This document shows positions 1-64,000 of a stretch of 64,000 bases of DNA, in pieces (position 1 is the stretch's first letter; the number at the start of each line of letters is the position of its first letter). Both the position numbers and the translations under genes were made by a program. The DNA is taken from the NCBI GenBank assembly GCA_017644105.1, contig JAEPMD010000009.1:39936-103935 (forward strand), given 5' to 3'. Source of the stretch: Rhizobiaceae bacterium. GTDB lineage: Bacteria; Pseudomonadota; Alphaproteobacteria; Rhizobiales; Rhizobiaceae. A model generated the notes under the pieces. It had not been told where the DNA came from, searched no databases, and worked only from the letters and a program-made list of their open reading frames with translations.

Positions 1-30
1 GATATTTTTATAAAATCATAAAGGTCTATC

Positions 31-522
31 ATGACACCTTCTGAAAAATTCTTCCCCGTTTCCTGGGATCAGTTTCACCGAGATGCGCGCGCGCTTGCCT
101 GGCGCATCGCTGGCCAAGAAACAGATTATAAAGGCATTGTATGTATTACACGCGGCGGCTTAGTACCAACCGCAATCATTTGTCGTGAGTTGAATATTCG
201 AATGATTGATACGGTCTGCGTGGCTTCCTATCATGATTACAAAAATCAAGGTGACATGCAGATATTAAAAGAGATTTCGCCCGAGCTTCGCAAAAATGAT
301 GGCGAAGATATTCTGATCGTTGATGATTTGACCGACACCGGCAAAACTGCAGGCATCGTCCGGGCCATGCTGCCAAAAGCACATTTCGCCACCGTATATG
401 CAAAGCCCAAAGGGCGCCCGCTGGTTGATACCTTTATCACCGAAGTGAGCCAAGATACTTGGATCGTCTTCCCATGGGATATGGGTGTGCAATATCAAGA
501 GCCGATCGCCAAAGGCGGCTAA
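31..522 (+). CDS. gpt: xanthine phosphoribosyltransferase
   Basis: This 163-residue type I phosphoribosyltransferase transfers the phosphoribosyl group of PRPP to xanthine or guanine in purine salvage. The PRPP-binding loop [13 protein letters not shown] lies at residues 94-106 and the pyrophosphate-loop motif RGGLVP at 41-46. Length and both motifs match the enterobacterial Gpt family. The ATG is preceded by AAAGG about seven bases upstream. The gene stands alone, faces the next gene convergently and ends 29 bases before a strong hairpin terminator. Xanthine rather than hypoxanthine preference is inferred from family resemblance, not from a visible residue. Confidence 0.9.
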
Positions 523-550
523 CAGCGACTTAAACGAAATAAAAATATAA

Positions 551-584
551 AAGAGCCGGACGTGATATCCGGCTCTTCCTTTTT
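551..584. terminator. bidirectional intrinsic terminator
   Basis: A perfect 10-bp stem (AAGAGCCGGA / TCCGGCTCTT, loop of seven) is followed by CCTTTTT on the plus strand and by a T-rich stretch on the minus strand. It sits between the convergent gpt gene and the phytase-like gene and can end both transcripts. Confidence 0.85.
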
Positions 585-613
585 AATCGTCTGCCCAATG
601 GCATCTTGGCGAT

Positions 614-2806
614 TTACATCGTAGCGATGACATCCAATTTGATGAATTGCGTTTCACCATTTGAATCATCCACACCGTCATTGTCAGTGACAATGAACAT
701 CTGGCCATTCTTATCAATCGCCAAACCTTCAACCTTATCGACCACATAGCCGCCGTAGGACTGCATAATAGGCAATAGATCGACCACGAGCTCTTTGGTG
801 ACCACTGGCAATGTTTCGCCCAGTCTTGTGGCTTTAAGCTCTGAAACTGCGACTTTGTAGATCTTTTTGGTTACTGCTTCAGCACCAATTTGGTTATCGC
901 GCTCAATGATATAAGCGTAGTCACCAAAGATCGTGATATCCGACAGACCAACCCAACCTTTATCTTTGCCATCAAGTGGATAATGCACGGCACCCCATTC
1001 TTTGCTCTCAAGATTGTAGTTGACCAGTTTTACAAATCCAGCCGCATCATCTTTCCACTCACGCTGAATGGCAATCCAAAGATCATCGCCTTTTTTGGTG
1101 ATACCTTCAGACCCAAAACGTTTTTCAACAGCGAGCAATTCTGAAGGGAAAGCGATCTCATTTTTGATCTCACCTTTCGCATTCACATGATAAATTGCAT
1201 GTGGGGTCAAACGATCTGTGCGTCCTTCAGAAGCGATAAAGAAACCGCCCTTACCGTCAAGCGCAATACCTTCCATATCCAGTTTCTGAGCTGGCATGCC
1301 ATCACGCATGATTGGCGTTGCTGATACAATTTGTGCTGGGACTTGCGTTGCATCAATCTTGAAGATTTGCGGTTGCGAACGATAGAAGCTGTCATTAACA
1401 GCATAAAGCATGCCTGGGTTTTCACTATCAGCGACCAAACCAGACAATGCACCCCAACCAATTGGACGACCATTGTCATCCAATTTAGAAGTCAACATCG
1501 GATATTGCGAAGCATCTGCGCCATATTGGTAAAGTGTGACATGCGAACGAACGCCGCCATCTTCAATCAAATCTTTTTCATTAGAAACCGCCAACAAATT
1601 GCGGTCTTCAATGGCGATCGCACCTTCAGGCGCTAGACCCGTTGGCAATAACTGAACGAATTCTGGCTCTGTGCCTGTATCTTTATAAACACCTATGACT
1701 GAACCGCGTTCTGATAAAACAAACATATGTTTGTTGCCACCAAATGTGCCAACTTCCAAACCTTCAGGCTCAACACCTTTATTGCCAGAACGTTTTTCTG
1801 GGTAGTGACCCGCCATGGCAACTTTATATTCAAAGTCCAATCCTGATTCGAAGAGCACCTCACCTGACTTTGAGAAAATCGTAAAGCCGCGAGATCCGCC
1901 TTCATAATCGCCTTCATTGGCAATCAACAAGCGATCATTATCCAACCATTGAACGGCATCAGGTTCGCGTGGCACATCATTTAGAGTGCCATCAAATGTC
2001 AGCGCACGCTCCTCATCGACATCAACATTTTCCAAATCAACTGTACCGGCGGAGAAATGCGAAAGAACAGAACCATCAGCATTTAGAACAACAATGTGGT
2101 TATTCTCCTGCAATGTCACAACAAGTTCGTTGTTGGCGTTAAAATCAACAAATTCTGGTTCTGGATCGGTTGGTGCAATGCCAGCTAGGTCTGTGACATC
2201 TGCATTAATGATGGCGTTACAATCAAACGCGCCATTTGCAACAGGAAGAATTGAAACAAATCCGGCAGGCGCCTGTGGGATCACGCCGTCATTTAAATCT
2301 TCGTCACGTTCATTCTCAATCGCAACGGCTGCTAAAGCACCATCCATGGATAAAGCAACCGAATCAGGTTGACCAGCAAGGTCACAGCTTGAGACGATCT
2401 CTTTGCTCTCCAAATTGATGATCAATAATTTTCCTGACGGTTTGGTATAGCTTTCAGATGTATTGACCCCGACAAAGGCCAGCTTACCATTGACAGAGAC
2501 AGATGTTGGCTCACCTTCTAACTTGATGATGCCCATCGCTTTGGGAGATCCAGGATCCTTGATATCGATCAAGCCAATCTCGCCCAAAGGACTATCAGAA
2601 TAAACCAACATATTGCCATCACTTGTCGCAGCGATGATCTCAGCTGATGTTTCAGTTTTCTGATCGACATCACTGGGCAGATTGAGGTTCACCGGAAAAG
2701 AAGACACCCGGTTGAAATACTCGCCAGCCACTAGGGGTGTGGATAAAGTTGTAAAACTCGCTGCCAGAAAAGTTGAAAATAAAAATTTTTTTGTGCCAAT
2801 AAACAT
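614..2806 (-). CDS. exported esterase-like/phytase-like beta-propeller protein
   Basis: A 730-residue exported protein. The first ~28 residues form a signal peptide (K-K start, hydrophobic core, small residues before GEYF). The first half is a series of beta-propeller-like blades with repeated NADGS/DGN turns, like the anchor-type propellers found in alkaline-phosphatase-like surface proteins. The C-terminal half (about residues 430-720) matches the phytase-like esterase domain PF13449, with blocks such as DMEGIALD, FGSEGI and KVEGLAID. Function is probably phosphate ester hydrolysis or simply binding in the periplasm; the substrate cannot be read from the sequence. It is a single gene with no obvious partner, ending at the shared terminator with gpt. 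The phytase name describes a family, not a demonstrated activity. Confidence 0.75.
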   Translation of the reverse strand: MFIGTKKFLFSTFLAASFTTLSTPLVAGEYFNRVSSFPVNLNLPSDVDQKTETSAEIIAATSDGNMLVYSDSPLGEIGLIDIKDPGSPKAMGIIKLEGEPTSVSVNGKLAFVGVNTSESYTKPSGKLLIINLESKEIVSSCDLAGQPDSVALSMDGALAAVAIENERDEDLNDGVIPQAPAGFVSILPVANGAFDCNAIINADVTDLAGIAPTDPEPEFVDFNANNELVVTLQENNHIVVLNADGSVLSHFSAGTVDLENVDVDEERALTFDGTLNDVPREPDAVQWLDNDRLLIANEGDYEGGSRGFTIFSKSGEVLFESGLDFEYKVAMAGHYPEKRSGNKGVEPEGLEVGTFGGNKHMFVLSERGSVIGVYKDTGTEPEFVQLLPTGLAPEGAIAIEDRNLLAVSNEKDLIEDGGVRSHVTLYQYGADASQYPMLTSKLDDNGRPIGWGALSGLVADSENPGMLYAVNDSFYRSQPQIFKIDATQVPAQIVSATPIMRDGMPAQKLDMEGIALDGKGGFFIASEGRTDRLTPHAIYHVNAKGEIKNEIAFPSELLAVEKRFGSEGITKKGDDLWIAIQREWKDDAAGFVKLVNYNLESKEWGAVHYPLDGKDKGWVGLSDITIFGDYAYIIERDNQIGAEAVTKKIYKVAVSELKATRLGETLPVVTKELVVDLLPIMQSYGGYVVDKVEGLAIDKNGQMFIVTDNDGVDDSNGETQFIKLDVIATM

Positions 2807-2994
2807 GGGATTTAACTTCGCTCCTGTTGATAAAGTCCCCTTGGCGATAGAATTTTCTCATGACATGCGAGCTACATAATTATGACGTTTGTGTAACAAA
2901 TCCATGTTTTCCGGCAAGAATCGGAGGCTCCAAGTAGAACAAAAGGGAGCTATTAACAAATAATGAATCTTTCCCCAGTTTTCACAGAATGGAC

Positions 2995-3010
2995 ACACTA
3001 GATATTGTGG
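2995..3010. promoter_or_regulatory. NrdR-like box (single)
   Basis: ACACTAGATATTGTGG matches the NrdR consensus ACACWATATATWGTGT at 14 of 16 positions. It lies about 430 bp upstream of nrdJ and about 190 bp upstream of the divergent phytase-like gene. No partner box is found 31 bp away on either side, so its role is unclear. Confidence 0.45.
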
Positions 3011-3227
3011 GTGCAATTTTGGATAAAACTATCACTTGACGATTGGCTGCGAGTCGCGCCTAATGATTTTCACGTTGCGGCGGCGGCGAGCTGGAGGGGT
3101 TACCAAAACCAGCAAAATCCATTGTTTTATGAGTTGAAACGCTTTTTCAAGCGAAGTGTTTTTGCGTGCTAAAATTTGGGGGAAATGGAAAAAAACCGGC
3201 GGTTTTTAGATATTTTCAATTTACAAA

Positions 3228-3242
3228 TTAACGTTTTGTTAA
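3228..3242. promoter_or_regulatory. CtrA-like binding site
   Basis: TTAA-N7-TTAA (spacer CGTTTTG) matches the alphaproteobacterial CtrA consensus TTAA-N7-TTAAC except for the final base, which is T. It abuts the first box of the NrdR pair. That CtrA regulates nrdJ here is an inference. Confidence 0.35.
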
Positions 3243-3288
3243 TACTACATCTAGTATATTTCAAAATGTAGAACACAATATACGGTTC
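3242..3288. promoter_or_regulatory. NrdR-like box pair upstream of nrdJ
   Basis: Two boxes at 3242-3257 and 3273-3288 each match 12 of 16 positions of ACACWATATATWGTGT. Their start-to-start distance is 31 bp, about three helical turns, the arrangement known for NrdR operators. They lie 155-200 bp upstream of the nrdJ start, as expected for NrdR repression of ribonucleotide reductase when ATP/dATP pools are high. Confidence 0.6.
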
Positions 3289-3334
3289 TTTTTCAAACAA
3301 AAGTACTGTATACTAATCGAGGTTTGTGGACCGC

Positions 3335-3357
3335 GGTGTCTCTTATTGTGACACACC
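3335..3357 (+). promoter_or_regulatory. hairpin in nrdJ leader
   Basis: GTGTC pairs with GACAC across a nine-base loop, with an extra G-C pair outside a bulged A, followed by CATAG. A very similar hairpin plus CATAG occurs at 42371-42394. It may be a protein-binding palindrome or a leader RNA element. Confidence 0.35.
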
Positions 3358-3442
3358 ATAGGAAAGCAGACATTTGGGGAATTTTGGCCTGAAGAAGACC
3401 ACAGGGTGAACAGGCAGAAAAAGATAAAAGGAACAGGAAGTT

Positions 3443-6400
3443 ATGCGCATAGAACGCTGCTTTACTAAAGAAGGAAAAGACGCTTACTCCGAGATCGAAT
3501 TTCGCAAGGCAACAAGTGAAATTAAGAACCCGGATGGCTCGATTGTTTTCCGCTTGGAAGACATTGATGTACCCAGTCAGTTCAGTCAGGTCGCAGCAGA
3601 TATTCTAGCGCAGAAATATTTCCGTAAAGCTGGTGTTCCCGCGGTTCTTAAAAAAGTTGAAGAAAATGATGTGCCGTCATGGCTATGGCGTTCAGTTGCT
3701 GATGAGAAAGCTCTCGCAAAACTACCTGAAGATGAGCGTTATGGTCCTGAAACGGATGCACGTCAGGTTTTTGACCGTTTGTCTGGCACATGGACCTATT
3801 GGGGCTGGAAAGGCGGCTACTTCGATAGCGAAGAAGACGCACTAACCTTCCGTAATGAGCTTGCTTATATGCTCGCCACACAACGTGTTGCACCAAACTC
3901 CCCACAATGGTTCAACACAGGTCTGCACTGGGCTTATGGTATTGACGGACCAAGCCAGGGTCACTTCTATGTGGATCCATTCACTGGCAAATTGGTGAAA
4001 TCAAAATCATCTTACGAGCATCCACAGCCGCATGCATGCTTCATTCAGTCTGTTGAAGATGATCTGGTGAATGAAGGCGGCATCATGGACCTTTGGGTGC
4101 GTGAAGCGCGTCTATTTAAATATGGTTCAGGCACAGGTTCAAACTTCTCGCATGTTCGCGGCGAAGGTGAAGCACTATCAGGTGGTGGTAAATCATCTGG
4201 TTTGATGAGCTTCTTGCGCATTGGTGACCGTGCAGCAGGTGCAATTAAATCAGGTGGCACAACACGTCGTGCTGCGAAAATGGTTGTTGTTGACATCGAC
4301 CACCCAGATATTGAGCAATATATCTCTTGGAAAGTGAACGAAGAACAAAAGGTTGCAGCGCTTGTAACCGGTTCGAAGATCGTATCGCAACATCTTGGGC
4401 AAATCATGAAAGCTTGCATTAATTGCGAAGCTGACAATGACGCCTGCTTTGATCCAAAACAGAACCCTGCCCTGAAACGCGAAATCAAAGCTGCGAAAAA
4501 GAACCAGGTTCCTGAGAACTATATCAAACGTGTGATCCAGTTTGCTCAACAAGGCTACACAGATATTGAGTTTAAAACCTATGACACAGATTGGGATTCA
4601 GAAGCCTATCTGACTGTAGCTGGCCAAAACTCAAACAACTCCGTTTCAATTAAAGACGATTTCCTTCGCGCTGTAGAAGCTGATGGCGATTGGGATTTGA
4701 TTGGTCGCCGCAATGGCAAAGTGACCAAAACACTAAAAGCCCGTGAGCTTTGGGAATCAATTGGTTATGCTGCTTGGGCTTCAGCTGATCCTGGCCTTCA
4801 CTTCAACACAACAATGAATGATTGGCACACTTGCCCATCTGAAGGTCCAATCCGTGCATCCAACCCATGTTCTGAATATATGTTCTTGGATGACACAGCA
4901 TGTAACTTGGCTTCCCTGAACTTGCTTCGCTTTAAAAATGCTGAAACTGGCAATCTCGCCATTGGCGATTTTGAGCACGCAACTCGCCTTTGGACGATGG
5001 TTCTTGAAATCTCAGTGATGATGGCACAATTCCCATCGCGCCAGATTGCCGAACTATCTTACAAATACCGCACACTTGGTCTTGGCTTTGCCAATATCGG
5101 TGGCTTGCTGATGACAAGTGGAATTCCATATGATTCAGATGAAGGCCGCGCGATCTGTGGTTCTATCACAGCCATCATGACGGGTGTGGCTTACGCAACA
5201 TCTGCTGAAATGGCGGGCGAACTTGGTCCATTCCCAGGTTACAAACCAAATGCGAAAAACATGTTGCGTGTGATCCGCAACCACCGTTTGGCAGCGCATG
5301 GTCATGCAGATGGCTATTCAGAGCTTTCTGTGAACCCGGTTCCATTGGTCCATGAAGATTGTAAAGACCAAGACTTGATCAAACATGCAACAGCTGCATG
5401 GGATCTAGCGCTTGAATTGGGTGAAAAGCACGGTTACCGCAATGCGCAAGCCACTGTGATTGCCCCAACAGGTACAATCGGTCTTGTCATGGACTGCGAT
5501 ACAACAGGTATTGAGCCAGACTTTGCCCTCGTAAAATTCAAAAAGCTTGCAGGCGGTGGATACTTTAAGATCATCAACCGCGCTGTACCTGAAGCCCTAC
5601 GCACATTGGGTTACTCAGAAAGCCAAATCGCTGAGATCGAAGCTTATGCTGTGGGTCATGGTAACCTTAATCAGGCACCAGGTGTTAATCCGGGTTCTCT
5701 GAAGTCCAAAGGCTTCAGCGATGAGCAAATTGCGACCATCAACCAAGGTCTTGAAAGCGCATTTGATATCAAATTCGTCTTTAACAAATGGACCCTTGGC
5801 GAAGAATTCTGCAAAGACACGCTTGGCCTAACGGATGAGCAGCTTAACGACATGTCATTTGATATGTTGGCAGCGATCGGCTTTGACAAAAAAGACATCG
5901 AAGCGGCCAACATCCACATCTGCGGTGCGATGACACTTGAAGGTGCGCCATTCCTTAAAGATGAGCATCTACCAGTCTTTGACTGCGCGAACCCTTGCGG
6001 CAAGATCGGCAAGCGTTACCTCTCCGTTGATAGCCACATTCGCATGATGGCAGCAGCGCAACCATTTATCTCTGGCGCGATTTCAAAAACCATCAACATG
6101 CCAAATGAAGCAAGTGTGGATGATTGTAAATCAGCTTACATGCTCTCTTGGAAGCTCGCTTTGAAAGCCAATGCGCTTTATCGTGATGGGTCTAAACTCT
6201 CACAACCGCTCAATGCATCACTCATTGCCGATGAGGAAGATGATGAAGCTATTGAAGCAATCGCAGAAGCACCAGCAGCGGCACAAGCAGTCAAGGTCAC
6301 TGAAAAAATCGTCGAGCGCATTGTTGAGCGTGTTGTGCGTGAACAGGAAAAACTACCTGGTCGCCGCAAAGGCTACACACAAAAAGCGAAAGTGGGCGGA

Positions 6401-7204
6401 CACACAGTGTTCTTGCGCACGGGCGAATATGACGATGGCCGTTTGGGCGAAATCTTCCTTGATATGAACAAAGAAGGTTCAACACTTAGAGCTTTGATCA
6501 ACAATTTTGCGATCTCTGTCTCTCTTGGCCTTCAATATGGTGTACCACTTGAAGAATATGTTGACGCCTTCGTCTTCACCAAGTTCGAGCCTGCAGGCAT
6601 GGTTCAAGGCAATGATGCGATTAAAAACGCAACATCAATCCTAGACTATGTCTTCCGCGAATTGGCTGTTTCTTATCTTGAGCGTCATGATCTGGCTCAT
6701 GTTGACCAATCTGAATTCTCCTCTACCCCAATGGGTAAAGGCATTCAGGAAGGCACAACAGAAGCTGTTTCGAAAGGCCTCACCCGTGGTCATAAGCTGT
6801 CGATCATCAACCAGGAGCCAAAAGGTTCGGCTGGAAATGGTCCAACAGCAAGCTCAAATGTAACAGCGATTGCATCAGGCTCTATGGCAACGGTTGCCGC
6901 GGCATCCAATGCGGTCGCAGAGATGTTTGAAGAAGCATCCGCTTTCAAGCGTGATTATTCTGAAACTGATCAAAGCTTGAAAACAAAAGCCGAAGCTGAA
7001 GAGATTGCTGAAAATGCAAAAGCTGCAGCCACCGGTCTTTCAACAGAAGCAGAACGCAAAAAGGTTGAAGCCGACCGCCGCGTGAAAGCCATGATGCAAG
7101 GCTATACTGGTGATATGTGCTCAGAATGCTCAAACTTTACCATGGTCCGCAACGGCACATGCCTTAAATGCGACACATGTGGTAGCACAAGCGGCTGTAG
7201 TTAA
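3443..7204 (+). CDS. nrdJ: vitamin B12-dependent (class II) ribonucleoside-diphosphate reductase
   Basis: This 1253-residue adenosylcobalamin-dependent reductase makes deoxyribonucleotides for DNA synthesis. The active-site motif NPCSE is at residues 474-478 (radical Cys476, Glu478). The PTGTIG loop begins near 675 and the first redox cysteine lies in HACF (Cys199). A low-complexity [11 protein letters not shown]-type linker and a VERIVERVV stretch near 930-960 precede a second RNR-core segment. The C-terminus carries paired CxxC motifs ([15 protein letters not shown]) that re-reduce the active site. Size and tail match alphaproteobacterial NrdJ. The gene is monocistronic, behind NrdR-like boxes and before a strong terminator. 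Confidence 0.95.
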
Positions 7205-7228
7205 GTCTACGAATTTATATAAGAACAA

Positions 7229-7258
7229 AGCCCTCGCAATTAGCGGGGGCTTTTTTTT
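7229..7258. terminator. nrdJ intrinsic terminator
   Basis: The stem GCCCTCGC / GCGGGGGC with loop AATTA is followed by eight T residues on the plus strand. The reverse reading gives the same stem followed by TTTGTT, so it may also stop minus-strand transcription beyond the small membrane-protein gene. Confidence 0.85.
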
Positions 7259-7287
7259 GTGAAAAATGAAAAAATAAATAAGCCTGC

Positions 7288-7698
7288 TCAAGAAATAAAA
7301 GCTACCCAGAAAAATCGATAAAGCAAACGAAACAAAAAATATGCGGTCATAACAGAGAATATCAAAAGTGGTATCAACATATATTCTCCTGTCATATCGA
7401 AATTCTCTTCCATCACCATGCCGATAATGATGCTAAAGATCGCTAATAAAGCTGCTAACAAACTGCGAAATATGAGCCTCTTGGTTGATACCTTAAAAAC
7501 GTATTTATTCGTTTCTGTTTTGTTTTCACCACTTAACTCCCCTTTTTCTACAGCACGCTGAACAGCTTGTTTTTTGGCACTTGGAGAATCCCTAACCGAT
7601 CTGGTTTGATATCTGGCTGTAATAAATGCAGTTGCAATGAGGCCACCGGTTGAAATCAAAGCTATGATGATTTGGGTAAAATCAATTTCTACTGACAA
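7288..7698 (-). CDS. small membrane protein of unknown function
   Basis: A 136-residue protein with three hydrophobic segments: about residues 8-28, 78-98 and 105-128. A charged, lysine-rich stretch separates the first from the second. No family is recognised. Translation starts at TTG, supported by AAGGAG seven bases upstream; no better start exists. It lies alone between nrdJ and the P450 gene and is AT-rich. The arrangement of one N-terminal helix, a soluble loop and a helical hairpin could fit a small sensor or a stress membrane protein, but no function can be given. Confidence 0.6.
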   Translation of the reverse strand: MSVEIDFTQIIIALISTGGLIATAFITARYQTRSVRDSPSAKKQAVQRAVEKGELSGENKTETNKYVFKVSTKRLIFRSLLAALLAIFSIIIGMVMEENFDMTGEYMLIPLLIFSVMTAYFLFRLLYRFFWVAFIS

Positions 7699-7812
7699 TC
7701 TTATTCTCCTTAGTTTTAAGAAGAAAATACCAAGATATAGGCTAAAATAAATACTTTTACGTGTATATAAAAATAATACAACTTATTTAGAAATGAACTT
7801 GCCTACTCACAG

Positions 7813-9036
7813 CTACCGCGCCAACCCGATATTCAACGCCTCAACGCCGCGTACAGAAAGTCCGCGTTTGTATGAAACGTGATCATCAATCAGCGTGAAA
7901 TCTTTGAATTCGCGCAGCAGCGTTTCGAAAATAACTTTCATATTCTGCCGTGCAATGTGATTGCCCAAACATAGATGCGCACCCTGCCCGAAAGCCAAAT
8001 GACGGTTGGGTGTGCGGTCAATCTGAAACTGATCTGGGTTTTCAAACTGCGCAGGATCCCGGTTCGCAGCCCCATAGAGCAAGCCAAATGTCGTGCCCTT
8101 CGGAAAGGTGTGATCCCTGATCGTTACATCTTCGAGCGCATGACGATGAAAAAACGGTAATGGCGGCTCAAAGCGGAACATTTCTTGGATCGCTGTTGGG
8201 ATAATCTCGGGCGCCTCACGCATCTGAGCAATCGCATTGGGATGTTTAAGGAGCGTATGCATGCCCGAGCCCAACACATCAATGGTTGAGCCATGTCCGG
8301 CCATCAGAATCAGCATGCAAGTGGAAATAAATTCATCCTCGGTGTAATGCCCTTCCCGCTCATCCAAGATCATCTTGGAAATCAAATCATCCTTGGGGTT
8401 TCTGCTGCGCTCATTTTTCAGATCCACCAGAAATTCAAAGAACTCACGCGTTGCCGTTTCAGCAATTTGCTTCTTTTCATCGGAGCGATCGACATCAAAA
8501 AACTGGACCACCTGCTCAGACCATAATCTCAGCTGATTTGAATATTCCTCTGGCGCACCCAATAAATGCCCAATCACATAGCCCGGCACATGCGCTGCAA
8601 AATCCTCAATAAATTCGATCTGATCCTTGTCTCTAAAGCCAGCGATCAACTGATCCACAAAGGCTTGCACAACAGGTTCAAGCGCCGCGATGGAACGCGA
8701 GGTAAATGAGCCAAACACCTGTTTACGCAAGCGGCGATGCACCTCGCCATCACTATCCAGCAGACTAAACTGCACCACACGCTCGTGATAAGGCATATCA
8801 TGCCAATTGGCACGGCGCTGTCGTTCCTTCGCGTCTTCTTCTGATTCCAAACCTTCAAGTGAACGCACCATATTTTGGTTCGTTGCAATCTTGCTCACAT
8901 CCTCATAGCGCGAGAGCAGATACATATCCTGATCAGTAAAATAAAAAGGCGCGTCTAGCGCCCGCAAAGCCGCATAGGTTTCATATGGATTTTCAGAAAA
9001 ATCTTTTGAAAGCGGTTCAAACTTTACTTGCGCCAT
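7813..9036 (-). CDS. cytochrome P450
   Basis: A 407-residue soluble bacterial P450 monooxygenase. The heme loop FGQGAHLCLG is at residues 349-358 with the proximal ligand Cys356. The K-helix ExxR is at 285-288, and the I-helix motif is AGHGST at 246-251. The usual acidic residue before the conserved Thr (AGxE/DT) is absent and Gly-Ser stands there, which can alter proton delivery. No ferredoxin or reductase gene is adjacent, so electrons must come from elsewhere, possibly the [2Fe-2S] ferredoxin encoded at 49337-49657. It is divergent from the MBL hydrolase gene. The substrate is unknown. Confidence 0.9.
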   Translation of the reverse strand: MAQVKFEPLSKDFSENPYETYAALRALDAPFYFTDQDMYLLSRYEDVSKIATNQNMVRSLEGLESEEDAKERQRRANWHDMPYHERVVQFSLLDSDGEVHRRLRKQVFGSFTSRSIAALEPVVQAFVDQLIAGFRDKDQIEFIEDFAAHVPGYVIGHLLGAPEEYSNQLRLWSEQVVQFFDVDRSDEKKQIAETATREFFEFLVDLKNERSRNPKDDLISKMILDEREGHYTEDEFISTCMLILMAGHGSTIDVLGSGMHTLLKHPNAIAQMREAPEIIPTAIQEMFRFEPPLPFFHRHALEDVTIRDHTFPKGTTFGLLYGAANRDPAQFENPDQFQIDRTPNRHLAFGQGAHLCLGNHIARQNMKVIFETLLREFKDFTLIDDHVSYKRGLSVRGVEALNIGLAR

Positions 9037-9140
9037 GTATTCTGCCCAACACTGATATAAAACAAATTACATACTGGCATAGGCCTGCAAATACATCTAG
9101 ATTTATCGCAAATTCCAACAGTAAATGTGAAGCAAATATC

Positions 9141-9998
9141 ATGTCTGAAGCAAGCGTCGCGCTCCTTGGCGTTAAAGGTGGTCCAGCGATTAAACCAGGG
9201 TCCAATATGCCCTGCTCGCATCTCGTTAAACTCGCCGGCAAAAATATCGTCGTCGATGCCGGCCTTGGCGTTGCCCGCGGGATCTGTGATCAAGGTGTGG
9301 AACTGACTGAGATCGATATGATCATCATCACGCATTTGCATTCCGATCATTACCTGGAGCTTGGTCCGTTATTCCACACCGCTTGGACAGCAGGTTTAAA
9401 CAAGCCAATCAAAGTCGTTGGACCAAAAGGTTTGCAAGACTATTGGGATGGATTTCTTCTCTCGATGAAATTCGATATCGATCTGCGCATTGAAGATGAA
9501 GGCCGCTGTGATCTCTCTGAGCTCTTCGCTTATGAAGAGATCTACGAGGGTGAAATCTTTGGAAGTGATGACCTGACCGTCACCGCATTGAAAAACATCC
9601 ATCCGCCCATAGAGGAAAGCTATGCCATCCGCATTCAAACCAGCGAAAAATCCGTCACATTATCAGGTGATACAACCTATATGCCGGAATTGGCCGATTT
9701 TGCGAAAAGTTCAGACGTCTTGGTACATGAAGCATTGCTGTTAAAAGGGGTCGATGCATTATGTAAAAGCCTGGGTGTTAAAGATGATCGTTTGAAAAAT
9801 CATCTCTTACGAAGCCACACGACGGCCGGAGATGTGGGTAAAATCGCGTCAAAAGCTAAAATTAAGGCACTTGTGCTCAACCATCTTGTTCCCGGCGCTG
9901 ATCCAAGTATCACCGAGCAAGATTGGGTGGATGCGGTGCGCGAACATTGGCAAGGCGAATTACATATTGGCAGAGATGGGATGAAAATTGAGTTTTAA
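9141..9998 (+). CDS. MBL-fold metallo-hydrolase (RNase Z/arylsulfatase-like)
   Basis: A 285-residue metallo-beta-lactamase-fold enzyme. The metal-binding motif THLHSDH occupies residues 64-70. Further ligands are expected in SGDTTY (Asp) and in NHLVPG (His) near the C-terminus. The pattern resembles the RNase Z / phosphodiesterase branch, but no tRNase-specific exosite is evident. The reading frame is open upstream into the P450 gene; the ATG at 9141 is chosen because homology-like sequence (MSEASVALLG) begins there and an intergenic promoter would otherwise be lost. The phosphatase gene follows after 42 bases in the same direction. The substrate is unknown. Confidence 0.75.
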   Translation: MSEASVALLGVKGGPAIKPGSNMPCSHLVKLAGKNIVVDAGLGVARGICDQGVELTEIDMIIITHLHSDHYLELGPLFHTAWTAGLNKPIKVVGPKGLQDYWDGFLLSMKFDIDLRIEDEGRCDLSELFAYEEIYEGEIFGSDDLTVTALKNIHPPIEESYAIRIQTSEKSVTLSGDTTYMPELADFAKSSDVLVHEALLLKGVDALCKSLGVKDDRLKNHLLRSHTTAGDVGKIASKAKIKALVLNHLVPGADPSITEQDWVDAVREHWQGELHIGRDGMKIEF

Positions 9999-10040
9999 CC
10001 GCGTGAGATTATTCAAATTGACAGATTTACGGATGAAATC

Positions 10041-10781
10041 ATGAGCAATATTGCCCTTGGTGAATCTTATACGCCGGACGACACACGCATTTATGCAATT
10101 GGCGATGTGCATGGCTATCTCGATCTGTTGTTCAAGATCCATGATCTGATCTCTGACGATCTGGCACAAAACTCTATTAAACGTCATAAAATCATACATT
10201 TAGGCGATTATATTGATCGCGGACCAAACTCAAAAGGCTGCATTCAATATCTCATCAATCTGATGGCCAGCAATGAAAATGTGTCATGCCTAAAAGGCAA
10301 TCACGAAGAAAAGCTGATCCGGTTCTTGGATGATCCCATTGCCACTGCATATTCGTTTTTAACCTATGGCGGAGCCGAATGCGCTCTCTCCTACGGCGTT
10401 CAACCGGTACACATCGATGTCAGCAATAATGAAATGCTTGCCTTCCGAGATGAACTTTTACAATCCATACCGCGGTCGCATATCGAATTCATCAGTGAGT
10501 TGCTGTTTGGCCAGACTCTCGGTGACTATTTCTTCGCACATGCTGGCGTTCGACCGGGCGTTGCCATCGAAGAGCAAACCAATCATGATCTCATGACTAT
10601 TCGCAAAGATTTCATCTCCTATCATGGACTGTTCTCTAAGGTCATTGTGCATGGCCATACTCCGCATCACCCAATTGAGATCAAACAAAACCGCATCAAT
10701 GCTGATACTATGGCCTATGCCACACAAGAATTGACGGCCGTGGTGCTTGAAGACAATCAATATCGAATTTTGGCAACATGA
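10041..10781 (+). CDS. PPP-family serine/threonine phosphatase or metallophosphoesterase
   Basis: A 246-residue metallophosphoesterase with the full PPP signature: GDVHG (21-25), GDYIDRG (55-61), GNHE (86-89) and a later VHGHT motif. These bind two metal ions that activate water to attack phosphate esters. Bacterial relatives act on phosphoproteins or as diadenosine polyphosphate hydrolases. The stop codon overlaps the next start (ATGA), so the following DUF3291 gene is translationally coupled. Which substrate it uses cannot be decided from the sequence. Confidence 0.85.
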   Translation: MSNIALGESYTPDDTRIYAIGDVHGYLDLLFKIHDLISDDLAQNSIKRHKIIHLGDYIDRGPNSKGCIQYLINLMASNENVSCLKGNHEEKLIRFLDDPIATAYSFLTYGGAECALSYGVQPVHIDVSNNEMLAFRDELLQSIPRSHIEFISELLFGQTLGDYFFAHAGVRPGVAIEEQTNHDLMTIRKDFISYHGLFSKVIVHGHTPHHPIEIKQNRINADTMAYATQELTAVVLEDNQYRILAT

Positions 10782-11305
10782 AATTAGCGGTTTACACCTT
10801 CGGCATCTTCAAAGAGCCAGCTGATCATCCCTTAAATGACAGTTTCAGCGCCTATAATGATCCAATTTTTGCGCATGCGGATCAATTTGCTGGATTTATC
10901 ACAAGATCTGGCTATGCCAGTGATCCTGGCCCCTCACCTTGGGGCGATGAAATTTACCCGCGATTTTATGAGGAAAAAGGTGATGGCTGGTGCCCGGCAA
11001 CACTCTCCCTTTGGGAAGATTTAGAAAGCTTGTTTCATTTCACCTATTACGGCTTGCATGGCAAAGCGTTTAAACGCGGGCATGAATGGTTTACCGATGG
11101 TGATTGGCCACCCTTTGCGCTGTGGTGGATTGAAGATGATTTACAGCCACTCTGGCGGGATGGCGCCGAGCGGCTTGAATATTTGCACGACAATGGCGCA
11201 ACACCATTTGCATTTAATCTCAAGCAGCCATTTGATAAAAATGACCAGCCAACAAAACTCGACAAGTCGCGCATCAAAAAATTGCGCGAAGCGGTTTCAA
11301 GTTAA
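10778..11305 (+). CDS. DUF3291 family protein
   Basis: A 175-residue protein rich in Trp, Phe and acidic residues, with blocks such as YPRFYEEKGD, WEDLESLFHFTYYG and WFTDGDWPPFALWW. These match the DUF3291 family (PF11695), a ferredoxin-like-fold group of unknown function related in shape to small monooxygenase-like proteins. The start overlaps the stop of the phosphatase gene by four bases, so the two are probably made together. It ends nine bases before the convergent sufA gene. No catalytic residues can be named. Confidence 0.75.
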   Translation: MKLAVYTFGIFKEPADHPLNDSFSAYNDPIFAHADQFAGFITRSGYASDPGPSPWGDEIYPRFYEEKGDGWCPATLSLWEDLESLFHFTYYGLHGKAFKRGHEWFTDGDWPPFALWWIEDDLQPLWRDGAERLEYLHDNGATPFAFNLKQPFDKNDQPTKLDKSRIKKLREAVSS

Positions 11306-11314
11306 ATTTTTTGA

Positions 11315-11707
11315 TTATTCAGCGCGGATAACCGGCTCACCTTTTTCGGCCAAAGCAGCCAAATCAGCAGGTTTTAGCTCCACAGATTCGCCACAACCAC
11401 ATGCAGAAGTCTGGTTCGGATTATTAAAGACAAAGCCTGAACGCAGTTTCGTCACTTCAAAATCCATCTCTGTGCCAAGCAGGAACAAAGTTGCTTCGGG
11501 CGCTACAAAGACTTTTACACCATCGCGCTCGACCATATCGTCTTTTGGATTGGCTTCGACAGCGAGATCAACAGTATATTCCATGCCCGCGCAGCCACCT
11601 TTTTTAATGCCAACGCGAATGCCTTCAGGATTTTGATCCGAAGATGAGATAATGTCTTTGATGCGCTCAACAGCAGCATCGGTAAGTTTGACGACTTCAA
11701 AGCCCAT
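11315..11707 (-). CDS. sufA: A-type Fe-S assembly scaffold/carrier SufA (HesB/IscA family)
   Basis: A 130-residue A-type carrier that receives Fe-S clusters and passes them to target apoproteins. Conserved cysteines are Cys39 (GGCAG) and Cys103/Cys105 (SACGCGES), the classic three-cysteine set. The start chosen is the second of two adjacent ATGs, six bases after GGAG; a TTG further upstream overlaps that ribosome-binding site and is unlikely. It is the last gene of the SUF cluster, separated from sufT by about 240 bp, so it may have its own promoter. Confidence in the family is high; SufA rather than IscA is inferred from the neighbours. Confidence 0.9.
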   Translation of the reverse strand: MGFEVVKLTDAAVERIKDIISSSDQNPEGIRVGIKKGGCAGMEYTVDLAVEANPKDDMVERDGVKVFVAPEATLFLLGTEMDFEVTKLRSGFVFNNPNQTSACGCGESVELKPADLAALAEKGEPVIRAE

Positions 11708-11954
11708 CATATTCTCCAAAATAATCGGGTTAAAGGCCCGATATTCATCTATGAGATAATGTAATCACTGATACGTTAACAAACAAGTCTATATCTAGGA
11801 AATGATTACCCAAAATTAGACCATTGCAAGTTGGAAAAATCTTTGTATCAGCAACGCGACGATAATTTTAACTCAGACAAGGCGTGAGGCGCGAAGGAGC
11901 ACGATCGGTACTTTAAGCAACTCACAACACAGTCTGGTGTAAAAAGATCAAGCG
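11708..11954. other. intergenic gap sufT-sufA
   Basis: About 247 bp without a gene, AT-rich on the sufA side. The part at 11873-11935 is more GC-rich (it includes GGCGTGAGGCGCGAAGGAG) and looks unlike its surroundings, perhaps a dispersed repeat. No terminator or clear promoter could be assigned. Confidence 0.4.
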
Positions 11955-12359
11955 TTAATACCAACCAACGGCGATCTGCGCCTCTTCTGACATCCGATCA
12001 GGAGTCCAAGGTGGATCAAAGGTCATAGCAACTTCAACACCCGATACGCCTTCTACTGCGCTTACGGCATTTTCAACCCATCCCGGCATTTCGCCCGCAA
12101 CCGGACATCCCGGCGCAGTCAATGTCATTTCAATTTTAACCATGCGATCATCTTCAATATCAACGCGATAAATCAAACCGATTTCATAAATATCCGCTGG
12201 AATTTCAGGGTCATAAACGGTTTTGAGCGCTGCAACGATGTCATCAGTCATACGCGCCAATTCTTCGCGCGAAATCTCTGTGGCTGTAAACGTGCGATCC
12301 ACTTCGTTTGGACCTGTTTCAGCGTTCACATCATCATTTGCTTGATCTTCATTGCTCAT
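11955..12359 (-). CDS. sufT: SUF system protein SufT (DUF59/MIP18 family)
   Basis: A 134-residue protein with a DUF59 domain from about residue 35 onward: DPEIPADIYEIGLIY and the cysteine loop TAPGCPVAGEMPGW, then FDPPWTPDRMSEEA near the end. This pattern defines SufT/PaaD-like proteins that help mature Fe-S proteins. The first ~25 residues are acidic and low in complexity. The start is the second of two tandem ATGs, six bases after GGAG. It follows sufS closely, as in many alphaproteobacterial suf operons. Confidence 0.9.
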   Translation of the reverse strand: MSNEDQANDDVNAETGPNEVDRTFTATEISREELARMTDDIVAALKTVYDPEIPADIYEIGLIYRVDIEDDRMVKIEMTLTAPGCPVAGEMPGWVENAVSAVEGVSGVEVAMTFDPPWTPDRMSEEAQIAVGWY

Positions 12360-12371
12360 CATAAGCTCCAA

Positions 12372-13604
12372 TTATTCAAAAAATGCCCGCGCTTTATCAA
12401 GCGCTGCCACCAAAGCATCCACTTCCGCACGTGTATTATACATGCCAAATGAGGCACGGCATGTGGAGGTCACACCAAAACGGTTCAACAGCGGCTGCGC
12501 ACAATGAGTTCCTGCACGAACAGCAACACCGGAGCGGTCAATCACCATGGAAATATCATGGGCGTGCACCCCTTCAATTTCAAAGGATACAATTGCGCCT
12601 TTGCCCGGTGCATTACCCAAAATACGCAGAGAATTAATCCCGCTCATTTGGCTATGTGCATAGGCGACAAGATCCGCTTCATGTGCGGCAATTTTATCGC
12701 GGCCGATCTCATCCATATAATCAAGCGCAGCACCTAAACCAATGGCTTGCGCAATCGGCGGTGTGCCTGCTTCAAAGCGATGCGGCGGATCATTATAAGT
12801 GACATTATCTTCAGTCACATCCAAAATCATCTCACCACCACCCATAAATGGACGCATGGCACTCAAACGCTCTTTTTTACCGTAAAGAACACCGATACCA
12901 GACGGACCATAAAGTTTGTGACCGGTCATCACGAACCAATCGCAGTCTAAATCCTGCACATCAATCGGCATGTGCACGGCGCTTTGTGAACCATCGACCA
13001 AAACCGGAATACCGCGCTCCTTGGCGATCTGGCAAATTTCTTTGATCGGAACCACAGTGCCAAATGCGTTGGACATTTGCGTAATCGCAATCATCTTGGT
13101 TTTATCAGTGATACAGGCCTTAAAATCATCGAGATGGAACGCACCTTCTTCGTCAACGGGTGCCCAAACGACTTTAGCGCCATTGCGCTCACGCACAAAA
13201 TGCCAAGGCACAATATTCGAGTGGTGTTCCATAATTGAGATGAGGATCTCATCACCCTCGCCCAGCTCCATCAATCCATGACCATAAGCGACCGTATTGA
13301 TCGCTTCTGTCGAAGATTTGGTGAAGACAATATTGTCAACAGATGGCGCATTTAAGAAACTACGCACTTTCTCGCGCGCAGCTTCATAAGCATCTGTTGC
13401 CGCATTGGACATGAAATGTAAGCCACGATGCACATTCGCATATTCATTTTCATAAACATGCGTGATCGCATCGATCACCGCTTTTGGCTTTTGTGCTGAT
13501 GCGCCATTATCTAAGTAAACCAGCGGTTTACCGTAAACTTCTTTCGATAGGATTGGAAAATCCGCCCGAATAGCATCAACATCATAGCCGTTCATATTAG
13601 CCAT
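12372..13604 (-). CDS. sufS: cysteine desulfurase SufS
   Basis: A 410-residue PLP enzyme that removes sulfur from L-cysteine and feeds the SufBCD scaffold. The PLP lysine is Lys230 (TGHKLYGPSGIG) and the persulfide cysteine Cys368 is in RAGTHCAQP, the class II (SufS/CsdA) type. The reading frame is open further upstream inside sufD; the start at 13604 (MANMNGYD) overlaps the sufD stop by eight bases, suggesting coupling, and gives the normal family length. An ATG nine bases later is an alternative. A second, class I desulfurase heads the same operon. Confidence 0.93.
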   Translation of the reverse strand: MANMNGYDVDAIRADFPILSKEVYGKPLVYLDNGASAQKPKAVIDAITHVYENEYANVHRGLHFMSNAATDAYEAAREKVRSFLNAPSVDNIVFTKSSTEAINTVAYGHGLMELGEGDEILISIMEHHSNIVPWHFVRERNGAKVVWAPVDEEGAFHLDDFKACITDKTKMIAITQMSNAFGTVVPIKEICQIAKERGIPVLVDGSQSAVHMPIDVQDLDCDWFVMTGHKLYGPSGIGVLYGKKERLSAMRPFMGGGEMILDVTEDNVTYNDPPHRFEAGTPPIAQAIGLGAALDYMDEIGRDKIAAHEADLVAYAHSQMSGINSLRILGNAPGKGAIVSFEIEGVHAHDISMVIDRSGVAVRAGTHCAQPLLNRFGVTSTCRASFGMYNTRAEVDALVAALDKARAFFE

Positions 13605-14877
13605 TTTTCTGCAACCAGTCTGAGATAATGTCTTCAAGAGCGTCAACAATGGCTTCATCTTCAAGGTCTTCAACAACCTCGGCCACAAAACCTTTGACCA
13701 GCAATCCACGAGCAGATTTTTCGCTCACACCACGCGCCATTAAATAGAACAAATGCGCAGGATCAATATCAGCAACCGTTGCACCATGCGCACAGATCAC
13801 GTCATCAGCGAAAATTTCAAGCTCAGGCTTGGCGGAAAAATCAGCGTCATCTGATAAAAGCAATGTGTTACACGCCATTTGCGCATCAGTTTTCTGCGCA
13901 ATTTGCGCAACTTTGATCTGACCTTGGAACACGCCTTTGGCTTTATCAAAGACAACATTGCGGAATGTTTCATTCGACGTTGTGTTGGGCACATTATGAC
14001 CAAGCTTAAGTGTCACATCCGTATGCGAATTGCCACCAAGCAAGTTAACACCGCGTAGGACCAAATCTGCATTTGAACCTTTTACATCCGCAACGATTTC
14101 CTGGCGAACAAGCTTGCCGCCGGCATTCACAACATAAAGCTCAAGTTTTGCGTCTTCTGCCAGTTCAATATTAACCTGACCAAGATGTGTTGCCTGCTCA
14201 TTTTGCGCCTGAACGATGATCCAGCGCGCTTGCGCACCCTTACCAACGCTGACATGGCTGACTGAACTCACCAAAACTTCAGCATCATCAGATGCAAGGT
14301 GACGCTCGATCAATGTGGCGCTTGAATTCTCACCAAAAACAACAGGCGTACGCGAATGCGCTTGTTCACCGCTTTGCACAAATTGAAGTTCAATTGGTGT
14401 TTCAATTTCAGCATCAGCGGCAATCTCGATCTGATAACCATCAGACACAAATGCACCATTTAGCTGTCCAATCGCATCGTCAAGTTCTGTGTCCGCGAAA
14501 TGTAAATCTGCGCCACCATCAGCTAAAGCGTCTTTAAAACTTGAAACGCTTACACCTTCCGGCAAACCATCGATTTCCTCAGCAATTTGACCATTAAGGA
14601 TCGAAAGAACTTTTGCGTTTTCAACAAGACCCGCTTGTAGTGTAGCATCTTCACTTGCAGCGCCTGCAGGAACCGAACCCAATAAGCGGCGAAGATCCGT
14701 ATAATGCCATGCTTCAACGCGGCGCGTTGGCAGGCCGTTTTTCATCAGCGCGTCAAACATCTTATCGCGCCCTTGAACAACAGCAGGTGAACCTGGAAGG
14801 CTACCAAGCGCGTTTAAAAAATGCTCTGACAGTGCTTCTTCGGCTGCAGTTTTAACAATTTTACTCTGAACGTTCAT
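13597..14877 (-). CDS. sufD: Fe-S cluster assembly protein SufD
   Basis: A 426-residue SufD subunit of the SufBC2D scaffold on which Fe-S clusters are built. The N-terminal helical part (LPTRRVEAWHYTDLR near residue 55) is followed by a right-handed beta-helix. The conserved C-terminal region contains CAHGATVADID and FYLMARGV, the SufB/SufD core signature. The ATG at 14877 is preceded by TAGGAGAT. It follows sufC by about 50 bases and its stop overlaps the start of sufS. Confidence 0.93.
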   Translation of the reverse strand: MNVQSKIVKTAAEEALSEHFLNALGSLPGSPAVVQGRDKMFDALMKNGLPTRRVEAWHYTDLRRLLGSVPAGAASEDATLQAGLVENAKVLSILNGQIAEEIDGLPEGVSVSSFKDALADGGADLHFADTELDDAIGQLNGAFVSDGYQIEIAADAEIETPIELQFVQSGEQAHSRTPVVFGENSSATLIERHLASDDAEVLVSSVSHVSVGKGAQARWIIVQAQNEQATHLGQVNIELAEDAKLELYVVNAGGKLVRQEIVADVKGSNADLVLRGVNLLGGNSHTDVTLKLGHNVPNTTSNETFRNVVFDKAKGVFQGQIKVAQIAQKTDAQMACNTLLLSDDADFSAKPELEIFADDVICAHGATVADIDPAHLFYLMARGVSEKSARGLLVKGFVAEVVEDLEDEAIVDALEDIISDWLQKNG

Positions 14878-14926
14878 CAGATATCTCCTAAGAGGTGAAT
14901 TGGAATGCTTAAATCGATAATCTGAT

Positions 14927-15682
14927 TTAAGCAGCAGCCTCGATTACGTTTGCGTAGCCATTTTCTTCAAGCTCAAGCGCCAAAGATTTATCACCAGATT
15001 TGATCACTTGGCCTTTGTAAAGAACATGCACGCTATCTGGCACAATGTGCTCCAACAAACGCTGGTAGTGGGTGATTACAACAACTGCACGCTTTGGATC
15101 ACGCAAGGCGTTCACACCGTCAGAAACGATTTTCAACGCATCGATATCAAGGCCTGAATCTGTTTCGTCCAACACGCAAAGCTGAGGCTCAAGAAGTTTC
15201 ATTTGCAAGATTTCTGCGCGTTTCTTTTCACCACCAGAGAAACCAACATTTAGTGGGCGCTTCAGCATCGCCATATCGATCTTCAGATCACCAGCAGCTT
15301 CTTTAACTTTGCGAATGAAATCAGGAATAGAAAGCTCTTCTTCACCGCGCGCTTTACGCTGCTCGTTCATTGCTGTTTTCAAAAATTCCATTGTCGCAAC
15401 ACCTGGAATTTCAACAGGATATTGGAACGCCAAGAATACGCCACTTGCGGCACGTTCTGATGGATCCATTTCAAGCACAGATTCGCCGTTATAAATAATG
15501 TCACCTGATGTGACTTCATAATCTTCGCGACCGGCAAGGATATAGGACAAAGTTGATTTACCAGAACCGTTTGGTCCCATAATGGCAGCAACTTCGCCCG
15601 CTTCGACTTTCAGATTAAGACCGCGAATAATCTCGGTATCGGTGTCTGCGATTTTCGCATGTAGGTCTCTAATTTCTAACAT
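14927..15682 (-). CDS. sufC: Fe-S assembly ATPase SufC
   Basis: A 251-residue ABC-type ATPase without membrane partner, which drives conformational change of SufB-SufD. Walker A GPNGSGKS is at 36-43, the signature motif SGGEKK at 149-154 and Walker B with LDETDSGLD near 171-179. The spacing and the ETDSGLD switch are typical of SufC rather than of transporters. It lies downstream of the 54-residue membrane protein gene, after a gap of about 67 bases. Confidence 0.95.
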   Translation of the reverse strand: MLEIRDLHAKIADTDTEIIRGLNLKVEAGEVAAIMGPNGSGKSTLSYILAGREDYEVTSGDIIYNGESVLEMDPSERAASGVFLAFQYPVEIPGVATMEFLKTAMNEQRKARGEEELSIPDFIRKVKEAAGDLKIDMAMLKRPLNVGFSGGEKKRAEILQMKLLEPQLCVLDETDSGLDIDALKIVSDGVNALRDPKRAVVVITHYQRLLEHIVPDSVHVLYKGQVIKSGDKSLALELEENGYANVIEAAA

Positions 15683-15749
15683 TTTTATCTCACTTTATAC
15701 GCTGAATTCAGCTCAATTTATAATCGGATCGATAACTCAAAATCCGTGA

Positions 15750-15914
15750 TTAATAACCCATCATTGTCTTCGCTAAAGGGAAGAGGCTTGCTGCAATGAT
15801 GCCAACTGCTGCTCCGACGATGATCCTCGTCGTTCGTCCGCCAAATAACGGTGCCAGCAGCGCTGAAAGCGCTCCACAAATAGCTGCGTACCAAGCAATA
15901 GCTGTCAAATCCAT
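15750..15914 (-). CDS. 54-residue two-helix membrane protein inside the suf operon
   Basis: A small open frame of 54 codons in the sufB-sufC gap. Its ATG overlaps the sufB stop by one base (TAATG), a classic coupling arrangement, and the sufB 3' end supplies GGAGGGG-like bases upstream. The product is almost wholly hydrophobic: helix one about residues 4-24 (AIAWYAAICGALSALLAPLF), a GGRTTR turn, and helix two about residues 31-50 (IIVGAAVGIIAASLFPLA). This glycine/alanine-rich hairpin looks like a real inner-membrane protein and not chance. No family is recognised. Being made with SufBCD suggests a link to Fe-S assembly or iron stress, which is inference. Confidence 0.7.
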   Translation of the reverse strand: MDLTAIAWYAAICGALSALLAPLFGGRTTRIIVGAAVGIIAASLFPLAKTMMGY

Positions 15915-17383
15915 TAGCCCACACTCCCCTCCAGTGAAATTCCAATTAACTTTTGTGCCTCAACGGCAAATTCCATCGGCAATTCCTGAATGACTTCCTT
16001 CACAAAGCCATTAACAATCAAGGCAATTGCCTCCTCTTCAGGAATGCCGCGCGCTAAGCAATAGAACAACTGATCTTCTGATATCTTAGACGTTGTTGCT
16101 TCATGTTCAAATTGTGCAGATGCATTTTTGGCCTCAATATAAGGCACGGTATGTGCACCACATTGATCACCAATGAGAAGAGAATCACATTGTGTAAAGT
16201 TTCGTGCATTCGCAGCTTTGCGATGCGCTGAAACTTGGCCACGATAGGTGTTTTGCGACACGCCGGCAGAGATCCCTTTTGAAATGATGCGAGACGATGT
16301 GTCTTTACCCAAATGGATCATCTTTGTGCCAGAATCAACTTGCTGGTGACCATTGGAAACTGCAATCGAATAAAACTCACCACGAGATCCATCACCACGC
16401 AAAATGCATGACGGATATTTCCAAGTGATCGCAGAACCTGTTTCTACCTGTGTCCAGGAGATTTTCGAGTTCTTACCGCGACAATCACCACGTTTGGTCA
16501 CAAAGTTATAGATACCGCCATTGCCGTCTTTATCACCTGGGTACCAGTTTTGAACGGTCGAATATTTAATCTCGGCATCATCCAAAGTAACGAGTTCCAC
16601 AACAGCAGCATGAAGTTGGTTCTCATCGCGTTGTGGTGCTGTACACCCTTCAAGGTAAGACACATAAGCCTCATCTTCAGCGATGATCAGCGTACGCTCG
16701 AACTGGCCTGTATTTTCCTCATTGATGCGGAAATAAGTCGATAATTCCATTGGGCAACGCACACCCTTTGGCACAAACACAAAAGAACCATCGGTAAACA
16801 CTGCAGAGTTTAGCGTCGCATAATAATTGTCTGTAACCGGAACAACGGAGCCCAGATATTTCTGAACAAGCTCAGGATATTCGCGAATAGCTTCTGAGAT
16901 CGACATGAAGATCACACCCGCTTTGGCGAGTTCTTCTTTAAATGTCGTCACCACAGATACACTGTCAAACACAGCATCAACGGCGATCTTGCGCTGTTTC
17001 ACACCGGCAAGCACTTCCTGTTCGCTGAGCGGAATACCTAGCTTTTCGTAAGTACGAAGCAATTCAGGATCAACGTCTTCAAGCGTCATCGGGCCATCTT
17101 GGCCTTTAGGCGCTGCATAGTAATAGATGTCGTTGAAATCTATCTTTGGATAGTACACACGCGCCCAATCCGGCTCATCCATAGTCAACCAACGCTCATA
17201 AGCTGCCAAACGCCAATCAAGCATCCATTGCGGCTCGTCCTTTTTGGCAGAAATGAAGCGAATAATATCTTCATTCAGGCCTTTAGGAGCCTTTTCAACT
17301 TCAATCTCGGTCTCAAACCCGTATTTATATTGGTCAACATCAATTTGTTTGACCTGATCGATTGTTTCCTGCACCGCTGGCAT
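15914..17383 (-). CDS. sufB: Fe-S cluster assembly protein SufB
   Basis: A 489-residue SufB scaffold subunit that accepts persulfide sulfur and holds the nascent cluster. Recognisable blocks are [19 protein letters not shown], the EGCTAP motif, the C-terminal [13 protein letters not shown] segment and [13 protein letters not shown]. The ATG is preceded by GAGGAG. It is the second gene of the operon, after the class I desulfurase (about 96 bases apart), and is coupled to the downstream small membrane protein gene. Confidence 0.95.
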
Positions 17384-17479
17384 GGAATACTCCTCTATTC
17401 ACAAGTCTACGTCACCCCAATAGTTCGTGTAGACTTGTCGTTATTGCTCAAGACATCCGCCTTGAATGATATCTAGCCA

Positions 17480-18652
17480 CTAAGAAGCCGCTAATTCTTC
17501 TGACTGGCGCGCTAAACGCCTTTCATTCATTTTTTCAAACACTTGCAAAAATCGTTCGAGATCCTCATCCGTCGTCTGAGGGCCCATACTCACGCGCAGT
17601 GCTCCTGATTTTGAATCTGCTTTCATGGCCACTAAAACGTGGCTTTCACTCACTTTACCTGACGAGCAAGCTGAACCAGATGAGGCTGCAATTCCCTCCA
17701 TATCAAAAGCAATTTGCATGGTCTCTGATTTCATCCCCTGCAAGGTAAAGCACGTCGTGTTTGCTATACGTTCAACACCCTTGCCATGGATCACCAAATC
17801 AGATGCTAAATTTTGCATTTTTTGCTCTAATTGATCACGTTTGTTTCCAATTTCTTGAAACACATGTAGGTTCTTTAAAGCAATTTCACAAGCAGCACCA
17901 AAGCCACTTATCCCAATTAAATTTTCAGTGCCCGCGCGATGACCTTTTTCATGTCCGCCACCGATAATGAGCGGCGATGGCATGAGGATCTCACCTTTTG
18001 AGATAATCGCGCCAACTCCCTTCGGCCCGCCAATTTTGTGCGAGGATACAATGACGAAATCTACATCCAAGTCTGACATCGACAAAGTGCGCCGACCCAG
18101 CATTTGTACCGCGTCAATCACAATCAATGCATTGTATTGACGCGCGATGGTCGCTGCTTCTGCGATAGGTTGAACAACACCCGTTTCGCTGTTGACTACT
18201 TGAAGCGCCAACATTGGTAAACCGTCAGACTGATCATGATCTGACAGGTTTGTCTCCAACGCATCGAGATCAATGCGTCCATCGTGATCGACATCGATAA
18301 TCACAACATCATCTTTCACAAAGCGCCCACCGGACAAAATGCATGGATGTTCGACCGCTGAGACATAAAGCTTTGAAACTTTAAGATCAGAGCGCCCCAT
18401 CTTGTAATGCGGTGTTAAAAGATGTGTGGAAGCTTCCGTTGCACCTGACGTGAAGGTGATATGTGCTGCATCAGCTGAAGTTAATCGGGCCAAATTATCT
18501 CGCGCGGAGTTAATGATTCTCCGCGCATTTTGACCTTCTTTATGAACTGAGGACGGATTTCCAAGCTCGTCCATAGACAACAACATAGCCTCACGCGCTG
18601 CATCCAACAGCGGCGCGGTGGCGTTGTAATCCATGTAAACCCGTCTATGCAT
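17480..18652 (-). CDS. class I cysteine desulfurase (NifS/IscS-like), first gene of the suf operon
   Basis: A 390-residue PLP-dependent desulfurase. MDYNATAP at the N-terminus, SSHKIGGPKG with Lys206 and the mobile loop SGSACSSGK with Cys329 identify a class I NifS/IscS-like enzyme, distinct from SufS downstream. Alphaproteobacterial suf operons often begin with such a gene; it may supply sulfur to SUF or to tRNA thiolation. The stop is TAG. Upstream lies a palindromic candidate operator. A linked Rrf2-type regulator (IscR/RirA) is not present in the window. Confidence 0.88.
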   Translation of the reverse strand: MHRRVYMDYNATAPLLDAAREAMLLSMDELGNPSSVHKEGQNARRIINSARDNLARLTSADAAHITFTSGATEASTHLLTPHYKMGRSDLKVSKLYVSAVEHPCILSGGRFVKDDVVIIDVDHDGRIDLDALETNLSDHDQSDGLPMLALQVVNSETGVVQPIAEAATIARQYNALIVIDAVQMLGRRTLSMSDLDVDFVIVSSHKIGGPKGVGAIISKGEILMPSPLIIGGGHEKGHRAGTENLIGISGFGAACEIALKNLHVFQEIGNKRDQLEQKMQNLASDLVIHGKGVERIANTTCFTLQGMKSETMQIAFDMEGIAASSGSACSSGKVSESHVLVAMKADSKSGALRVSMGPQTTDEDLERFLQVFEKMNERRLARQSEELAAS

Positions 18653-18780
18653 CGTTAAATTTCAACCTTTTTTCAAGCAATTTCAATTTCATGTCGTTTA
18701 TGCTTGAATTTTCAACCCCGCTTGGCTTATGAAGCTTCGACAATTAAATATCACGCACCAAAAGCTACTTTTGAATAATT

Positions 18781-18800
18781 CTAAACTAGCTTCTAGTTAG
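18781..18800. promoter_or_regulatory. palindromic candidate operator between the suf operon and the hydrolase gene
   Basis: AACTAG-CTT-CTAGTT is a perfect six-base inverted repeat (18784-18798), extended on each side to CTAA and TTAG with one bulge. It lies about 130 bp upstream of the first suf gene and about 90 bp upstream of the divergent hydrolase. The position suits an iron-responsive repressor, but it does not clearly match published RirA, Irr or IscR sites. Confidence 0.35.
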
Positions 18801-18888
18801 ACCAACTCTGTTCGTCAAGGCTTGCGTAATGAATTCCCCGATTGACCCAAATATTTTGGATCGATTGGCCAAATAAATTGGAGTAAAT

Positions 18889-19569
18889 ATGCCTGAGGTG
18901 ATTTTTAATGGCCCAACTGGCCGATTAGAGGGTCGTTACCAGCCCGGTACTGAAAAAAACGCACCAATCGCTATTATATTGCACCCGCATCCTCAATTTG
19001 GCGGAACCATGAACAACAAGATCGTTTATGATCTGTTTTATATGTTCCAAGAGCGCGGTTTTACAACTTTAAGATTCAACTTCCGCGGCATTGGCAGAAG
19101 CCAAGGTACATTTGATCATGGTGCTGGTGAGCTCTCAGATGCAGCAGCTGCATTGGATTGGATCCAAACATTGCACCCTGATTCTAAAAACTGCTGGGTT
19201 GCGGGCTATTCCTTTGGCGCATGGATCGGTATGCAGCTTTTGATGCGCCGTCCTGAAATTGAAGGCTTTATGTCAATCGCGCCTCAGCCAAACACATATG
19301 ATTTCTCATTCTTGGCACCCTGCCCGTCATCTGGCTTGATCATTCATGGTGATGCAGATCGTGTAGCCCCTGAAAAAGACGTTCAGGCCTTGGTTGATAA
19401 ACTTCGCACACAAAAGGGCATTTTGATCACACAGCAAACAATGCTCGATGCCAACCATTTCTTTACTGATAAAACAGATGCATTGATTGCTGAATGCGCT
19501 GATTATCTTGAACGTCGCCTTAATGGCGAATTGGTTCCTGAACCAAGACCATCTAAGCGTTTGCGCTAA
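18889..19569 (+). CDS. alpha/beta hydrolase
   Basis: A 226-residue single-domain alpha/beta hydrolase. An HPHPQFGGTM oxyanion-type loop lies near residue 32, the nucleophile elbow GYSFGA near 106-111 (Ser catalytic), an acid in HGDADRV and the catalytic His in DANHFF near residue 187. It belongs to the small COG2945-like group of soluble hydrolases without a known substrate. TTGGAG seven bases ahead of the ATG supports the start. It is divergent from the suf operon and convergent with murI, with only seven bases between stops. Confidence 0.85.
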   Translation: MPEVIFNGPTGRLEGRYQPGTEKNAPIAIILHPHPQFGGTMNNKIVYDLFYMFQERGFTTLRFNFRGIGRSQGTFDHGAGELSDAAAALDWIQTLHPDSKNCWVAGYSFGAWIGMQLLMRRPEIEGFMSIAPQPNTYDFSFLAPCPSSGLIIHGDADRVAPEKDVQALVDKLRTQKGILITQQTMLDANHFFTDKTDALIAECADYLERRLNGELVPEPRPSKRLR

Positions 19570-19576
19570 AACTGAT

Positions 19577-20377
19577 CTAAGATGTAATTGTTAGACCAAA
19601 GCCCTTGATCAATTGGGCTTTGGCAAAACTCGCCTGCCCTGATGTGAACATCGCAATGTCATGTTCGGGAATAAACTGATCCTGACTTTTGCGATCCAAC
19701 AAGCTAATCGCGTGGCGCGCAATCGCCTCTGCTGGATCAAGCCAATCTACCGGCCACTTCGCCACCTGTCTAAACTTATTGACCAAAAATGGATAATGCG
19801 TGCATGCAAGCACGACAATATCCGTACGCTTTCCGCCTTTTTCAAGCAAACATTGGTCAACAATGGGCGTTAATTGCTCGCGATCAACTTCATCCCCACG
19901 CATATAGGCTTCACATAGACCTGCAAGATCTTCAGAACCCACCAGACGAACGTGACAGCTTTGCGCAAAAGATTGAATAAGATCGCGTGTATAAGCGCGT
20001 TTAACAGTGCCAGGTGTGGCTAAAACCGATATCAAGCCCGAACTTGTTCGCTCAGCAGCTGGTTTGATCGCTGGAACGGTGCCGACAAATTTAATATCGG
20101 GAAACGCTTTGCGCAAAGCTGGCAACACCAAAGTTGAAGCCGTATTGCACGCGATAATGATCAATTCTGGGCGATAAGCTTCAATAAGACGCCCCATGAG
20201 GCGAACAATGTGCACTTCAAGTTCGCTCTCTTGCCAAGAACCATAGGGAAATGCCTCATCATCTGCAACATAGATAAACTGGCGCTCAGGCGCCAATACA
20301 CGCGCTTGTCGCAATACGGTGAGACCACCGATACCGCTATCAAAAAGCAAAACTGGACGTTGGCTTGGTTCGTGCAA
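19577..20377 (-). CDS. murI: glutamate racemase
   Basis: A 266-residue enzyme making D-glutamate for peptidoglycan. It has [10 protein letters not shown] at the N-terminus and the two catalytic cysteines in ACNTAS (Cys77) and ACTHYP (Cys192). The start is two bases downstream of the stop of the methyltransferase gene, so both are one transcript. Length is normal for the family. Confidence 0.93.
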
Positions 20378-20379
20378 AA

Positions 20380-21207
20380 CTATGCTTTCCCTTTTTCATC
20401 ATCAACAGAACCACCTAAACCAGGTCCGGATGTCCCTTTTGGGGCAGATCGGCTAAATCGATCAAGCGACGAGATCACACCGCGCAAAAAATGCACTTCT
20501 TCTGAAGAAAACGCGGGACGTGTGAGCACAGCTCGTAAATTATCAACCACAGCCGGTTTTTTCTTTTCCGAGCGAAAATAGCCACGCACATCCAGCGCTT
20601 CTTCAATCTGATCTAAAAATCCATGCAATAAATGCTTTGGCGCGGGTTCAAATGTGCGAACTTCATGTGGGATATCCGTTTCAGATGCCAACCCCGTTTT
20701 CAGCCATTCATAGGACATTAAAAGTACTGCCTGGGCGATATTCAATGATGCAAAGGCAGGATTAACCGGAAAGGTAACCAATTCGTCAGCAAGGCCAACT
20801 TCATCATTGCGCAGTCCAATCCGCTCGCGACCAAATAATAAAGCAACCCGCTCGCCTTTATTATGCCGTGCGCGCATATCACGCGCAGCTGTCACCGGAC
20901 CCTGAACTGGCTTGTGCCCATCACGCTCACGCGCTGTGGTCGCCATGACAAAATTCACATCGGCAATCGCTTCCCGCAGCGTCTCGTATACAACAGTGCC
21001 TTCAATAATATGATCAGCTTTGGAAGCCGCGGACACGGCCTTCTCGTTTGGCCATCCGTCACGCGGGGCAACAAGACGCAATTCAGACAGACCAAAATTG
21101 GCCATTGCGCGTGCCACCATACCAATATTCTCACCCAATTGCGGCTCGACCAAAATTACGATTGGTCCTTCGGTGAGCATTTCGCGCTTAGAATTTGAGC
21201 CTGCCAT
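20380..21207 (-). CDS. SpoU/TrmH-family RNA 2'-O-methyltransferase (TrmJ-like)
   Basis: A 275-residue SPOUT methyltransferase. The N-terminal motif [18 protein letters not shown], the middle block TTARERDG and the SAM-binding knot [10 protein letters not shown] / [12 protein letters not shown] are characteristic of TrmJ, which methylates position 32 of tRNAs. The C-terminal ~90 residues are a helical extension ending in a basic, low-complexity tail. It lies in tandem with murI. Assignment to tRNA rather than rRNA follows the TrmJ branch and is not proved by the sequence. Confidence 0.85.
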
Positions 21208-21419
21208 TCAACATTCCCATCACATTTTTTCGAATTTGCTCTGCCATATATCATTTAAAAACAAAAGCACAGCCCTTTCCCAAAGGGTTTTATCTGTTTG
21301 AAACCAGCTTTATTGCGTCAAACGATTGCACCGCAGCACATGCTTTGCTATGAGGGCGCATCACAAGAAAACATGAATTAAGTATTGTCTGTACTTCTTC
21401 CAGAACAAGGGTCCGAAAC

Positions 21420-22631
21420 ATGGCAAAAATTAAGGTCGACAATCCCGTCGTAGAACTCGACGGCGATGAGATGACACGCATCATTTGGCAGTTCATCAAA
21501 GAAAAACTCATCCATCCATATCTCGACATAGATCTCAAATATTACGATCTAGGCATGGAAAGTCGCGACGCAACAGATGACCAGATCACTGTAGATGCAG
21601 CGAATGCAATTAAAGAATATGGCGTAGGTGTTAAATGTGCGACCATCACACCTGATGAGGCGCGTGTTGAAGAGTTTAATCTTAAAAAGATGTACCGCTC
21701 TCCTAACGGCACAATCCGTAACATCCTAGGTGGTGTGATCTTCCGTGAGCCAATCATTTGTAAAAACGTTCCACGTCTTGTCCCAGGTTGGACAAAGCCA
21801 GTGATCGTTGGTCGTCACGCTTTTGGTGACCAATATCGCGCTACGGATTTCAAATTCCCTGGCAAAGGTAAAATCACCATGAAATTCGTTGGTGAAGACG
21901 GAACTGAACAAGAATACGACATCTTTGATGCACCAGCTTCTGGTGTGGCAATGGGTATGTATAACCTTGATAAATCTATCGAAGATTTTGCTCGCGCTTC
22001 TATGAACTATGGTCTACAGCGCGGCGTACCTGTGTATCTTTCAACGAAAAATACAATCATGAAAGTCTATGATGGCCGCTTTAAAGATATCTTTGAAGAA
22101 GTTTACCAAAACGAATTTAAAGAAAAGTTCGAAGAAGCTAAAATCTGGTACGAGCACCGTTTGATCGATGACATGGTTGCGTCTAACCTTAAATGGTCTG
22201 GCGGCTATGTTTGGGCTTGTAAGAACTATGATGGCGATGTGCAGTCAGATACAGTTGCGCAAGGTTTTGGTTCACTTGGCCTCATGACATCTGTATTGAT
22301 GTCACCTGATGGCCGTACTGTGGAAGCTGAAGCTGCACACGGCACAGTGACACGTCACTACCGTCAGCACCAAAAAGGTGAAGAGACATCAACAAACTCG
22401 ATCGCATCTATCTTTGCTTGGACACGTGGCCTTGCCCACCGCGCAAAGCTTGATGACAATGCTGAGCTTGCTAAGTTTGCACTAACACTTGAAAAAGTTT
22501 GTATCGATACAGTTGAATCTGGCTTCATGACGAAAGACTTGGCGCTTCTAATCGGTCCAGATCAGCCTTGGTTGTCAACAACTGGCTTCCTAGACAAAGT
22601 TGACGAAAACCTGAAAAAAGCAATGGCTTAA
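21420..22631 (+). CDS. icd: NADP-dependent isocitrate dehydrogenase
   Basis: A 403-residue homodimeric (type II, eukaryote-like) NADP isocitrate dehydrogenase of the TCA cycle. It has [12 protein letters not shown] at the N-terminus, [12 protein letters not shown] for isocitrate binding and [12 protein letters not shown] near the end for NADP binding. The ATG at 21420 has AAGGG eight bases upstream. It is a single gene ended by a strong bidirectional terminator and convergent with alaS. Confidence 0.95.
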
Positions 22632-22655
22632 ATCAAAAGGCTAAGAAATTGATTC

Positions 22656-22691
22656 AAAAAGGCCCGCAAAGTTTTCTTTGCGGGCCTTTTT
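22656..22691. terminator. bidirectional terminator between icd and alaS
   Basis: A 16-bp perfect stem (AAAAAGGCCCGCAAAG and its complement) with loop TTTT, flanked by A- and T-runs on opposite sides, sits between the convergent icd and alaS genes. Confidence 0.9.
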
Positions 22692-22712
22692 AGTATTTAA
22701 ATTTCAAATTTT

Positions 22713-25361
22713 CTAAAGAAGAGCTTTTACAGCTTCAACGGCAGCATCTGCTTTTGATGCGTCCGGACCACCAGCCTGCGCCATGTCAGGACGACCGCCG
22801 CCACCTTTGCCGCCAACAGCTTCAGAAGCGGCTCTGACCAAATCTACAGCACTAAATTTGTCTGTTAGATCATCGGTAACACCCACAACAACGCCAGCTT
22901 TGCCATTATCAAGGCCAACAAAGACCACAACGCCAGAACCAAGTGAATTCTTGCCATCATCAGCAAGTGCTTTTAATTCACGGCCACCAATGCCCTCAAC
23001 CACTTTGCCAAGGAATTTAACACCATTGATCTCATCCGGATGATCGCCTTTTGAACCACCGCCCATCGCCAATTGACGTTTGGCATCGGATAGCTCTTTC
23101 TCAAGCTGTTTACGCTCTTCCAGCAATTGCGCGACACGGGTCGCCACATCTGATGGTGTCACCTTCAACGCAGCCGCTGCTGCTTTAAGGTTTTGCTCTT
23201 GGGTTCTAAAGTAATCACGTGCCGCATCACCAGTCAGCGCCTCGATACGGCGGACACCTGCAGATACAGCGCTTTCACTCACAACGGTTACAACGCCAAT
23301 CTCGCCTGTGTTAGCGACATGCGTGCCACCACAAAGTTCAATAGAGAATTGGCCTTCATGGTTGGAGCCTTCAACTTGCTCACCCATTGTGACCACGCGA
23401 ACTTCGTCACCATATTTTTCGCCAAACAAAGCGCGTGCGCCCGCTTCTTTCGCATCATCAACACCCATTACGCGGGTGGTAACTGGATTGCTTTGCAGCA
23501 CCACTTCATTTGTCATGCTTTCAATGGCTTGTAATTCATCATCGCCAATTGGCTTTTGATGAGAGAAGTCAAAACGCAGACGATTTTCGGATACAAGTGA
23601 ACCTTTTTGCGCAACATGCTCACCCAGAACTTGACGCAAGCTTTCATGCAGCAAATGCGTGGCTGAGTGATTGCGGCAAATATCAGCGCGGCGTTCAGCA
23701 TCGACTTCTAAACGGCCTGCATCACCTGTTTTGATCGCGCCTTCTTTAAGTACTGCATGATGAACAAACAAGCCATCTGCTTTCTTAGAGACAGAAGAAA
23801 CGTGAGCAATGGCCCCATTTTCAAAGATAACTTGACCGCTATCGCCAATCTGACCACCCATTTCAGCGTAAAATGGCGACTGATTGAAAACCAGATCTAC
23901 CTTTTGCCCTTTGCTAGCTTCTTTGACCTCAGCACCATCCACAGCTATCGCCTGCACAACGCCTTCAGCCAGGAGTTTGTCATAGCCTAAGAATTCGGTT
24001 GTGCCCACGCGATCAAAGACTGAGAACCACACCGCTTCAGATGCAGCATCACCAGAACCTGACCAATTGGCGCGTGCTTCGGCCTTTTGTTTTTCCATAG
24101 AAGCGTTAAAGCCCTCAACATCGACTTCAATTGAGCGTGCACGCAGGGCATCCTGCGTGAGATCAAGTGGGAAACCATAAGTGTCATAAAGCTTAAATGC
24201 GACATCGCCCTTAAGCTCATCACCTTCAGACATTCCGTCTGTCGCTTCGTTGAGCAATTGAAGCCCGCGACCAAGCGTACGTTGGAAGCGCACCTCTTCA
24301 ATCTCAAATGTTTCCTTGATGAGGTCTTCCGTTTGGCGCAATTCAGGGAATGCATCACCCATTTCAAGCACAAGACTTGGAACCAGCTTATGCATCAAAG
24401 GCTCTTTCGCACCCAAAAGGTTCGCATGGCGCATGGCGCGACGCATGATCCGGCGCAAGACATAACCGCGACCTTCATTGGATGGTAAAACGCCATCCGC
24501 AACCAAGAAACTACACGCGCGCAAGTGATCGGCAATCACGCGATGGCTCGGCAATTGATCGCCTTCAGCTTTCACACCCGTTGCTTCAACAGAGGCATTG
24601 ATCAGCTTCTCAAACAGGTCAATCTCATAGTTATTGTGCTTGCCCTGCAAGACAGCGGCAATGCGCTCAAGACCCATGCCTGTATCAATGGACGGTTTCG
24701 GAAGGCTCTGACGCTCTTCCTTCGTCACCTGCTCAAACTGCATGAAGACGAGGTTCCAAATTTCAATAAAGCGATCGCCATCTTCTTCAGGTGAACCGGG
24801 AGGGCCACCCCAAATGTGGTCGCCATGATCGTAGAAAATTTCAGAACATGGACCACAAGGGCCAACATCGCCCATAGACCAGAAATTATCGCTTGTTGAA
24901 ATGCGGATAATCTTATCATCGCCAAAGCCAGCAACTTTCTTCCATAAGCTTGCAGCCTCTTCATCTTCTGAGAAGACAGTCACGAGCAGCTTATCTTTTG
25001 GCAAACCATATTCTTTGGTGATCAAATCCCAAGCATGGGTAATTGCCTGCTCTTTGAAATAATCACCAAAGGAGAAATTTCCAAGCATCTCGAAGAATGT
25101 ATGGTGGCGTGCGGTATAGCCCACATTATCCAAATCATTGTGCTTACCACCTGCGCGTACGCATTTTTGCGATGTCGCAGCTGTTTTATATGGACGTTGT
25201 TCAAGGCCAGTGAAGACGTTTTTAAACTGCACCATACCGGCATTGGTAAACATCAATGTTGGGTCATTTTGAGGTACCAAAGAACTCGAAGACACAATCT
25301 CATGCCCCTGCCCTTTAAAGTAATCCAAGAATACCGATCTAATATCGTTTACGCTACTCAT
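22713..25361 (-). CDS. alaS: alanyl-tRNA synthetase
   Basis: An 882-residue class II synthetase that charges tRNA-Ala. The aminoacylation domain begins with [13 protein letters not shown] and [15 protein letters not shown]. The editing domain has the zinc-type motif HSATHLLH and the ELCGGTHV motif. The C-terminal oligomerisation/C-Ala part ends in [16 protein letters not shown], the usual signature. Full length, no lesions. Its order next to recA is common in alphaproteobacteria. Confidence 0.97.
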
Positions 25362-25543
25362 ATCCGTCTTAAACTCCGCTCGCTACGAGTACGCGTTATA
25401 TGCGCCCCATGCTGATCAATCGTGGATTTTTCATAAATTCGAAAACCAATTATATCAACCATATAATGCTGCTTCGGGAGTATTCTAAGAGAAAATCATA
25501 TATTTTTAGCTGTCCGGTTTGATGTCTTGTCTCAAAAACTAAA

Positions 25544-25568
25544 AAAGCCACCCAATTTAGGTGGCTTT
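25544..25568 (-). terminator. recA intrinsic terminator
   Basis: Reading the minus strand, AAAGCCACC pairs with GGTGGCTTT over a seven-base loop, followed by further T residues. It is 35 bases past the recA stop. Confidence 0.85.
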
Positions 25569-25603
25569 CAAGCTTTATGACTTAGACTGTGAGCGGATCG
25601 AAA

Positions 25604-26695
25604 CTATTTCTCACCACCCGCTGCAGCATCATCTTCTTGACCACCTGCAGGATCATCCAACAATTGTTCGGCAATGAGGCCCGCATTCTGGCGCAAAGAC
25701 AATTCAATTTCATCGGCGATCTCGCGATTATCAGCCAAGAACTGTTTCGCATTCTCACGACCCTGCCCCAAACGTTGGCTGTTATAAGAGAACCAGGAAC
25801 CTGATTTTTCAACAATGCCAGCTTTCACACCAAGATCGATCAATTCACCGGTCTTAGATGAACCTGAGCCATACATGATATCAAATTCAACCTGTTTAAA
25901 CGGAGGCGCCATTTTGTTTTTAACGACTTTAACGCGGGTCTGGTTACCCACAATTTCATCGCGATCCTTTACAGCACCAATACGGCGGATGTCAAGGCGA
26001 ACAGAGGAATAGAATTTCAGTGCATTACCACCTGTTGTGGTTTCAGGCGAGCCGAACATTACACCGATTTTCATACGGATTTGGTTGATGAAGATGACCA
26101 TGCAGTTTGATTTTGCAATGGAAGCTGTCAACTTACGCAAAGCCTGGCTCATAAGACGTGCTTGAAGACCTGGCAAACTGTCACCCATCTCACCTTCAAT
26201 CTCAGCACGCGGCGTAAGAGCTGCCACGGAATCGACAACCAAAACATCCAGCGCACCAGAGCGCACCAACGTATCTGTAATCTCAAGCGCCTGCTCACCC
26301 GTATCCGGCTGAGAGATCAACAAATCTTCAAGATCAACACCCAGCTTACGGGCATAAACTGGATCCAGCGCGTGCTCAGCATCGATAAAGCCGCAAATGC
26401 CGCCATCTTTTTGCGCTTCAGCAATTGTTTGCAGCGCAAGTGTTGTTTTACCAGAACTCTCAGGACCATAAATTTCAATAATTCTGCCCTTAGGTAATCC
26501 CCCAATACCAAGCGCAATATCCAGACCAAGTGAACCTGTTGAAACTTTCTCAATCTCAACCACATTCTCATTTGATCCAAGCTTCATAATTGAGCCCTTG
26601 CCATAAGAGCGCTCAATTTGTGAAAGTGCGGCATCTAGCGCTTTACTTTTATCCACCGATTTTTCCTCTACTAGTCGTAAGGAGTTCTGTCCCAT
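25604..26695 (-). CDS. recA: recombinase RecA
   Basis: A 363-residue recombinase/LexA co-protease for homologous recombination and the SOS response. It has Walker A GPESSGKT at 77-84, the block [15 protein letters not shown] and the DNA-binding loop region around [20 protein letters not shown]. The C-terminal tail is acidic and alanine/glycine-rich ([15 protein letters not shown]), as in alphaproteobacteria. GAGGT lies nine bases upstream of the ATG. A LexA-like direct repeat lies about 130 bp upstream. Confidence 0.97.
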
Positions 26696-26823
26696 GATCT
26701 GATACCTCTAAGTTTAAAACCAACCGCTTTAATCAAGCGCCAACCTAACTTAAATGTACCCTATTTGTTCTCATTTGACAATACCCAATTAAGATATTGT
26801 TATATAACAATAAAATTACATTT

Positions 26824-26838
26824 GTTCTATTTTTGTAC
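26824..26838. promoter_or_regulatory. LexA (SOS) box-like repeat upstream of recA
   Basis: GTTC-N7-GTAC (spacer TATTTTT) matches the alphaproteobacterial LexA consensus GTTC-N7-GTTC with one mismatch. It lies in the divergent region between recA and psuK, so it could act on recA from about 130 bp upstream. Confidence 0.45.
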
Positions 26839-26926
26839 ACGGGGTTTTTGTAAAACTTCTCAATCAAACCCATCTACATTAAACTCGTTAAAGTGATGAT
26901 ATACGATTCGTGAAAGGTATGTAGTT

Positions 26927-27841
26927 GTGAATCCTGTTTTAATCCTCGGCGGCGCACATATTGATCGAAAAGGCGCTATGGAAGACGACTATATCGAAGG
27001 CGCAAGCATTCCCGGAACGATCGAAGAAGTCGTTGGAGGTGGCGCATTTAACGTGGCTGCCAATTTATCACGGCTGGGATGTGACGTAACCTTCATTTCT
27101 CCACGAGCGCAAGATACAAATGCTGCCTATGTAGCCGAGACAATCAAACCACTTAATATTGAAGATAAACCGGTGATCTGCTCGGGCAGTACGCCAAGCT
27201 ACACAGCGCTTTTGGACCGCCATGGTGAACTGATCGCAGCACTCGCCGATATGAAGCTTTATGATGGTTTAACGCGAGGGGATTTTCTAACTGCGCAGGT
27301 CAGAGACGAACTGAAAAATAGCAAAATTCTGATCACTGACGCCAATCTAACCGAAGAACTGCTCATTGAAATTGCCAATCACATTCCTGACGATTGTCAT
27401 TGGTATGCCATTGCAGTCTCCCCTGCCAAAGTGGTGAGATATCTACCCGTGCTGAAACGAATTAACTGTCTGGCCATGAATTTAAATGAAGCAAAGGCAA
27501 TCACAAAGTTATCTGAACCCTCGGAAATGCCGGAAGCATTAATGCAATTGGGGTTGCGAGGCGCCATTATTACGAACGGCGCGAACGATATCATTGGCTT
27601 TCTGGAAGGTCATTCGCCAATATCATTAACCCCCTCCCCGGCAACCAATGTTATAGATGTGACTGGCGCGGGTGACGCGACACTGTCTGGATTTGTGACC
27701 ATGATCGAGAAAGATCACACTATAAAAGATGCATTAGAGTTTGGAATGGCAGCCGCGCGGTTGACAATCGCTATAAAGGGTGCACAACACCCCTCTCTTA
27801 CTCATGACCTTGTTCAACAAGAACTTGAACAATCCCAATAA
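26927..27841 (+). CDS. psuK: PfkB-family sugar kinase, probable pseudouridine kinase
   Basis: A 304-residue ribokinase-fold kinase with the N-terminal glycine motif GGGAFNVAANLSRLG and the C-terminal catalytic motif DVTGAGDATLSGF (Asp as base). The start is GTG with AAAGG upstream. The gene is 12 bases from psuG, and PfkB kinases coupled to PsuG phosphorylate pseudouridine to its 5'-phosphate. The substrate is therefore inferred from the neighbour; the sequence alone supports only a PfkB kinase. Confidence 0.82.
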   Translation: MNPVLILGGAHIDRKGAMEDDYIEGASIPGTIEEVVGGGAFNVAANLSRLGCDVTFISPRAQDTNAAYVAETIKPLNIEDKPVICSGSTPSYTALLDRHGELIAALADMKLYDGLTRGDFLTAQVRDELKNSKILITDANLTEELLIEIANHIPDDCHWYAIAVSPAKVVRYLPVLKRINCLAMNLNEAKAITKLSEPSEMPEALMQLGLRGAIITNGANDIIGFLEGHSPISLTPSPATNVIDVTGAGDATLSGFVTMIEKDHTIKDALEFGMAAARLTIAIKGAQHPSLTHDLVQQELEQSQ

Positions 27842-27853
27842 CAAGGTAATCAG

Positions 27854-28762
27854 ATGCAAACCCAACTGGACATTATTTACAGCGCCGAAGTCGCTGAAGC
27901 GCTGGGCAACAAAGCCCCCATAGTCGCGCTTGAATCCACGATCATCACCCATGGCATGCCTTGGCCTGGCAATTTTGAAATGGCAACCGGTGTCGAACAG
28001 CTCATTCGTGATCATGGTGCAACACCTGCAACAATTGCGGTATTAGATGGCAAATTGCATGTCGGGCTTGAGCGCGATGCCATTGAACAATTGGCAAAAA
28101 CACCTGATGCGATGAAACTATCTCGAGCGGATTTTGCGTTTGCGATTGCGCAAGGAAAAACCGGTGCCACAACAGTCGCGGCAACGATGATGGCAGCCCA
28201 TCAGGCTGGTATATCAGTCTTTGCAACAGGTGGCATTGGCGGGGTTCATCGCGGTGCCAGTGACAGCTTTGATATTTCGGCTGATTTGCAGGAACTCTCT
28301 AGAACGCCGGTCATTGTGGTCGCCGCTGGCGCAAAAGCTATACTTGATGTGCCTAAAACGCTCGAAGTTTTAGAAACCAACGGTGTGCCTGTTGTAACGT
28401 TGGGTCAAGACGAGTTTCCGGCCTTCTGGTCGTCAAAATCTGACCATACATCGCCGTTGCGCGTGGATAATGTTGAAGATATCGCAAAATTTGAAAAGGC
28501 CCGACGCCAGTTCCAAGACCATGGCGGTATGCTTGTCGGGAACCCGGTTCCACAAGAGGCTGAAATTCCGCAGGATGCAATGAATGGCTTTATCGAGCAA
28601 GCGTTGTCCGATGCAGATGATCAAAACATCAAAGGCAAAGATGTGACGCCGTTTTTGCTCGCCCGTATATTTGAGCTGACAAACGGCAAAAGCTTGGAGA
28701 CGAATATCGCACTTGTGCGCAATAATGCAAAAATCGCAGCACAGATTGCTTGCGCGCTCTAA
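27854..28762 (+). CDS. psuG: pseudouridine-5'-phosphate glycosidase
   Basis: A 302-residue enzyme that splits pseudouridine 5'-phosphate into uracil and ribose 5-phosphate. Recognisable blocks are VALESTIITHGMPWP with the conserved Glu, KTGATTVAATM with the catalytic Lys, FATGGIGGVHRGA and LGQDEFPAFW. This matches the PsuG/IndA family over its entire length. It is transcribed with the PfkB kinase and ends at a strong hairpin, forming a compact RNA-nucleoside salvage module. Confidence 0.92.
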   Translation: MQTQLDIIYSAEVAEALGNKAPIVALESTIITHGMPWPGNFEMATGVEQLIRDHGATPATIAVLDGKLHVGLERDAIEQLAKTPDAMKLSRADFAFAIAQGKTGATTVAATMMAAHQAGISVFATGGIGGVHRGASDSFDISADLQELSRTPVIVVAAGAKAILDVPKTLEVLETNGVPVVTLGQDEFPAFWSSKSDHTSPLRVDNVEDIAKFEKARRQFQDHGGMLVGNPVPQEAEIPQDAMNGFIEQALSDADDQNIKGKDVTPFLLARIFELTNGKSLETNIALVRNNAKIAAQIACAL

Positions 28763-28778
28763 CTTTAATACACAAAGA

Positions 28779-28812
28779 AAAACCCCGATGATCCTTCGGC
28801 CATCGGGGTTTT
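28779..28812. terminator. bidirectional terminator psuG / OmpA-type lipoprotein
   Basis: A 12-bp stem (AAAACCCCGATG / CATCGGGGTTTT) with a ten-base loop lies between two convergent genes. Confidence 0.9.
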
Positions 28813-28835
28813 GATAATAAGAAATCTTTGACCGA

Positions 28836-29486
28836 TTATGAAAGCGGTGAAAGCTGAATTTCTACGCGACGGTTCGCAGCGCGACCAGCTTCTGTGCCAT
28901 TGTCAGCAATCGGACGTGTTTCACCAAATCCAAGTGTACGGAAACGACGTGCATCCACACCAGACTGAGAAAGATAACCGGCAACGGATTGCGCACGTTG
29001 TGTCGATAGCGTTTGGTTAAACGCGTCTTCACCCGTTGAATCTGTGTGTCCATACACATCAACCAATGTTTTGTTAAACTTCGAAACAACAATCGCAACG
29101 CCATTTAGCGTATTCACAAATTGTGGCTTGATGGCTGATTTACCGACATCAAATGTGATGTTGGAAGGCATATTCAGGATAATCTGATTGCCATTACGTG
29201 TAACGGTCACACCCGTACCTTGAAGTTGCGCGCGAAGCTCAGCCTCTTGTTGATCCATATATGCGCCAATCGCACCACCGGCCAACAAACCAACACCTGC
29301 GCCGATCAATGCGTTTTTACGATCATCACCACCAGCGAGAAGGCCAAGACCAGCACCGGCTGCCGCACCAAGAGCAGCGCCTCTTGTCGTGTTGTTGACT
29401 TTTTGCTGACCCGTAAATGGGTCAATTGATGTACAGGAAGCAAGAACTGCACCTGCAACTAGAGCCGAAATAATCTGGGCTTTCAT
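28836..29486 (-). CDS. OmpA-family lipoprotein with glycine-zipper domain
   Basis: A 216-residue outer-membrane lipoprotein. The lipobox LASC gives the lipidated Cys18. Residues about 35-75 contain glycine-zipper repeats (GAALGAAAGAGLGLLAGG, then GAGVGLLAGGAIGAY) that may insert in the membrane. The OmpA peptidoglycan-binding domain occupies the C-terminal half, with VYGHTDSTG, LSTQRAQSVAGYL and NRRVEIQL. It resembles YiaD/Lip-type anchors that tie the outer membrane to the cell wall. GGGGA precedes the ATG. Confidence 0.88.
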   Translation of the reverse strand: MKAQIISALVAGAVLASCTSIDPFTGQQKVNNTTRGAALGAAAGAGLGLLAGGDDRKNALIGAGVGLLAGGAIGAYMDQQEAELRAQLQGTGVTVTRNGNQIILNMPSNITFDVGKSAIKPQFVNTLNGVAIVVSKFNKTLVDVYGHTDSTGEDAFNQTLSTQRAQSVAGYLSQSGVDARRFRTLGFGETRPIADNGTEAGRAANRRVEIQLSPLS

Positions 29487-29587
29487 TAAAATTCCCCTTC
29501 ATAGAATTTGTTTGGATCACCTATCACCCTCAATTAAGGCATTAAGATGAACTAATTCTTTATGACTACATACAAACAGATACAATT

Positions 29588-32146
29588 TTAATTATCAAGC
29601 ATGTCACGCACAGCCGTCGCTAGCTGCTTTAGCGAAAACGGTTTTGGAAGGAAGCCAAATTTCGCGCCCTCAGGCAGATTTTTCGCAAACGCATCTTCTG
29701 CATAACCGGACACAAAAATGAACTTGATATCCGGGTAATCCTTGCGCAATTCACGCAACAATGTCGGCCCATCCATCTCCGGCATAACCACATCAGATAC
29801 CACAATATCGATCTTGCCTTCGAGCTCTTCCAAGATCTCAAGCGCTTCAACACCCGACCCAGCTTCATGAACCTCATAGCCGCGCGTTTCCAGCATGCGT
29901 TTACCGCCGCGTCGAACTGCTTCTTCATCCTCTACCAATAAGACAACAGCTGAATCACCGGTCAGATCCGTCGATTCAGATGATTTCTTAGCCTTATCTT
30001 TATTGTCACTCGAACTCACATTTTTATCGCTTGCGACCGCAACATCCTTAGCTTCTCCCTCCTCTTCGATATGACGGGGGAGTAAAATCTTGAACGTCGT
30101 GCCCTTACCAACCTCGGATTCTGTGTAGATGAAGCCACCGGATTGTTTGACAATCCCGTAAACCATAGAAAGGCCAAGACCCGTTCCTTTGCCCACATCC
30201 TTGGTGGTGAAGAAAGGTTCAAATATTTGCTCAAGAACTTCGGGCTCAATACCCGTTCCCTGGTCTTCTACTTCAACCAGAACAAAATCCCCTTCGCTCA
30301 TACCGCGGTGGTTGAGTTCTTTAATCTCATCTTCAGCTACATTACTCGTGCGAATGGTCACGGTACCACCATCAGGCATCGCATCGCGTGCATTCACAGC
30401 CAAATTCACCAGCACCTGCTCAAATTGACCGAGATCGGTTTTCACCGGCCAAACATCCTTGCCAAATTCAATATCGAGCTTCACGTCTGTGCCGGTCAAT
30501 CGATCAACCAACATGCGTAAATCACCCACAACATCGGTCATAGATAGAACCGTTGGACGCATGGTTTGCTTGCGTGAGAAGGCAAGTAACTGACGCACCA
30601 AGACAGCAGCGCGGTTGGCGTTACGTTTGATTTCCATCAGGTCCGCAAAGTCGCTATCTGCCGGACGCGAAGATAAAAGCAAATGGTCCGATGACAACAA
30701 AATTGCCGTTAGAACATTGTTAAAATCGTGCGCAATACCGCCAGCAAGCGTCCCGACAGCATTCATTTTTTGGGTTTGCGCCATTTGTGATTCAAAGGCT
30801 TTTTGCTCTGTTGTTTCAACAACATAGATGATGGCCTTGTCACGGGCATTTTCGTCACCCTGCTCGATGACAGCGTTGACATAAAATCTGAAGTGTCGTT
30901 CATCGTCTTTTGGATGACGCGCATCAAAGGGTGGAATATTGCCCTGCTTGTCCGCCGCTTTTTCAAGGCAGTCTTGATAGGATTGGACATCCTCGTCTCT
31001 AAAGAGCGTTTCTAGACGTACGCCTTTTTCAATATCAAGACGGCTAATAATACCGTCAAACATCTTCAAAAACGGTGCATTGGTGCGCAGGATCTTGCCT
31101 TCTGCATCAATCGACGAAATGGCCATTGGTGTATTGTTAAAGAACCGCGTGAAACGCATTTCTGCAGCAGCTGGGGATGTGTTCGCACCTGGCTCATCTT
31201 CCCGCTTAACGACAATGGTGCGGCTTTCACCTGGGGCACCATCTCGGGTGGCTGAGACTTTGTGAACCAATTTGACCGGCAGACTTTGTCCATTCTTCTT
31301 CAACAGATCCAGATCAAGCTGAGCGGTTCGATTAAGCCCCGGTTCAGCCTGCACTGAATTGATCAGAGCAATGCCCTCACCTGCGACAATTTCTGGGATT
31401 GCGATCGAGCCAGACACAAAACTGGTTAAATCGACCGCTAGCCAATCGGCAAGTGTCGCATTGATATATAGGATATTACCATCATGATCTGCTGAGAAAA
31501 AGCCAACCGGCGCATGATCAAGATAATCGATCGCATATTGTAATTCTTTAAAAACACGCTCCTGATCGGATCGATCGCCAGTAATATCGCTCAATTCCCA
31601 TGCAATAAAGTCGTGTTTTTCTTCGTTTGAAAATGGTCTCGCTGACAAACGATACCAACGCGGAACTGAATCTTCAATTGATGCATCAAGTGCCGCTGTT
31701 AGTCTAAACTCTTCTTGCTTGGATTGCCCTTCGCGAATTGCGCTGGTTAAACGATAGACAGCTTCCGTCGCGGCAGGATCATGCCCCAATAATGCGCTGA
31801 TCGACTTAAGTTCCTGATCGCTTGAAGCTCCCACGAGCTCGCGATAGGCACTATTACCGTAAATCACACGGTCTTTTTGATCTGAGATTAAAATTCCCTG
31901 CGGCTGGCTATCTAGGATTTCAAACGCAAAAGGATCTGTTTTGGGTTTTGGGGCAAAACCTATCAACCCTGTAATCAAGGAAACGAGAAAAAAGATTCCC
32001 AAAATGCCGAGGAGGCCAAGTCCGACCAGCAACACCCCACCATCAATTTGATCCCGATATAGAAAAAAGAAGGCTGAAAACGCGATCATTGCCAAAGCAA
32101 CAATGATCAGTTTCATGGCGGGTTTCGATTTTGTCTGGTGATCCAT
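29588..32146 (-). CDS. cckA: cell-cycle hybrid histidine kinase CckA
   Basis: An 852-residue hybrid kinase of the CtrA phosphorelay. Two N-terminal transmembrane helices lie at residues about 11-29 and 32-60. PAS-like sensor domains follow to about 450. The H-box GGIAHDFNN has phospho-acceptor His473, and an HATPase domain carries [11 protein letters not shown] and [14 protein letters not shown] basic/acidic linker leads to a receiver with Asp785 ([12 protein letters not shown]). Through ChpT it controls CtrA activity and cell division. It is divergent from the FliO-like gene, an order common in Rhizobiales. Confidence 0.93.
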
Positions 32147-32387
32147 AATTTATTCCGACGCAGATCAGTTGTTAATCACGTCTACCCCCTCGGATAGCTC
32201 AAACAAAGATGGCTGGCAAATCCAACTCTATTCTCAATATGTAAGCTAATTTTTCCACATCGGAAGTGCATTAATAAGATATCCCCACGCCTTTCGCGAT
32301 TTTTTGCCAAGAATCAGCTATAAGTCCACATTCATATGATCTTATACTCAACAATGCGTAGATGACACGCGTAAATTTAGGTGCTTC
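32147..32387. promoter_or_regulatory. divergent promoter region cckA / FliO-like gene
   Basis: A 241-bp AT-rich region without an open frame. It holds TTTTCCACA (32252-32260), one mismatch from a DnaA box, and GAATC, a CcrM (GANTC) methylation site. Both are common enough by chance that they give only weak hints of cell-cycle control. Confidence 0.3.
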
Positions 32388-33002
32388 ATGACTGAGACAA
32401 CAAGCGATCCTATAGGTAGTTTAGTATTTGCTTTGATGATTGTCGGGGTCGCCATTGGCCTATTTGCGGTGATCGCATTTTTCCTCAAAAAGAAATTTAA
32501 TCTGGCTGCGCTCGGTCAAAAGCTTAATGCAGGATCAAGATTGTCTGTTGTCGAAACCATCGCTGTTGATCAAAAGCGTAAGCTTGTCTTAATCCAGAAG
32601 GATGGTACGGAACACCTTGTTCTCGTCGGAGGTCCAACAGATTTAGTGATTGAAACAAGCGAAGCTTCAAGCATTCCGCAAACCCAAACTGAAATGCCAG
32701 CATCCGTTCCGGCAGCGGCCGCAGCCCCTGCTCCGACCACAGAAGAAGAAGCGATTGATTTCTTTGACAAAGCGCGCGACCGCATTTTTGTTCAGCAAGA
32801 GACACAAGCGCCTGCGGAGCCAAAGCCTGCAAAACCAATGGTACGGGATGACACCGATGATTTTCAGGCAGTTCTACAGTCACAACAAAATGCACAACGT
32901 GCTCAGCCATTGGAACCAATTCCGGAAACAGCTGAAGAGCGGGTCAATAAACTGAAGGCTTTGCTAGACGAAGCGCAAAAATCGCGCCTCAATAAAAGCT
33001 AA
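32388..33002 (+). CDS. FliO/MopB-like single-pass membrane protein
   Basis: A 204-residue protein with one transmembrane helix (about residues 10-30) and a short conserved cytoplasmic domain: KLNAGSRLSVVETIAVDQKRKLVLIQKDGTEHLVLVGGPTDLVIE. That is the FliO-type signature of rhizobial proteins. A proline/alanine/glutamine-rich variable tail follows. No flagellar genes are nearby, so a flagellar role is doubtful; the gene is usually found beside cckA and dksA in this order. It ends 17 bases before dksA. Confidence 0.7.
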   Translation: MTETTSDPIGSLVFALMIVGVAIGLFAVIAFFLKKKFNLAALGQKLNAGSRLSVVETIAVDQKRKLVLIQKDGTEHLVLVGGPTDLVIETSEASSIPQTQTEMPASVPAAAAAPAPTTEEEAIDFFDKARDRIFVQQETQAPAEPKPAKPMVRDDTDDFQAVLQSQQNAQRAQPLEPIPETAEERVNKLKALLDEAQKSRLNKS

Positions 33003-33019
33003 ATTCTAAAAGCTAGGTT

Positions 33020-33439
33020 TTATTCGTCGCGATAGACTTTTTCGCGACGCTCGTGACGCTCTTGTGCTTCAATCGACAAGGTAGCGATTGGACGTGCATC
33101 AAGACGTCTCAGGCTGATTGGTTCGCCAGTGTCTTCGCAATATCCATATTCACCCTCATCAATCCGGCGAAGTGCCGCATCAATTTTAGCGATTAATTTC
33201 CGTTGGCGATCTCGCGCTCGAAGTTCAATGGCTCTGTCTGATTCTGATGAGGCACGGTCCGCTACATCAGGGTGATTTGAGCTTTCCTCAGCCAAATTTC
33301 CCATTGTTTCGCGTGCGCCTTGCAGGATCTCATCTTTCCAATCGAGAAGCTTTTTCCTGAAATAGGCAGATTGACGTGGGTTCATAAACTCCTCGTCGTC
33401 GGATGGCACATAAGATTCCAATTGTGAACCGTCACTCAT
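33020..33439 (-). CDS. dksA: RNA polymerase-binding regulator DksA
   Basis: A 139-residue DksA that acts with ppGpp at RNA polymerase. A coiled-coil region (about 25-90) carries the acidic tip and is followed by the GYCEDTGEPI block and the IATLSIEAQERHE helix. Only one of the four zinc cysteines remains (Cys101), with Thr in the second place of the motif, as is known for alphaproteobacterial and DksA2-type proteins. The start at 33439 is chosen for AGGGA nine bases upstream; a longer frame would add an unlikely hydrophobic extension. Confidence 0.92.
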   Translation of the reverse strand: MSDGSQLESYVPSDDEEFMNPRQSAYFRKKLLDWKDEILQGARETMGNLAEESSNHPDVADRASSESDRAIELRARDRQRKLIAKIDAALRRIDEGEYGYCEDTGEPISLRRLDARPIATLSIEAQERHERREKVYRDE

Positions 33440-33712
33440 GATCTGTTTCCCTAAACTTAACGCCTTATTGAGCGCTGTATAACTACTGTCGGACCAGCTT
33501 ACAAGTAGTAAAAAGTTGATCACTGTGGTCTGACGCGCTGCTATGTAGTGATTTTCTGTGACAGTTAAATGATAATTCCTGATCGAAATCTCTTAAATCA
33601 CTCATTTAACACGCTATATAATGGGTAAAGATTAATTCTAATTTCGTTATTATTCACAGATTTGATAATAATTTGAGTTTAATTTTTGCGGATTGAACAT
33701 ACTGGAGTAGCT

Positions 33713-35200
33713 TTGTCTGAATATTCGACAGTATCGCGTTTAGCTGAGGAAGCTTATGGTGTATTTGACACCGCAACCTCCCGTGCCAAAGAGATTTTCC
33801 AGCCAACCGTGCGTCTGGGTGTAACCGGGCTATCACGTGCCGGAAAAACAGTCTTTATAACCTCACTTATCCACAATTTAATCCATGGAAAGAAGCTTCC
33901 CTTCTTCAATGCGAAATATTCGGGCCGAATCTCTAAGGTCTATTTGCAGCCGCAACCCGACGATGACGTGCCGCGTTTTGCCTATGAGGGGCATCTTAAA
34001 AGTTTAACCGACAAAAGGTTGTGGCCAGAATCAACCCGGTCAATCTCACAACTCAGATTGACGATTGAATATGAGACGGCAAATTCTTGGGGAAAAATGT
34101 TTTCGCCAGGCAAGCTGAACCTCGATATCATCGATTATCCTGGTGAATGGCTCTTGGACTTGCCTCTGCTGACGCAGGATTTCGCGACATTTTCTAAAAA
34201 CGCGATTGAGATGGCAAAATCTTATCCACGTTCTGAGCTTTCGAACACTTGGTTGGATTTAGCCGAGCAAATTGATCCCGACGCAGATTTTGAAGATCCG
34301 CCAATCATTGAACTGGCGGAGAAATTTTCCTCCTATTTGAAAGATTGCAAACACGACAAGCGGGCATTTTCAACTTTGCCCCCGGGACGCTTTTTGCTAC
34401 CTGGTGATTTAGAAGGATCACCAGCTGTGACCTTCGCTCCCCTTTTCAACATTGAAGGTATGACTGCAAAACCAAATAGCATGCTGGCGATCATGGAACG
34501 CCGTTTTGAAAGCTATAAATCGAAAGTTATTCGGCCCTTTTATCAAAATCACTTTGCTCGGCTCGATCGGCAAGTCATTTTGATCGATGCGTTGCAAGCG
34601 TTAAATGCCGGACGCGAAGCCGTCGTTGATTTAGAGCGCGCGCTTGGCGACATTTTGCTCAGCTTCAACACAGGCAAAAACAGTTTCCCTGCAAATTTAT
34701 TCACCCGTCGTATTGACAAAATTCTCGTCGCAGCGACAAAAGCTGATCATCTTCATCACGAAAGCCACGATCACCTTCAGGCCATTGTGCAAAGGTTGGT
34801 CAATCGCGCACTTGTTAAGATCGATGCAACAGGCGCAGAAGTTGACGTGCTAGCTATGGCAGCGATCCGCGCGACCAAAGAAGCAACACATAAAGATGGC
34901 AATGACGAATTACAGCTGATTGTTGGCACACCACGAAAGGGTGAACAATTGGGCGATGAAGTCTTTGACGGAAAATCACAAAAAGCTATATTTCCCGGAG
35001 ACTTACCAGAAAATTCGGATTCAATTTTTAAGGTGGTTGATTCAAGTCATGAAGAAGAATTTGACGATTTAAAACATCTCAATTTTATAAGGTTCCGCCC
35101 GCCTGTTTTAAAAACGAACTCGAAAGAGACACAAGTTGACATGCCCCATATTCGACTTGACCGCGCCCTTGAGTTTTTGATCGGAGATCGATTGCTATGA
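33713..35200 (+). CDS. YcjX-family P-loop ATPase/GTPase
   Basis: A 495-residue predicted nucleotide-binding protein with the P-loop GLSRAGKT at residues 39-46, LDIIDYPGEW as a Walker-B/switch-like segment and AATKADH as a possible base-recognition motif. The family (YcjX, DUF463) is associated with envelope stress and membrane proteins. A TTG start at 33713 is preferred because GGAG lies five bases upstream; a TTG at 33686 has no such site. The stop overlaps the start of the next gene (ATGA), so the pair is coupled. Confidence 0.85.
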   Translation: MSEYSTVSRLAEEAYGVFDTATSRAKEIFQPTVRLGVTGLSRAGKTVFITSLIHNLIHGKKLPFFNAKYSGRISKVYLQPQPDDDVPRFAYEGHLKSLTDKRLWPESTRSISQLRLTIEYETANSWGKMFSPGKLNLDIIDYPGEWLLDLPLLTQDFATFSKNAIEMAKSYPRSELSNTWLDLAEQIDPDADFEDPPIIELAEKFSSYLKDCKHDKRAFSTLPPGRFLLPGDLEGSPAVTFAPLFNIEGMTAKPNSMLAIMERRFESYKSKVIRPFYQNHFARLDRQVILIDALQALNAGREAVVDLERALGDILLSFNTGKNSFPANLFTRRIDKILVAATKADHLHHESHDHLQAIVQRLVNRALVKIDATGAEVDVLAMAAIRATKEATHKDGNDELQLIVGTPRKGEQLGDEVFDGKSQKAIFPGDLPENSDSIFKVVDSSHEEEFDDLKHLNFIRFRPPVLKTNSKETQVDMPHIRLDRALEFLIGDRLL

Positions 35201-36264
35201 GTAAAAAACCGAGCCGACGCCCCGCATCTTTCTCTGTTGACGAACCAGCAGCTGAGACAAAAAACGACCAATCCAAGCCCACCAAACGCACGGCGAAATC
35301 TGTTGATCTGAATGAACCCAAGATCGAAATGACGCCCGAGGCAGAGGATATTTTTGCTTTGGAAACACTGCCAATTGATGATGAAAATATCTCAACGATT
35401 GAGGCGTCGCCAACCAAGAAATCATTCTCGTTTATAAAGCTTTTCCTGTCAGGTCTGACTATTCTAGTTGGTCTTGCGATCGGCTTATGGGTGGATAATT
35501 TAATTGCCGATCTATTTGCACAATCCACCTGGCTTGGATGGGCAGGTCTTGGACTAACGGCCATTATGCTTTTGGGATTGGTCGGCCTTATTTGGCAAGA
35601 AGTCTCTTGCTTTATGAAGCTTAGTTCTGTTGGCGATCTACGCGAACAAGCGAGCAAAATAGACAATTCCACCCCCATCAGCTCGGCGTGGAAATTGGTC
35701 AATCGTGTAACCAAAGCAGTATCGGGTAATCCAATGACCTCAAAAGGTCGGCAAGCCATTAAAGACCTCGAGAGCGAAGTGGTCGATAGCGTGAATTTGA
35801 TTGAGTTTGCTGAGAAAGAGCTGTTCAAAACGCCGGACCAGCAAGCCACGCAGATGATCACAGCATCTGCGAAGCGCGTATCTGTAGTGACAGCCATAAG
35901 CCCGCGTGCGCTGATCGATACAGGTTATGTGCTATTTGAGATGGTGCGCCTCGCCCGTCGCATTTCACAGCTTTACGGCGTAAGACCCGGCTTTTTTGGT
36001 ACCTTCAAACTCATCAAATCAATTGCCATGCATCTAGCCGTAACAGGCGCTGTATCTTTGGGCGATAGCGTTGTTCAACAAATGATTGGTGAAGGCGTAG
36101 CGGCTAAGATATCAGCGCGCTTTGGCGAAGGCTTTGTCAATGGCCTGATGACCACAAGATTTGGCATTGTGGCCATGGAAGTTTCACGCCCCATGCCCTT
36201 CCGGGCTCGCAAACGACCCAGTCTGAGTGACTTTTTGAACGAATTAAACGTCCTGAAATCGTAA
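35197..36264 (+). CDS. YcjF-family (DUF697, TIGR01620) inner-membrane protein
   Basis: A 355-residue protein with an unusual charged N-terminal ~75 residues. Two close transmembrane helices follow (about 80-104 and 108-133), then a C-terminal DUF697 domain with YGVRPGFFGTFKLIKSIAMHL and RFGEGFVNGLMTTRFG. This is the usual partner of YcjX and shares an ATGA overlap with it. Function is unknown; the two probably work as a membrane complex. Confidence 0.85.
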   Translation: MSKKPSRRPASFSVDEPAAETKNDQSKPTKRTAKSVDLNEPKIEMTPEAEDIFALETLPIDDENISTIEASPTKKSFSFIKLFLSGLTILVGLAIGLWVDNLIADLFAQSTWLGWAGLGLTAIMLLGLVGLIWQEVSCFMKLSSVGDLREQASKIDNSTPISSAWKLVNRVTKAVSGNPMTSKGRQAIKDLESEVVDSVNLIEFAEKELFKTPDQQATQMITASAKRVSVVTAISPRALIDTGYVLFEMVRLARRISQLYGVRPGFFGTFKLIKSIAMHLAVTGAVSLGDSVVQQMIGEGVAAKISARFGEGFVNGLMTTRFGIVAMEVSRPMPFRARKRPSLSDFLNELNVLKS

Positions 36265-36266
36265 TA

Positions 36267-36303
36267 ATCACGAAATATACAGCCTTTTGTATCATTTCGT
36301 GAT
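36267..36303. other. long AT-rich hairpin after ycjF-like gene
   Basis: ATCACGAAAT plus ATACA pairs with TGTAT plus ATTTCGTGAT across a six-base loop, making 15 bp with one bulged C. It begins two bases after the stop of the YcjF-family gene. There is no T-tract after it, so it is not a standard intrinsic terminator; it may protect the 3' end or serve as an operator. Confidence 0.5.
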
Positions 36304-36378
36304 CAAACCACGTCGATTTTTGACACTTTGCTTACCATGCATTAACCATTCCAAGGCAAATTCAAGGAAGTGTTAACC

Positions 36379-36930
36379 GTGTTTGGTGTTTCTATGTCTA
36401 AATTTATGAACCGCTTGGTCGTCGTCATTGGTCTTATTATCGCTGCAGCTTGTTCTGTGAGCGTTGCTTCTGCTGCTAATGACAGAAAATTCTTTGGTTC
36501 TGTGGAAGGCACTTGGAAAGGTCCCGGCAAGATTGTTGCCGGTAAATATAAGGGCACTAAATTTTCGTGTTCGCTTGAAGGCACTCCCGTTAAAGGCAAG
36601 TCGATTGGCGTGTCTATGGACGGCAAATGCCGCGTCGGCATCTTTAATCAGCCCATGAACGCGGTGATCACCAAAGCTGGCTCGTCCTATCGCGGTAAAT
36701 TTCTAGACGGTGCAAAAGGCAAAGGCCTTGATATCGTATCTGGTCGTTTTAACAGATCGCGCGCTGTTGTTGGTATTAACCGAAATAAACTCAACGGCAC
36801 AATGGTTGCCGACTTCATTGATGATAACACCATGAATGTCACAATTTCGGTGAAAGTTGGCAAAACCATGGTGCCTGTGATCGGCATGACACTAAAGCGC
36901 AAGTCATCCCGCAAAACTGCAATGAAGTAG
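36379..36930 (+). CDS. small secreted protein of unknown function
   Basis: A 183-residue basic protein with a signal peptide (about residues 12-32, cleavage likely after ASAA). The mature part is beta-rich, with repeated glycines and lysines (GTWKGPGKIVAGKYKGTKF, SYRGKFLDGAKGKG, KLNGTMVADF) and two cysteines. It resembles small rhizobial exported proteins of unknown role; no named family is recognised. The GTG at 36379 is chosen for AAGGAAG eight bases upstream; ATG at 36394 is the alternative. It is convergent with the flavin oxidoreductase gene, with 36 bases between stops. Confidence 0.65.
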   Translation: MFGVSMSKFMNRLVVVIGLIIAAACSVSVASAANDRKFFGSVEGTWKGPGKIVAGKYKGTKFSCSLEGTPVKGKSIGVSMDGKCRVGIFNQPMNAVITKAGSSYRGKFLDGAKGKGLDIVSGRFNRSRAVVGINRNKLNGTMVADFIDDNTMNVTISVKVGKTMVPVIGMTLKRKSSRKTAMK

Positions 36931-36966
36931 GTGTAATCCAAACCTTTTCATCCCCGAGCAATCCGA

Positions 36967-38631
36967 TCAAAACACCTCAAAACTAATGTAGCTTGAGGGA
37001 ATACCTGCCTCTTCAAGTCCTATTTTGATCTTTGATTGAAACTGAGCCGGTCCACACAGCATATAATGCGTACCCGGCATACAGTTGAGATCCAGAATAG
37101 ATTTCGCCGATATTCTTCCCACATGATGATGATCTTGATCTTTGATATCATCTTCGCTCGGTTGGCTGTAGAAAACATGCTGAGATGCATTGATATGCTT
37201 GCTAATCAGATGATCCACCTCATCGCGCAAGACATGTGTCTCACTATTCTGGGTGCCGTGAACAAAGTATATTGGCCGCCTTTCATAGTTCGCCAAAGCA
37301 TCATGAAGCATGCAAACCATGGGCGTTATCCCCACACCTGCGCTTATCAGCACAAGTGGTGAATGGTCGTCGGGGATAACGAAAGTACCCGATGGACGCG
37401 ATGCATATATCATGCTGCCAACGTCCATGGCATCATGCATAAATCTCGACACGAGACCCAACTCTTCGCGCTTGATGGTCAATCGATACTCGTTTTGCCG
37501 CGCTGGATCCCCTGACAAAGAATAACTGCGTTTGGTCATTCCGTTTTGTCCAGGGATTTGGATTTCAATCGGCAGATGTTGCCCCGCGCGATACTGAGGC
37601 AATGCACCACCGTCACCGGCTGCGAGATAAAACGACGTAATTGCCTTACTCTCAGTTTTTTTATCAACCACGTTCAATCTGAGGACAGACTGGCCTTGCA
37701 TGCTCCATCTCAATGACAAAGCGCTGGGGCGTTCCAACACATGATCAATCGTGACTTTGATGGCCCGCCTTGCATTGGGATCAGGGATGCTATCGCCGGT
37801 CCAATCCACTTCTGCATGTCCTGAAACCTGCAGCAATCCACCCATTTCAAAATCAACAAAGACAAGTCCAATGCGATTATCCACCAAGAGATTTCCAATG
37901 GTGTTGAAAAAATTGTTCCCTGCATAATCAGGGATCAGCAAGGTCTTGTGGTCAATGACATTAACAAAGCCCTTGGAGCCGCCACGATGCGAGGCGTCAA
38001 ATCCGCCGGAAAAATCATCCATCTTATTGTGATGACCTGTTCCGATAAACAGCGTATCAGAAGCCGCAATCGTCTGCATTTGCAGAGATGAAAGTTCAGT
38101 ACTGCTCTGCGCTGTTTTATTCACCGCTGCAGGCACACGGGTATAACCACGTTGGGTGATATATTGTGGGCAATTACCAAAAGATTGCTTCACCGCGATC
38201 TGATAACTTCCATTTTTCTTTTGCAAGCGACCACTAAAGCGATTGCGGCGGCGCGATGCCAATTCAATCCCGATCACCCCAATCTCGGTGCCATCATCAA
38301 AGCTTTCTGATAACGGATCATGCGCGTCAATATTTGTGTTCATCACCAATGAAAAAGGATCAGGAGACGAGATAAACCCCTCCTCTCCTTCGAGCAAGGT
38401 CACCCAAATATGCCCTGAGGCATCTTCACCTGAAACAACGAGGAATGGAAGCGATTGGTAAAACTCTTGATGCTGCGCGGGTAAAAATTTGCGAATAAAA
38501 CCGCCTGCCCAACTGGCAACATCACCCACGCCTGCGCGCTGTTGTGCTTCAAGTTCGCCTTTATGGAAGGGATTTATCTGTGCGATCTGATCCATCAGTT
38601 CATCTTTCAAATGCTGGTTTGGTTGGCGCAT
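36967..38631 (-). CDS. PNPOx-like FMN domain fused to ferredoxin-NADP-type reductase
   Basis: A 554-residue fusion. Residues about 1-200 look like a pyridoxamine-5'-phosphate-oxidase-like flavin-binding split barrel (WVTLLEGEEGFISSPDP, RRNRFSGRL). Residues about 315-554 are a flavodoxin-reductase module with FAD motif RSYSLSGD and NAD(P) motif SAGVGITPM and a C-terminal LCGPAQF. Related proteins commonly end in a [2Fe-2S] ferredoxin domain, but this one stops at EVF directly after the reductase fold. It is the last gene of an operon with GST and DUF1348, divergent from a LysR regulator. A role in detoxifying or reducing small molecules is likely. Confidence 0.82.
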   Translation of the reverse strand: MRQPNQHLKDELMDQIAQINPFHKGELEAQQRAGVGDVASWAGGFIRKFLPAQHQEFYQSLPFLVVSGEDASGHIWVTLLEGEEGFISSPDPFSLVMNTNIDAHDPLSESFDDGTEIGVIGIELASRRRNRFSGRLQKKNGSYQIAVKQSFGNCPQYITQRGYTRVPAAVNKTAQSSTELSSLQMQTIAASDTLFIGTGHHNKMDDFSGGFDASHRGGSKGFVNVIDHKTLLIPDYAGNNFFNTIGNLLVDNRIGLVFVDFEMGGLLQVSGHAEVDWTGDSIPDPNARRAIKVTIDHVLERPSALSLRWSMQGQSVLRLNVVDKKTESKAITSFYLAAGDGGALPQYRAGQHLPIEIQIPGQNGMTKRSYSLSGDPARQNEYRLTIKREELGLVSRFMHDAMDVGSMIYASRPSGTFVIPDDHSPLVLISAGVGITPMVCMLHDALANYERRPIYFVHGTQNSETHVLRDEVDHLISKHINASQHVFYSQPSEDDIKDQDHHHVGRISAKSILDLNCMPGTHYMLCGPAQFQSKIKIGLEEAGIPSSYISFEVF

Positions 38632-38669
38632 TGCGCCAACCAGAGTTCAGTATCTTTAAGGAAAAAGCG

Positions 38670-39293
38670 CTAAGCCAGTTCAGGAATTGGCGACTTAACC
38701 ATGCCCACAAAACCAGGCTGTGCTTCCACTTTACTGAGCCACGAGCGAACATGTGGATAGGGTGCCAAATCCACCCCACCCTCTGGCGCGTGGGCGATAT
38801 AACTATAGGCAGCAACATCCGCAGCCGTGATTTCAGAACCAACTAACCAGGACTTACCATCTAAATGTGCATTCATGATCTTTAACAGACCATGTGTTTT
38901 GGAAACCGCATTGGCGTGATCAATCTGCGCACCAAAGACTTTGACCAAACGCGCAGCGCATGGACCAGAATAAATATTGTCAGCGGAGATAGTCATCCAC
39001 CGCTGAACCTCGGCAGCAGCTTTGGGTTCTTGCGGCAACCAATTTGACTCAGATGCATATGTCTTGATCAAATAGGTCAAAATCGCATTTGAATCTGCCA
39101 AAGTATAACCATCATCATCAATTGCAGGCAAAAGACCAAAGGGGCTGATCTTCAAGAATTCCGGATTTTTATGCGCACTATTGGCCATATCCATATCAAT
39201 GGTCTCATAGGGCAATTTGAGCAAAGACAGCATCAATTCTGCACGGTGACAATGCCCAGATTTTGGCGTTCTATAAAGTTTGATAGGTTTCAT
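38670..39293 (-). CDS. glutathione S-transferase family protein
   Basis: A 207-residue glutathione S-transferase with N-terminal thioredoxin-like domain (IKLYRTPKSGHCHRAEL, FGLLPAIDDDGYTLADSNAIL with the cis-Pro and Ser for glutathione) and an all-helical C-terminal domain (SEITAADVAAYSY). It lies between the DUF1348 and oxidoreductase genes of one operon. Small-molecule conjugation or peroxidase activity is expected; the substrate is unknown. Confidence 0.9.
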   Translation of the reverse strand: MKPIKLYRTPKSGHCHRAELMLSLLKLPYETIDMDMANSAHKNPEFLKISPFGLLPAIDDDGYTLADSNAILTYLIKTYASESNWLPQEPKAAAEVQRWMTISADNIYSGPCAARLVKVFGAQIDHANAVSKTHGLLKIMNAHLDGKSWLVGSEITAADVAAYSYIAHAPEGGVDLAPYPHVRSWLSKVEAQPGFVGMVKSPIPELA

Positions 39294-39307
39294 TTGAATT
39301 TTCCTTT

Positions 39308-39784
39308 CTATAAGCCCAGATCAGATAATCCGGGATGGTCATCAGGACGCCGGCCCAAAGGCCAGTGAAATAATCGTTCATCTTCTGAGATTGGTTTTTC
39401 ATTGATCGAAGCATGCCGCGCGGTCATCAAACCATTGGTATCAAATTGCCAATTCTCATTGCCGTAAGCGCGGAACCAATGGCCGCTGTCATCGTGATAT
39501 TCATAGGCATAGCGCACCGCGATCCGATCTTCGGAAAATGCCCAAAGTTCTTTGATTAGCCGGTAATTGAGCTCTTTGTTCCACTTGCGGGTCAAAAACG
39601 CTGCAATCTCTGCCCGACCTTGCGGGAATTCAGCTCTGTTTCGCCATTTACTGTCGGGGGAATAAGCCAATGCGACCTTTTCAGGATCGCGGCTGTTCCA
39701 ACCATCTTCAGCAAGGCGAATTTTCTCAATAGCGGTCTGCCGATCAAATGGCGGCACGGGTTTTCGGATTGTATTTTCTGTCAT
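39308..39784 (-). CDS. DUF1348 (NTF2-like) family protein
   Basis: A 158-residue SnoaL/NTF2-like protein of the DUF1348 family with strongly conserved blocks [61 protein letters not shown] and [10 protein letters not shown]. The start at 39784 is supported by AAGGA eight bases upstream; the longer frame lacks a ribosome-binding site and runs toward the LysR gene. It heads the operon DUF1348-GST-oxidoreductase. Activity is unknown. Confidence 0.85.
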
Positions 39785-39919
39785 CTCTTGATCCTTCTTC
39801 GCGCCATCAAACTCTTTGTTTCGCGCAGTGAGGACAATGTAATTTGCATCAATTCTCAAATGAATATATGAAATATAAAACTCATTATTTTGAATTTTGA
39901 TTATAATAGGATCCAATTC
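39785..39919. promoter_or_regulatory. divergent LysR / DUF1348 operon promoter region
   Basis: A 135-bp very AT-rich region between the LysR start and the DUF1348 start. It contains a loose inverted arrangement, CAAATGA ... TCATT-ATTTTG, compatible with a LysR-type T-N11-A site. No exact operator can be assigned. Confidence 0.3.
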
Positions 39920-40819
39920 ATGGATAGACTGCAATCACTAGAAGTCTTCATTGCCGTGGCCGAAACAGGTAGTTTTGCAGAAGGTGCACGTAAAATTGGC
40001 TTAAGCGCCCCCTCGGTCACGCGGGGGTTCAACGCACTTGAGGCAAGATTGGGTACGCGGCTTTTCACGCGCACAACACGACGGGTCAATTTGACTGAAA
40101 TCGGCCAATCCTATCTTGAAGATGTGCGCCTCGCCCTCTCCCAATTGCGCGGTGCGGACAATGCTGCGGCGGGTCTTGCCAGTAATCCCATCGGAAGGCT
40201 CAGAATTACCTGCCCGAACGAATTTGGCCGCATCTATATTATGCCCCTACTCACCGATTATCTTGATCAATATCCTGACGTTGATGCCGATATTGTTATG
40301 GTCGATAGGATCGTCAATATTGTTGATGAAGGCTATGATCTGGCCGTTCGCATCGGGCATTTGCAATCTTCAGGATTAATGGCGATCAAAGTGGGTCAAG
40401 TCCGGCGCATGTTGTGCGCTGCGCCTTCTTACATAGAACAATATGGCAAACCCTCGCATCCGTCTGAATTGTCACAACACAAAATCATCGCCAATGCGCC
40501 TGCAAGCCGAACTATGGAATGGCGTTTCGATGGCGACAAACCCTATACAGCAAGCTTCAAACCACGACTTTCCGTCAGCAGCGTTGCTGCATCAATTTCC
40601 GTTGCGCAAAGTGGCTGGGGGATTTGCCGAGTCCTATCCTACCAAGTGGGTGATGACATTCAAAACGGAACGCTCGTCCCGATCTTAGAAGATTTTGAAC
40701 CCGACCCCCTGCCGATCCAGCTTGTGCATATTGAAGGACGCAGCGCACCTGCAAAACTGCGATCATTTTTAGATTTTGCCAGCCAACGACTGCGGGCAAA
40801 TGTTTTGCTGAAAGGGTAA
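39920..40819 (+). CDS. LysR-family transcriptional regulator
   Basis: A 299-residue regulator: an N-terminal winged helix-turn-helix ([34 protein letters not shown]) and a C-terminal periplasmic-binding-like effector domain with [13 protein letters not shown] and VRIGHL. The ATG at 39920 is preceded by TAGGA; an upstream ATG lacks a site and would add an AT-rich tail. Divergence from the DUF1348-GST-oxidoreductase operon suggests it regulates that operon, which is an inference from arrangement. Confidence 0.9.
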
Positions 40820-40948
40820 TAGAGATTTTATCTAACTGCACCTGATTTATTGGTAACAACCTTTTATGTCACTCGGTTTAATTCAATCAATTGCAGATCT
40901 AAGGCCAATCATATAGGTCTTGTTCAACGCAATGATTGAACAAGATAC

Positions 40949-41730
40949 ATGGCACGACGAAAATACGGTACAAATCTCCCTGCCCCTTTTTTAAAGAACT
41001 TAAAAATCGTCTCGGAGCAATTTGCTGAAAAGAAAGGCTATCCGTTTAACCTGCCTTGGCTTGATCAAGGGCGTTTTGAACTTGAATTCACATCGCCAGT
41101 TACAATCATCATCGGGGAGAATGGAACCGGAAAATCCACTCTTATTGAAGCAATAGCCGCTTTGAGCGGATATGATGAATCAGGCGGGGCAAGGGTTACA
41201 TGCCGGTTGATCACTCCAAGGCCATAGATAAAAGTGGTGCAGAGCTCTCAGAAGTTTTACGTGGCGCATGGCTTCCAAAGGTCACCAATGGCTGGTTTTT
41301 CAAAGCGGAATCCTTTTTTTCAGCTGCCCGCTATTTAGATGAAGCTGCAATTGACGATCCTCTGGGCGGGCCACCACCGGATTTTCTATCATGGAGCCAC
41401 GGCGAAGGCTTTATCCGCTTCTTTGAAGAGCGCATGTCCCGCCAAGGCATCTATTTCATGGATGAGCCGGAAAGCGCATTATCACCTAAACGGCAATTAG
41501 AGCTCCTGCGCATATTATACAAAATTCAACAAAGCAAAAACGCGCAAGTGATTATGGCAACGCATTCGCCTATTCTTATGGCCCTTCCCGATGCTAAAGT
41601 TCTCGAAGTCACGCGCCTAGGTCTTAATGAGGTGGATTACCGCGACACCTCGCATTTCAAACTCTACCAATCCTTCACATCCGACCCGGAAGATTTTATC
41701 AACGAGATGATTGTTGAAGATCAAGATTAG
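40949..41730 (+). pseudogene. AAA-type P-loop ATPase split by a frameshift
   Basis: Two frames join at a G4 tract (41186-41189). The first 92 codons hold Walker A GENGTGKS (residues 56-63). The second frame, open from the join and with a first ATG at 41200, holds [18 protein letters not shown], the ABC-ATPase-like IYFMDEPESALSPKRQLELL and ATHSPILMA. One extra G at the tract, or a -1 slip, restores one product of about 260 residues with Gly-Lys-Gly-Tyr-Met at the join. Whether this is a lost gene, programmed slippage or a sequence error cannot be told. It resembles COG3910-type stand-alone ATPases of unknown role. The annotation spans both parts. Confidence 0.75.
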
Positions 41731-41737
41731 GAATTCT

Positions 41738-42172
41738 TCACGAAAAAATTCCCGAAATGATCAATGACGCAATGACAATCGAGGATACAATGATCCTGGT
41801 TCGAAAATAATGTCGGGAAATTAGATCGGCACGATACATTCTGTGGTCAATGACAAGTAGCAATATAAATGCTGCGATAAACATTGCGACAAGCATATTA
41901 AAACTAAGGGTCAGAAACCCGATCCAGAGTAAAACAGCCAAAGCATTACTCAAAATCGGTAGGATCACCCCCCACCGATCTTCATTAATATGAAGATGTT
42001 GGCCCCAATGAACACCGGTTAAAAATGTTGAGATCACCAATGCATAAACGCTTAACACCTGCTCGACCGGTCCAAGCAACGGGAGTTGCGTAACACCAAT
42101 CACCAAACAAAGGGCACTAAAAACAAACGGTATAGCGCCTGCATAGGTTAAATGCGGGAAGATTTTTTGCAT
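41738..42172 (-). CDS. DUF3429 integral membrane protein
   Basis: A 144-residue membrane protein with about four helices (residues ~9-28, 36-55, 70-95, 115-140), an HWGQHL motif near 55 and the charged DHRMYRADL loop. It matches DUF3429, a family of unknown function in proteobacteria. The start at 42172 is preferred because GAGGGG lies eight bases upstream; a longer frame would add a basic extension without a site. Its stop is eight bases from the convergent ATPase gene. Confidence 0.8.
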   Translation of the reverse strand: MQKIFPHLTYAGAIPFVFSALCLVIGVTQLPLLGPVEQVLSVYALVISTFLTGVHWGQHLHINEDRWGVILPILSNALAVLLWIGFLTLSFNMLVAMFIAAFILLLVIDHRMYRADLISRHYFRTRIIVSSIVIASLIISGIFS

Positions 42173-42588
42173 TGCGGAGCCCCTCTTAATTAGCGTTCGT
42201 TCAAATGCGTGGGCCCAGTTAAAACCAGACACTATTTTAGTCACAATCATCGTTTCTTACGCAAAAGATGCCCGTCCTGATCCCAAAATCCTGATTTTTT
42301 TAAAAAAACTTGGAAACCTAGAGTATTTTTTCCGGAGCAGAACATGGACCGATAAACGAATGCGAAAAGTGGCTGTGTCGCATAATGACACGCCATAGAA
42401 GATGCGCCATATCAGCAAATTCCACAAACCCCAAGCCTTAAATAGCGGAAAAGTATGCACTAATAGCGATTTTGTATCAAATTAAACAGCTGAATTAATT
42501 ACATTTTTCACTATCTATTTAAAACCGATTTAAGACCCAGCTGTTATAAACCAACCCAATATTTCGTTTTTCGCGTCGAAACTCGCCG
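42173..42588. other. 416-bp intergenic region before the acyltransferase pair
   Basis: No gene is supported. It holds a run of T/A (42290-42310), the hairpin described at 42371-42394 and an AT-rich stretch (42470-42560) likely to contain the promoter of the CelD-MBOAT genes. Confidence 0.5.
42371..42394. promoter_or_regulatory. hairpin similar to the nrdJ leader hairpin
   Basis: GGC-t-GTGTC pairs with GACAC-GCC over the loop GCATAAT, followed by ATAGAAG. The motif GTGTC...GACAC.CCATAG recurs at 3336-3362 upstream of nrdJ, which suggests a shared regulator or RNA element. Confidence 0.35.
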
Positions 42589-43761
42589 ATGCTTTTTTCA
42601 GGGAACGCGCTTTATTTGGCCGGTAATAAAAATAACATGAACAAGCCTGTTATAAATATTTCACCTGATGTGACCGAAATTTCCTCAGATCTGCCTGAAT
42701 TGCCAAATCAAATTGAAATTTCAAAAGATAATGATTTTGATTTTTTATCCGTTGAGTATCGCAATCTTTTCGAGGCTTCCGATGCCACAGCGTTTCAAAG
42801 TCCAGATTGGCTTGCTGCGTTTTACGATGAATTAGCACCTTGCAGAAATGCGAGAAAACTGGTTATCACCGGCCGCAATCTGGGTTCGGGGGAGCTGATC
42901 TTTGTATTACCTCTTATTCAAAGAAAGATTAAAAACATCATTCTTGTTGAATCGACTGATCTCGGCGTCAGCGATTATTCCGCGCCAATTGTTCATAAAT
43001 GCCGTTTAAATGACCTATTAACTGACAAATTACTTTCGAAAAATGTATCCAAAGCTATTGGTAGATATGACCTCTTGCGCATTAAACCCATTCGTGAAGA
43101 AACACGTCATTTATGCGAGTTATTTTTTAAAACGACATCTCGCTAGCTAGACTTCTCTGCGCATGCATCACAAATGCATGCACCTTATGATGTTTGGCGC
43201 AAAAACGCCTTTGGCAAAAGCCATACAAAATATATCGATCGGAAATTCCGTCGTTTTAATAAAGACCATGCTGTTACTTTAGAAAAAGTTTCAGGTGACG
43301 AGATTGAAGACGCGATCAATTACGTCCAGCAACAACGAAAAGGACGCTTTGATGGAGATCCGATCCAAGAAGATTTCGTTCTGAAATTTTATACCCGAGT
43401 TGCTAAAAATTCAGGATTAAAATATATCGCAAGAACATATCAATTAATGGCAGATGGCCAACGTGCTGGCGTTGTTTTTGGGCTTATTAAAGATAAACGC
43501 TATCACTATCTGCTCATCGGATGTGACTACGATCAATTTGGCAAACACTCACCTGGCCTGATCATGTATGATCTCATCATGGCTGATTGGTTGTCCGAAG
43601 GTGGTGACATATTTGATTTCACCATTGGTGACGAACCCTTTAAAGCGAGCTTTGGAACAAAGCCAACGCAGATGTATGAAATACTTAAAGCCGGCAGCCC
43701 TTTGGGCAAATTGGCACGTATTTTCATGAAGTTAAAAACCCAAATGAACACGTCGTCTTAA
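42589..43761 (+). pseudogene. CelD-type GNAT acetyltransferase interrupted by one in-frame TAG
   Basis: One reading frame of 390 codons is broken only by TAG at 43144-43146, between the codons for SR and LDF. The first 185 codons are the N-terminal part (AFQSPDWLAAFYDELAP, GSGELIFVLPLIQR). The rest (YHYLLIGCDYDQFGKHSPG, DIFDFTIGDEPFKASFG) is the C-terminal GNAT half of the Acetyltransf_6/CelD family linked to polysaccharide biosynthesis. Neither half would be active alone. No ribosome-binding site precedes the next ATG (43174), so restart is unlikely. The start at 42589 is uncertain; an ATG at 42637 is an alternative. The downstream MBOAT-like gene is intact, so loss may be recent or readthrough may occur. 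Confidence 0.7.
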
Positions 43762-43774
43762 ATGGGTTAACAGC

Positions 43775-45256
43775 ATGTCTGATAGCGTACAACAATCCCA
43801 ACCAATGACGTCTTTTTCTCCCTGGCATTTGCGAAATGCTTGGTTGAAGATGGATCAAAATCCACGTGCTATTGAATTTGCCAAATCTAATATCGGCATA
43901 TTTGTGCTTCACGCAGCCTTTATCTTTGTCATGGCTCTTAGTCAGCAATTTTCAAATTCTGCTCTTGGATTGATCAGTCTCACGATCATTGGCGTTGCGA
44001 TACTACCGAAATATCGCATTCCGCTGATCATGTTGTCCTCCGTATTTTATCTATTGCTGCGTCCCTTTCGTGTGGATGGATGGAGTAACTTACTCAATAC
44101 AAAAGTGGTGGAATTACCACTCAACATATCGCCTTATATTTGGCAGTTTTCAGCTGTAGGTGCGTTCCTCTGCTTCGCATTTATCTTTTTGAAATGTATA
44201 AATTGGCAAAAAACCACCTGGATCTCAAAACGACCGGTTTTGAGCCTAATTCTGATCTGGGCGAGTTGTGCGATCATAGCCCTACTGACCTCTGATCAAA
44301 GCTATGTCAGCACCTTTCTATGGACCTTTACAGGCGTACTTGTCTCCAGTCTCTGGTTCTTAGCCTATGCGGCCGTTGATCAAAAAAACAAAGAACAAAC
44401 ACCACTTGTCGTTCGTAGCGGATTTATGCGCCCGTTCTGGGGTGGCAGCGCAACGCCAATTGGTAAGAGCTTTGGCTACTTAAACAAATTCGACGCCAAG
44501 AACGATAATGAGTTGGCAGTAACGCGTTTGAAAGCCATCAAACTCATTGTCTGGGCACTTATTCTCACGATCATGATGCATGCAATGGAAATGGTGGCGC
44601 GCGGCTATCTTAACTTACCTGTCTTGCAAGAGATCATATTGGCCCATGCGGATGGAAATCCCTTTGCAACGGGCACGAATTGGTCGAGCCTCATTTACAA
44701 CTATTTCTTGGATCTTGTTGTGATCGCGATCTGGGGACATTTCATTGTCGCTGTTATTCGCATGATCGGCTATCGCATACCGCGAAACACCCGCAACCCC
44801 CTTGCCTCGCGCACTTTGGCTGAGTTCTGGAACCGCTATTTCTTTTATTTCAAAGAGCTACTGGTTGACTTCTTCTTTTATCCAACCTTTGTGCGTTACT
44901 TTAAAAAAGCGCCCAAACTGCGCATTGCGTTTGCAACGTTCTGCGCCGCCTTTTTGGGTAATTTCCTCTACCATTTTGCGCGCGATACATTCCACTTCGC
45001 CCAATTGCCGTTTTGGGAAGCGTTAGCGATCTTTCAGTCCGCAGCGGTCTATTCCGTTCTCCTAGCCTTGGGTTTAATCTTGTCGCAGCTAAATCCTTAT
45101 AAGCCCAAACCGCAGGATGGGTTTTTTCGCTACGAAGTCCTCACACGATTAAATGTGATCGCATTCTTCTGTTTCCTGAAGATCTTTGACGATATGTCAG
45201 GCGAAGGCAATGTTGTAGAACGCCTTGCTTTTCTGATTGATTTATTTGGCGCTTGA
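43775..45256 (+). CDS. MBOAT-like polytopic membrane protein
   Basis: A 493-residue protein with about nine to eleven membrane helices. A segment near residues 345-410 has FWNRYFFYFKELLVDFFFYPTF and then FLGNFLYHFARD; the Trp-Asn/Arg context followed by a buried His is like membrane-bound O-acyltransferases, which transfer acyl groups to polysaccharides or lipids. It starts 14 bases after the CelD-type gene, probably one transcript. The combination suggests acylation of a surface glycan. The family call is by pattern; the acceptor is unknown. Confidence 0.6.
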   Translation: MSDSVQQSQPMTSFSPWHLRNAWLKMDQNPRAIEFAKSNIGIFVLHAAFIFVMALSQQFSNSALGLISLTIIGVAILPKYRIPLIMLSSVFYLLLRPFRVDGWSNLLNTKVVELPLNISPYIWQFSAVGAFLCFAFIFLKCINWQKTTWISKRPVLSLILIWASCAIIALLTSDQSYVSTFLWTFTGVLVSSLWFLAYAAVDQKNKEQTPLVVRSGFMRPFWGGSATPIGKSFGYLNKFDAKNDNELAVTRLKAIKLIVWALILTIMMHAMEMVARGYLNLPVLQEIILAHADGNPFATGTNWSSLIYNYFLDLVVIAIWGHFIVAVIRMIGYRIPRNTRNPLASRTLAEFWNRYFFYFKELLVDFFFYPTFVRYFKKAPKLRIAFATFCAAFLGNFLYHFARDTFHFAQLPFWEALAIFQSAAVYSVLLALGLILSQLNPYKPKPQDGFFRYEVLTRLNVIAFFCFLKIFDDMSGEGNVVERLAFLIDLFGA

Positions 45257-45279
45257 GGAGTTAAGCGCATTTCACGGGC

Positions 45280-47046
45280 TCATTCAACCTCAATAACAAT
45301 CGCTGTGTGAATAGCATGTGAATCTCCCCAACGTGGGCCTGTAGGTGGCGTATGATTAAAAAACATGGCCATCATCGCCTTGCCTCGACCACCATTATTT
45401 GGCTCACCTCCAAGCCACGGAATCCAATCATTGGGTTCACCAGTTACCCAGACCCAACCTCCATCCGGCTCACGCGCGCCTTCGGTTTGATAAAGTCCAA
45501 AAACGGGGCCTGTATAGGCTCCATCATCGTGTTCCTGCCAAAACCGTGTATCATCTTTAATCAAATTATAGACAAAGTCGTTTTCTTCCGGGCTCGTCAT
45601 TGTAGCGAGATGACCACCCGCCTTTTCAGCGAGTTTGTTCACAACAGCAAAACTGTCACAACACCAGTTCAACACACCCAGATAAAGTCGATCTTCATAA
45701 TAGCCATACACAAATTCTTTCCCCCTAAGCGCCTTTGCGGCCTTGAGTAGTCTGGGGTCTGTCTCCAAAAGACTAAGTGCTTCAGGGTCATAACGACGTG
45801 CATTGGTCGACGAGATAATCGGCACAGTGCTTGTTTCCACGGCAACCAATTCCACGCCCAGTGCTGCCGCAGTTCCCGCTGTCACCACACCAGTTGACGG
45901 TAATTCTTCCGCTGCTTGAAAATCAGCAATTGCTTGACGTGTTTTGCGCCCTATTTGACCATCCTCTGGTCCAGCCGCATAACCACGCAAATTAAGAGCG
46001 GCTTGAATGGCCTTGGCATCATCTTTAGTTAAACCCAGATTTTCCTCAGCTTGAGACGCAACTTCGCGAGTGACTTTGACTGTCTCATCGCTTTGCACAC
46101 TCGTCCCGCTAGCCGCCGCAAGCCTTTCCGCAGCAATATCTTCTAAAACAGCAACAGCCATCTCCCGCAATGCGCCATTTGGAAAACGATCCAGAAAAAT
46201 TTCCCAGGTTCGCTCGGAATTGATGGACATAGCCGCATCAAAAAGCGCTTGTTCCTGCTCCAATGCCAAAGATACCCCCTCGCCGGAAGATGATAAGTTT
46301 AAATAGATATCCTGTGTTAAATCATTTGAAACAATGGGGGTTTGTTTATTATCGGTGTCTCGTTCCACATCGCGGATTACGCGCTTCATCAGCGAAAGAA
46401 CCTCCACGTTTTCCGCAGGGAGATGTGCCGCAAGCGCTGTTGCAAAGGGTGAATTTCCGCCATTTCCATCGAAAGCAACCTGCCCGGGAGACGCAGCGAA
46501 CAACATCATCGCACCTTGATTTTTATGCTCAACCGGCGCTAACCCGCGAGAGACAAGGGCCCTAGTTTGGGAAAAGTTATCTCGGTAAAATTGATCCGCC
46601 AGCGGGTTGTCGCGACAAGCATCGATAAAAATAAGCGCTGCCTTGGAATTCTTTCGCATTAACCGGGCCATTTTATCAAGGGCAACCGTTTCACCCTCAA
46701 TATCAAATTCAGTTTCAAGCCGAGCATCCGTTCCAATCAGATAATTTCGTCCCTCATATTGCATCCCGTGTCCAGCAAAATAGAAAAACGTTAAATCAGC
46801 ATCTCGGTTTTCCGTTAGAAATTTGGCAAAGGAACGACCAAGTTCATCACGGCTAAGATCAAAATGAGTGGAAACTTTAAAACCCAGATCTTCCAAAGTT
46901 TTAGAGATAAGTTTTGCGTCCTTTGTAGGGTTCGCCAACGCAGTTGCGTGTTCATAGTCTGAATTACCCACGACGAAAGCCGCGCGGACTTCCGCTTGTG
47001 CCGCATTTGACAAGAGCAAGACAAAAAGAAAGATCAAACGGACCAT
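45280..47046 (-). CDS. exported caspase-like protease with peptidoglycan-binding and C-type-lectin domains
   Basis: A 588-residue protein with a signal peptide (residues 1-18, cleavage after AQA). The peptidase C14/metacaspase-like domain has His93 (FAGHGMQ) and Cys144 (IDACRDNP). A peptidoglycan-binding repeat (about 340-397: NLRGYAAGPEDGQIGRKTRQ) follows a helical linker. The C-terminal ~140 residues form a C-type-lectin-like domain with WVTGEPND (533-540) and GGEPNN (546-551). AAGGGG precedes the ATG. It is encoded alone. Roles in cell-wall turnover, surface binding or programmed death are all possible; none can be shown. Confidence 0.8.
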   Translation of the reverse strand: MVRLIFLFVLLLSNAAQAEVRAAFVVGNSDYEHATALANPTKDAKLISKTLEDLGFKVSTHFDLSRDELGRSFAKFLTENRDADLTFFYFAGHGMQYEGRNYLIGTDARLETEFDIEGETVALDKMARLMRKNSKAALIFIDACRDNPLADQFYRDNFSQTRALVSRGLAPVEHKNQGAMMLFAASPGQVAFDGNGGNSPFATALAAHLPAENVEVLSLMKRVIRDVERDTDNKQTPIVSNDLTQDIYLNLSSSGEGVSLALEQEQALFDAAMSINSERTWEIFLDRFPNGALREMAVAVLEDIAAERLAAASGTSVQSDETVKVTREVASQAEENLGLTKDDAKAIQAALNLRGYAAGPEDGQIGRKTRQAIADFQAAEELPSTGVVTAGTAAALGVELVAVETSTVPIISSTNARRYDPEALSLLETDPRLLKAAKALRGKEFVYGYYEDRLYLGVLNWCCDSFAVVNKLAEKAGGHLATMTSPEENDFVYNLIKDDTRFWQEHDDGAYTGPVFGLYQTEGAREPDGGWVWVTGEPNDWIPWLGGEPNNGGRGKAMMAMFFNHTPPTGPRWGDSHAIHTAIVIEVE

Positions 47047-47177
47047 GGCACCCCCCTTACGTCCACAATTGATCCCAGATTCTTATCACACGTCACTGAG
47101 CACTGTAAAATAATGCCTAAATAAGACTAAGTCAGGAGGAATTCACAGGATTATTAGAGACAAAGCAGCGCTTCCTC

Positions 47178-47687
47178 TCACATCCACCAGTCGTCGTTTT
47201 CGCAAATAATCTCGATCGCATCATCGTGCAAATCTTTAGCCCATTGGGCGACAGTTTGGCCGGATAGTATTTTGTCAGGGCTAATGTCAGCCAATGGCTG
47301 CATAACAAAAGCGCGGTCGGTCATGCGCGGATGCGGGACTTCCAGCCCCTCTTCTGCGATTACCTCATCACCGAAATATAAAATATCAATATCCACCAAG
47401 CGCGGGCCCCAGCGTTCGGTGCGCACGCGCCCATGTATTTGCTCGATATCAAGACATTTCTCAAGAAGAGCACGCGCGGAAAGACTTGTTTCAACCAATA
47501 GGCAGGCATTTAAAAAGGGCGGCTGATCCGTTTTGCCCCATGGCGGGGTTTTATAAAGTTTTGAAACTCTCAACACTTCGACATCGAGTTGATGCGCCAA
47601 ATGACTGATCACATTGATTAAATTTTGCTGAGTATCACCGAGATTTCCACCGATACCAAGCGCAGCGCGCGTCAAATCATCACTCAT
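47178..47687 (-). CDS. folK: 2-amino-4-hydroxy-6-hydroxymethyldihydropteridine pyrophosphokinase
   Basis: A 169-residue HPPK that transfers pyrophosphate to the pterin in folate synthesis. It has LGIGGNLGD, the LYKTPPWG substrate loop, RTERWGPRLVDIDIL and VPHPRMTDRAFVMQPL. The start at 47687 overlaps the folB stop (ATGA), so it is coupled. Together with folP and folB it forms a complete three-gene folate branch. Confidence 0.93.
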   Translation of the reverse strand: MSDDLTRAALGIGGNLGDTQQNLINVISHLAHQLDVEVLRVSKLYKTPPWGKTDQPPFLNACLLVETSLSARALLEKCLDIEQIHGRVRTERWGPRLVDIDILYFGDEVIAEEGLEVPHPRMTDRAFVMQPLADISPDKILSGQTVAQWAKDLHDDAIEIICENDDWWM

Positions 47688-48052
47688 CGTGCAGTCTCTA
47701 TACACACTTCAACATGGTCTAACACGCCTTGTATGGGCGCAGATGGTTTGCGAACAGTGATCTTCGCCTTTTGCACCAGATTAAAGCTGTCGATGATGTT
47801 TTGCCCGATGAAATGCGCCAAAGTTTCGATCAAATCATACTTCGTATTGGTAACCGTATCCTCCACTAAAGCAAACACCTCACCATAATGAACCGTATTT
47901 TCAAGCTGATCATCGGCAATGTCTTCAGACTTTGTCACATCCATTTCAACATCGACGAAAAAGCGTTGTCCAATCTTTTTCTCTTCCTCAAATACCCCGT
48001 GATAGGCGTAAAAAGAGCAATTTTTGAGCGTGATCTTGATAATATCGGTCAA
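47684..48052 (-). CDS. folB: dihydroneopterin aldolase
   Basis: A 122-residue enzyme that cleaves dihydroneopterin. The motif ITLKNCSFYAYHGVFEEEKKIGQRF carries the conserved Tyr-His-Gly region, and VHYGEVFALVED and VRKPSAPIQG complete the family signature. It overlaps folP by four bases at its start and folK by four at its end. Confidence 0.93.
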   Translation of the reverse strand: MTDIIKITLKNCSFYAYHGVFEEEKKIGQRFFVDVEMDVTKSEDIADDQLENTVHYGEVFALVEDTVTNTKYDLIETLAHFIGQNIIDSFNLVQKAKITVRKPSAPIQGVLDHVEVCIETAR

Positions 48053-48954
48053 GATGTCTTCCCTTCATCTAAAACATGAGCAATCAAGCCATCCGCAACA
48101 GATAACCCATCGCGATTGGTGGCAACATCATGAACGCGAAATATTGCGCCGCCCATAGCTCGCAATAGCGTTGAAGTCGCTGATGTCCCAACATCACGAT
48201 GTTCCGCATCCTGACCCGTTAAAGCGCCAATAAAGCGTTTTCGCGAAGACCCAATGAGATAAGGATAATTTAGCGCATGCAGCTCTTCAAAGCGCAACAG
48301 AAGCGACAGATTTTCGTCCAATGTTTCCTTGGCAAAGCCAAAACCAGGATCCAGTACAATGGCTTCGTCTTTTAAACCAGCTATTTGCGCGACCTTAAGA
48401 GATGTTTCAAGCCAATCAAATTGATCCTGGATCACATCCGCATGTTTTACGCGATCACGACCGGTATGCATGATGCAGACCCCTGCGCCATGTTTTGCCG
48501 CGACATTGGCGATCTGTGGGTCCCTTTGAAGCCCCCAAACATCATTAATGATATGCGCGCCAGAGGAAATCGCCAGATCGGCTGTCGTTTCACGATAGGT
48601 GTCGATGGATAAAATTACATCAAAATTGGCCACCAGCGCCTCTATCACAGGCAATACACGATCCTGTTCCATTTGGGCAGTGACAGGATCTGCGCCCGGT
48701 CGCGTAGATTCCCCACCAATATCTAAAATATGCGCACCCTCTGAGATGTGTTTTTCAGCAGATTTGAGCGCCTCATCGACATTATTGATCAATGACCCAT
48801 CAGAGAATGAATCCGGAGTGATGTTCATGATCGCCATGATGATCGCTTTCGGACCCAAAGTCAGCGTTTTATCATGCGCAAGCTGCCAGTCTCGTGATTC
48901 AAAACACTGAATATTGGAACGTATGGATGTCAACATGGAAAAAACTGTCCGCAT
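48049..48954 (-). CDS. folP: dihydropteroate synthase
   Basis: A 301-residue enzyme joining pterin pyrophosphate to p-aminobenzoate, the target of sulfonamides. It has IMNITPDSFSDG, DIGGESTRPGADPV, SIDTYR, LDPGFGFAK and GSSRKRFIG. The N-terminal ~25 residues are less conserved, so the start is uncertain by a few codons. It is the first gene of folP-folB-folK. Confidence 0.93.
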   Translation of the reverse strand: MRTVFSMLTSIRSNIQCFESRDWQLAHDKTLTLGPKAIIMAIMNITPDSFSDGSLINNVDEALKSAEKHISEGAHILDIGGESTRPGADPVTAQMEQDRVLPVIEALVANFDVILSIDTYRETTADLAISSGAHIINDVWGLQRDPQIANVAAKHGAGVCIMHTGRDRVKHADVIQDQFDWLETSLKVAQIAGLKDEAIVLDPGFGFAKETLDENLSLLLRFEELHALNYPYLIGSSRKRFIGALTGQDAEHRDVGTSATSTLLRAMGGAIFRVHDVATNRDGLSVADGLIAHVLDEGKTS

Positions 48955-49237
48955 TGTGATAAAACGCCAAATCTTAATTGGCGCACATCTCTATATCGGC
49001 AAATGCGCGGCTATGTATAGGGAAAAGTTAAAGAATCGCGGTTCATCTAACTCGGGACGCGAATAGTCTTCGATTGGTTCTGCTTAAGTCAAGCAATATT
49101 CAATAATTGCCTATTTTATCAACTAAATGATGAAATTTGCCTATTATTTTGTCAAATTATATCGATAACATTTGAGGATAGTCGCATAAAAAAACGTCAG
49201 CTATCCCTTACATAAGTTTAGTTTTTACGATCCGTCA

Positions 49238-49335
49238 TGTACTCCCGGCGCACAAGGTATAAAACACGTTCCTCCCATGTCTTTTATACAGCGCCCAATT
49301 CGCCTCACCACATTCATGCGGTGAGGTTCTTTTTT
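49238..49335 (+). ncRNA. candidate small regulatory RNA with anti-Shine-Dalgarno loop
   Basis: The 8-bp stem GTATAAAA (49257-49264) / TTTTATAC (49282-49289) encloses a loop with CCTCCC (49271-49276). An independent plus-strand terminator follows. No open frame lies here and the flanking genes read the other way, so the terminator needs its own transcript. Structure and CCTCC loop recall the alphaproteobacterial aSD-type small RNAs, such as the alpha-r14 family. The promoter and the exact 5' end could not be placed. Confidence 0.4.
49303..49335 (+). terminator. intrinsic terminator of the candidate small RNA
   Basis: CCTCACC pairs with GGTGAGG around a loop of about ten bases, followed by TTCTTTTTT on the plus strand. 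The opposite reading has no T-tract, so it is directional. Confidence 0.8.
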
Positions 49336-49336
49336 A

Positions 49337-49657
49337 TTAAGCCTGTTGGGACGGGATATGTACAATTAGACCGTCAAGCTCATCTGAAACAGTAACCTGA
49401 CATGACAAGCGCGATGTTTCCTTCATCTCAAAGGCAAAATCGAGCATATCTTCTTCCATGGCTTCAGGGGATCCCACCTTTTCAGTCCATGCATCGTCCA
49501 CATAAACGTGGCAGGTCGCGCATGCACACGCACCACCGCACTCAGCCTCAATGCCAGGCACTGAGTTTTTCACTGCATTTTCCATCACTGTTGAGCCGTT
49601 TTTTGCATCAACAACGAATTCTTTTCCATCAGAGGAAATATATGTAATTTTGGCCAT
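49337..49657 (-). CDS. [2Fe-2S] ferredoxin, adrenodoxin-type
   Basis: A 106-residue ferredoxin. The cluster ligands are Cys40, Cys46 and Cys49 (spacing CX5CX2C) and Cys86. Other blocks are [19 protein letters not shown] and VTVSDELDG. This is the adrenodoxin/putidaredoxin-type that commonly feeds P450s and Fe-S assembly. The start at MAKITYIS (49657) is chosen by family fit; a GTG nine bases upstream is possible. The gene ends beside the small-RNA terminator. Its link with the P450 at 7.8-9.0 kb is only a suggestion. Confidence 0.9.
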
Positions 49658-49744
49658 TAATTTCACGGGTCCCTAAAAATTTTCACAGCACTCAAATCAC
49701 AGTGTTATTGTGAGCGCAACCCTAAATTAATGAATTATCAAAGC

Positions 49745-50113
49745 TTACATGCGGTTTAGCGACGCAATGAAGCTGCTTGCTTTCACAACCGAATTTGAAA
49801 ATGCGGCCAAAGATGCAGCATCCGTAGGATTTGCTTTCACGCGACCAGCCTTATCAGCGACATCAAATGCACCGATGCTTTCAGCTGCATTGTGCACGTC
49901 TTCCGCCATCTTTGCGCGTTCTTGTTCTTCGCAGGATGCCATATCTGCCAATGATTCACGAACTTGCTTTGCAAACAATGTCTAAAGTTCGTTTTCAAGA
50001 TCAGAATCCCCGGAGGTTTGTTTGGAAAGGTGAAGCAAATCGATCGGACGATCGTCACTGGCACGGCCAGACCCAAATTCTGGAGCCTCCAGTATGATTT
50101 GATTTAAAGCCAT
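49745..50113 (-). pseudogene. Hpt-like protein interrupted by one in-frame TAG
   Basis: The start (50113) has GGGGA upstream. The first 43 codons (MALNQIILEAPEF, RPIDLLHLSKQTSGD) are followed by TAG (49984-49982) in the same frame, then by 78 codons (TLFAKQVRESLADMASC, HNAAESIGAFDVAD) and TGA or other normal stop. Joined, they give about 122 residues resembling the alphaproteobacterial Hpt-domain family. Aligned on IGAF, the usual phospho-acceptor His is Glu and the following Lys is His, so phosphotransfer looks lost. No start signal precedes the second half. It is probably a decaying gene, with readthrough not excluded. Confidence 0.6.
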
Positions 50114-50503
50114 TTTGTCCCCGTTTATTTTATCTTTTCTGCAATCTAAGCACGGAGTTGAATGTTTTTTGTTAATCTACTGCCAAACAGCCTTATTTTC
50201 GTCAAATATGGTTAACAGACCATAAACCTATATTTTGCAGGGACTTAATGATGGGCGTATTTTTAGGAAGCTGATAGTTAGCACTTCTGCCTGTGTACGA
50301 ACGGCTTCATCTCATTGTTAAACTTACAGAAATGTGGCAAAACACACTATTGATATGTTTTGCATGAAGCTATGGCGAGTTTAAGCGGGGACAAACGCGA
50401 AGGTTTCAATTGAACCACCCAACCGGTCTTTCGGGGGTAATTTGCGGATTAATCGTGGGTCATAGCTGCAAAGCGCGTATAAACAAAATGAGGAAGTAGC
50501 GGT
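50114..50503. promoter_or_regulatory. 390-bp divergent region upstream of the GPR-like gene
   Basis: No gene is evident. A CtrA-like site with one mismatch in its second half (TTAA-N7-TAAAC, 50212-50227) lies about 280 bp upstream of the GPR-like gene. The ribosome-binding site GAGGAAG is seven bases before its ATG. Confidence 0.35.
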
Positions 50504-53500
50504 ATGGCAAAAGAGCCCGCTGGTCACAAAAAAGATCATTCAAAAGCCAATCAAGGTGGCAATTCGCAAGAGGCCGATTTTTCTCTTGATGAAAAGTCAT
50601 TTGAGGATCTGGAGCAACAAGTATCGAGCGCAGCACGCGAATTAGCATCGCCGCAAGATACATCGGACAAGTCGACAGCAACTTCGACTGCAGCCAGCTC
50701 AAACGATAAAGCCGCCGCGCCGCCTTCAGAGCCCAAAAGGGTACCTGCTGAGACTACGCAGATTGATTTTGATCCGGCAAATGATGATTCAGGCCTTAAA
50801 TCGTCCCCTCTTCTGGCAGCATTGGATCAGCGCGTATCAGGTTCTGCATACACATTTGCAGTTTTGCTTTCACTTGTATGGATCGCAGGTGTGGGTGCGG
50901 CTGCTTATTACTTCTTAACCGAGAATATCAATGCGGTTACCAATGCTAACGATTTTATCAACGACCCGTTCCTCATCGGTGCCGTTCTCGTTGCCATTAT
51001 CCCGACATTTATCTTCTTTGCGTTTGCTATTATGGTCACACGTGCGCGCGAGTTTAAAGTTGCGGCACGCGCTATGACACATGTTGCAATCCAACTCGCT
51101 GATCCAGAAACTCGTGGCACTGGCAAAATCACCACGGTAGGCCAAGCGATCCGCCGCGAAGTCAATGCCATGAATGAAGGCATCGAACGCACAATTGCCC
51201 GTGCGTCAGAGCTTGAGACGCTGGTACATTCAGAAGTAAACGCGCTTGAGCGCAGCTATACAGATAATGAAATGCGGGTTCGTGGTCTTGTGACAGACCT
51301 TAGCAATGAACGAGATGCGATCATTTCTTATGCAGAACGTTTGCGTACTTCAATCGTTGGCGCGCGCGATGAACTGAAAGACGAGCTTGGACAAGCCGGT
51401 GATGAAATCGCCATGCGCATTGCGCTTTCGGGTGAAACTGTCGCCCAATTAATGGATACACATTCCGCAACATTGCAGGAGCGTACCACCGATATCACCC
51501 ATTCAATCCAAAGCTTGTTTGAGCAAAATTCAGAAAATCTTTTGAACAATTTGCGCACTTCAGGCAATGACATCACGGGTGAAATCGACAGCCGATTAAA
51601 CATGATCAGCTCTCAATTTGTGTTACAAAGCAAAGAGTTGCTCGCAGATTTTGAAACGCGAGTTAATACACTTGATTCAACTGCTGAACGTTTGAACGAA
51701 TCTATCAATGAACGCACACGCCAGCTAAACGAAGCTTTGTCAGCGCGTAGCTCTGAAATTAACGATTCACTTTCAATTGGCCAACGCGCGATCGAACAAG
51801 GTTTGGGCGATGTTATCAATTCAATGAATGCCACATTGGATGAAAAAGGTGCTGCCTTCCGTCAACAACTTAAAACCAGCGCTGATGAAGCAGTGATGGA
51901 CATTGATCTGCGCTCCGGCCTTGTGGGTGAGCAAATGCTCGCAGCAAGTAGCGAAGTCAACACGAGCTTTGCCGAGAATATCGAAAAACTCGCTGCGACG
52001 CTTGACCAACGTACATCCGCTTTTAACACGACGGTTAAAGACGGTGTCGCCGAGGTGAATGAAACGCTGACAGCCAGCAACTTCAATCTTACAAATATCA
52101 TTGAATCTGGTGTTGATAAATTAAGTGGGCATGCCGACACATTGAAAAATGCTGCGGATAGCGCGGTTAACCAGATCGATGAAAGCTTTATGGCCAGCAA
52201 TATGGCCGTTGATATGGCGATCACAACCGGTGTTGAAAACCTCAACAAGACGCTTTCTGACGGTTCCGCAACAATCGAAGGTCACACAAAAGGCATCACA
52301 GCCGATCTAACGCGCAACTTGGTTGATTTAAGCGAAACTCTGACTACATCTCAGTCAGCGCTTGACGAAAGCATGAGCAAAGCCGTCGAAGATATCAATG
52401 TTTCGATGAAATCTCGCACAGATGCGATCAATTCTGTTGCGCAAGATAGCATCAACCAATTGGAAAATAGCTTCGACCAACGCACCAACAGCATTGCAAA
52501 TATCACGCAAGAATCTGTCGATAAACTTGGTGCAACTTTGGACGAGAAGACCAGCAATTTTGCAAATACCGCTCAATCTTCAATCAATGCACTGGATGCA
52601 TCGCTTCAGGATCGCACTGAAAAAATGGACAATCTCAGCAAGATGACGATTGAAACCATTGAGGGTTCGGTAAAACGCACAGCGGATTCCTTGGAAACGA
52701 TCACCAGCGAAGGCATTCAATCACTTGATATGTCCATCCAACTTCGTGCTGAGACAATGCAAAATATTGCGACTGAAAATATGACGAAGCTTGATAACGC
52801 TCTCCACGAGCGCGCTAACGAGCTTGATTCCATTGCAAAACGCAACATTGACCGTCTTGAGCAAACATTGACTGATCGTACAAACGCGATGGAGACCATT
52901 TCTGGTGAGGGTGCAAACCTGATTACAAAAGCTATGGACACAATGACAGACGCCCTCTCCGGTGCGCTTGATCGCGAATCCAGCAAAATCTCGGTTGCCC
53001 TCATGAGCAATGAAGAAAAGCTCGGCAACCTACTCACTGATAAAGCTAATTCTCTTGAAGAAAAAGCAAATACAATCTCTTCAATTGCAAGTGGCTCCAT
53101 CAATACCATCTCATCTGCTGTTGAGAATTCATTGCAAAAAGTGGAGCAACACGCAGCGTCTATGACAGAGCAAACGCTTGATGCGATCACTTCAATTGAC
53201 AATGCTGTCGAGCAGAAAACAGATCATGTTGAAAAACGCTTTGGCATTTTGAACTCCACTTTGGCTGATGGTCTTGATCGTGTTTCAACCACATTGGGTG
53301 AGCAAGCCATTTCACTTGCAAGCACATTGAAATCCAGCGTGTCCTCTGCGACGACCGATCTTGGTGAAGAGGCAGCTCGCGCTCAAGAAGCATTGCGTGC
53401 CGTTACGAGCGAATTTGGTGACAGTATCAGCAAGTCAAGCGAAGAGCTGAACCAATCGATCGACGACAAATTGGGCGCACATACAAAACGCTTTACTGAC

Positions 53501-55285
53501 AGCGTCAACACAGCGGCTTCGCATCTTGATGAAGCTTTGAACATTCGTTCAAATGAGCTTTCTGAAACGCTTGGTGCGCATACACAATCTATGACAGAAA
53601 ATGTGAACGCGTTGACCTCGGAAGCTTCGAAAATGCAAGAGATTTCGACGGTAACCAACCAGTTGAACGCCAAATTGTCAGAAAATACACAAGAGCTTGC
53701 AAGCTTCATGGGTGAAAAACTCAGCCCGATGGTTGACGAAATCACAGAGACAACTGCGAATGCAACACAAGCACTTCGTGAGACTGCACAAGCCGGCGCT
53801 GAGCAGTTCAAGGCTGAGAACCAGGCTCTTATTGATGCGATTGCCACACGCAGCAGCGAAACATTAACAGCCGTTCGTGATGCGAGTGCAAGTCTTGCGC
53901 AAAATACCGCAATCATTGTTGATAAGATGAATGAAAGCAGTACCACGATTAATGATACCATTCATCAAGCATCTGCAAATATTTCTCTCATCAACACACG
54001 CTTGAATGAAACAGCGGATAATCTGTCTGACTCAACTGAGAAAGCCTCAAGCCTTGTATCCAATTCGGCAGATATATTGGCGAAAAACATTGGTCAATTG
54101 GGTGGGATCTCGAATACAACTCTCAATCAGATCGCCAGCATCAGCGAGCACTTTGAGCAGCATTCAAACGTCTTATCATCCGCGACTGATCTGTTGGGCG
54201 AAGCTCAAAACAGATTGTCATCAACGATGGATGAGCGCAAAGACGCACTTGATCGCCTATCATCCAGCCTCGTGGCTCGATCAGAAGATGTTGAACGCAA
54301 TATGCGCTCGTTGATTGACATCGTGGATGGCGCATTTACACAAGCCGCCACATTGTCTTCTAACGCCGCGGGCACAATTGACCGCGAGCTTAAGTCTTCG
54401 GTCAATGATGTTGATAGTCTTATTAAAGACACTGAGAAGCGTTCAGTTAATGCCGCGCAAGTTCTTCGCAACACATTGCGTGAAGCCGTTGACGAGGCTG
54501 TCAGCCGCTTCTCTGGCGCAACCGAAGAAATTCGCGTCACTGCAGGCAGCATTCGCCAAGAATTGAGCGATACCCGCGATGAACTTAAAAGAGGTGCGTT
54601 TGACTTGCCTGAAGAAACACGTGAAAGCGCAGCCGCTATGCGCCGTGCCGTTGCGCAGCAAATTGAAGCCCTTCAAGAGCTGTCTTCGCTGGTTTCAAAA
54701 TCAACGCAAACTCTCGATGCAAACCCCTCACCTGCATCCAACCCGCCATCATCAAACGCGCGTGAGCAGGTGACTTCTTCACCAGAGATTAGTGCACGAG
54801 AACTCCGCCCAACTAGAGATGTCGTAACGGAAAGCCGCGATGACGCCCGTTGGGTTAGTAATCTGATTAAAGGTGCCGATACACAAGAAGCACCAGCTCC
54901 AGCGCCTGCGCAACCAACACGCCAGCCGCGCAAGCCGCAGCACGTTGTTGAATCGCTAAACTCATTGTCTGTGGATATTGCCCGCGCCATTGATCATGAC
55001 GCATCCGTTGAACTCTGGCAAAGATATCAACGTGGTGAGCGAGATATCTTCACACGTCGTCTTTACACGATCAAAGGCCAGAAGACATTTGATGAAATTC
55101 AATCCAAATATGCGCGCGAGCCTGAATTCCGCAAAGCAGTTGATCGTTACATGACGGATTTTGAAAAACTGCTTTCAGATGTGTCTCGCAATGATCCAAG
55201 CAATGTCATTGGTCAAAGCTATCTCACATCAGACACTGGTAAAGTTTATACCATGCTGGCCCATGCAAGCGGTCGTCTGAAGTAA
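50504..55285 (+). CDS. giant membrane-anchored coiled-coil protein, probable growth-pole ring (GPR) protein
   Basis: A 1593-residue protein. Two transmembrane helices (about 115-138 and 156-178) follow a hydrophilic N-terminal ~110 residues. The next ~1200 residues are heptad- and 22-residue-periodic helix, from 598 to 817 in ten exact 22-residue units (e.g. FANTAQSSINALDASLQDRT). A conserved C-terminal domain (about 1480-1593: SLSVDIARAIDHDASVELWQ, EFRKAVDRYMTDFEKLL) ends it. This matches rhizobial apolipoprotein-like proteins, of which Agrobacterium GPR forms a ring at the growing pole. It is the probable organiser of polar growth here. The identity rests on architecture rather than alignment. 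Confidence 0.75.
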   Translation: MAKEPAGHKKDHSKANQGGNSQEADFSLDEKSFEDLEQQVSSAARELASPQDTSDKSTATSTAASSNDKAAAPPSEPKRVPAETTQIDFDPANDDSGLKSSPLLAALDQRVSGSAYTFAVLLSLVWIAGVGAAAYYFLTENINAVTNANDFINDPFLIGAVLVAIIPTFIFFAFAIMVTRAREFKVAARAMTHVAIQLADPETRGTGKITTVGQAIRREVNAMNEGIERTIARASELETLVHSEVNALERSYTDNEMRVRGLVTDLSNERDAIISYAERLRTSIVGARDELKDELGQAGDEIAMRIALSGETVAQLMDTHSATLQERTTDITHSIQSLFEQNSENLLNNLRTSGNDITGEIDSRLNMISSQFVLQSKELLADFETRVNTLDSTAERLNESINERTRQLNEALSARSSEINDSLSIGQRAIEQGLGDVINSMNATLDEKGAAFRQQLKTSADEAVMDIDLRSGLVGEQMLAASSEVNTSFAENIEKLAATLDQRTSAFNTTVKDGVAEVNETLTASNFNLTNIIESGVDKLSGHADTLKNAADSAVNQIDESFMASNMAVDMAITTGVENLNKTLSDGSATIEGHTKGITADLTRNLVDLSETLTTSQSALDESMSKAVEDINVSMKSRTDAINSVAQDSINQLENSFDQRTNSIANITQESVDKLGATLDEKTSNFANTAQSSINALDASLQDRTEKMDNLSKMTIETIEGSVKRTADSLETITSEGIQSLDMSIQLRAETMQNIATENMTKLDNALHERANELDSIAKRNIDRLEQTLTDRTNAMETISGEGANLITKAMDTMTDALSGALDRESSKISVALMSNEEKLGNLLTDKANSLEEKANTISSIASGSINTISSAVENSLQKVEQHAASMTEQTLDAITSIDNAVEQKTDHVEKRFGILNSTLADGLDRVSTTLGEQAISLASTLKSSVSSATTDLGEEAARAQEALRAVTSEFGDSISKSSEELNQSIDDKLGAHTKRFTDSVNTAASHLDEALNIRSNELSETLGAHTQSMTENVNALTSEASKMQEISTVTNQLNAKLSENTQELASFMGEKLSPMVDEITETTANATQALRETAQAGAEQFKAENQALIDAIATRSSETLTAVRDASASLAQNTAIIVDKMNESSTTINDTIHQASANISLINTRLNETADNLSDSTEKASSLVSNSADILAKNIGQLGGISNTTLNQIASISEHFEQHSNVLSSATDLLGEAQNRLSSTMDERKDALDRLSSSLVARSEDVERNMRSLIDIVDGAFTQAATLSSNAAGTIDRELKSSVNDVDSLIKDTEKRSVNAAQVLRNTLREAVDEAVSRFSGATEEIRVTAGSIRQELSDTRDELKRGAFDLPEETRESAAAMRRAVAQQIEALQELSSLVSKSTQTLDANPSPASNPPSSNAREQVTSSPEISARELRPTRDVVTESRDDARWVSNLIKGADTQEAPAPAPAQPTRQPRKPQHVVESLNSLSVDIARAIDHDASVELWQRYQRGERDIFTRRLYTIKGQKTFDEIQSKYAREPEFRKAVDRYMTDFEKLLSDVSRNDPSNVIGQSYLTSDTGKVYTMLAHASGRLK

Positions 55286-55307
55286 TAGCCGTAACCAAAC
55301 AAACTAA

Positions 55308-55342
55308 AAAAGCCGCTTGGTCGATAAGATCAAGCGGCTTTT
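55308..55342. terminator. bidirectional terminator after the GPR-like gene
   Basis: AAAAGCCGCTTG pairs with CAAGCGGCTTTT over an 11-base loop, with A/T runs on both sides. It lies between convergent genes. Confidence 0.88.
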
Positions 55343-55361
55343 AATTTGTCAGCTAGATTGT

Positions 55362-55958
55362 CTATCTTACGTAGCGCGCAGCCCAGGCAACGATATCACG
55401 CGTGACAATGGTCGAGGCCAAATCCAATGCGGCTACGTAATCGTCATTACCCGTGCCAGCCGCTGTCACACTTGAGCTAAAGATCCGTTGAGCGCGCACA
55501 ACCCCATTTCGATCATTGAGAACTTTGACGGAAATTGCGACCTCGGCAGATCTGGGTGCGGACACATTAATTTCAAACGCACTAATGGACGTGACGATCT
55601 GATAGTCAATCGCAAGTCCCTCGCCTGGCAAACCAACACCACCCACCAAACCTGAATTTTCAAAAGCCTGCGCAAGTTTACTTTGGAAAACGCGTGGCAG
55701 ACGATCATTCCATTGCGCATCGGCAAGATATTGTACGGCGGATGGTGAAGTACGAACCACGACCTTATCACTATCGAGCGTTTTTAACGCAACCGGTTCT
55801 GCGATCAAAATTTGTCGACGGGAGTTTCGTTTTTTGGTCGAGATTTCGATATCTTGCTGTGAAAGCGTAAATGTATCCGGGATAGATGCATTGCCGCCGC
55901 CCAAGACACAGCCACTTAGCATCAAGCAAGTCGATAAAGCCAAGAGACTACGCAGCAC
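55362..55958 (-). CDS. ABC-type transport auxiliary lipoprotein (PqiC/YmbA-like) of the Mla/MCE system
   Basis: A 198-residue lipoprotein with lipobox LSGC (Cys17). The remainder matches PF03886 (ABC_trans_aux): YLADAQWNDRLPRVFQSKLAQAFENSG and DDYVAALDLASTIVTRDIVAW. It is the last gene of mlaE-mlaF-mlaD-lipoprotein and should sit at the outer membrane as the acceptor of lipid shuttled by the MCE protein. Confidence 0.88.
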   Translation of the reverse strand: MLRSLLALSTCLMLSGCVLGGGNASIPDTFTLSQQDIEISTKKRNSRRQILIAEPVALKTLDSDKVVVRTSPSAVQYLADAQWNDRLPRVFQSKLAQAFENSGLVGGVGLPGEGLAIDYQIVTSISAFEINVSAPRSAEVAISVKVLNDRNGVVRAQRIFSSSVTAAGTGNDDYVAALDLASTIVTRDIVAWAARYVR

Positions 55959-56034
55959 GACAATTCTCCAACAGTTTCATATCAATCATTCAAATCGACC
56001 CATTCATAAACCAAAGTGAGATATTTATAAAGCC

Positions 56035-57729
56035 TTAACGTCTGGTTCGACCGTCAAACTGTTTTACTGTTTCGCCGCCAAAAAGCAGCCTTTGCGGGTT
56101 TTTCTCAATTTCGGAAATACTCCGCTCAATCCGCGAAATGGAACGGCGTGTTTCAACAACCAAAGCTTCGACATCTTGAAGACCTGCACCAGTAAACCGT
56201 TCCAGATTGCTTGCTATAGGCCCTATTCGGCGGTTTAAATTCGCCGCCACATCTTTAAATGCCTTTAAAGTTTCCTGAGCTTCTGTCATCAGGCTTGATG
56301 AATCACCATCTCCCAAGAAACCATCGAGTTTTGCAAGAACGCCGTCAACGCGGGTAGACGCTGCATTCAGGCGTTTGGCAATTTCACTAACATCGGTGAT
56401 CATTTGATCAATATCATCAGATCGCCCACCCACACTTGCGACCACTTTCTTCACTTCAGAAAGTGTTTCTCTCGCATCGGTACCCGCTGAGGAAATATCA
56501 GATAGCGCCTGACGCACGATGGCCGGATCAACTTCCGCCAACAGAGTATCAACCTTTTCTGTCGCGCTATTGAGCTTTTTAGCGGTTTCGCCAACTGTTG
56601 AAATCATCTCATCAATGTCAGACGAACGACCACCAACCGTTTCAACGACCTTCTTTGCTTCGGCGAGAGCGACACGCGCATCAGCGCTTGCGGTGGAAAT
56701 ATCTTCAAGTGTTTTCCCAATTTGGCCTGGTTTTACTTCAGAAAGGAGCGCATCGACCTTGCCGCTTGCCGCATTTAGCTTTTGCGCTGTCTCTGAAACA
56801 TCGGCAATCATTTTAGAAATATCATCAGAGCTAGCGCCAATACCTGAGATCGCATCTTTAGCCTGCTCTATTGCTTCACGCGCATCATTGCTGGCTGCTG
56901 TAATATTCTTCACCGTCTCACCGATTTGGCCAGGTTCAACTTCCGAAATGAGTTTATCAATCTTGGCCAATGATGTGGTCGCTTCACCACTTAGCTTTTC
57001 AAAATTCGCCAAAGTATTATCAATCTTTTGCGGATCAATGGATGTAATCAACCGATCTGCAGATGCCAGAGTGCCATCAATCCTCGCAGACAATGTTTGG
57101 ATAGTTCCCGTTAGCCCTGATACGCTTTTCAAAAACTCATCAATGCCATCGGCATTGTCTGTCAGCGCTTTTGAAAAGGTTTCAGCATTTTTAAGTGTCG
57201 CATTGATCGGGTCTTGCGCTGTGGTAACGAAATTCTCTACCTGAATAACAATGGCATCTGTTCGAGCCATGATGTTTTCAGCTGTTTCCAACAGGTTTGC
57301 AATGCCTGACGGTGTGGCTTCAAACTTAAGGCTTGTCCCCTCCTCGAAGGCCTTTTGAAGCTTATCCGTTCCTGCGCCTTCAGGAGTCGAAATTTCCAGC
57401 GTGGAAGTTCCGGTTAAACCCTGCGCTTCAAGCTTGATGGTGGTCGATTCATTGATCGGCGTATCGATTGAGACTTCAGCAATCGCTTTGACATATTTAG
57501 GTTGTGCCATATCAATGTTGACACTTCTGACCTGGCCAACTTGAATGCCGTTAAATCGAACCTGTGAACCCGCGCTCAATCCCGACGCAGATCCCGGAAT
57601 TTGCACCTCAACCTGCGCGTAATCCCCGCTCTGATAAAGATCTTCGGACCAATAGACAAATCCAAATGCCGCAGCCGTAACGAGAATGACCAATAAAGCC
57701 ACTCGGATATAATTGGCACTAGTTTCCAT
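56035..57729 (-). CDS. mlaD: MCE (MlaD-like) lipid-transport protein with tandem repeats
   Basis: A 564-residue protein. A single N-terminal transmembrane helix (about 9-27) precedes the MCE domain (about 40-115: GSASGLSAGSQVRFNGIQVG). The long C-terminal part is helical and holds three consecutive 68-residue repeats (257-460), beginning IDKLISEVEP, VDALLSEVKP and VDTLLAEVDP. Longer than E. coli MlaD (about 180), it resembles rhizobial MCE proteins that form a channel or bridge across the periplasm. It lies between the ATPase and lipoprotein genes. Confidence 0.88.
   Translation of the reverse strand: METSANYIRVALLVILVTAAAFGFVYWSEDLYQSGDYAQVEVQIPGSASGLSAGSQVRFNGIQVGQVRSVNIDMAQPKYVKAIAEVSIDTPINESTTIKLEAQGLTGTSTLEISTPEGAGTDKLQKAFEEGTSLKFEATPSGIANLLETAENIMARTDAIVIQVENFVTTAQDPINATLKNAETFSKALTDNADGIDEFLKSVSGLTGTIQTLSARIDGTLASADRLITSIDPQKIDNTLANFEKLSGEATTSLAKIDKLISEVEPGQIGETVKNITAASNDAREAIEQAKDAISGIGASSDDISKMIADVSETAQKLNAASGKVDALLSEVKPGQIGKTLEDISTASADARVALAEAKKVVETVGGRSSDIDEMISTVGETAKKLNSATEKVDTLLAEVDPAIVRQALSDISSAGTDARETLSEVKKVVASVGGRSDDIDQMITDVSEIAKRLNAASTRVDGVLAKLDGFLGDGDSSSLMTEAQETLKAFKDVAANLNRRIGPIASNLERFTGAGLQDVEALVVETRRSISRIERSISEIEKNPQRLLFGGETVKQFDGRTRR
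56350..56961 (-). repeat. three tandem 204-bp (68-residue) coding repeats in the MCE protein gene
   Basis: Each unit codes 68 residues with the pattern (I/V)D.L(I/L).EV.P, SS/SSDI and ETA-K-KLN; unit boundaries fall at residues 257, 325 and 393. A weaker fourth copy (about 33 residues) may precede them. Confidence 0.8.
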
Positions 57730-57732
57730 TCA

Positions 57733-58548
57733 TTACGACCCTTCTAGACGAACAATAGACCGCGCTCGTCGACCTCTAAAATAGGATTGCACCCAGTCAT
57801 CTTCAAATGCAAGCATAGTATCAATATCACCTGCAACTAAAACACGCTTACGACCTAATACTGCTATACGATCACAAACCGAAAACAGACTATCTAAATC
57901 GTGAGTCACCATATAAACGGTCAAGCCCAGCGTGTCGCGTAATTTCGCAATGAGATCATCAAACTCTGCGGCACCGATTGGATCAAGCCCCGATGTTGGT
58001 TCATCCAAAAACAACAGATCGGGATCAAGTGCAAGCGCCCGCGCCAAAGCAGCGCGCTTAATCATACCACCTGAGAGCTCAGACGGATACTTGTCTGCAG
58101 CGTTTGGTGCCAAGCCAACCAGCTCAATCTTCAAACGCGCAAGATCATCCATCAAGCCTTGCGGAATATTAAGATATTCGCGCATGGGGACTTGGATGTT
58201 TTCTTTGACGGTTAGCGACGAAAAAAGCGCACCTTGTTGAAACAGCACCCCGAGCCGCATATCGATTGATATCCGTTCTTGCTCGGAAATATTGTCATAA
58301 TCGCGACCAAGGATATGCACCTGTCCTGCCTGCCTTTTGATGAGACGAAGCATGGTACGCATTAAAACAGATTTTCCCGTACCAGACGCGCCAACAAATC
58401 CCAAGATCTCACCGCGATGTACATCGAGGTCTAAATTGTCCAACACCTGATGTTCACCAAAAGCGACAGAAATGCCCCGCGCAGACAAAATGATATTGTC
58501 CGTGTCTTGGGCCACAATCTGGCTTTCTGTTTGCGTGGTGTTGTCCAT
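57733..58548 (-). CDS. mlaF: ABC transporter ATPase MlaF
   Basis: A 271-residue ABC ATPase with Walker A GASGTGKS, the signature LSGGMIKRAALARA and Walker B DPDLLFLDEPTSGLDP, plus the H-loop VTHD. The N-terminal ~15 residues are an unconserved extension. It powers the MlaE permease in phospholipid transport. It begins about a dozen bases after mlaE. Confidence 0.92.
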   Translation of the reverse strand: MDNTTQTESQIVAQDTDNIILSARGISVAFGEHQVLDNLDLDVHRGEILGFVGASGTGKSVLMRTMLRLIKRQAGQVHILGRDYDNISEQERISIDMRLGVLFQQGALFSSLTVKENIQVPMREYLNIPQGLMDDLARLKIELVGLAPNAADKYPSELSGGMIKRAALARALALDPDLLFLDEPTSGLDPIGAAEFDDLIAKLRDTLGLTVYMVTHDLDSLFSVCDRIAVLGRKRVLVAGDIDTMLAFEDDWVQSYFRGRRARSIVRLEGS

Positions 58549-58559
58549 TACATCTTCAC

Positions 58560-59741
58560 CTAGAAATCAATCGCCGCGAAGAATATCGCAAACAATCCAT
58601 CGATAACGATAACCAGAAAAATGGCCTTTACAACGGATGCGGTTACCCTTCGTCCTAAGGATTCAGCGCTACCGCCAACCTTCAACCCCTCAACGGCGGC
58701 AATTATGCCGATCATGATCGCCATGAAAGGCGTCTTAATCATCCCTGAGGTGAGTGTCGTGTAATCAATAAACGCCTTCATCCTGGATAAGAACACGTTA
58801 AATGGCACTTCAGAGTAAAAATATAGGACCAAGGCCGACGCAAAAAGAGCCGCAAAATTGGCAATAATTGTAAGTAAGGGTAAAACTACAAGCAGCGCAA
58901 TAATCCTAGGAAAGACCAAAACACCCACCGGGTTCAAACCCATAACTTTCAGCGCATCCACTTCTTCCCGCATTTTCATGGAGCCAATTTCAGCTGTAAT
59001 TGCACTGCCAGAACGGCCAGCAACCATAATGGAGGTTATCAACACTCCGACTTCGCGCAATTGTAATACACTGACAAGATCAGCGGCAAAAGCCTCTGCC
59101 CCAAAGGCACGCAATTGAAAGGCAGATTGCTGGGTAACAATCGCGCCTATTGCCAGTGAAATAAGGACAACGATAGGTATCGCCCGTACACCAATATGAT
59201 CCATTTGAGTAACGATCGCGGCCGGAGATGCACCAGTATTGCGCCCTTCTTTAAGTTGGCCGCCTTGAATGGTCGCACCCAAAATGTTCAAGCCCATCAC
59301 GACATCGGAATAAAGTGCACGACACCCTTTTATTGTCCGATCGACGATCATTTGAAATATATTATGTCTATGTTCGTCTTCATCCTGGCTGGGATCGTGA
59401 AGCTCTGCCGGGATTTTCGACAAAAGCGATGAAATATTGTCACTCGCATTATCGATCTGGTAAGTAACGCCTTTCGCATCACATCCATTGGTGAATTGGT
59501 GGACCAACCACGCGCCAGCAGTATCAAAATTGGTCACGCCTGACACATCAATGCTGAGCTGTTTTTGCTTTATTTGATCCGGCAATTGAGGGAACTCGGT
59601 AGCAACCTGTTCAATCGCCTCGTGCCGCCAATCACCAATCAGCTTTATGACGGGTGAATTGTCACTTTGGATCAATTCAAACCGCGCAAGACGTTTGCTA
59701 TTTTGACTGGTATTTTTACTCATGGAAGCTGTTTTAACCAT
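58560..59741 (-). CDS. mlaE: MlaE-type permease with N-terminal STAS domain
   Basis: A permease of about 390 residues. Residues about 25-110 form a STAS-like domain (LSIDVSGVTNFDTAGAWLVHQF), which in E. coli is a separate protein (MlaB); here it is fused. The permease part has five or six helices and GRSGSAITAEIGSM, the MlaE signature. The start is uncertain: 59741 (MVKTAS) and 59723 (MSKNTS) are both plausible, and neither has a strong site. It begins the lipid-transport operon. Confidence 0.9.
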   Translation of the reverse strand: MVKTASMSKNTSQNSKRLARFELIQSDNSPVIKLIGDWRHEAIEQVATEFPQLPDQIKQKQLSIDVSGVTNFDTAGAWLVHQFTNGCDAKGVTYQIDNASDNISSLLSKIPAELHDPSQDEDEHRHNIFQMIVDRTIKGCRALYSDVVMGLNILGATIQGGQLKEGRNTGASPAAIVTQMDHIGVRAIPIVVLISLAIGAIVTQQSAFQLRAFGAEAFAADLVSVLQLREVGVLITSIMVAGRSGSAITAEIGSMKMREEVDALKVMGLNPVGVLVFPRIIALLVVLPLLTIIANFAALFASALVLYFYSEVPFNVFLSRMKAFIDYTTLTSGMIKTPFMAIMIGIIAAVEGLKVGGSAESLGRRVTASVVKAIFLVIVIDGLFAIFFAAIDF

Positions 59742-59816
59742 AATGGTACAGAATGTCACCGATCTATATTGTGGTTCTGAAAGACACCACACAAAATTTC
59801 ATTTTCAGCAACATAG

Positions 59817-59828
59817 TTTAGCGCTAAA
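59817..59828. promoter_or_regulatory. perfect 12-bp palindrome upstream of maeB and mlaE
   Basis: TTTAGCGCTAAA (12 bases, perfect dyad) lies in the divergent region, 79 bp from maeB and 76 bp or more from the mlaE start. A role as operator is possible but not supported further. Confidence 0.25.
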
Positions 59829-59906
59829 GAATGTAGCAATTTAATGTTCATTTGTGCAATTATGGCAATGAGTCGATATAATAATTAGTCTACGGGAATA
59901 AATTTG

Positions 59907-62216
59907 ATGGATAATGGTGGGAATAGTAAGCAAAAACAAGAATCTGATGATCTTGATAGCCAGGCGTTATTTTATCACAATTACCAGAAGCCCGGAAAAT
60001 TAGAAATACAAGCAACCAAGCCGTTGGGCAACCAACGCGACCTCGCGCTTGCTTATTCTCCAGGTGTTGCTGCACCATGTCGCGCGATTGCTGAAGACCC
60101 AAACACGGCAGCTCTTTACACCGCCAGAGGCAATTTGGTTGCGGTTGTATCAAATGGAACCGCGGTTCTTGGTCTAGGTTCCATTGGGCCGCTCGCATCG
60201 AAACCTGTCATGGAAGGAAAAGCGGTCCTATTTAAGAAATTTGCGGACATTGATGTGTTTGACATTGAAATGGATGCGAAGGATGTCGACCGCATGGTCT
60301 CTGTTGTGTCCGCTTTAGAACCAACCTTTGGCGGCATCAATTTAGAAGATATCAAAGCACCGGAATGTTTTGAGGTTGAAGAACAACTTCGCGAAATCAT
60401 GGATATTCCTGTCTTTCATGATGATCAGCACGGGACCGCCATCATTGTCGCAGCCGCTGTTTTGAACGGCATTGAGCTCGCGGGAAAAAACATTGCTGAC
60501 GTGAAGATTGTCACATCTGGTGCGGGCGCAGCTGCTCTTGCATGTCTTAATCTTCTCGTCTCTATGGGCGCAAAGCGCGAGAACATTTGGGTTCATGATA
60601 TTGAAGGCTTGGTCTATGAAGGCCGTACATCACAAATGGATCGCTGGAAATCTATTTATGCTCAAAAATCTGATAACAGAAAATTAGACGAATCCATTGG
60701 CGATGCAGATGTGTTCCTAGGATTGTCTGCCGCCGGTGTATTAAAACCAGAATATCTAGCCAAGATGGCTAAGCAACCGCTTATATTGGCTCTTGCGAAC
60801 CCCACTCCAGAAATTATGCCAGATATTGCGCGTGAAGCCCGCCCTGATGCAATGATCTGTACGGGTCGATCTGATTTTCCAAATCAGGTCAATAATGTGT
60901 TGTGTTTCCCTTATATCTTCCGCGGCGCGCTTGATTGCGGCGCGCGAACCATCAACGAAGAGATGAAAATAGCCGCAGTGAAAGCAATTGCAGAGCTGGC
61001 CCGCGAAGAACCTTCTGAGCTTGCTGCACAGGCCTATTCCGGCGAAACACCTGTCTTTGGACCAAATTACCTAATCCCCTCTCCTTTCGATCAGCGTTTG
61101 ATCCTGCGTATTGCACCAGCTGTCGCCAAAGCTGCTGAAGAATCAGGAGTTGCTGCACGTCCAATTGAGGATATGGATGCATATATCGACCGCCTAAACC
61201 GCTTCGTATTCCGATCAGGCTTTGTTATGAAGCCAGTCTTCGCGGCGGCGCGTGCGGCAGAACGAAAGCGCGTTATTTTTTGTGAGGGCGAAGATGAGCG
61301 CGTCTTGCGCGCTGCTCAAGTTCTCATTGAGGAAAAAGTTGCGGAACCCACGCTTGTCGGACGTCCTGAAGTTATCGAACAGAGGCTTCGACGCTTTGGT
61401 CTGCGCTTAAACATGGAACAAGACCTTAAAATCGTGAACCCTCAAAGCGATCCGCGTTATCGTGACTATGTGGACACGTATTTCTCACTCGTTGGCCGTC
61501 AAGGCATCAACCCCGAAGCCGCAAGTACCATTGTGCGCACAAATACAACCGTTATCGGCGCACTGGCTGTTAAACGCGGTGATGCAGATGCCATGGTCTG
61601 CGGCCTAGAAGGCAGATACGCCAGTCATTTAAAATATGTGCGCCAAATTATTGGCCTCAAAGATGGTGTGACTGATTTATCAACCCTTAGTTTGCTGATA
61701 TCCCAGCGCGGCGCGACCTTCCTCACCGATACTTATGTGACTTTTGATCCATCTGCCCAAGAACTAGCTGAAATGACCGTTTTGGCAGCGGAGGAAATCC
61801 GACGTTTTGGCATTGTGCCCAAGGTTGCATTGGTATCGCACTCCAATTTCGGCTCACATGACACACCTACAGCCCAAAAAATGCGTGAAGCGGCAAAAAT
61901 CCTGCGTGAAATCGCACCCGAACTTGAATCTGATGGTGAAATGCAGGGTGATGCAGCGATATCCGAAGTCCTTCGAAGCCGCGCTATGCCCAATAGCCAT
62001 TTAAGTGGTGAAGCTAATTTGCTGGTCTTCCCAAATCTGGATTCAGCAAACATCACTCTTGGCGTTGCAAAAACCATGTTAAGCGCTTTACATGTGGGTC
62101 CTATTCTCCTCGGAACCCAGCTTCCCGCACATATATTGTCACCTTCAGTAACGTCCCGCGGTATCGTGAATATTGCGACTTTATCGGTTGTTGAAGCATC
62201 TTCTGCAATGACATAA
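59907..62216 (+). CDS. maeB: NADP-dependent malic enzyme (fusion with phosphotransacetylase-like domain)
   Basis: A 769-residue MaeB that decarboxylates malate to pyruvate with NADP reduction. The malic domain (about 1-430) has [27 protein letters not shown] and the NAD(P) motif [11 protein letters not shown]. The C-terminal ~330 residues are like phosphotransacetylase ([29 protein letters not shown]) and probably regulatory. The ATG at 59907 follows GGGA at nine bases; a TTG three bases before is less likely. It supports C4 metabolism alongside icd. Confidence 0.93.
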
Positions 62217-62269
62217 CCAAAACACAGCGCCTGCGTTCATCGTTTACAAGATGCTAATCTCTTTGGTGT

Positions 62270-62287
62270 ATATTTAAGTTTAAATAT
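62270..62287. promoter_or_regulatory. 18-bp near-perfect AT-rich palindrome upstream of the DUF2865 gene
   Basis: ATATTTAAGTTTAAATAT has eight paired positions around a two-base centre. It lies 33 bp upstream of the ATG, so it may overlap the promoter. No regulator is identifiable. Confidence 0.35.
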
Positions 62288-62319
62288 GCAATTTTGTTCG
62301 ATTAAGATGGGCACAGACC

Positions 62320-63423
62320 ATGAAGAAGCTGATAGCCGCCCTTTTGGCAACAGGTTTTTTCGCAATTCCCACCCAAGGTTTTGCGCAAAACCTTGAATCA
62401 TGTGAAAGCCTGCATGCACAGTTACAAACAGCCTCCGCATCGCGTGCAAGTTCCAAAAAGATCAAACGTTATTCTCAGGCGATCAAGCAGCAAACAAAAA
62501 TGCTGGCAAAACTAGAAGGCGACCTGCGCCGATATAAATGTAGTTCAGGTGATGCTGATCAAGCATGCGAAAAGCTCGTTGACGTTAAAGACCGCATGCA
62601 AACGAACCTGGATAAACTTACAAATGCACGAAAAAATCTGAAAACTGAGACTACAAAGCTGACTGTTGAACAGATCAATGCACGTCTTGAGGCTTTTAAT
62701 TGCAATAATAATACAGTTATTAATGCCGCGACGACGCCTAAACTTCCTGCTGATAACGGACAATCACTAGGCAATGGCGTTCGAATATTAGGAAAGAGCG
62801 GAGGACGCAAACCGCGCCAACGCGTTGTTACTTTACCAAATTCAGCCCGTAACATCGGCCAATATCGGACAATGTGTGTCCGTTCATGCGATGGTTTCTT
62901 CTTCCCTATATCCTCAAATACATCTTCATCTTCATTTGAGCGTGATGAATTGGCATGCCAACTCATGTGTCCCGGGACGGAAACCAATCTATTCTTCCAC
63001 CGATCACGTGATCAAGAGAGTGAAGATATGATCTCCTATCGTGGTGGGCAGGCCTATACAAGCCAACCTTATGCCTTTTCCTATAAGACCCGTTCGGGAC
63101 CAAAATCTGAAGCCTGTTCGTGTAACATGTCCGCTTTTCATGCAGAAATGGCGCGTCGGGAACGTGTTTTAAAAGAACGCGAAGAAAATGGTGATGTCGA
63201 AAATGCTGCAACCGCGGGATTAACAATTGTCCCGGTAGACAGAATTGACCGCGGTGAGGATCCAGAAACAATATCCAACTTAGCTGGAAAGCTAACGGAT
63301 GAAGATGTGCAAGCCATCACGAGCGTAAGCCGAACAGGTAAACCCATAGAAGAAGCGGATCGCAAGGTACGGATCGTGGGACCTAAATTCCTTCAGGATG
63401 ACGAACCAACGGACAAACTATAA
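62320..63423 (+). CDS. exported DUF2865 family protein
   Basis: A 367-residue secreted protein with a signal peptide (1-22, ending GFAQ). A coiled-coil stretch (about 40-130) precedes the DUF2865 domain (about 180-270) with the cysteine pattern RTMCVRSCDGFFFPIS and ACQLMCPGT. This family is almost restricted to Rhizobiales and has no known function. The C-terminal tail is acidic. It is probably periplasmic, with the cysteines likely forming disulfides. Confidence 0.88.
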   Translation: MKKLIAALLATGFFAIPTQGFAQNLESCESLHAQLQTASASRASSKKIKRYSQAIKQQTKMLAKLEGDLRRYKCSSGDADQACEKLVDVKDRMQTNLDKLTNARKNLKTETTKLTVEQINARLEAFNCNNNTVINAATTPKLPADNGQSLGNGVRILGKSGGRKPRQRVVTLPNSARNIGQYRTMCVRSCDGFFFPISSNTSSSSFERDELACQLMCPGTETNLFFHRSRDQESEDMISYRGGQAYTSQPYAFSYKTRSGPKSEACSCNMSAFHAEMARRERVLKEREENGDVENAATAGLTIVPVDRIDRGEDPETISNLAGKLTDEDVQAITSVSRTGKPIEEADRKVRIVGPKFLQDDEPTDKL

Positions 63424-63500
63424 ACGTTCAGCTCATCCGGTGTTGACGATTATTATAACAGTTTATAATTCCAAATTTCCCGAACAAACACCATTTACTC

Positions 63501-63525
63501 ACGCCAAAAGGCGTTTGAACTCTTT
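63501..63525 (+). terminator. weak terminator after the DUF2865 gene
   Basis: ACGCC / GGCGT form a short stem (loop AAAA) followed, after eight bases, by TTTTT. The stem is only five pairs, so strength is doubtful. Confidence 0.4.
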
Positions 63526-63545
63526 TTACTAGTGTTGGCAAATAG

Positions 63546-63578
63546 AAAAAACGCCAGAGGTGATGTCCTTCTGGCGGT
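63546..63578 (-). terminator. terminator of the GGDEF protein gene
   Basis: Reading the minus strand, CGCCAGAAGG and CCTCTGGCG pair (one bulge) and are followed by TTTTTT. It is about 30 bases past the stop of the minus-strand GGDEF gene. Confidence 0.75.
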
Positions 63579-63606
63579 TTGGAATATTTAGATCTCAAAG
63601 AGTGTT

Positions 63607-64000
63607 CTATTCGTCGCGATACATAGCACGTTTTTTGGATGAACCACCCATGCGACCTGAATCATAGACCTGTACTTGATTGCGGCCTTTGTTCTTTGAA
63701 AGATAAAGCGCTTCATCCGTAGCACCGTAAAGTTGATCAGCGCTATCGCATTGGCTGGCCATGCAAACACCCAGTGAAACAGTGATTTTACCAAAATCCA
63801 TGCCTGATTTACGATCCTTCAGCGACGTCTTTTCAACAGCCATACGGATACGCTCTGCAACAAGCTCAACATTGCCAGGAGACGTGTTGGACACGACAAT
63901 ACCAAATTCTTCACCACCCGTACGAGCGATAAGGGAATCTTGACGTAGCTCTTGGCTCATCGCATTGGCAACCACTGTCAATACTCGGTCACCAATCGGG
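63607..64000 (-). CDS. GGDEF-domain diguanylate cyclase (N-terminally truncated by the window edge)
   Basis: The C-terminal 131 codons of a gene that begins beyond the window. GGEEF in RTGGEEFG is the active GGDEF variant, with ITVSLGVCMASQ and ADEALYLSKNKGRNQV completing the catalytic fold that makes cyclic di-GMP. A short basic tail follows (GGSSKKRAMYRDE). The N-terminal sensor part is not visible, so input and exact role are unknown. Confidence 0.88.
   Translation of the reverse strand, partial: PIGDRVLTVVANAMSQELRQDSLIARTGGEEFGIVVSNTSPGNVELVAERIRMAVEKTSLKDRKSGMDFGKITVSLGVCMASQCDSADQLYGATDEALYLSKNKGRNQVQVYDSGRMGGSSKKRAMYRDE

What the first reader, a model, noticed from the sequence alone, without database searches (positions are those of the whole stretch)
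45280..47046. Exported metacaspase with peptidoglycan-binding and C-type-lectin domains
Catalytic His93 and Cys144 are intact and are joined in one polypeptide to a wall-binding and a sugar-binding domain, behind a signal peptide. A periplasmic or surface caspase directed to wall or glycans is unusual and could act in wall remodelling, interaction with other cells or defence.
Basis: partly seen in the sequence, partly recalled or inferred. Interest (0 to 1): 0.65.

Follow-up and report, generated by a model that had tools for sequence, protein, structure and literature searches.

The report
Exported caspase with swappable lectin head
This is a bacterial protein-cutting enzyme of the caspase family that is sent outside the cell membrane and carries a cell-wall-binding and a lectin-fold domain; in relatives the binding half is exchanged between genes while the cutting half stays the same, as if the enzyme's target sensor were being swapped.

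Summary
One intact minus-strand ORF (588 aa) carries a signal peptide, a caspase domain with His93/Cys144, a PG_binding_1 domain and a C-type-lectin (CTL) fold. Lectin_C is just under Pfam's cut-off in this copy, but several relatives pass and the predicted fold is a clear CTL. "Sugar-binding" is not shown: the Ca2+ motif is degraded.

The genome holds three such proteins. The architecture is patchy in Alphaproteobacteria: 3 of 397 order genomes, at least 8 of 394 family genomes.

The main result lies beyond the finding. In Rhizobiaceae-type relatives the wall-binding plus lectin half is exchanged while the protease half stays. Two 17-kb loci are about 93-95% identical around the gene and 97% (aa) in the caspase, but 55-65% (aa) in the C-terminal domains, with synonymous divergence up 5-7 fold. 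A tandem pair has identical caspases and CTLs only 61% alike.

Best reading: a wall-tethered Arg/Lys-type orthocaspase with an exchangeable recognition head; ligand and substrate unknown. Constant caspases with variable C-termini are known, so this is a new variant of a known kind.

The parts
45280..47046 (-). whole gene: exported caspase - PG_binding_1 - C-type-lectin-fold protein, 588 aa
46993..47046 (-). signal peptide, residues 1-18, probable cleavage AQA|E
   Evidence: sequence; read by eye, no predictor run
46303..46986 (-). caspase domain (Peptidase_C14), residues 21-248; nearest solved fold MALT1
46768..46770 (-). catalytic His93
   Evidence: invariant in 16 of 16 full-length rows and in 111 of 111 ungapped rows of 113 caspase ORFs
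46615..46617 (-). catalytic Cys144
   Evidence: invariant in 16 of 16; 110 of 111 ungapped rows
46918..46920 (-). Asp43, predicted S1-pocket acid (aligned with an Asp of MALT1; Asp142 and Asp193 are the other two)
   Evidence: MALT1 residue numbering and the place of Asp193 recalled/inferred
46477..46575 (-). residues 158-190, low-confidence loop after Cys144 with nearly invariant T161-R162 and a mostly basic residue 167: candidate self-cleavage loop
   Evidence: pLDDT under 50 at 158-179 and 183-190; R or K at 167 in 70 of 113; role inferred
46042..46290 (-). helical linker, residues 253-335; the equivalent stretch, with the first residues of PG_binding_1, holds 6 of the 10 strongest recombination breakpoints listed for relatives
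45859..46026 (-). peptidoglycan-binding domain PG_binding_1, residues 341-396
   Evidence: solved-structure matches CtpB, SltB3, amidase fusion
45283..45774 (-). C-type-lectin-fold domain, residues 425-588

Best explanation
It is an orthocaspase exported to the periplasm and tethered to the wall by PG_binding_1. Its C-terminal C-type-lectin-fold head recognises a ligand at the envelope, and the caspase cuts envelope proteins after Arg or Lys, probably after self-cleavage in the loop behind Cys144. In the family the protease half is kept while the wall-binding plus lectin half can be exchanged as a cassette by recombination. The head is therefore most likely under selection to vary, as expected of a recognition module facing variable targets (other cells, phages, a host or self markers). 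Shown by computation: export signal (by eye), domains and folds, intact dyad and conserved acids, in-genome triplication, cassette exchange in relatives. Inferred: periplasmic location, wall binding, Arg/Lys specificity, ligand-triggered activation, selection, the nature of the target.
For: Domains and folds. Dyad plus D43/D142/D193 invariant in 16 of 16 full-length rows; in 113 caspase ORFs D43 and D142 in 111 of 111 ungapped rows, D193 in 109 of 111. Three in-genome copies; all three Lectin_C matches of the genome lie in caspase genes. Cassette exchange: in L030 vs L031 150-base bins give flanks 87-99%, caspase half 84-95%, C-terminal half 55-77% nt, and 93% again in the first bin after the gene; dS 0.27 against 1.28 and 1.82, Fisher p 9.4e-15 for caspase against CTL; L030's C-terminal half is instead closest to L029's. 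G1436 tandem pair: caspase 100% aa / 97% nt, PGB 69/70, CTL 61/68, Fisher p 3.7e-20; 0 of 1000 shuffles reach its break, nor that of L030/L031. Other exported caspases carry envelope-type modules: SH3_3 (L009), LprI lysozyme inhibitor and an F5/8 type C-like domain.
Against: No ligand, substrate or activity is known. The window copy's Ca2+/sugar motif is degraded. No partner gene is conserved widely. Cassette exchange is shown in Rhizobiaceae-type relatives and, less cleanly, in one tandem pair of the window's own clade (L021; break at about residue 240, at the caspase end), not for the window gene itself, whose paralogs are mostly saturated at synonymous sites. Some significant breaks lie inside the caspase (about 101 in the L162 pair, 141 in L026/L031), so the half-and-half picture is not the whole story. 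Pairs share alleles and are not independent. Exchange can follow from ordinary recombination without selection. Many pairs show no break.
Confidence: 0.5

Rival explanations
1. Housekeeping envelope protease: the wall-binding and CTL domains only anchor it, and the C-terminal half diverges because it is weakly constrained.
For: No widely conserved partner genes. It stands alone behind folK (131-base gap) with a convergent neighbour. The CTL is less conserved than the caspase in both clades.
Against: Weak constraint raises amino-acid, not synonymous, divergence; dS rises about 5-7 fold in the C-terminal half of L030/L031 while the surrounding DNA stays about 93-95% identical. Other pairs keep similar dS in both halves (L128/L163 0.13/0.13/0.11; L032/L033 0.83/0.46/0.72). 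The gene is patchy, not found in the 3 sampled congeners (82, 99 and 87% complete).
Confidence: 0.2
2. Secreted effector: the protein leaves the cell and its head binds the surface of other bacteria, algae or a host, where the caspase acts.
For: Signal peptide, exchangeable binding head, relatives on plasmids of a nodule isolate of Rhizobium leguminosarum and, on a plasmid typed as conjugative, of an aquaculture Phaeobacter.
Against: No secretion signal beyond the N-terminal signal peptide was recognised (none was searched for by tool), no immunity-like partner gene found, and PG_binding_1 suggests retention in the wall.
Confidence: 0.15
3. A member or close variant of the EACC1-caspase conflict systems: constant caspase with exchangeable C-terminal modules, acting against invaders or in cell death.
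For: NCBIfam caspase_w_EACC1 matches weakly (E 1.1e-10). PMC7159879 (passages) describes up to 50 alternative domains behind a constant caspase domain, with a membrane component.
Against: 41.4 bits against a cut-off of 140. The 5' neighbour is folK, and no EACC1-type gene was recognised among the eight neighbours scanned. The rest of the genome was not searched for EACC1.
Confidence: 0.1
4. Target gene of a diversity-generating retroelement (variable C-type-lectin head written by a reverse transcriptase).
For: Caspase plus CLec variable proteins exist in cyanobacteria (PMC7517822, passages).
Against: No RVT_1 match in the window's genome (genome 99.88% complete). In relatives the differences run over the whole C-terminal half including PG_binding_1 and begin in the linker.
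Confidence: 0.02

Closest known systems
Orthocaspases / prokaryotic caspase homologs (Peptidase_C14, PF00656), including exported ones with PG-binding domains
   Same: Caspase domain with intact His-Cys dyad and conserved acidic residues; PG-binding fusions reported for 11 of 671 sequences (PMC3501461, passages).
   Different: Addition of a canonical C-type-lectin fold at the C-terminus and cassette exchange of the C-terminal half; the word 'lectin' has 0 occurrences in the main text of PMC3501461.
EACC1-caspase two-gene conflict systems (PMC7159879, passages)
   Same: Constant N-terminal caspase, exchangeable C-terminal modules.
   Different: Here one gene, exported, no EACC1 neighbour recognised, and sequence types of the SAME module pair are exchanged, not unrelated domains.
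DGR-diversified CLec sensors coupled to caspase-type effectors (PMC7517822, PMC10907252; passages)
   Same: Variable CLec head with a caspase-type peptidase in one protein or system.
   Different: No RVT_1 reverse transcriptase found in the genome; diversity by recombination of whole modules; animal-type CTL fold; exported and wall-binding.
MALT1 paracaspase
   Same: Closest solved caspase fold (Z 27.4); two aligned Asp residues of the Arg pocket (their role recalled).
   Different: No death or Ig domains detected; bacterial, exported.
Polymorphic toxin / CDI-type tip exchange (recalled)
   Same: Constant half with exchangeable C-terminal half, tandem and broken copies.
   Different: Here the constant half is the enzyme and the variable half the binder; no immunity gene seen.

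Membership tests
Orthocaspase (Peptidase_C14) | Caspase domain above Pfam cut-off | tested here: met
   134.7 bits against 21.4; fold matches caspases
Orthocaspase (Peptidase_C14) | Intact His-Cys dyad | tested here: met
   H93, C144; 16 of 16 full-length rows
Orthocaspase (Peptidase_C14) | Cleavage after Arg/Lys | not testable with these tools
   D43, D142, D193 conserved agree with an acidic S1 pocket; no assay
Paracaspase (MALT1-like) | Death and Ig domains around the caspase | tested here: not met
   Pfam scan shows only C14, PG_binding_1, PG_binding_2 and Lectin_C; caspase fold nearest MALT1
PG_binding_1 proteins | Domain above Pfam cut-off | tested here: met
   51.1 bits against 23
PG_binding_1 proteins | Binding to peptidoglycan | not testable with these tools
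   no assay
C-type lectin domain (PF00059) | Fold | tested here: met
   pLDDT 87.9; best Z 15.5 among C-type lectins
C-type lectin domain (PF00059) | Sequence score above Pfam cut-off | tested here: inconclusive
   19.4 bits by hmmscan against 22.6; 22.3, or 23.6 with its neighbours in the frame, in the genome search; L013, L014, L021, L025 pass
C-type lectin domain (PF00059) | Conserved disulfide cysteines and full Ca2+/sugar site (E-P-N, E, W-N-D; recalled) | tested here: not met
   domain cysteines only C462, C463; K at 556 and G at 574; 0 of 16 rows carry all five residues
EACC1-caspase conflict system | NCBIfam caspase_w_EACC1 above cut-off | tested here: not met
   41.4 against 140
EACC1-caspase conflict system | EACC1 membrane gene as 5' neighbour | tested here: not met
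   5' neighbour is folK
DGR variable protein | Reverse transcriptase in the genome | tested here: not met
   0 RVT_1 matches in the genome

The most novel reading that the evidence does not exclude
A polymorphic surface-recognition protease: a wall-tethered bacterial caspase with one constant catalytic half and many interchangeable lectin-fold heads, kept diverse in populations by recombination, working as an extracytoplasmic receptor-protease for telling self from non-self or for meeting variable attackers or hosts. It would be a bacterial counterpart of lectin-gated protease cascades.
Probability: 0.3. Interest if true: 0.85.

Novelty: new variant of a known kind. Interest (0 to 1): 0.6.

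Why it matters
To my knowledge what exported bacterial caspases do is unknown. The tandem copies with identical protease halves and different heads give a natural experiment: what differs between the heads should define what the enzyme recognises. If the heads are recognition modules under selection, bacteria use caspases outside the cytoplasm as aimed proteases, and constant-effector/variable-sensor design can arise by recombination without a reverse transcriptase.

Tried and rejected
DGR explanation: rejected for this genome. Conserved operon partner: within 8 kb across 21 loci no gene family other than the caspase reached more than 5 loci. The shared ones are mostly Rhizobiaceae-type or Mesorhizobium synteny (among them smc- and ppdK-like genes, named from their sequence starts, not scanned); two families of 3 loci cross lineages (L025/L028/L118 and L028/L118/L119) and were not followed up. 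Known defence system: PADLOC gives only a generic 'caspase' match (38.4 bits). Empty-site comparison in congeners: G001 has other neighbours at the downstream block, G002 at folK; folK of G001 and both flanks in G003 end at contig ends, so the insertion point could not be defined. Promoter and terminator scan: not above shuffles. Upstream bins of the two L026 comparisons (37-64%) are a misalignment: one search shows the upstream block of L026 matching L030 and L031 at about 95-97% with an offset of about 1.5 kb. Idea that the G605 copies L117 and L118_2847 share a caspase but have unrelated heads: the module tree does not reject them as one clade (AU p 0.146; with L119 p 0.17), so no exchange is claimed there. 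Caspase domains of all triple-domain proteins as one clade: rejected (AU p 2.8e-7); that tree used 57 of the 109 rows, after dropping 8 named rows (7 long branches, one near-duplicate) and thinning L043-L097, and it does not tell several gains from gains and losses. Counts of triple-domain genomes rest on my own three profiles read in loci of about 1.5 kb on each side of the match; in the longest ORFs (for example G747, G965) a distant caspase could be missed. Literature: searches (open-licence PMC only) listed nothing that I recognised as this triple architecture or cassette exchange in it; papers were seen as search listings and, for eight, passages only. PMC4550343 (passages) mentions Peptidase_C14 and PG_binding_1 among outlying ExoR-like hits, nothing closer.

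Full report
Observation. The ORF at 45280-47046 is real, intact and on the minus strand: 588 aa, ATG start. Residues 1-18 look like a type I signal peptide ending AQA|E (read by eye). H93 (AGHG) and C144 (DACR) are as reported. Pfam gives Peptidase_C14 21-248 (134.7 bits), PG_binding_1 341-396 (51.1 bits) and Lectin_C 472-555 (19.4 bits, cut-off 22.6). Lectin_C passes in both in-genome paralogs and in L021 and L025, in L118_12959, L117_6565 and the plasmid copy L126, but is not reported for L118_2847, L119 and L121, which only my own CTL profile assigns.

Folds. AlphaFold2 on the whole protein with 13 homologs gave mean pLDDT 76 and pTM 0.55. Its caspase part matches MALT1 best (Z 27.4, rmsd 3.1, 215 aligned; Foldseek E 1.2e-15) and then animal caspases. 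The C-terminal domain alone gave pLDDT 87.9 and pTM 0.86 and matches C-type lectin domains such as DCIR (Z 15.5), lithostathine, codakine and Mincle. The family profile finds solved C-type lectins by sequence (a multi-domain receptor chain E 1.6e-14 summed over repeats; single-domain CD23 E 4.6e-10), and the full profile finds PG-binding domains of CtpB, SltB3 and an amidase fusion.

Active site and ligand site. In 16 full-length family members H93, C144 and the acids D43, D142 and D193 are invariant. In 113 caspase ORFs from the fetched loci, D43, H93 and D142 are kept in all 111 ungapped rows, C144 in 110 and D193 in 109. D43 and D142 align with Asp residues of MALT1; that these and D193 correspond to its Arg pocket is recalled and inferred. 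Orthocaspases are described as cutting after positively charged residues (PMC6426788 abstract). The stretch 158-190 is mostly low-confidence and carries the nearly invariant T161-R162, a candidate self-cleavage loop. The lectin site is weaker: the domain has only C462 and C463, and of the five canonical Ca2+-site residues (recalled) the window keeps E548, N550 and D575 but has K556 and G574; none of 16 rows keeps all five. Sugar binding is therefore open.

Genome and distribution. The genome has 12 Peptidase_C14 matches, two or more of them partial. Three are triple-domain genes (window, L013, L014), and they hold all three Lectin_C matches of the genome. Other in-genome caspases carry SH3_3, MORN or PG_binding_1. 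A scan of genome contigs kept 79 loci (the best of 154 relatives); 14 of these carry 15 triple-domain genes, all alphaproteobacterial by title. In sampled genomes, the CTL profile matched 5 of 397 in the order, 7 of 385 in the class and 12 of 398 in the phylum; with a caspase recognised in the same ORF these are 3 of 397, 2 of 385 and 3 of 398 (samples overlap, all include the window's genome). In the family at least 8 of 394 genomes, the window's included, have relatives along the whole query, one (G059) with a broken frame; only 3 candidates per genome were scored, and G1240 looks like a ninth but was not checked. The 3 sampled congeners have none. Two contigs of the family sample have the same lengths as named records of Rhizobium herbae and Ensifer adhaerens, so the window's family is most likely the one that contains these genera. 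Plasmid copies exist; the two with annotation are called only 'caspase family protein', and the three domains were verified in all three records opened.

Cassette exchange. Caspase and module trees disagree: the caspase places L030 with L031 (100/79), the module places L030 with L029 (100/99). In nucleotides, L030 and L031 are about 93-95% identical over 17 kb around the gene. In 150-base bins the flanks and the first part of the gene run 84-99%, bins from 8900 to 9799 (C-terminal half) 55-77%, and the next bin is back at 93%. L026 against L030 shows the same: C-terminal half 49-65%, downstream flank 88-96%; its upstream side agrees but was misaligned. Synonymous divergence in L030/L031 is 0.27 (caspase), 1.28 (PGB) and 1.82 (CTL), which faster protein evolution alone does not explain. 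In G1436 two adjacent genes have caspases 100% identical in protein (97% nt) but PGB 69% and CTL 61%. In L021, of the window's own clade, the tandem copies have caspase dS 0.51 and CTL dS 2.42. Of 23 full-length genes compared pairwise (pairs with caspase identity of 80% or more listed), the five strongest breaks lie at residues 283-347 (window numbering, approximate), in the linker or at the start of PG_binding_1; of the ten strongest, six do, and the other four lie at 241 (L021), 460 (L027/L031), 101 and 141, the last two inside the caspase. L126/L163 and L126/L128 also break at 463-465, weakly. These pairs share alleles and are not independent. Shuffling synonymous differences reached the observed break in 0 of 1000 for the L161, L030/L031, L026/L030, L026/L031 (break at 155, in the caspase) and L021 pairs, in 2 of 1000 for L029/L030 (break at 76, in the caspase) and in 349 of 1000 for L032/L033. 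Many other pairs show no break, for example L128/L163, L025/L028 and L160_4072/L161_4171. G1464 has a broken middle copy between two intact ones. For the window's three paralogs synonymous sites are mostly saturated, so exchange cannot be tested there; their amino-acid identities are caspase 63-73%, PGB 71-83%, CTL 41-46%.

Context. The gene follows folP-folB-folK with a 131-base gap and faces a convergent gene. No partner gene is widely conserved in relatives. In G605 seven Peptidase_C14 matches occur, all between 975 and 1000 kb of one contig, three of them triple-domain; others there carry LprI, an F5/8 type C-like domain and a sub-threshold DUF4384. One related CTL sits on a guanylate-cyclase-domain protein instead of a caspase (L120).

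Interpretation. The most economical account is an extracytoplasmic, wall-tethered orthocaspase whose head is a recognition module that is swapped, under selection or by drift. Caspases with variable C-termini (EACC1 systems, PMC7159879) and caspase-linked variable CLec sensors (PMC7517822, PMC10907252) are the nearest known designs; passages only were read. This one fails the tested membership features of both. Target, ligand and trigger are unknown.

Noticed in passing
L030 7944-9764 and L031 7944-9764 (with L026, L029): C-terminal half of the gene replaced within an otherwise about 93-95% identical chromosomal locus next to an smc-like gene.
   Followed up: yes
L161 4171-8069 (G1436) and L160 4072-9717 (G1464): Tandem copies: G1436 with identical caspases and different heads; G1464 with a broken copy between two intact ones.
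   Followed up: yes
L117 and L118 (G605, about 975-1000 kb): Island of seven caspase matches with different envelope-type C-terminal modules (PG_binding plus CTL three times, LprI, F5/8 type C-like), among transposase-like ORFs (the latter by sequence impression, not scanned).
   Followed up: partly
L120 7811-9007 minus: Guanylate/adenylate cyclase domain protein with a related C-type-lectin domain at its C-terminus, probably behind a membrane helix (by eye).
   Followed up: partly
L122 6535-8663 minus (G059): Triple-domain gene whose caspase is split between two reading frames: natural break or sequencing error.
   Followed up: partly
L017 4579-4947 and L018 2274-3758: Two partial caspase genes at contig ends of the window's genome; left apart.
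   Followed up: no
L127 3959-5758 (Phaeobacter piscinae plasmid pP14_b): A divergent triple-domain gene on a plasmid typed as conjugative, near TcmP, phage-like and transposase genes.
   Followed up: partly
window 42589-45256 plus: Three-gene block (unknown 185 aa, Acetyltransf_6, very weakly DltB-like protein) starting in the lowest-GC 2-kb bin of the window, conserved together in congeners G001 and G003 but beside RNase D-like and AspRS-like ORFs in G001 (named by eye).
   Followed up: partly
window 41200-41730 plus: 176-aa ORF resembling only the C-terminal end of AAA ATPases of defence systems (AriA, PtuA, GajA): a likely remnant.
   Followed up: no
window 50504-55285 plus: 1593-aa protein with apolipoprotein-like repeats and weak ZorA-tail matches, a long coiled-coil-like protein.
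   Followed up: no
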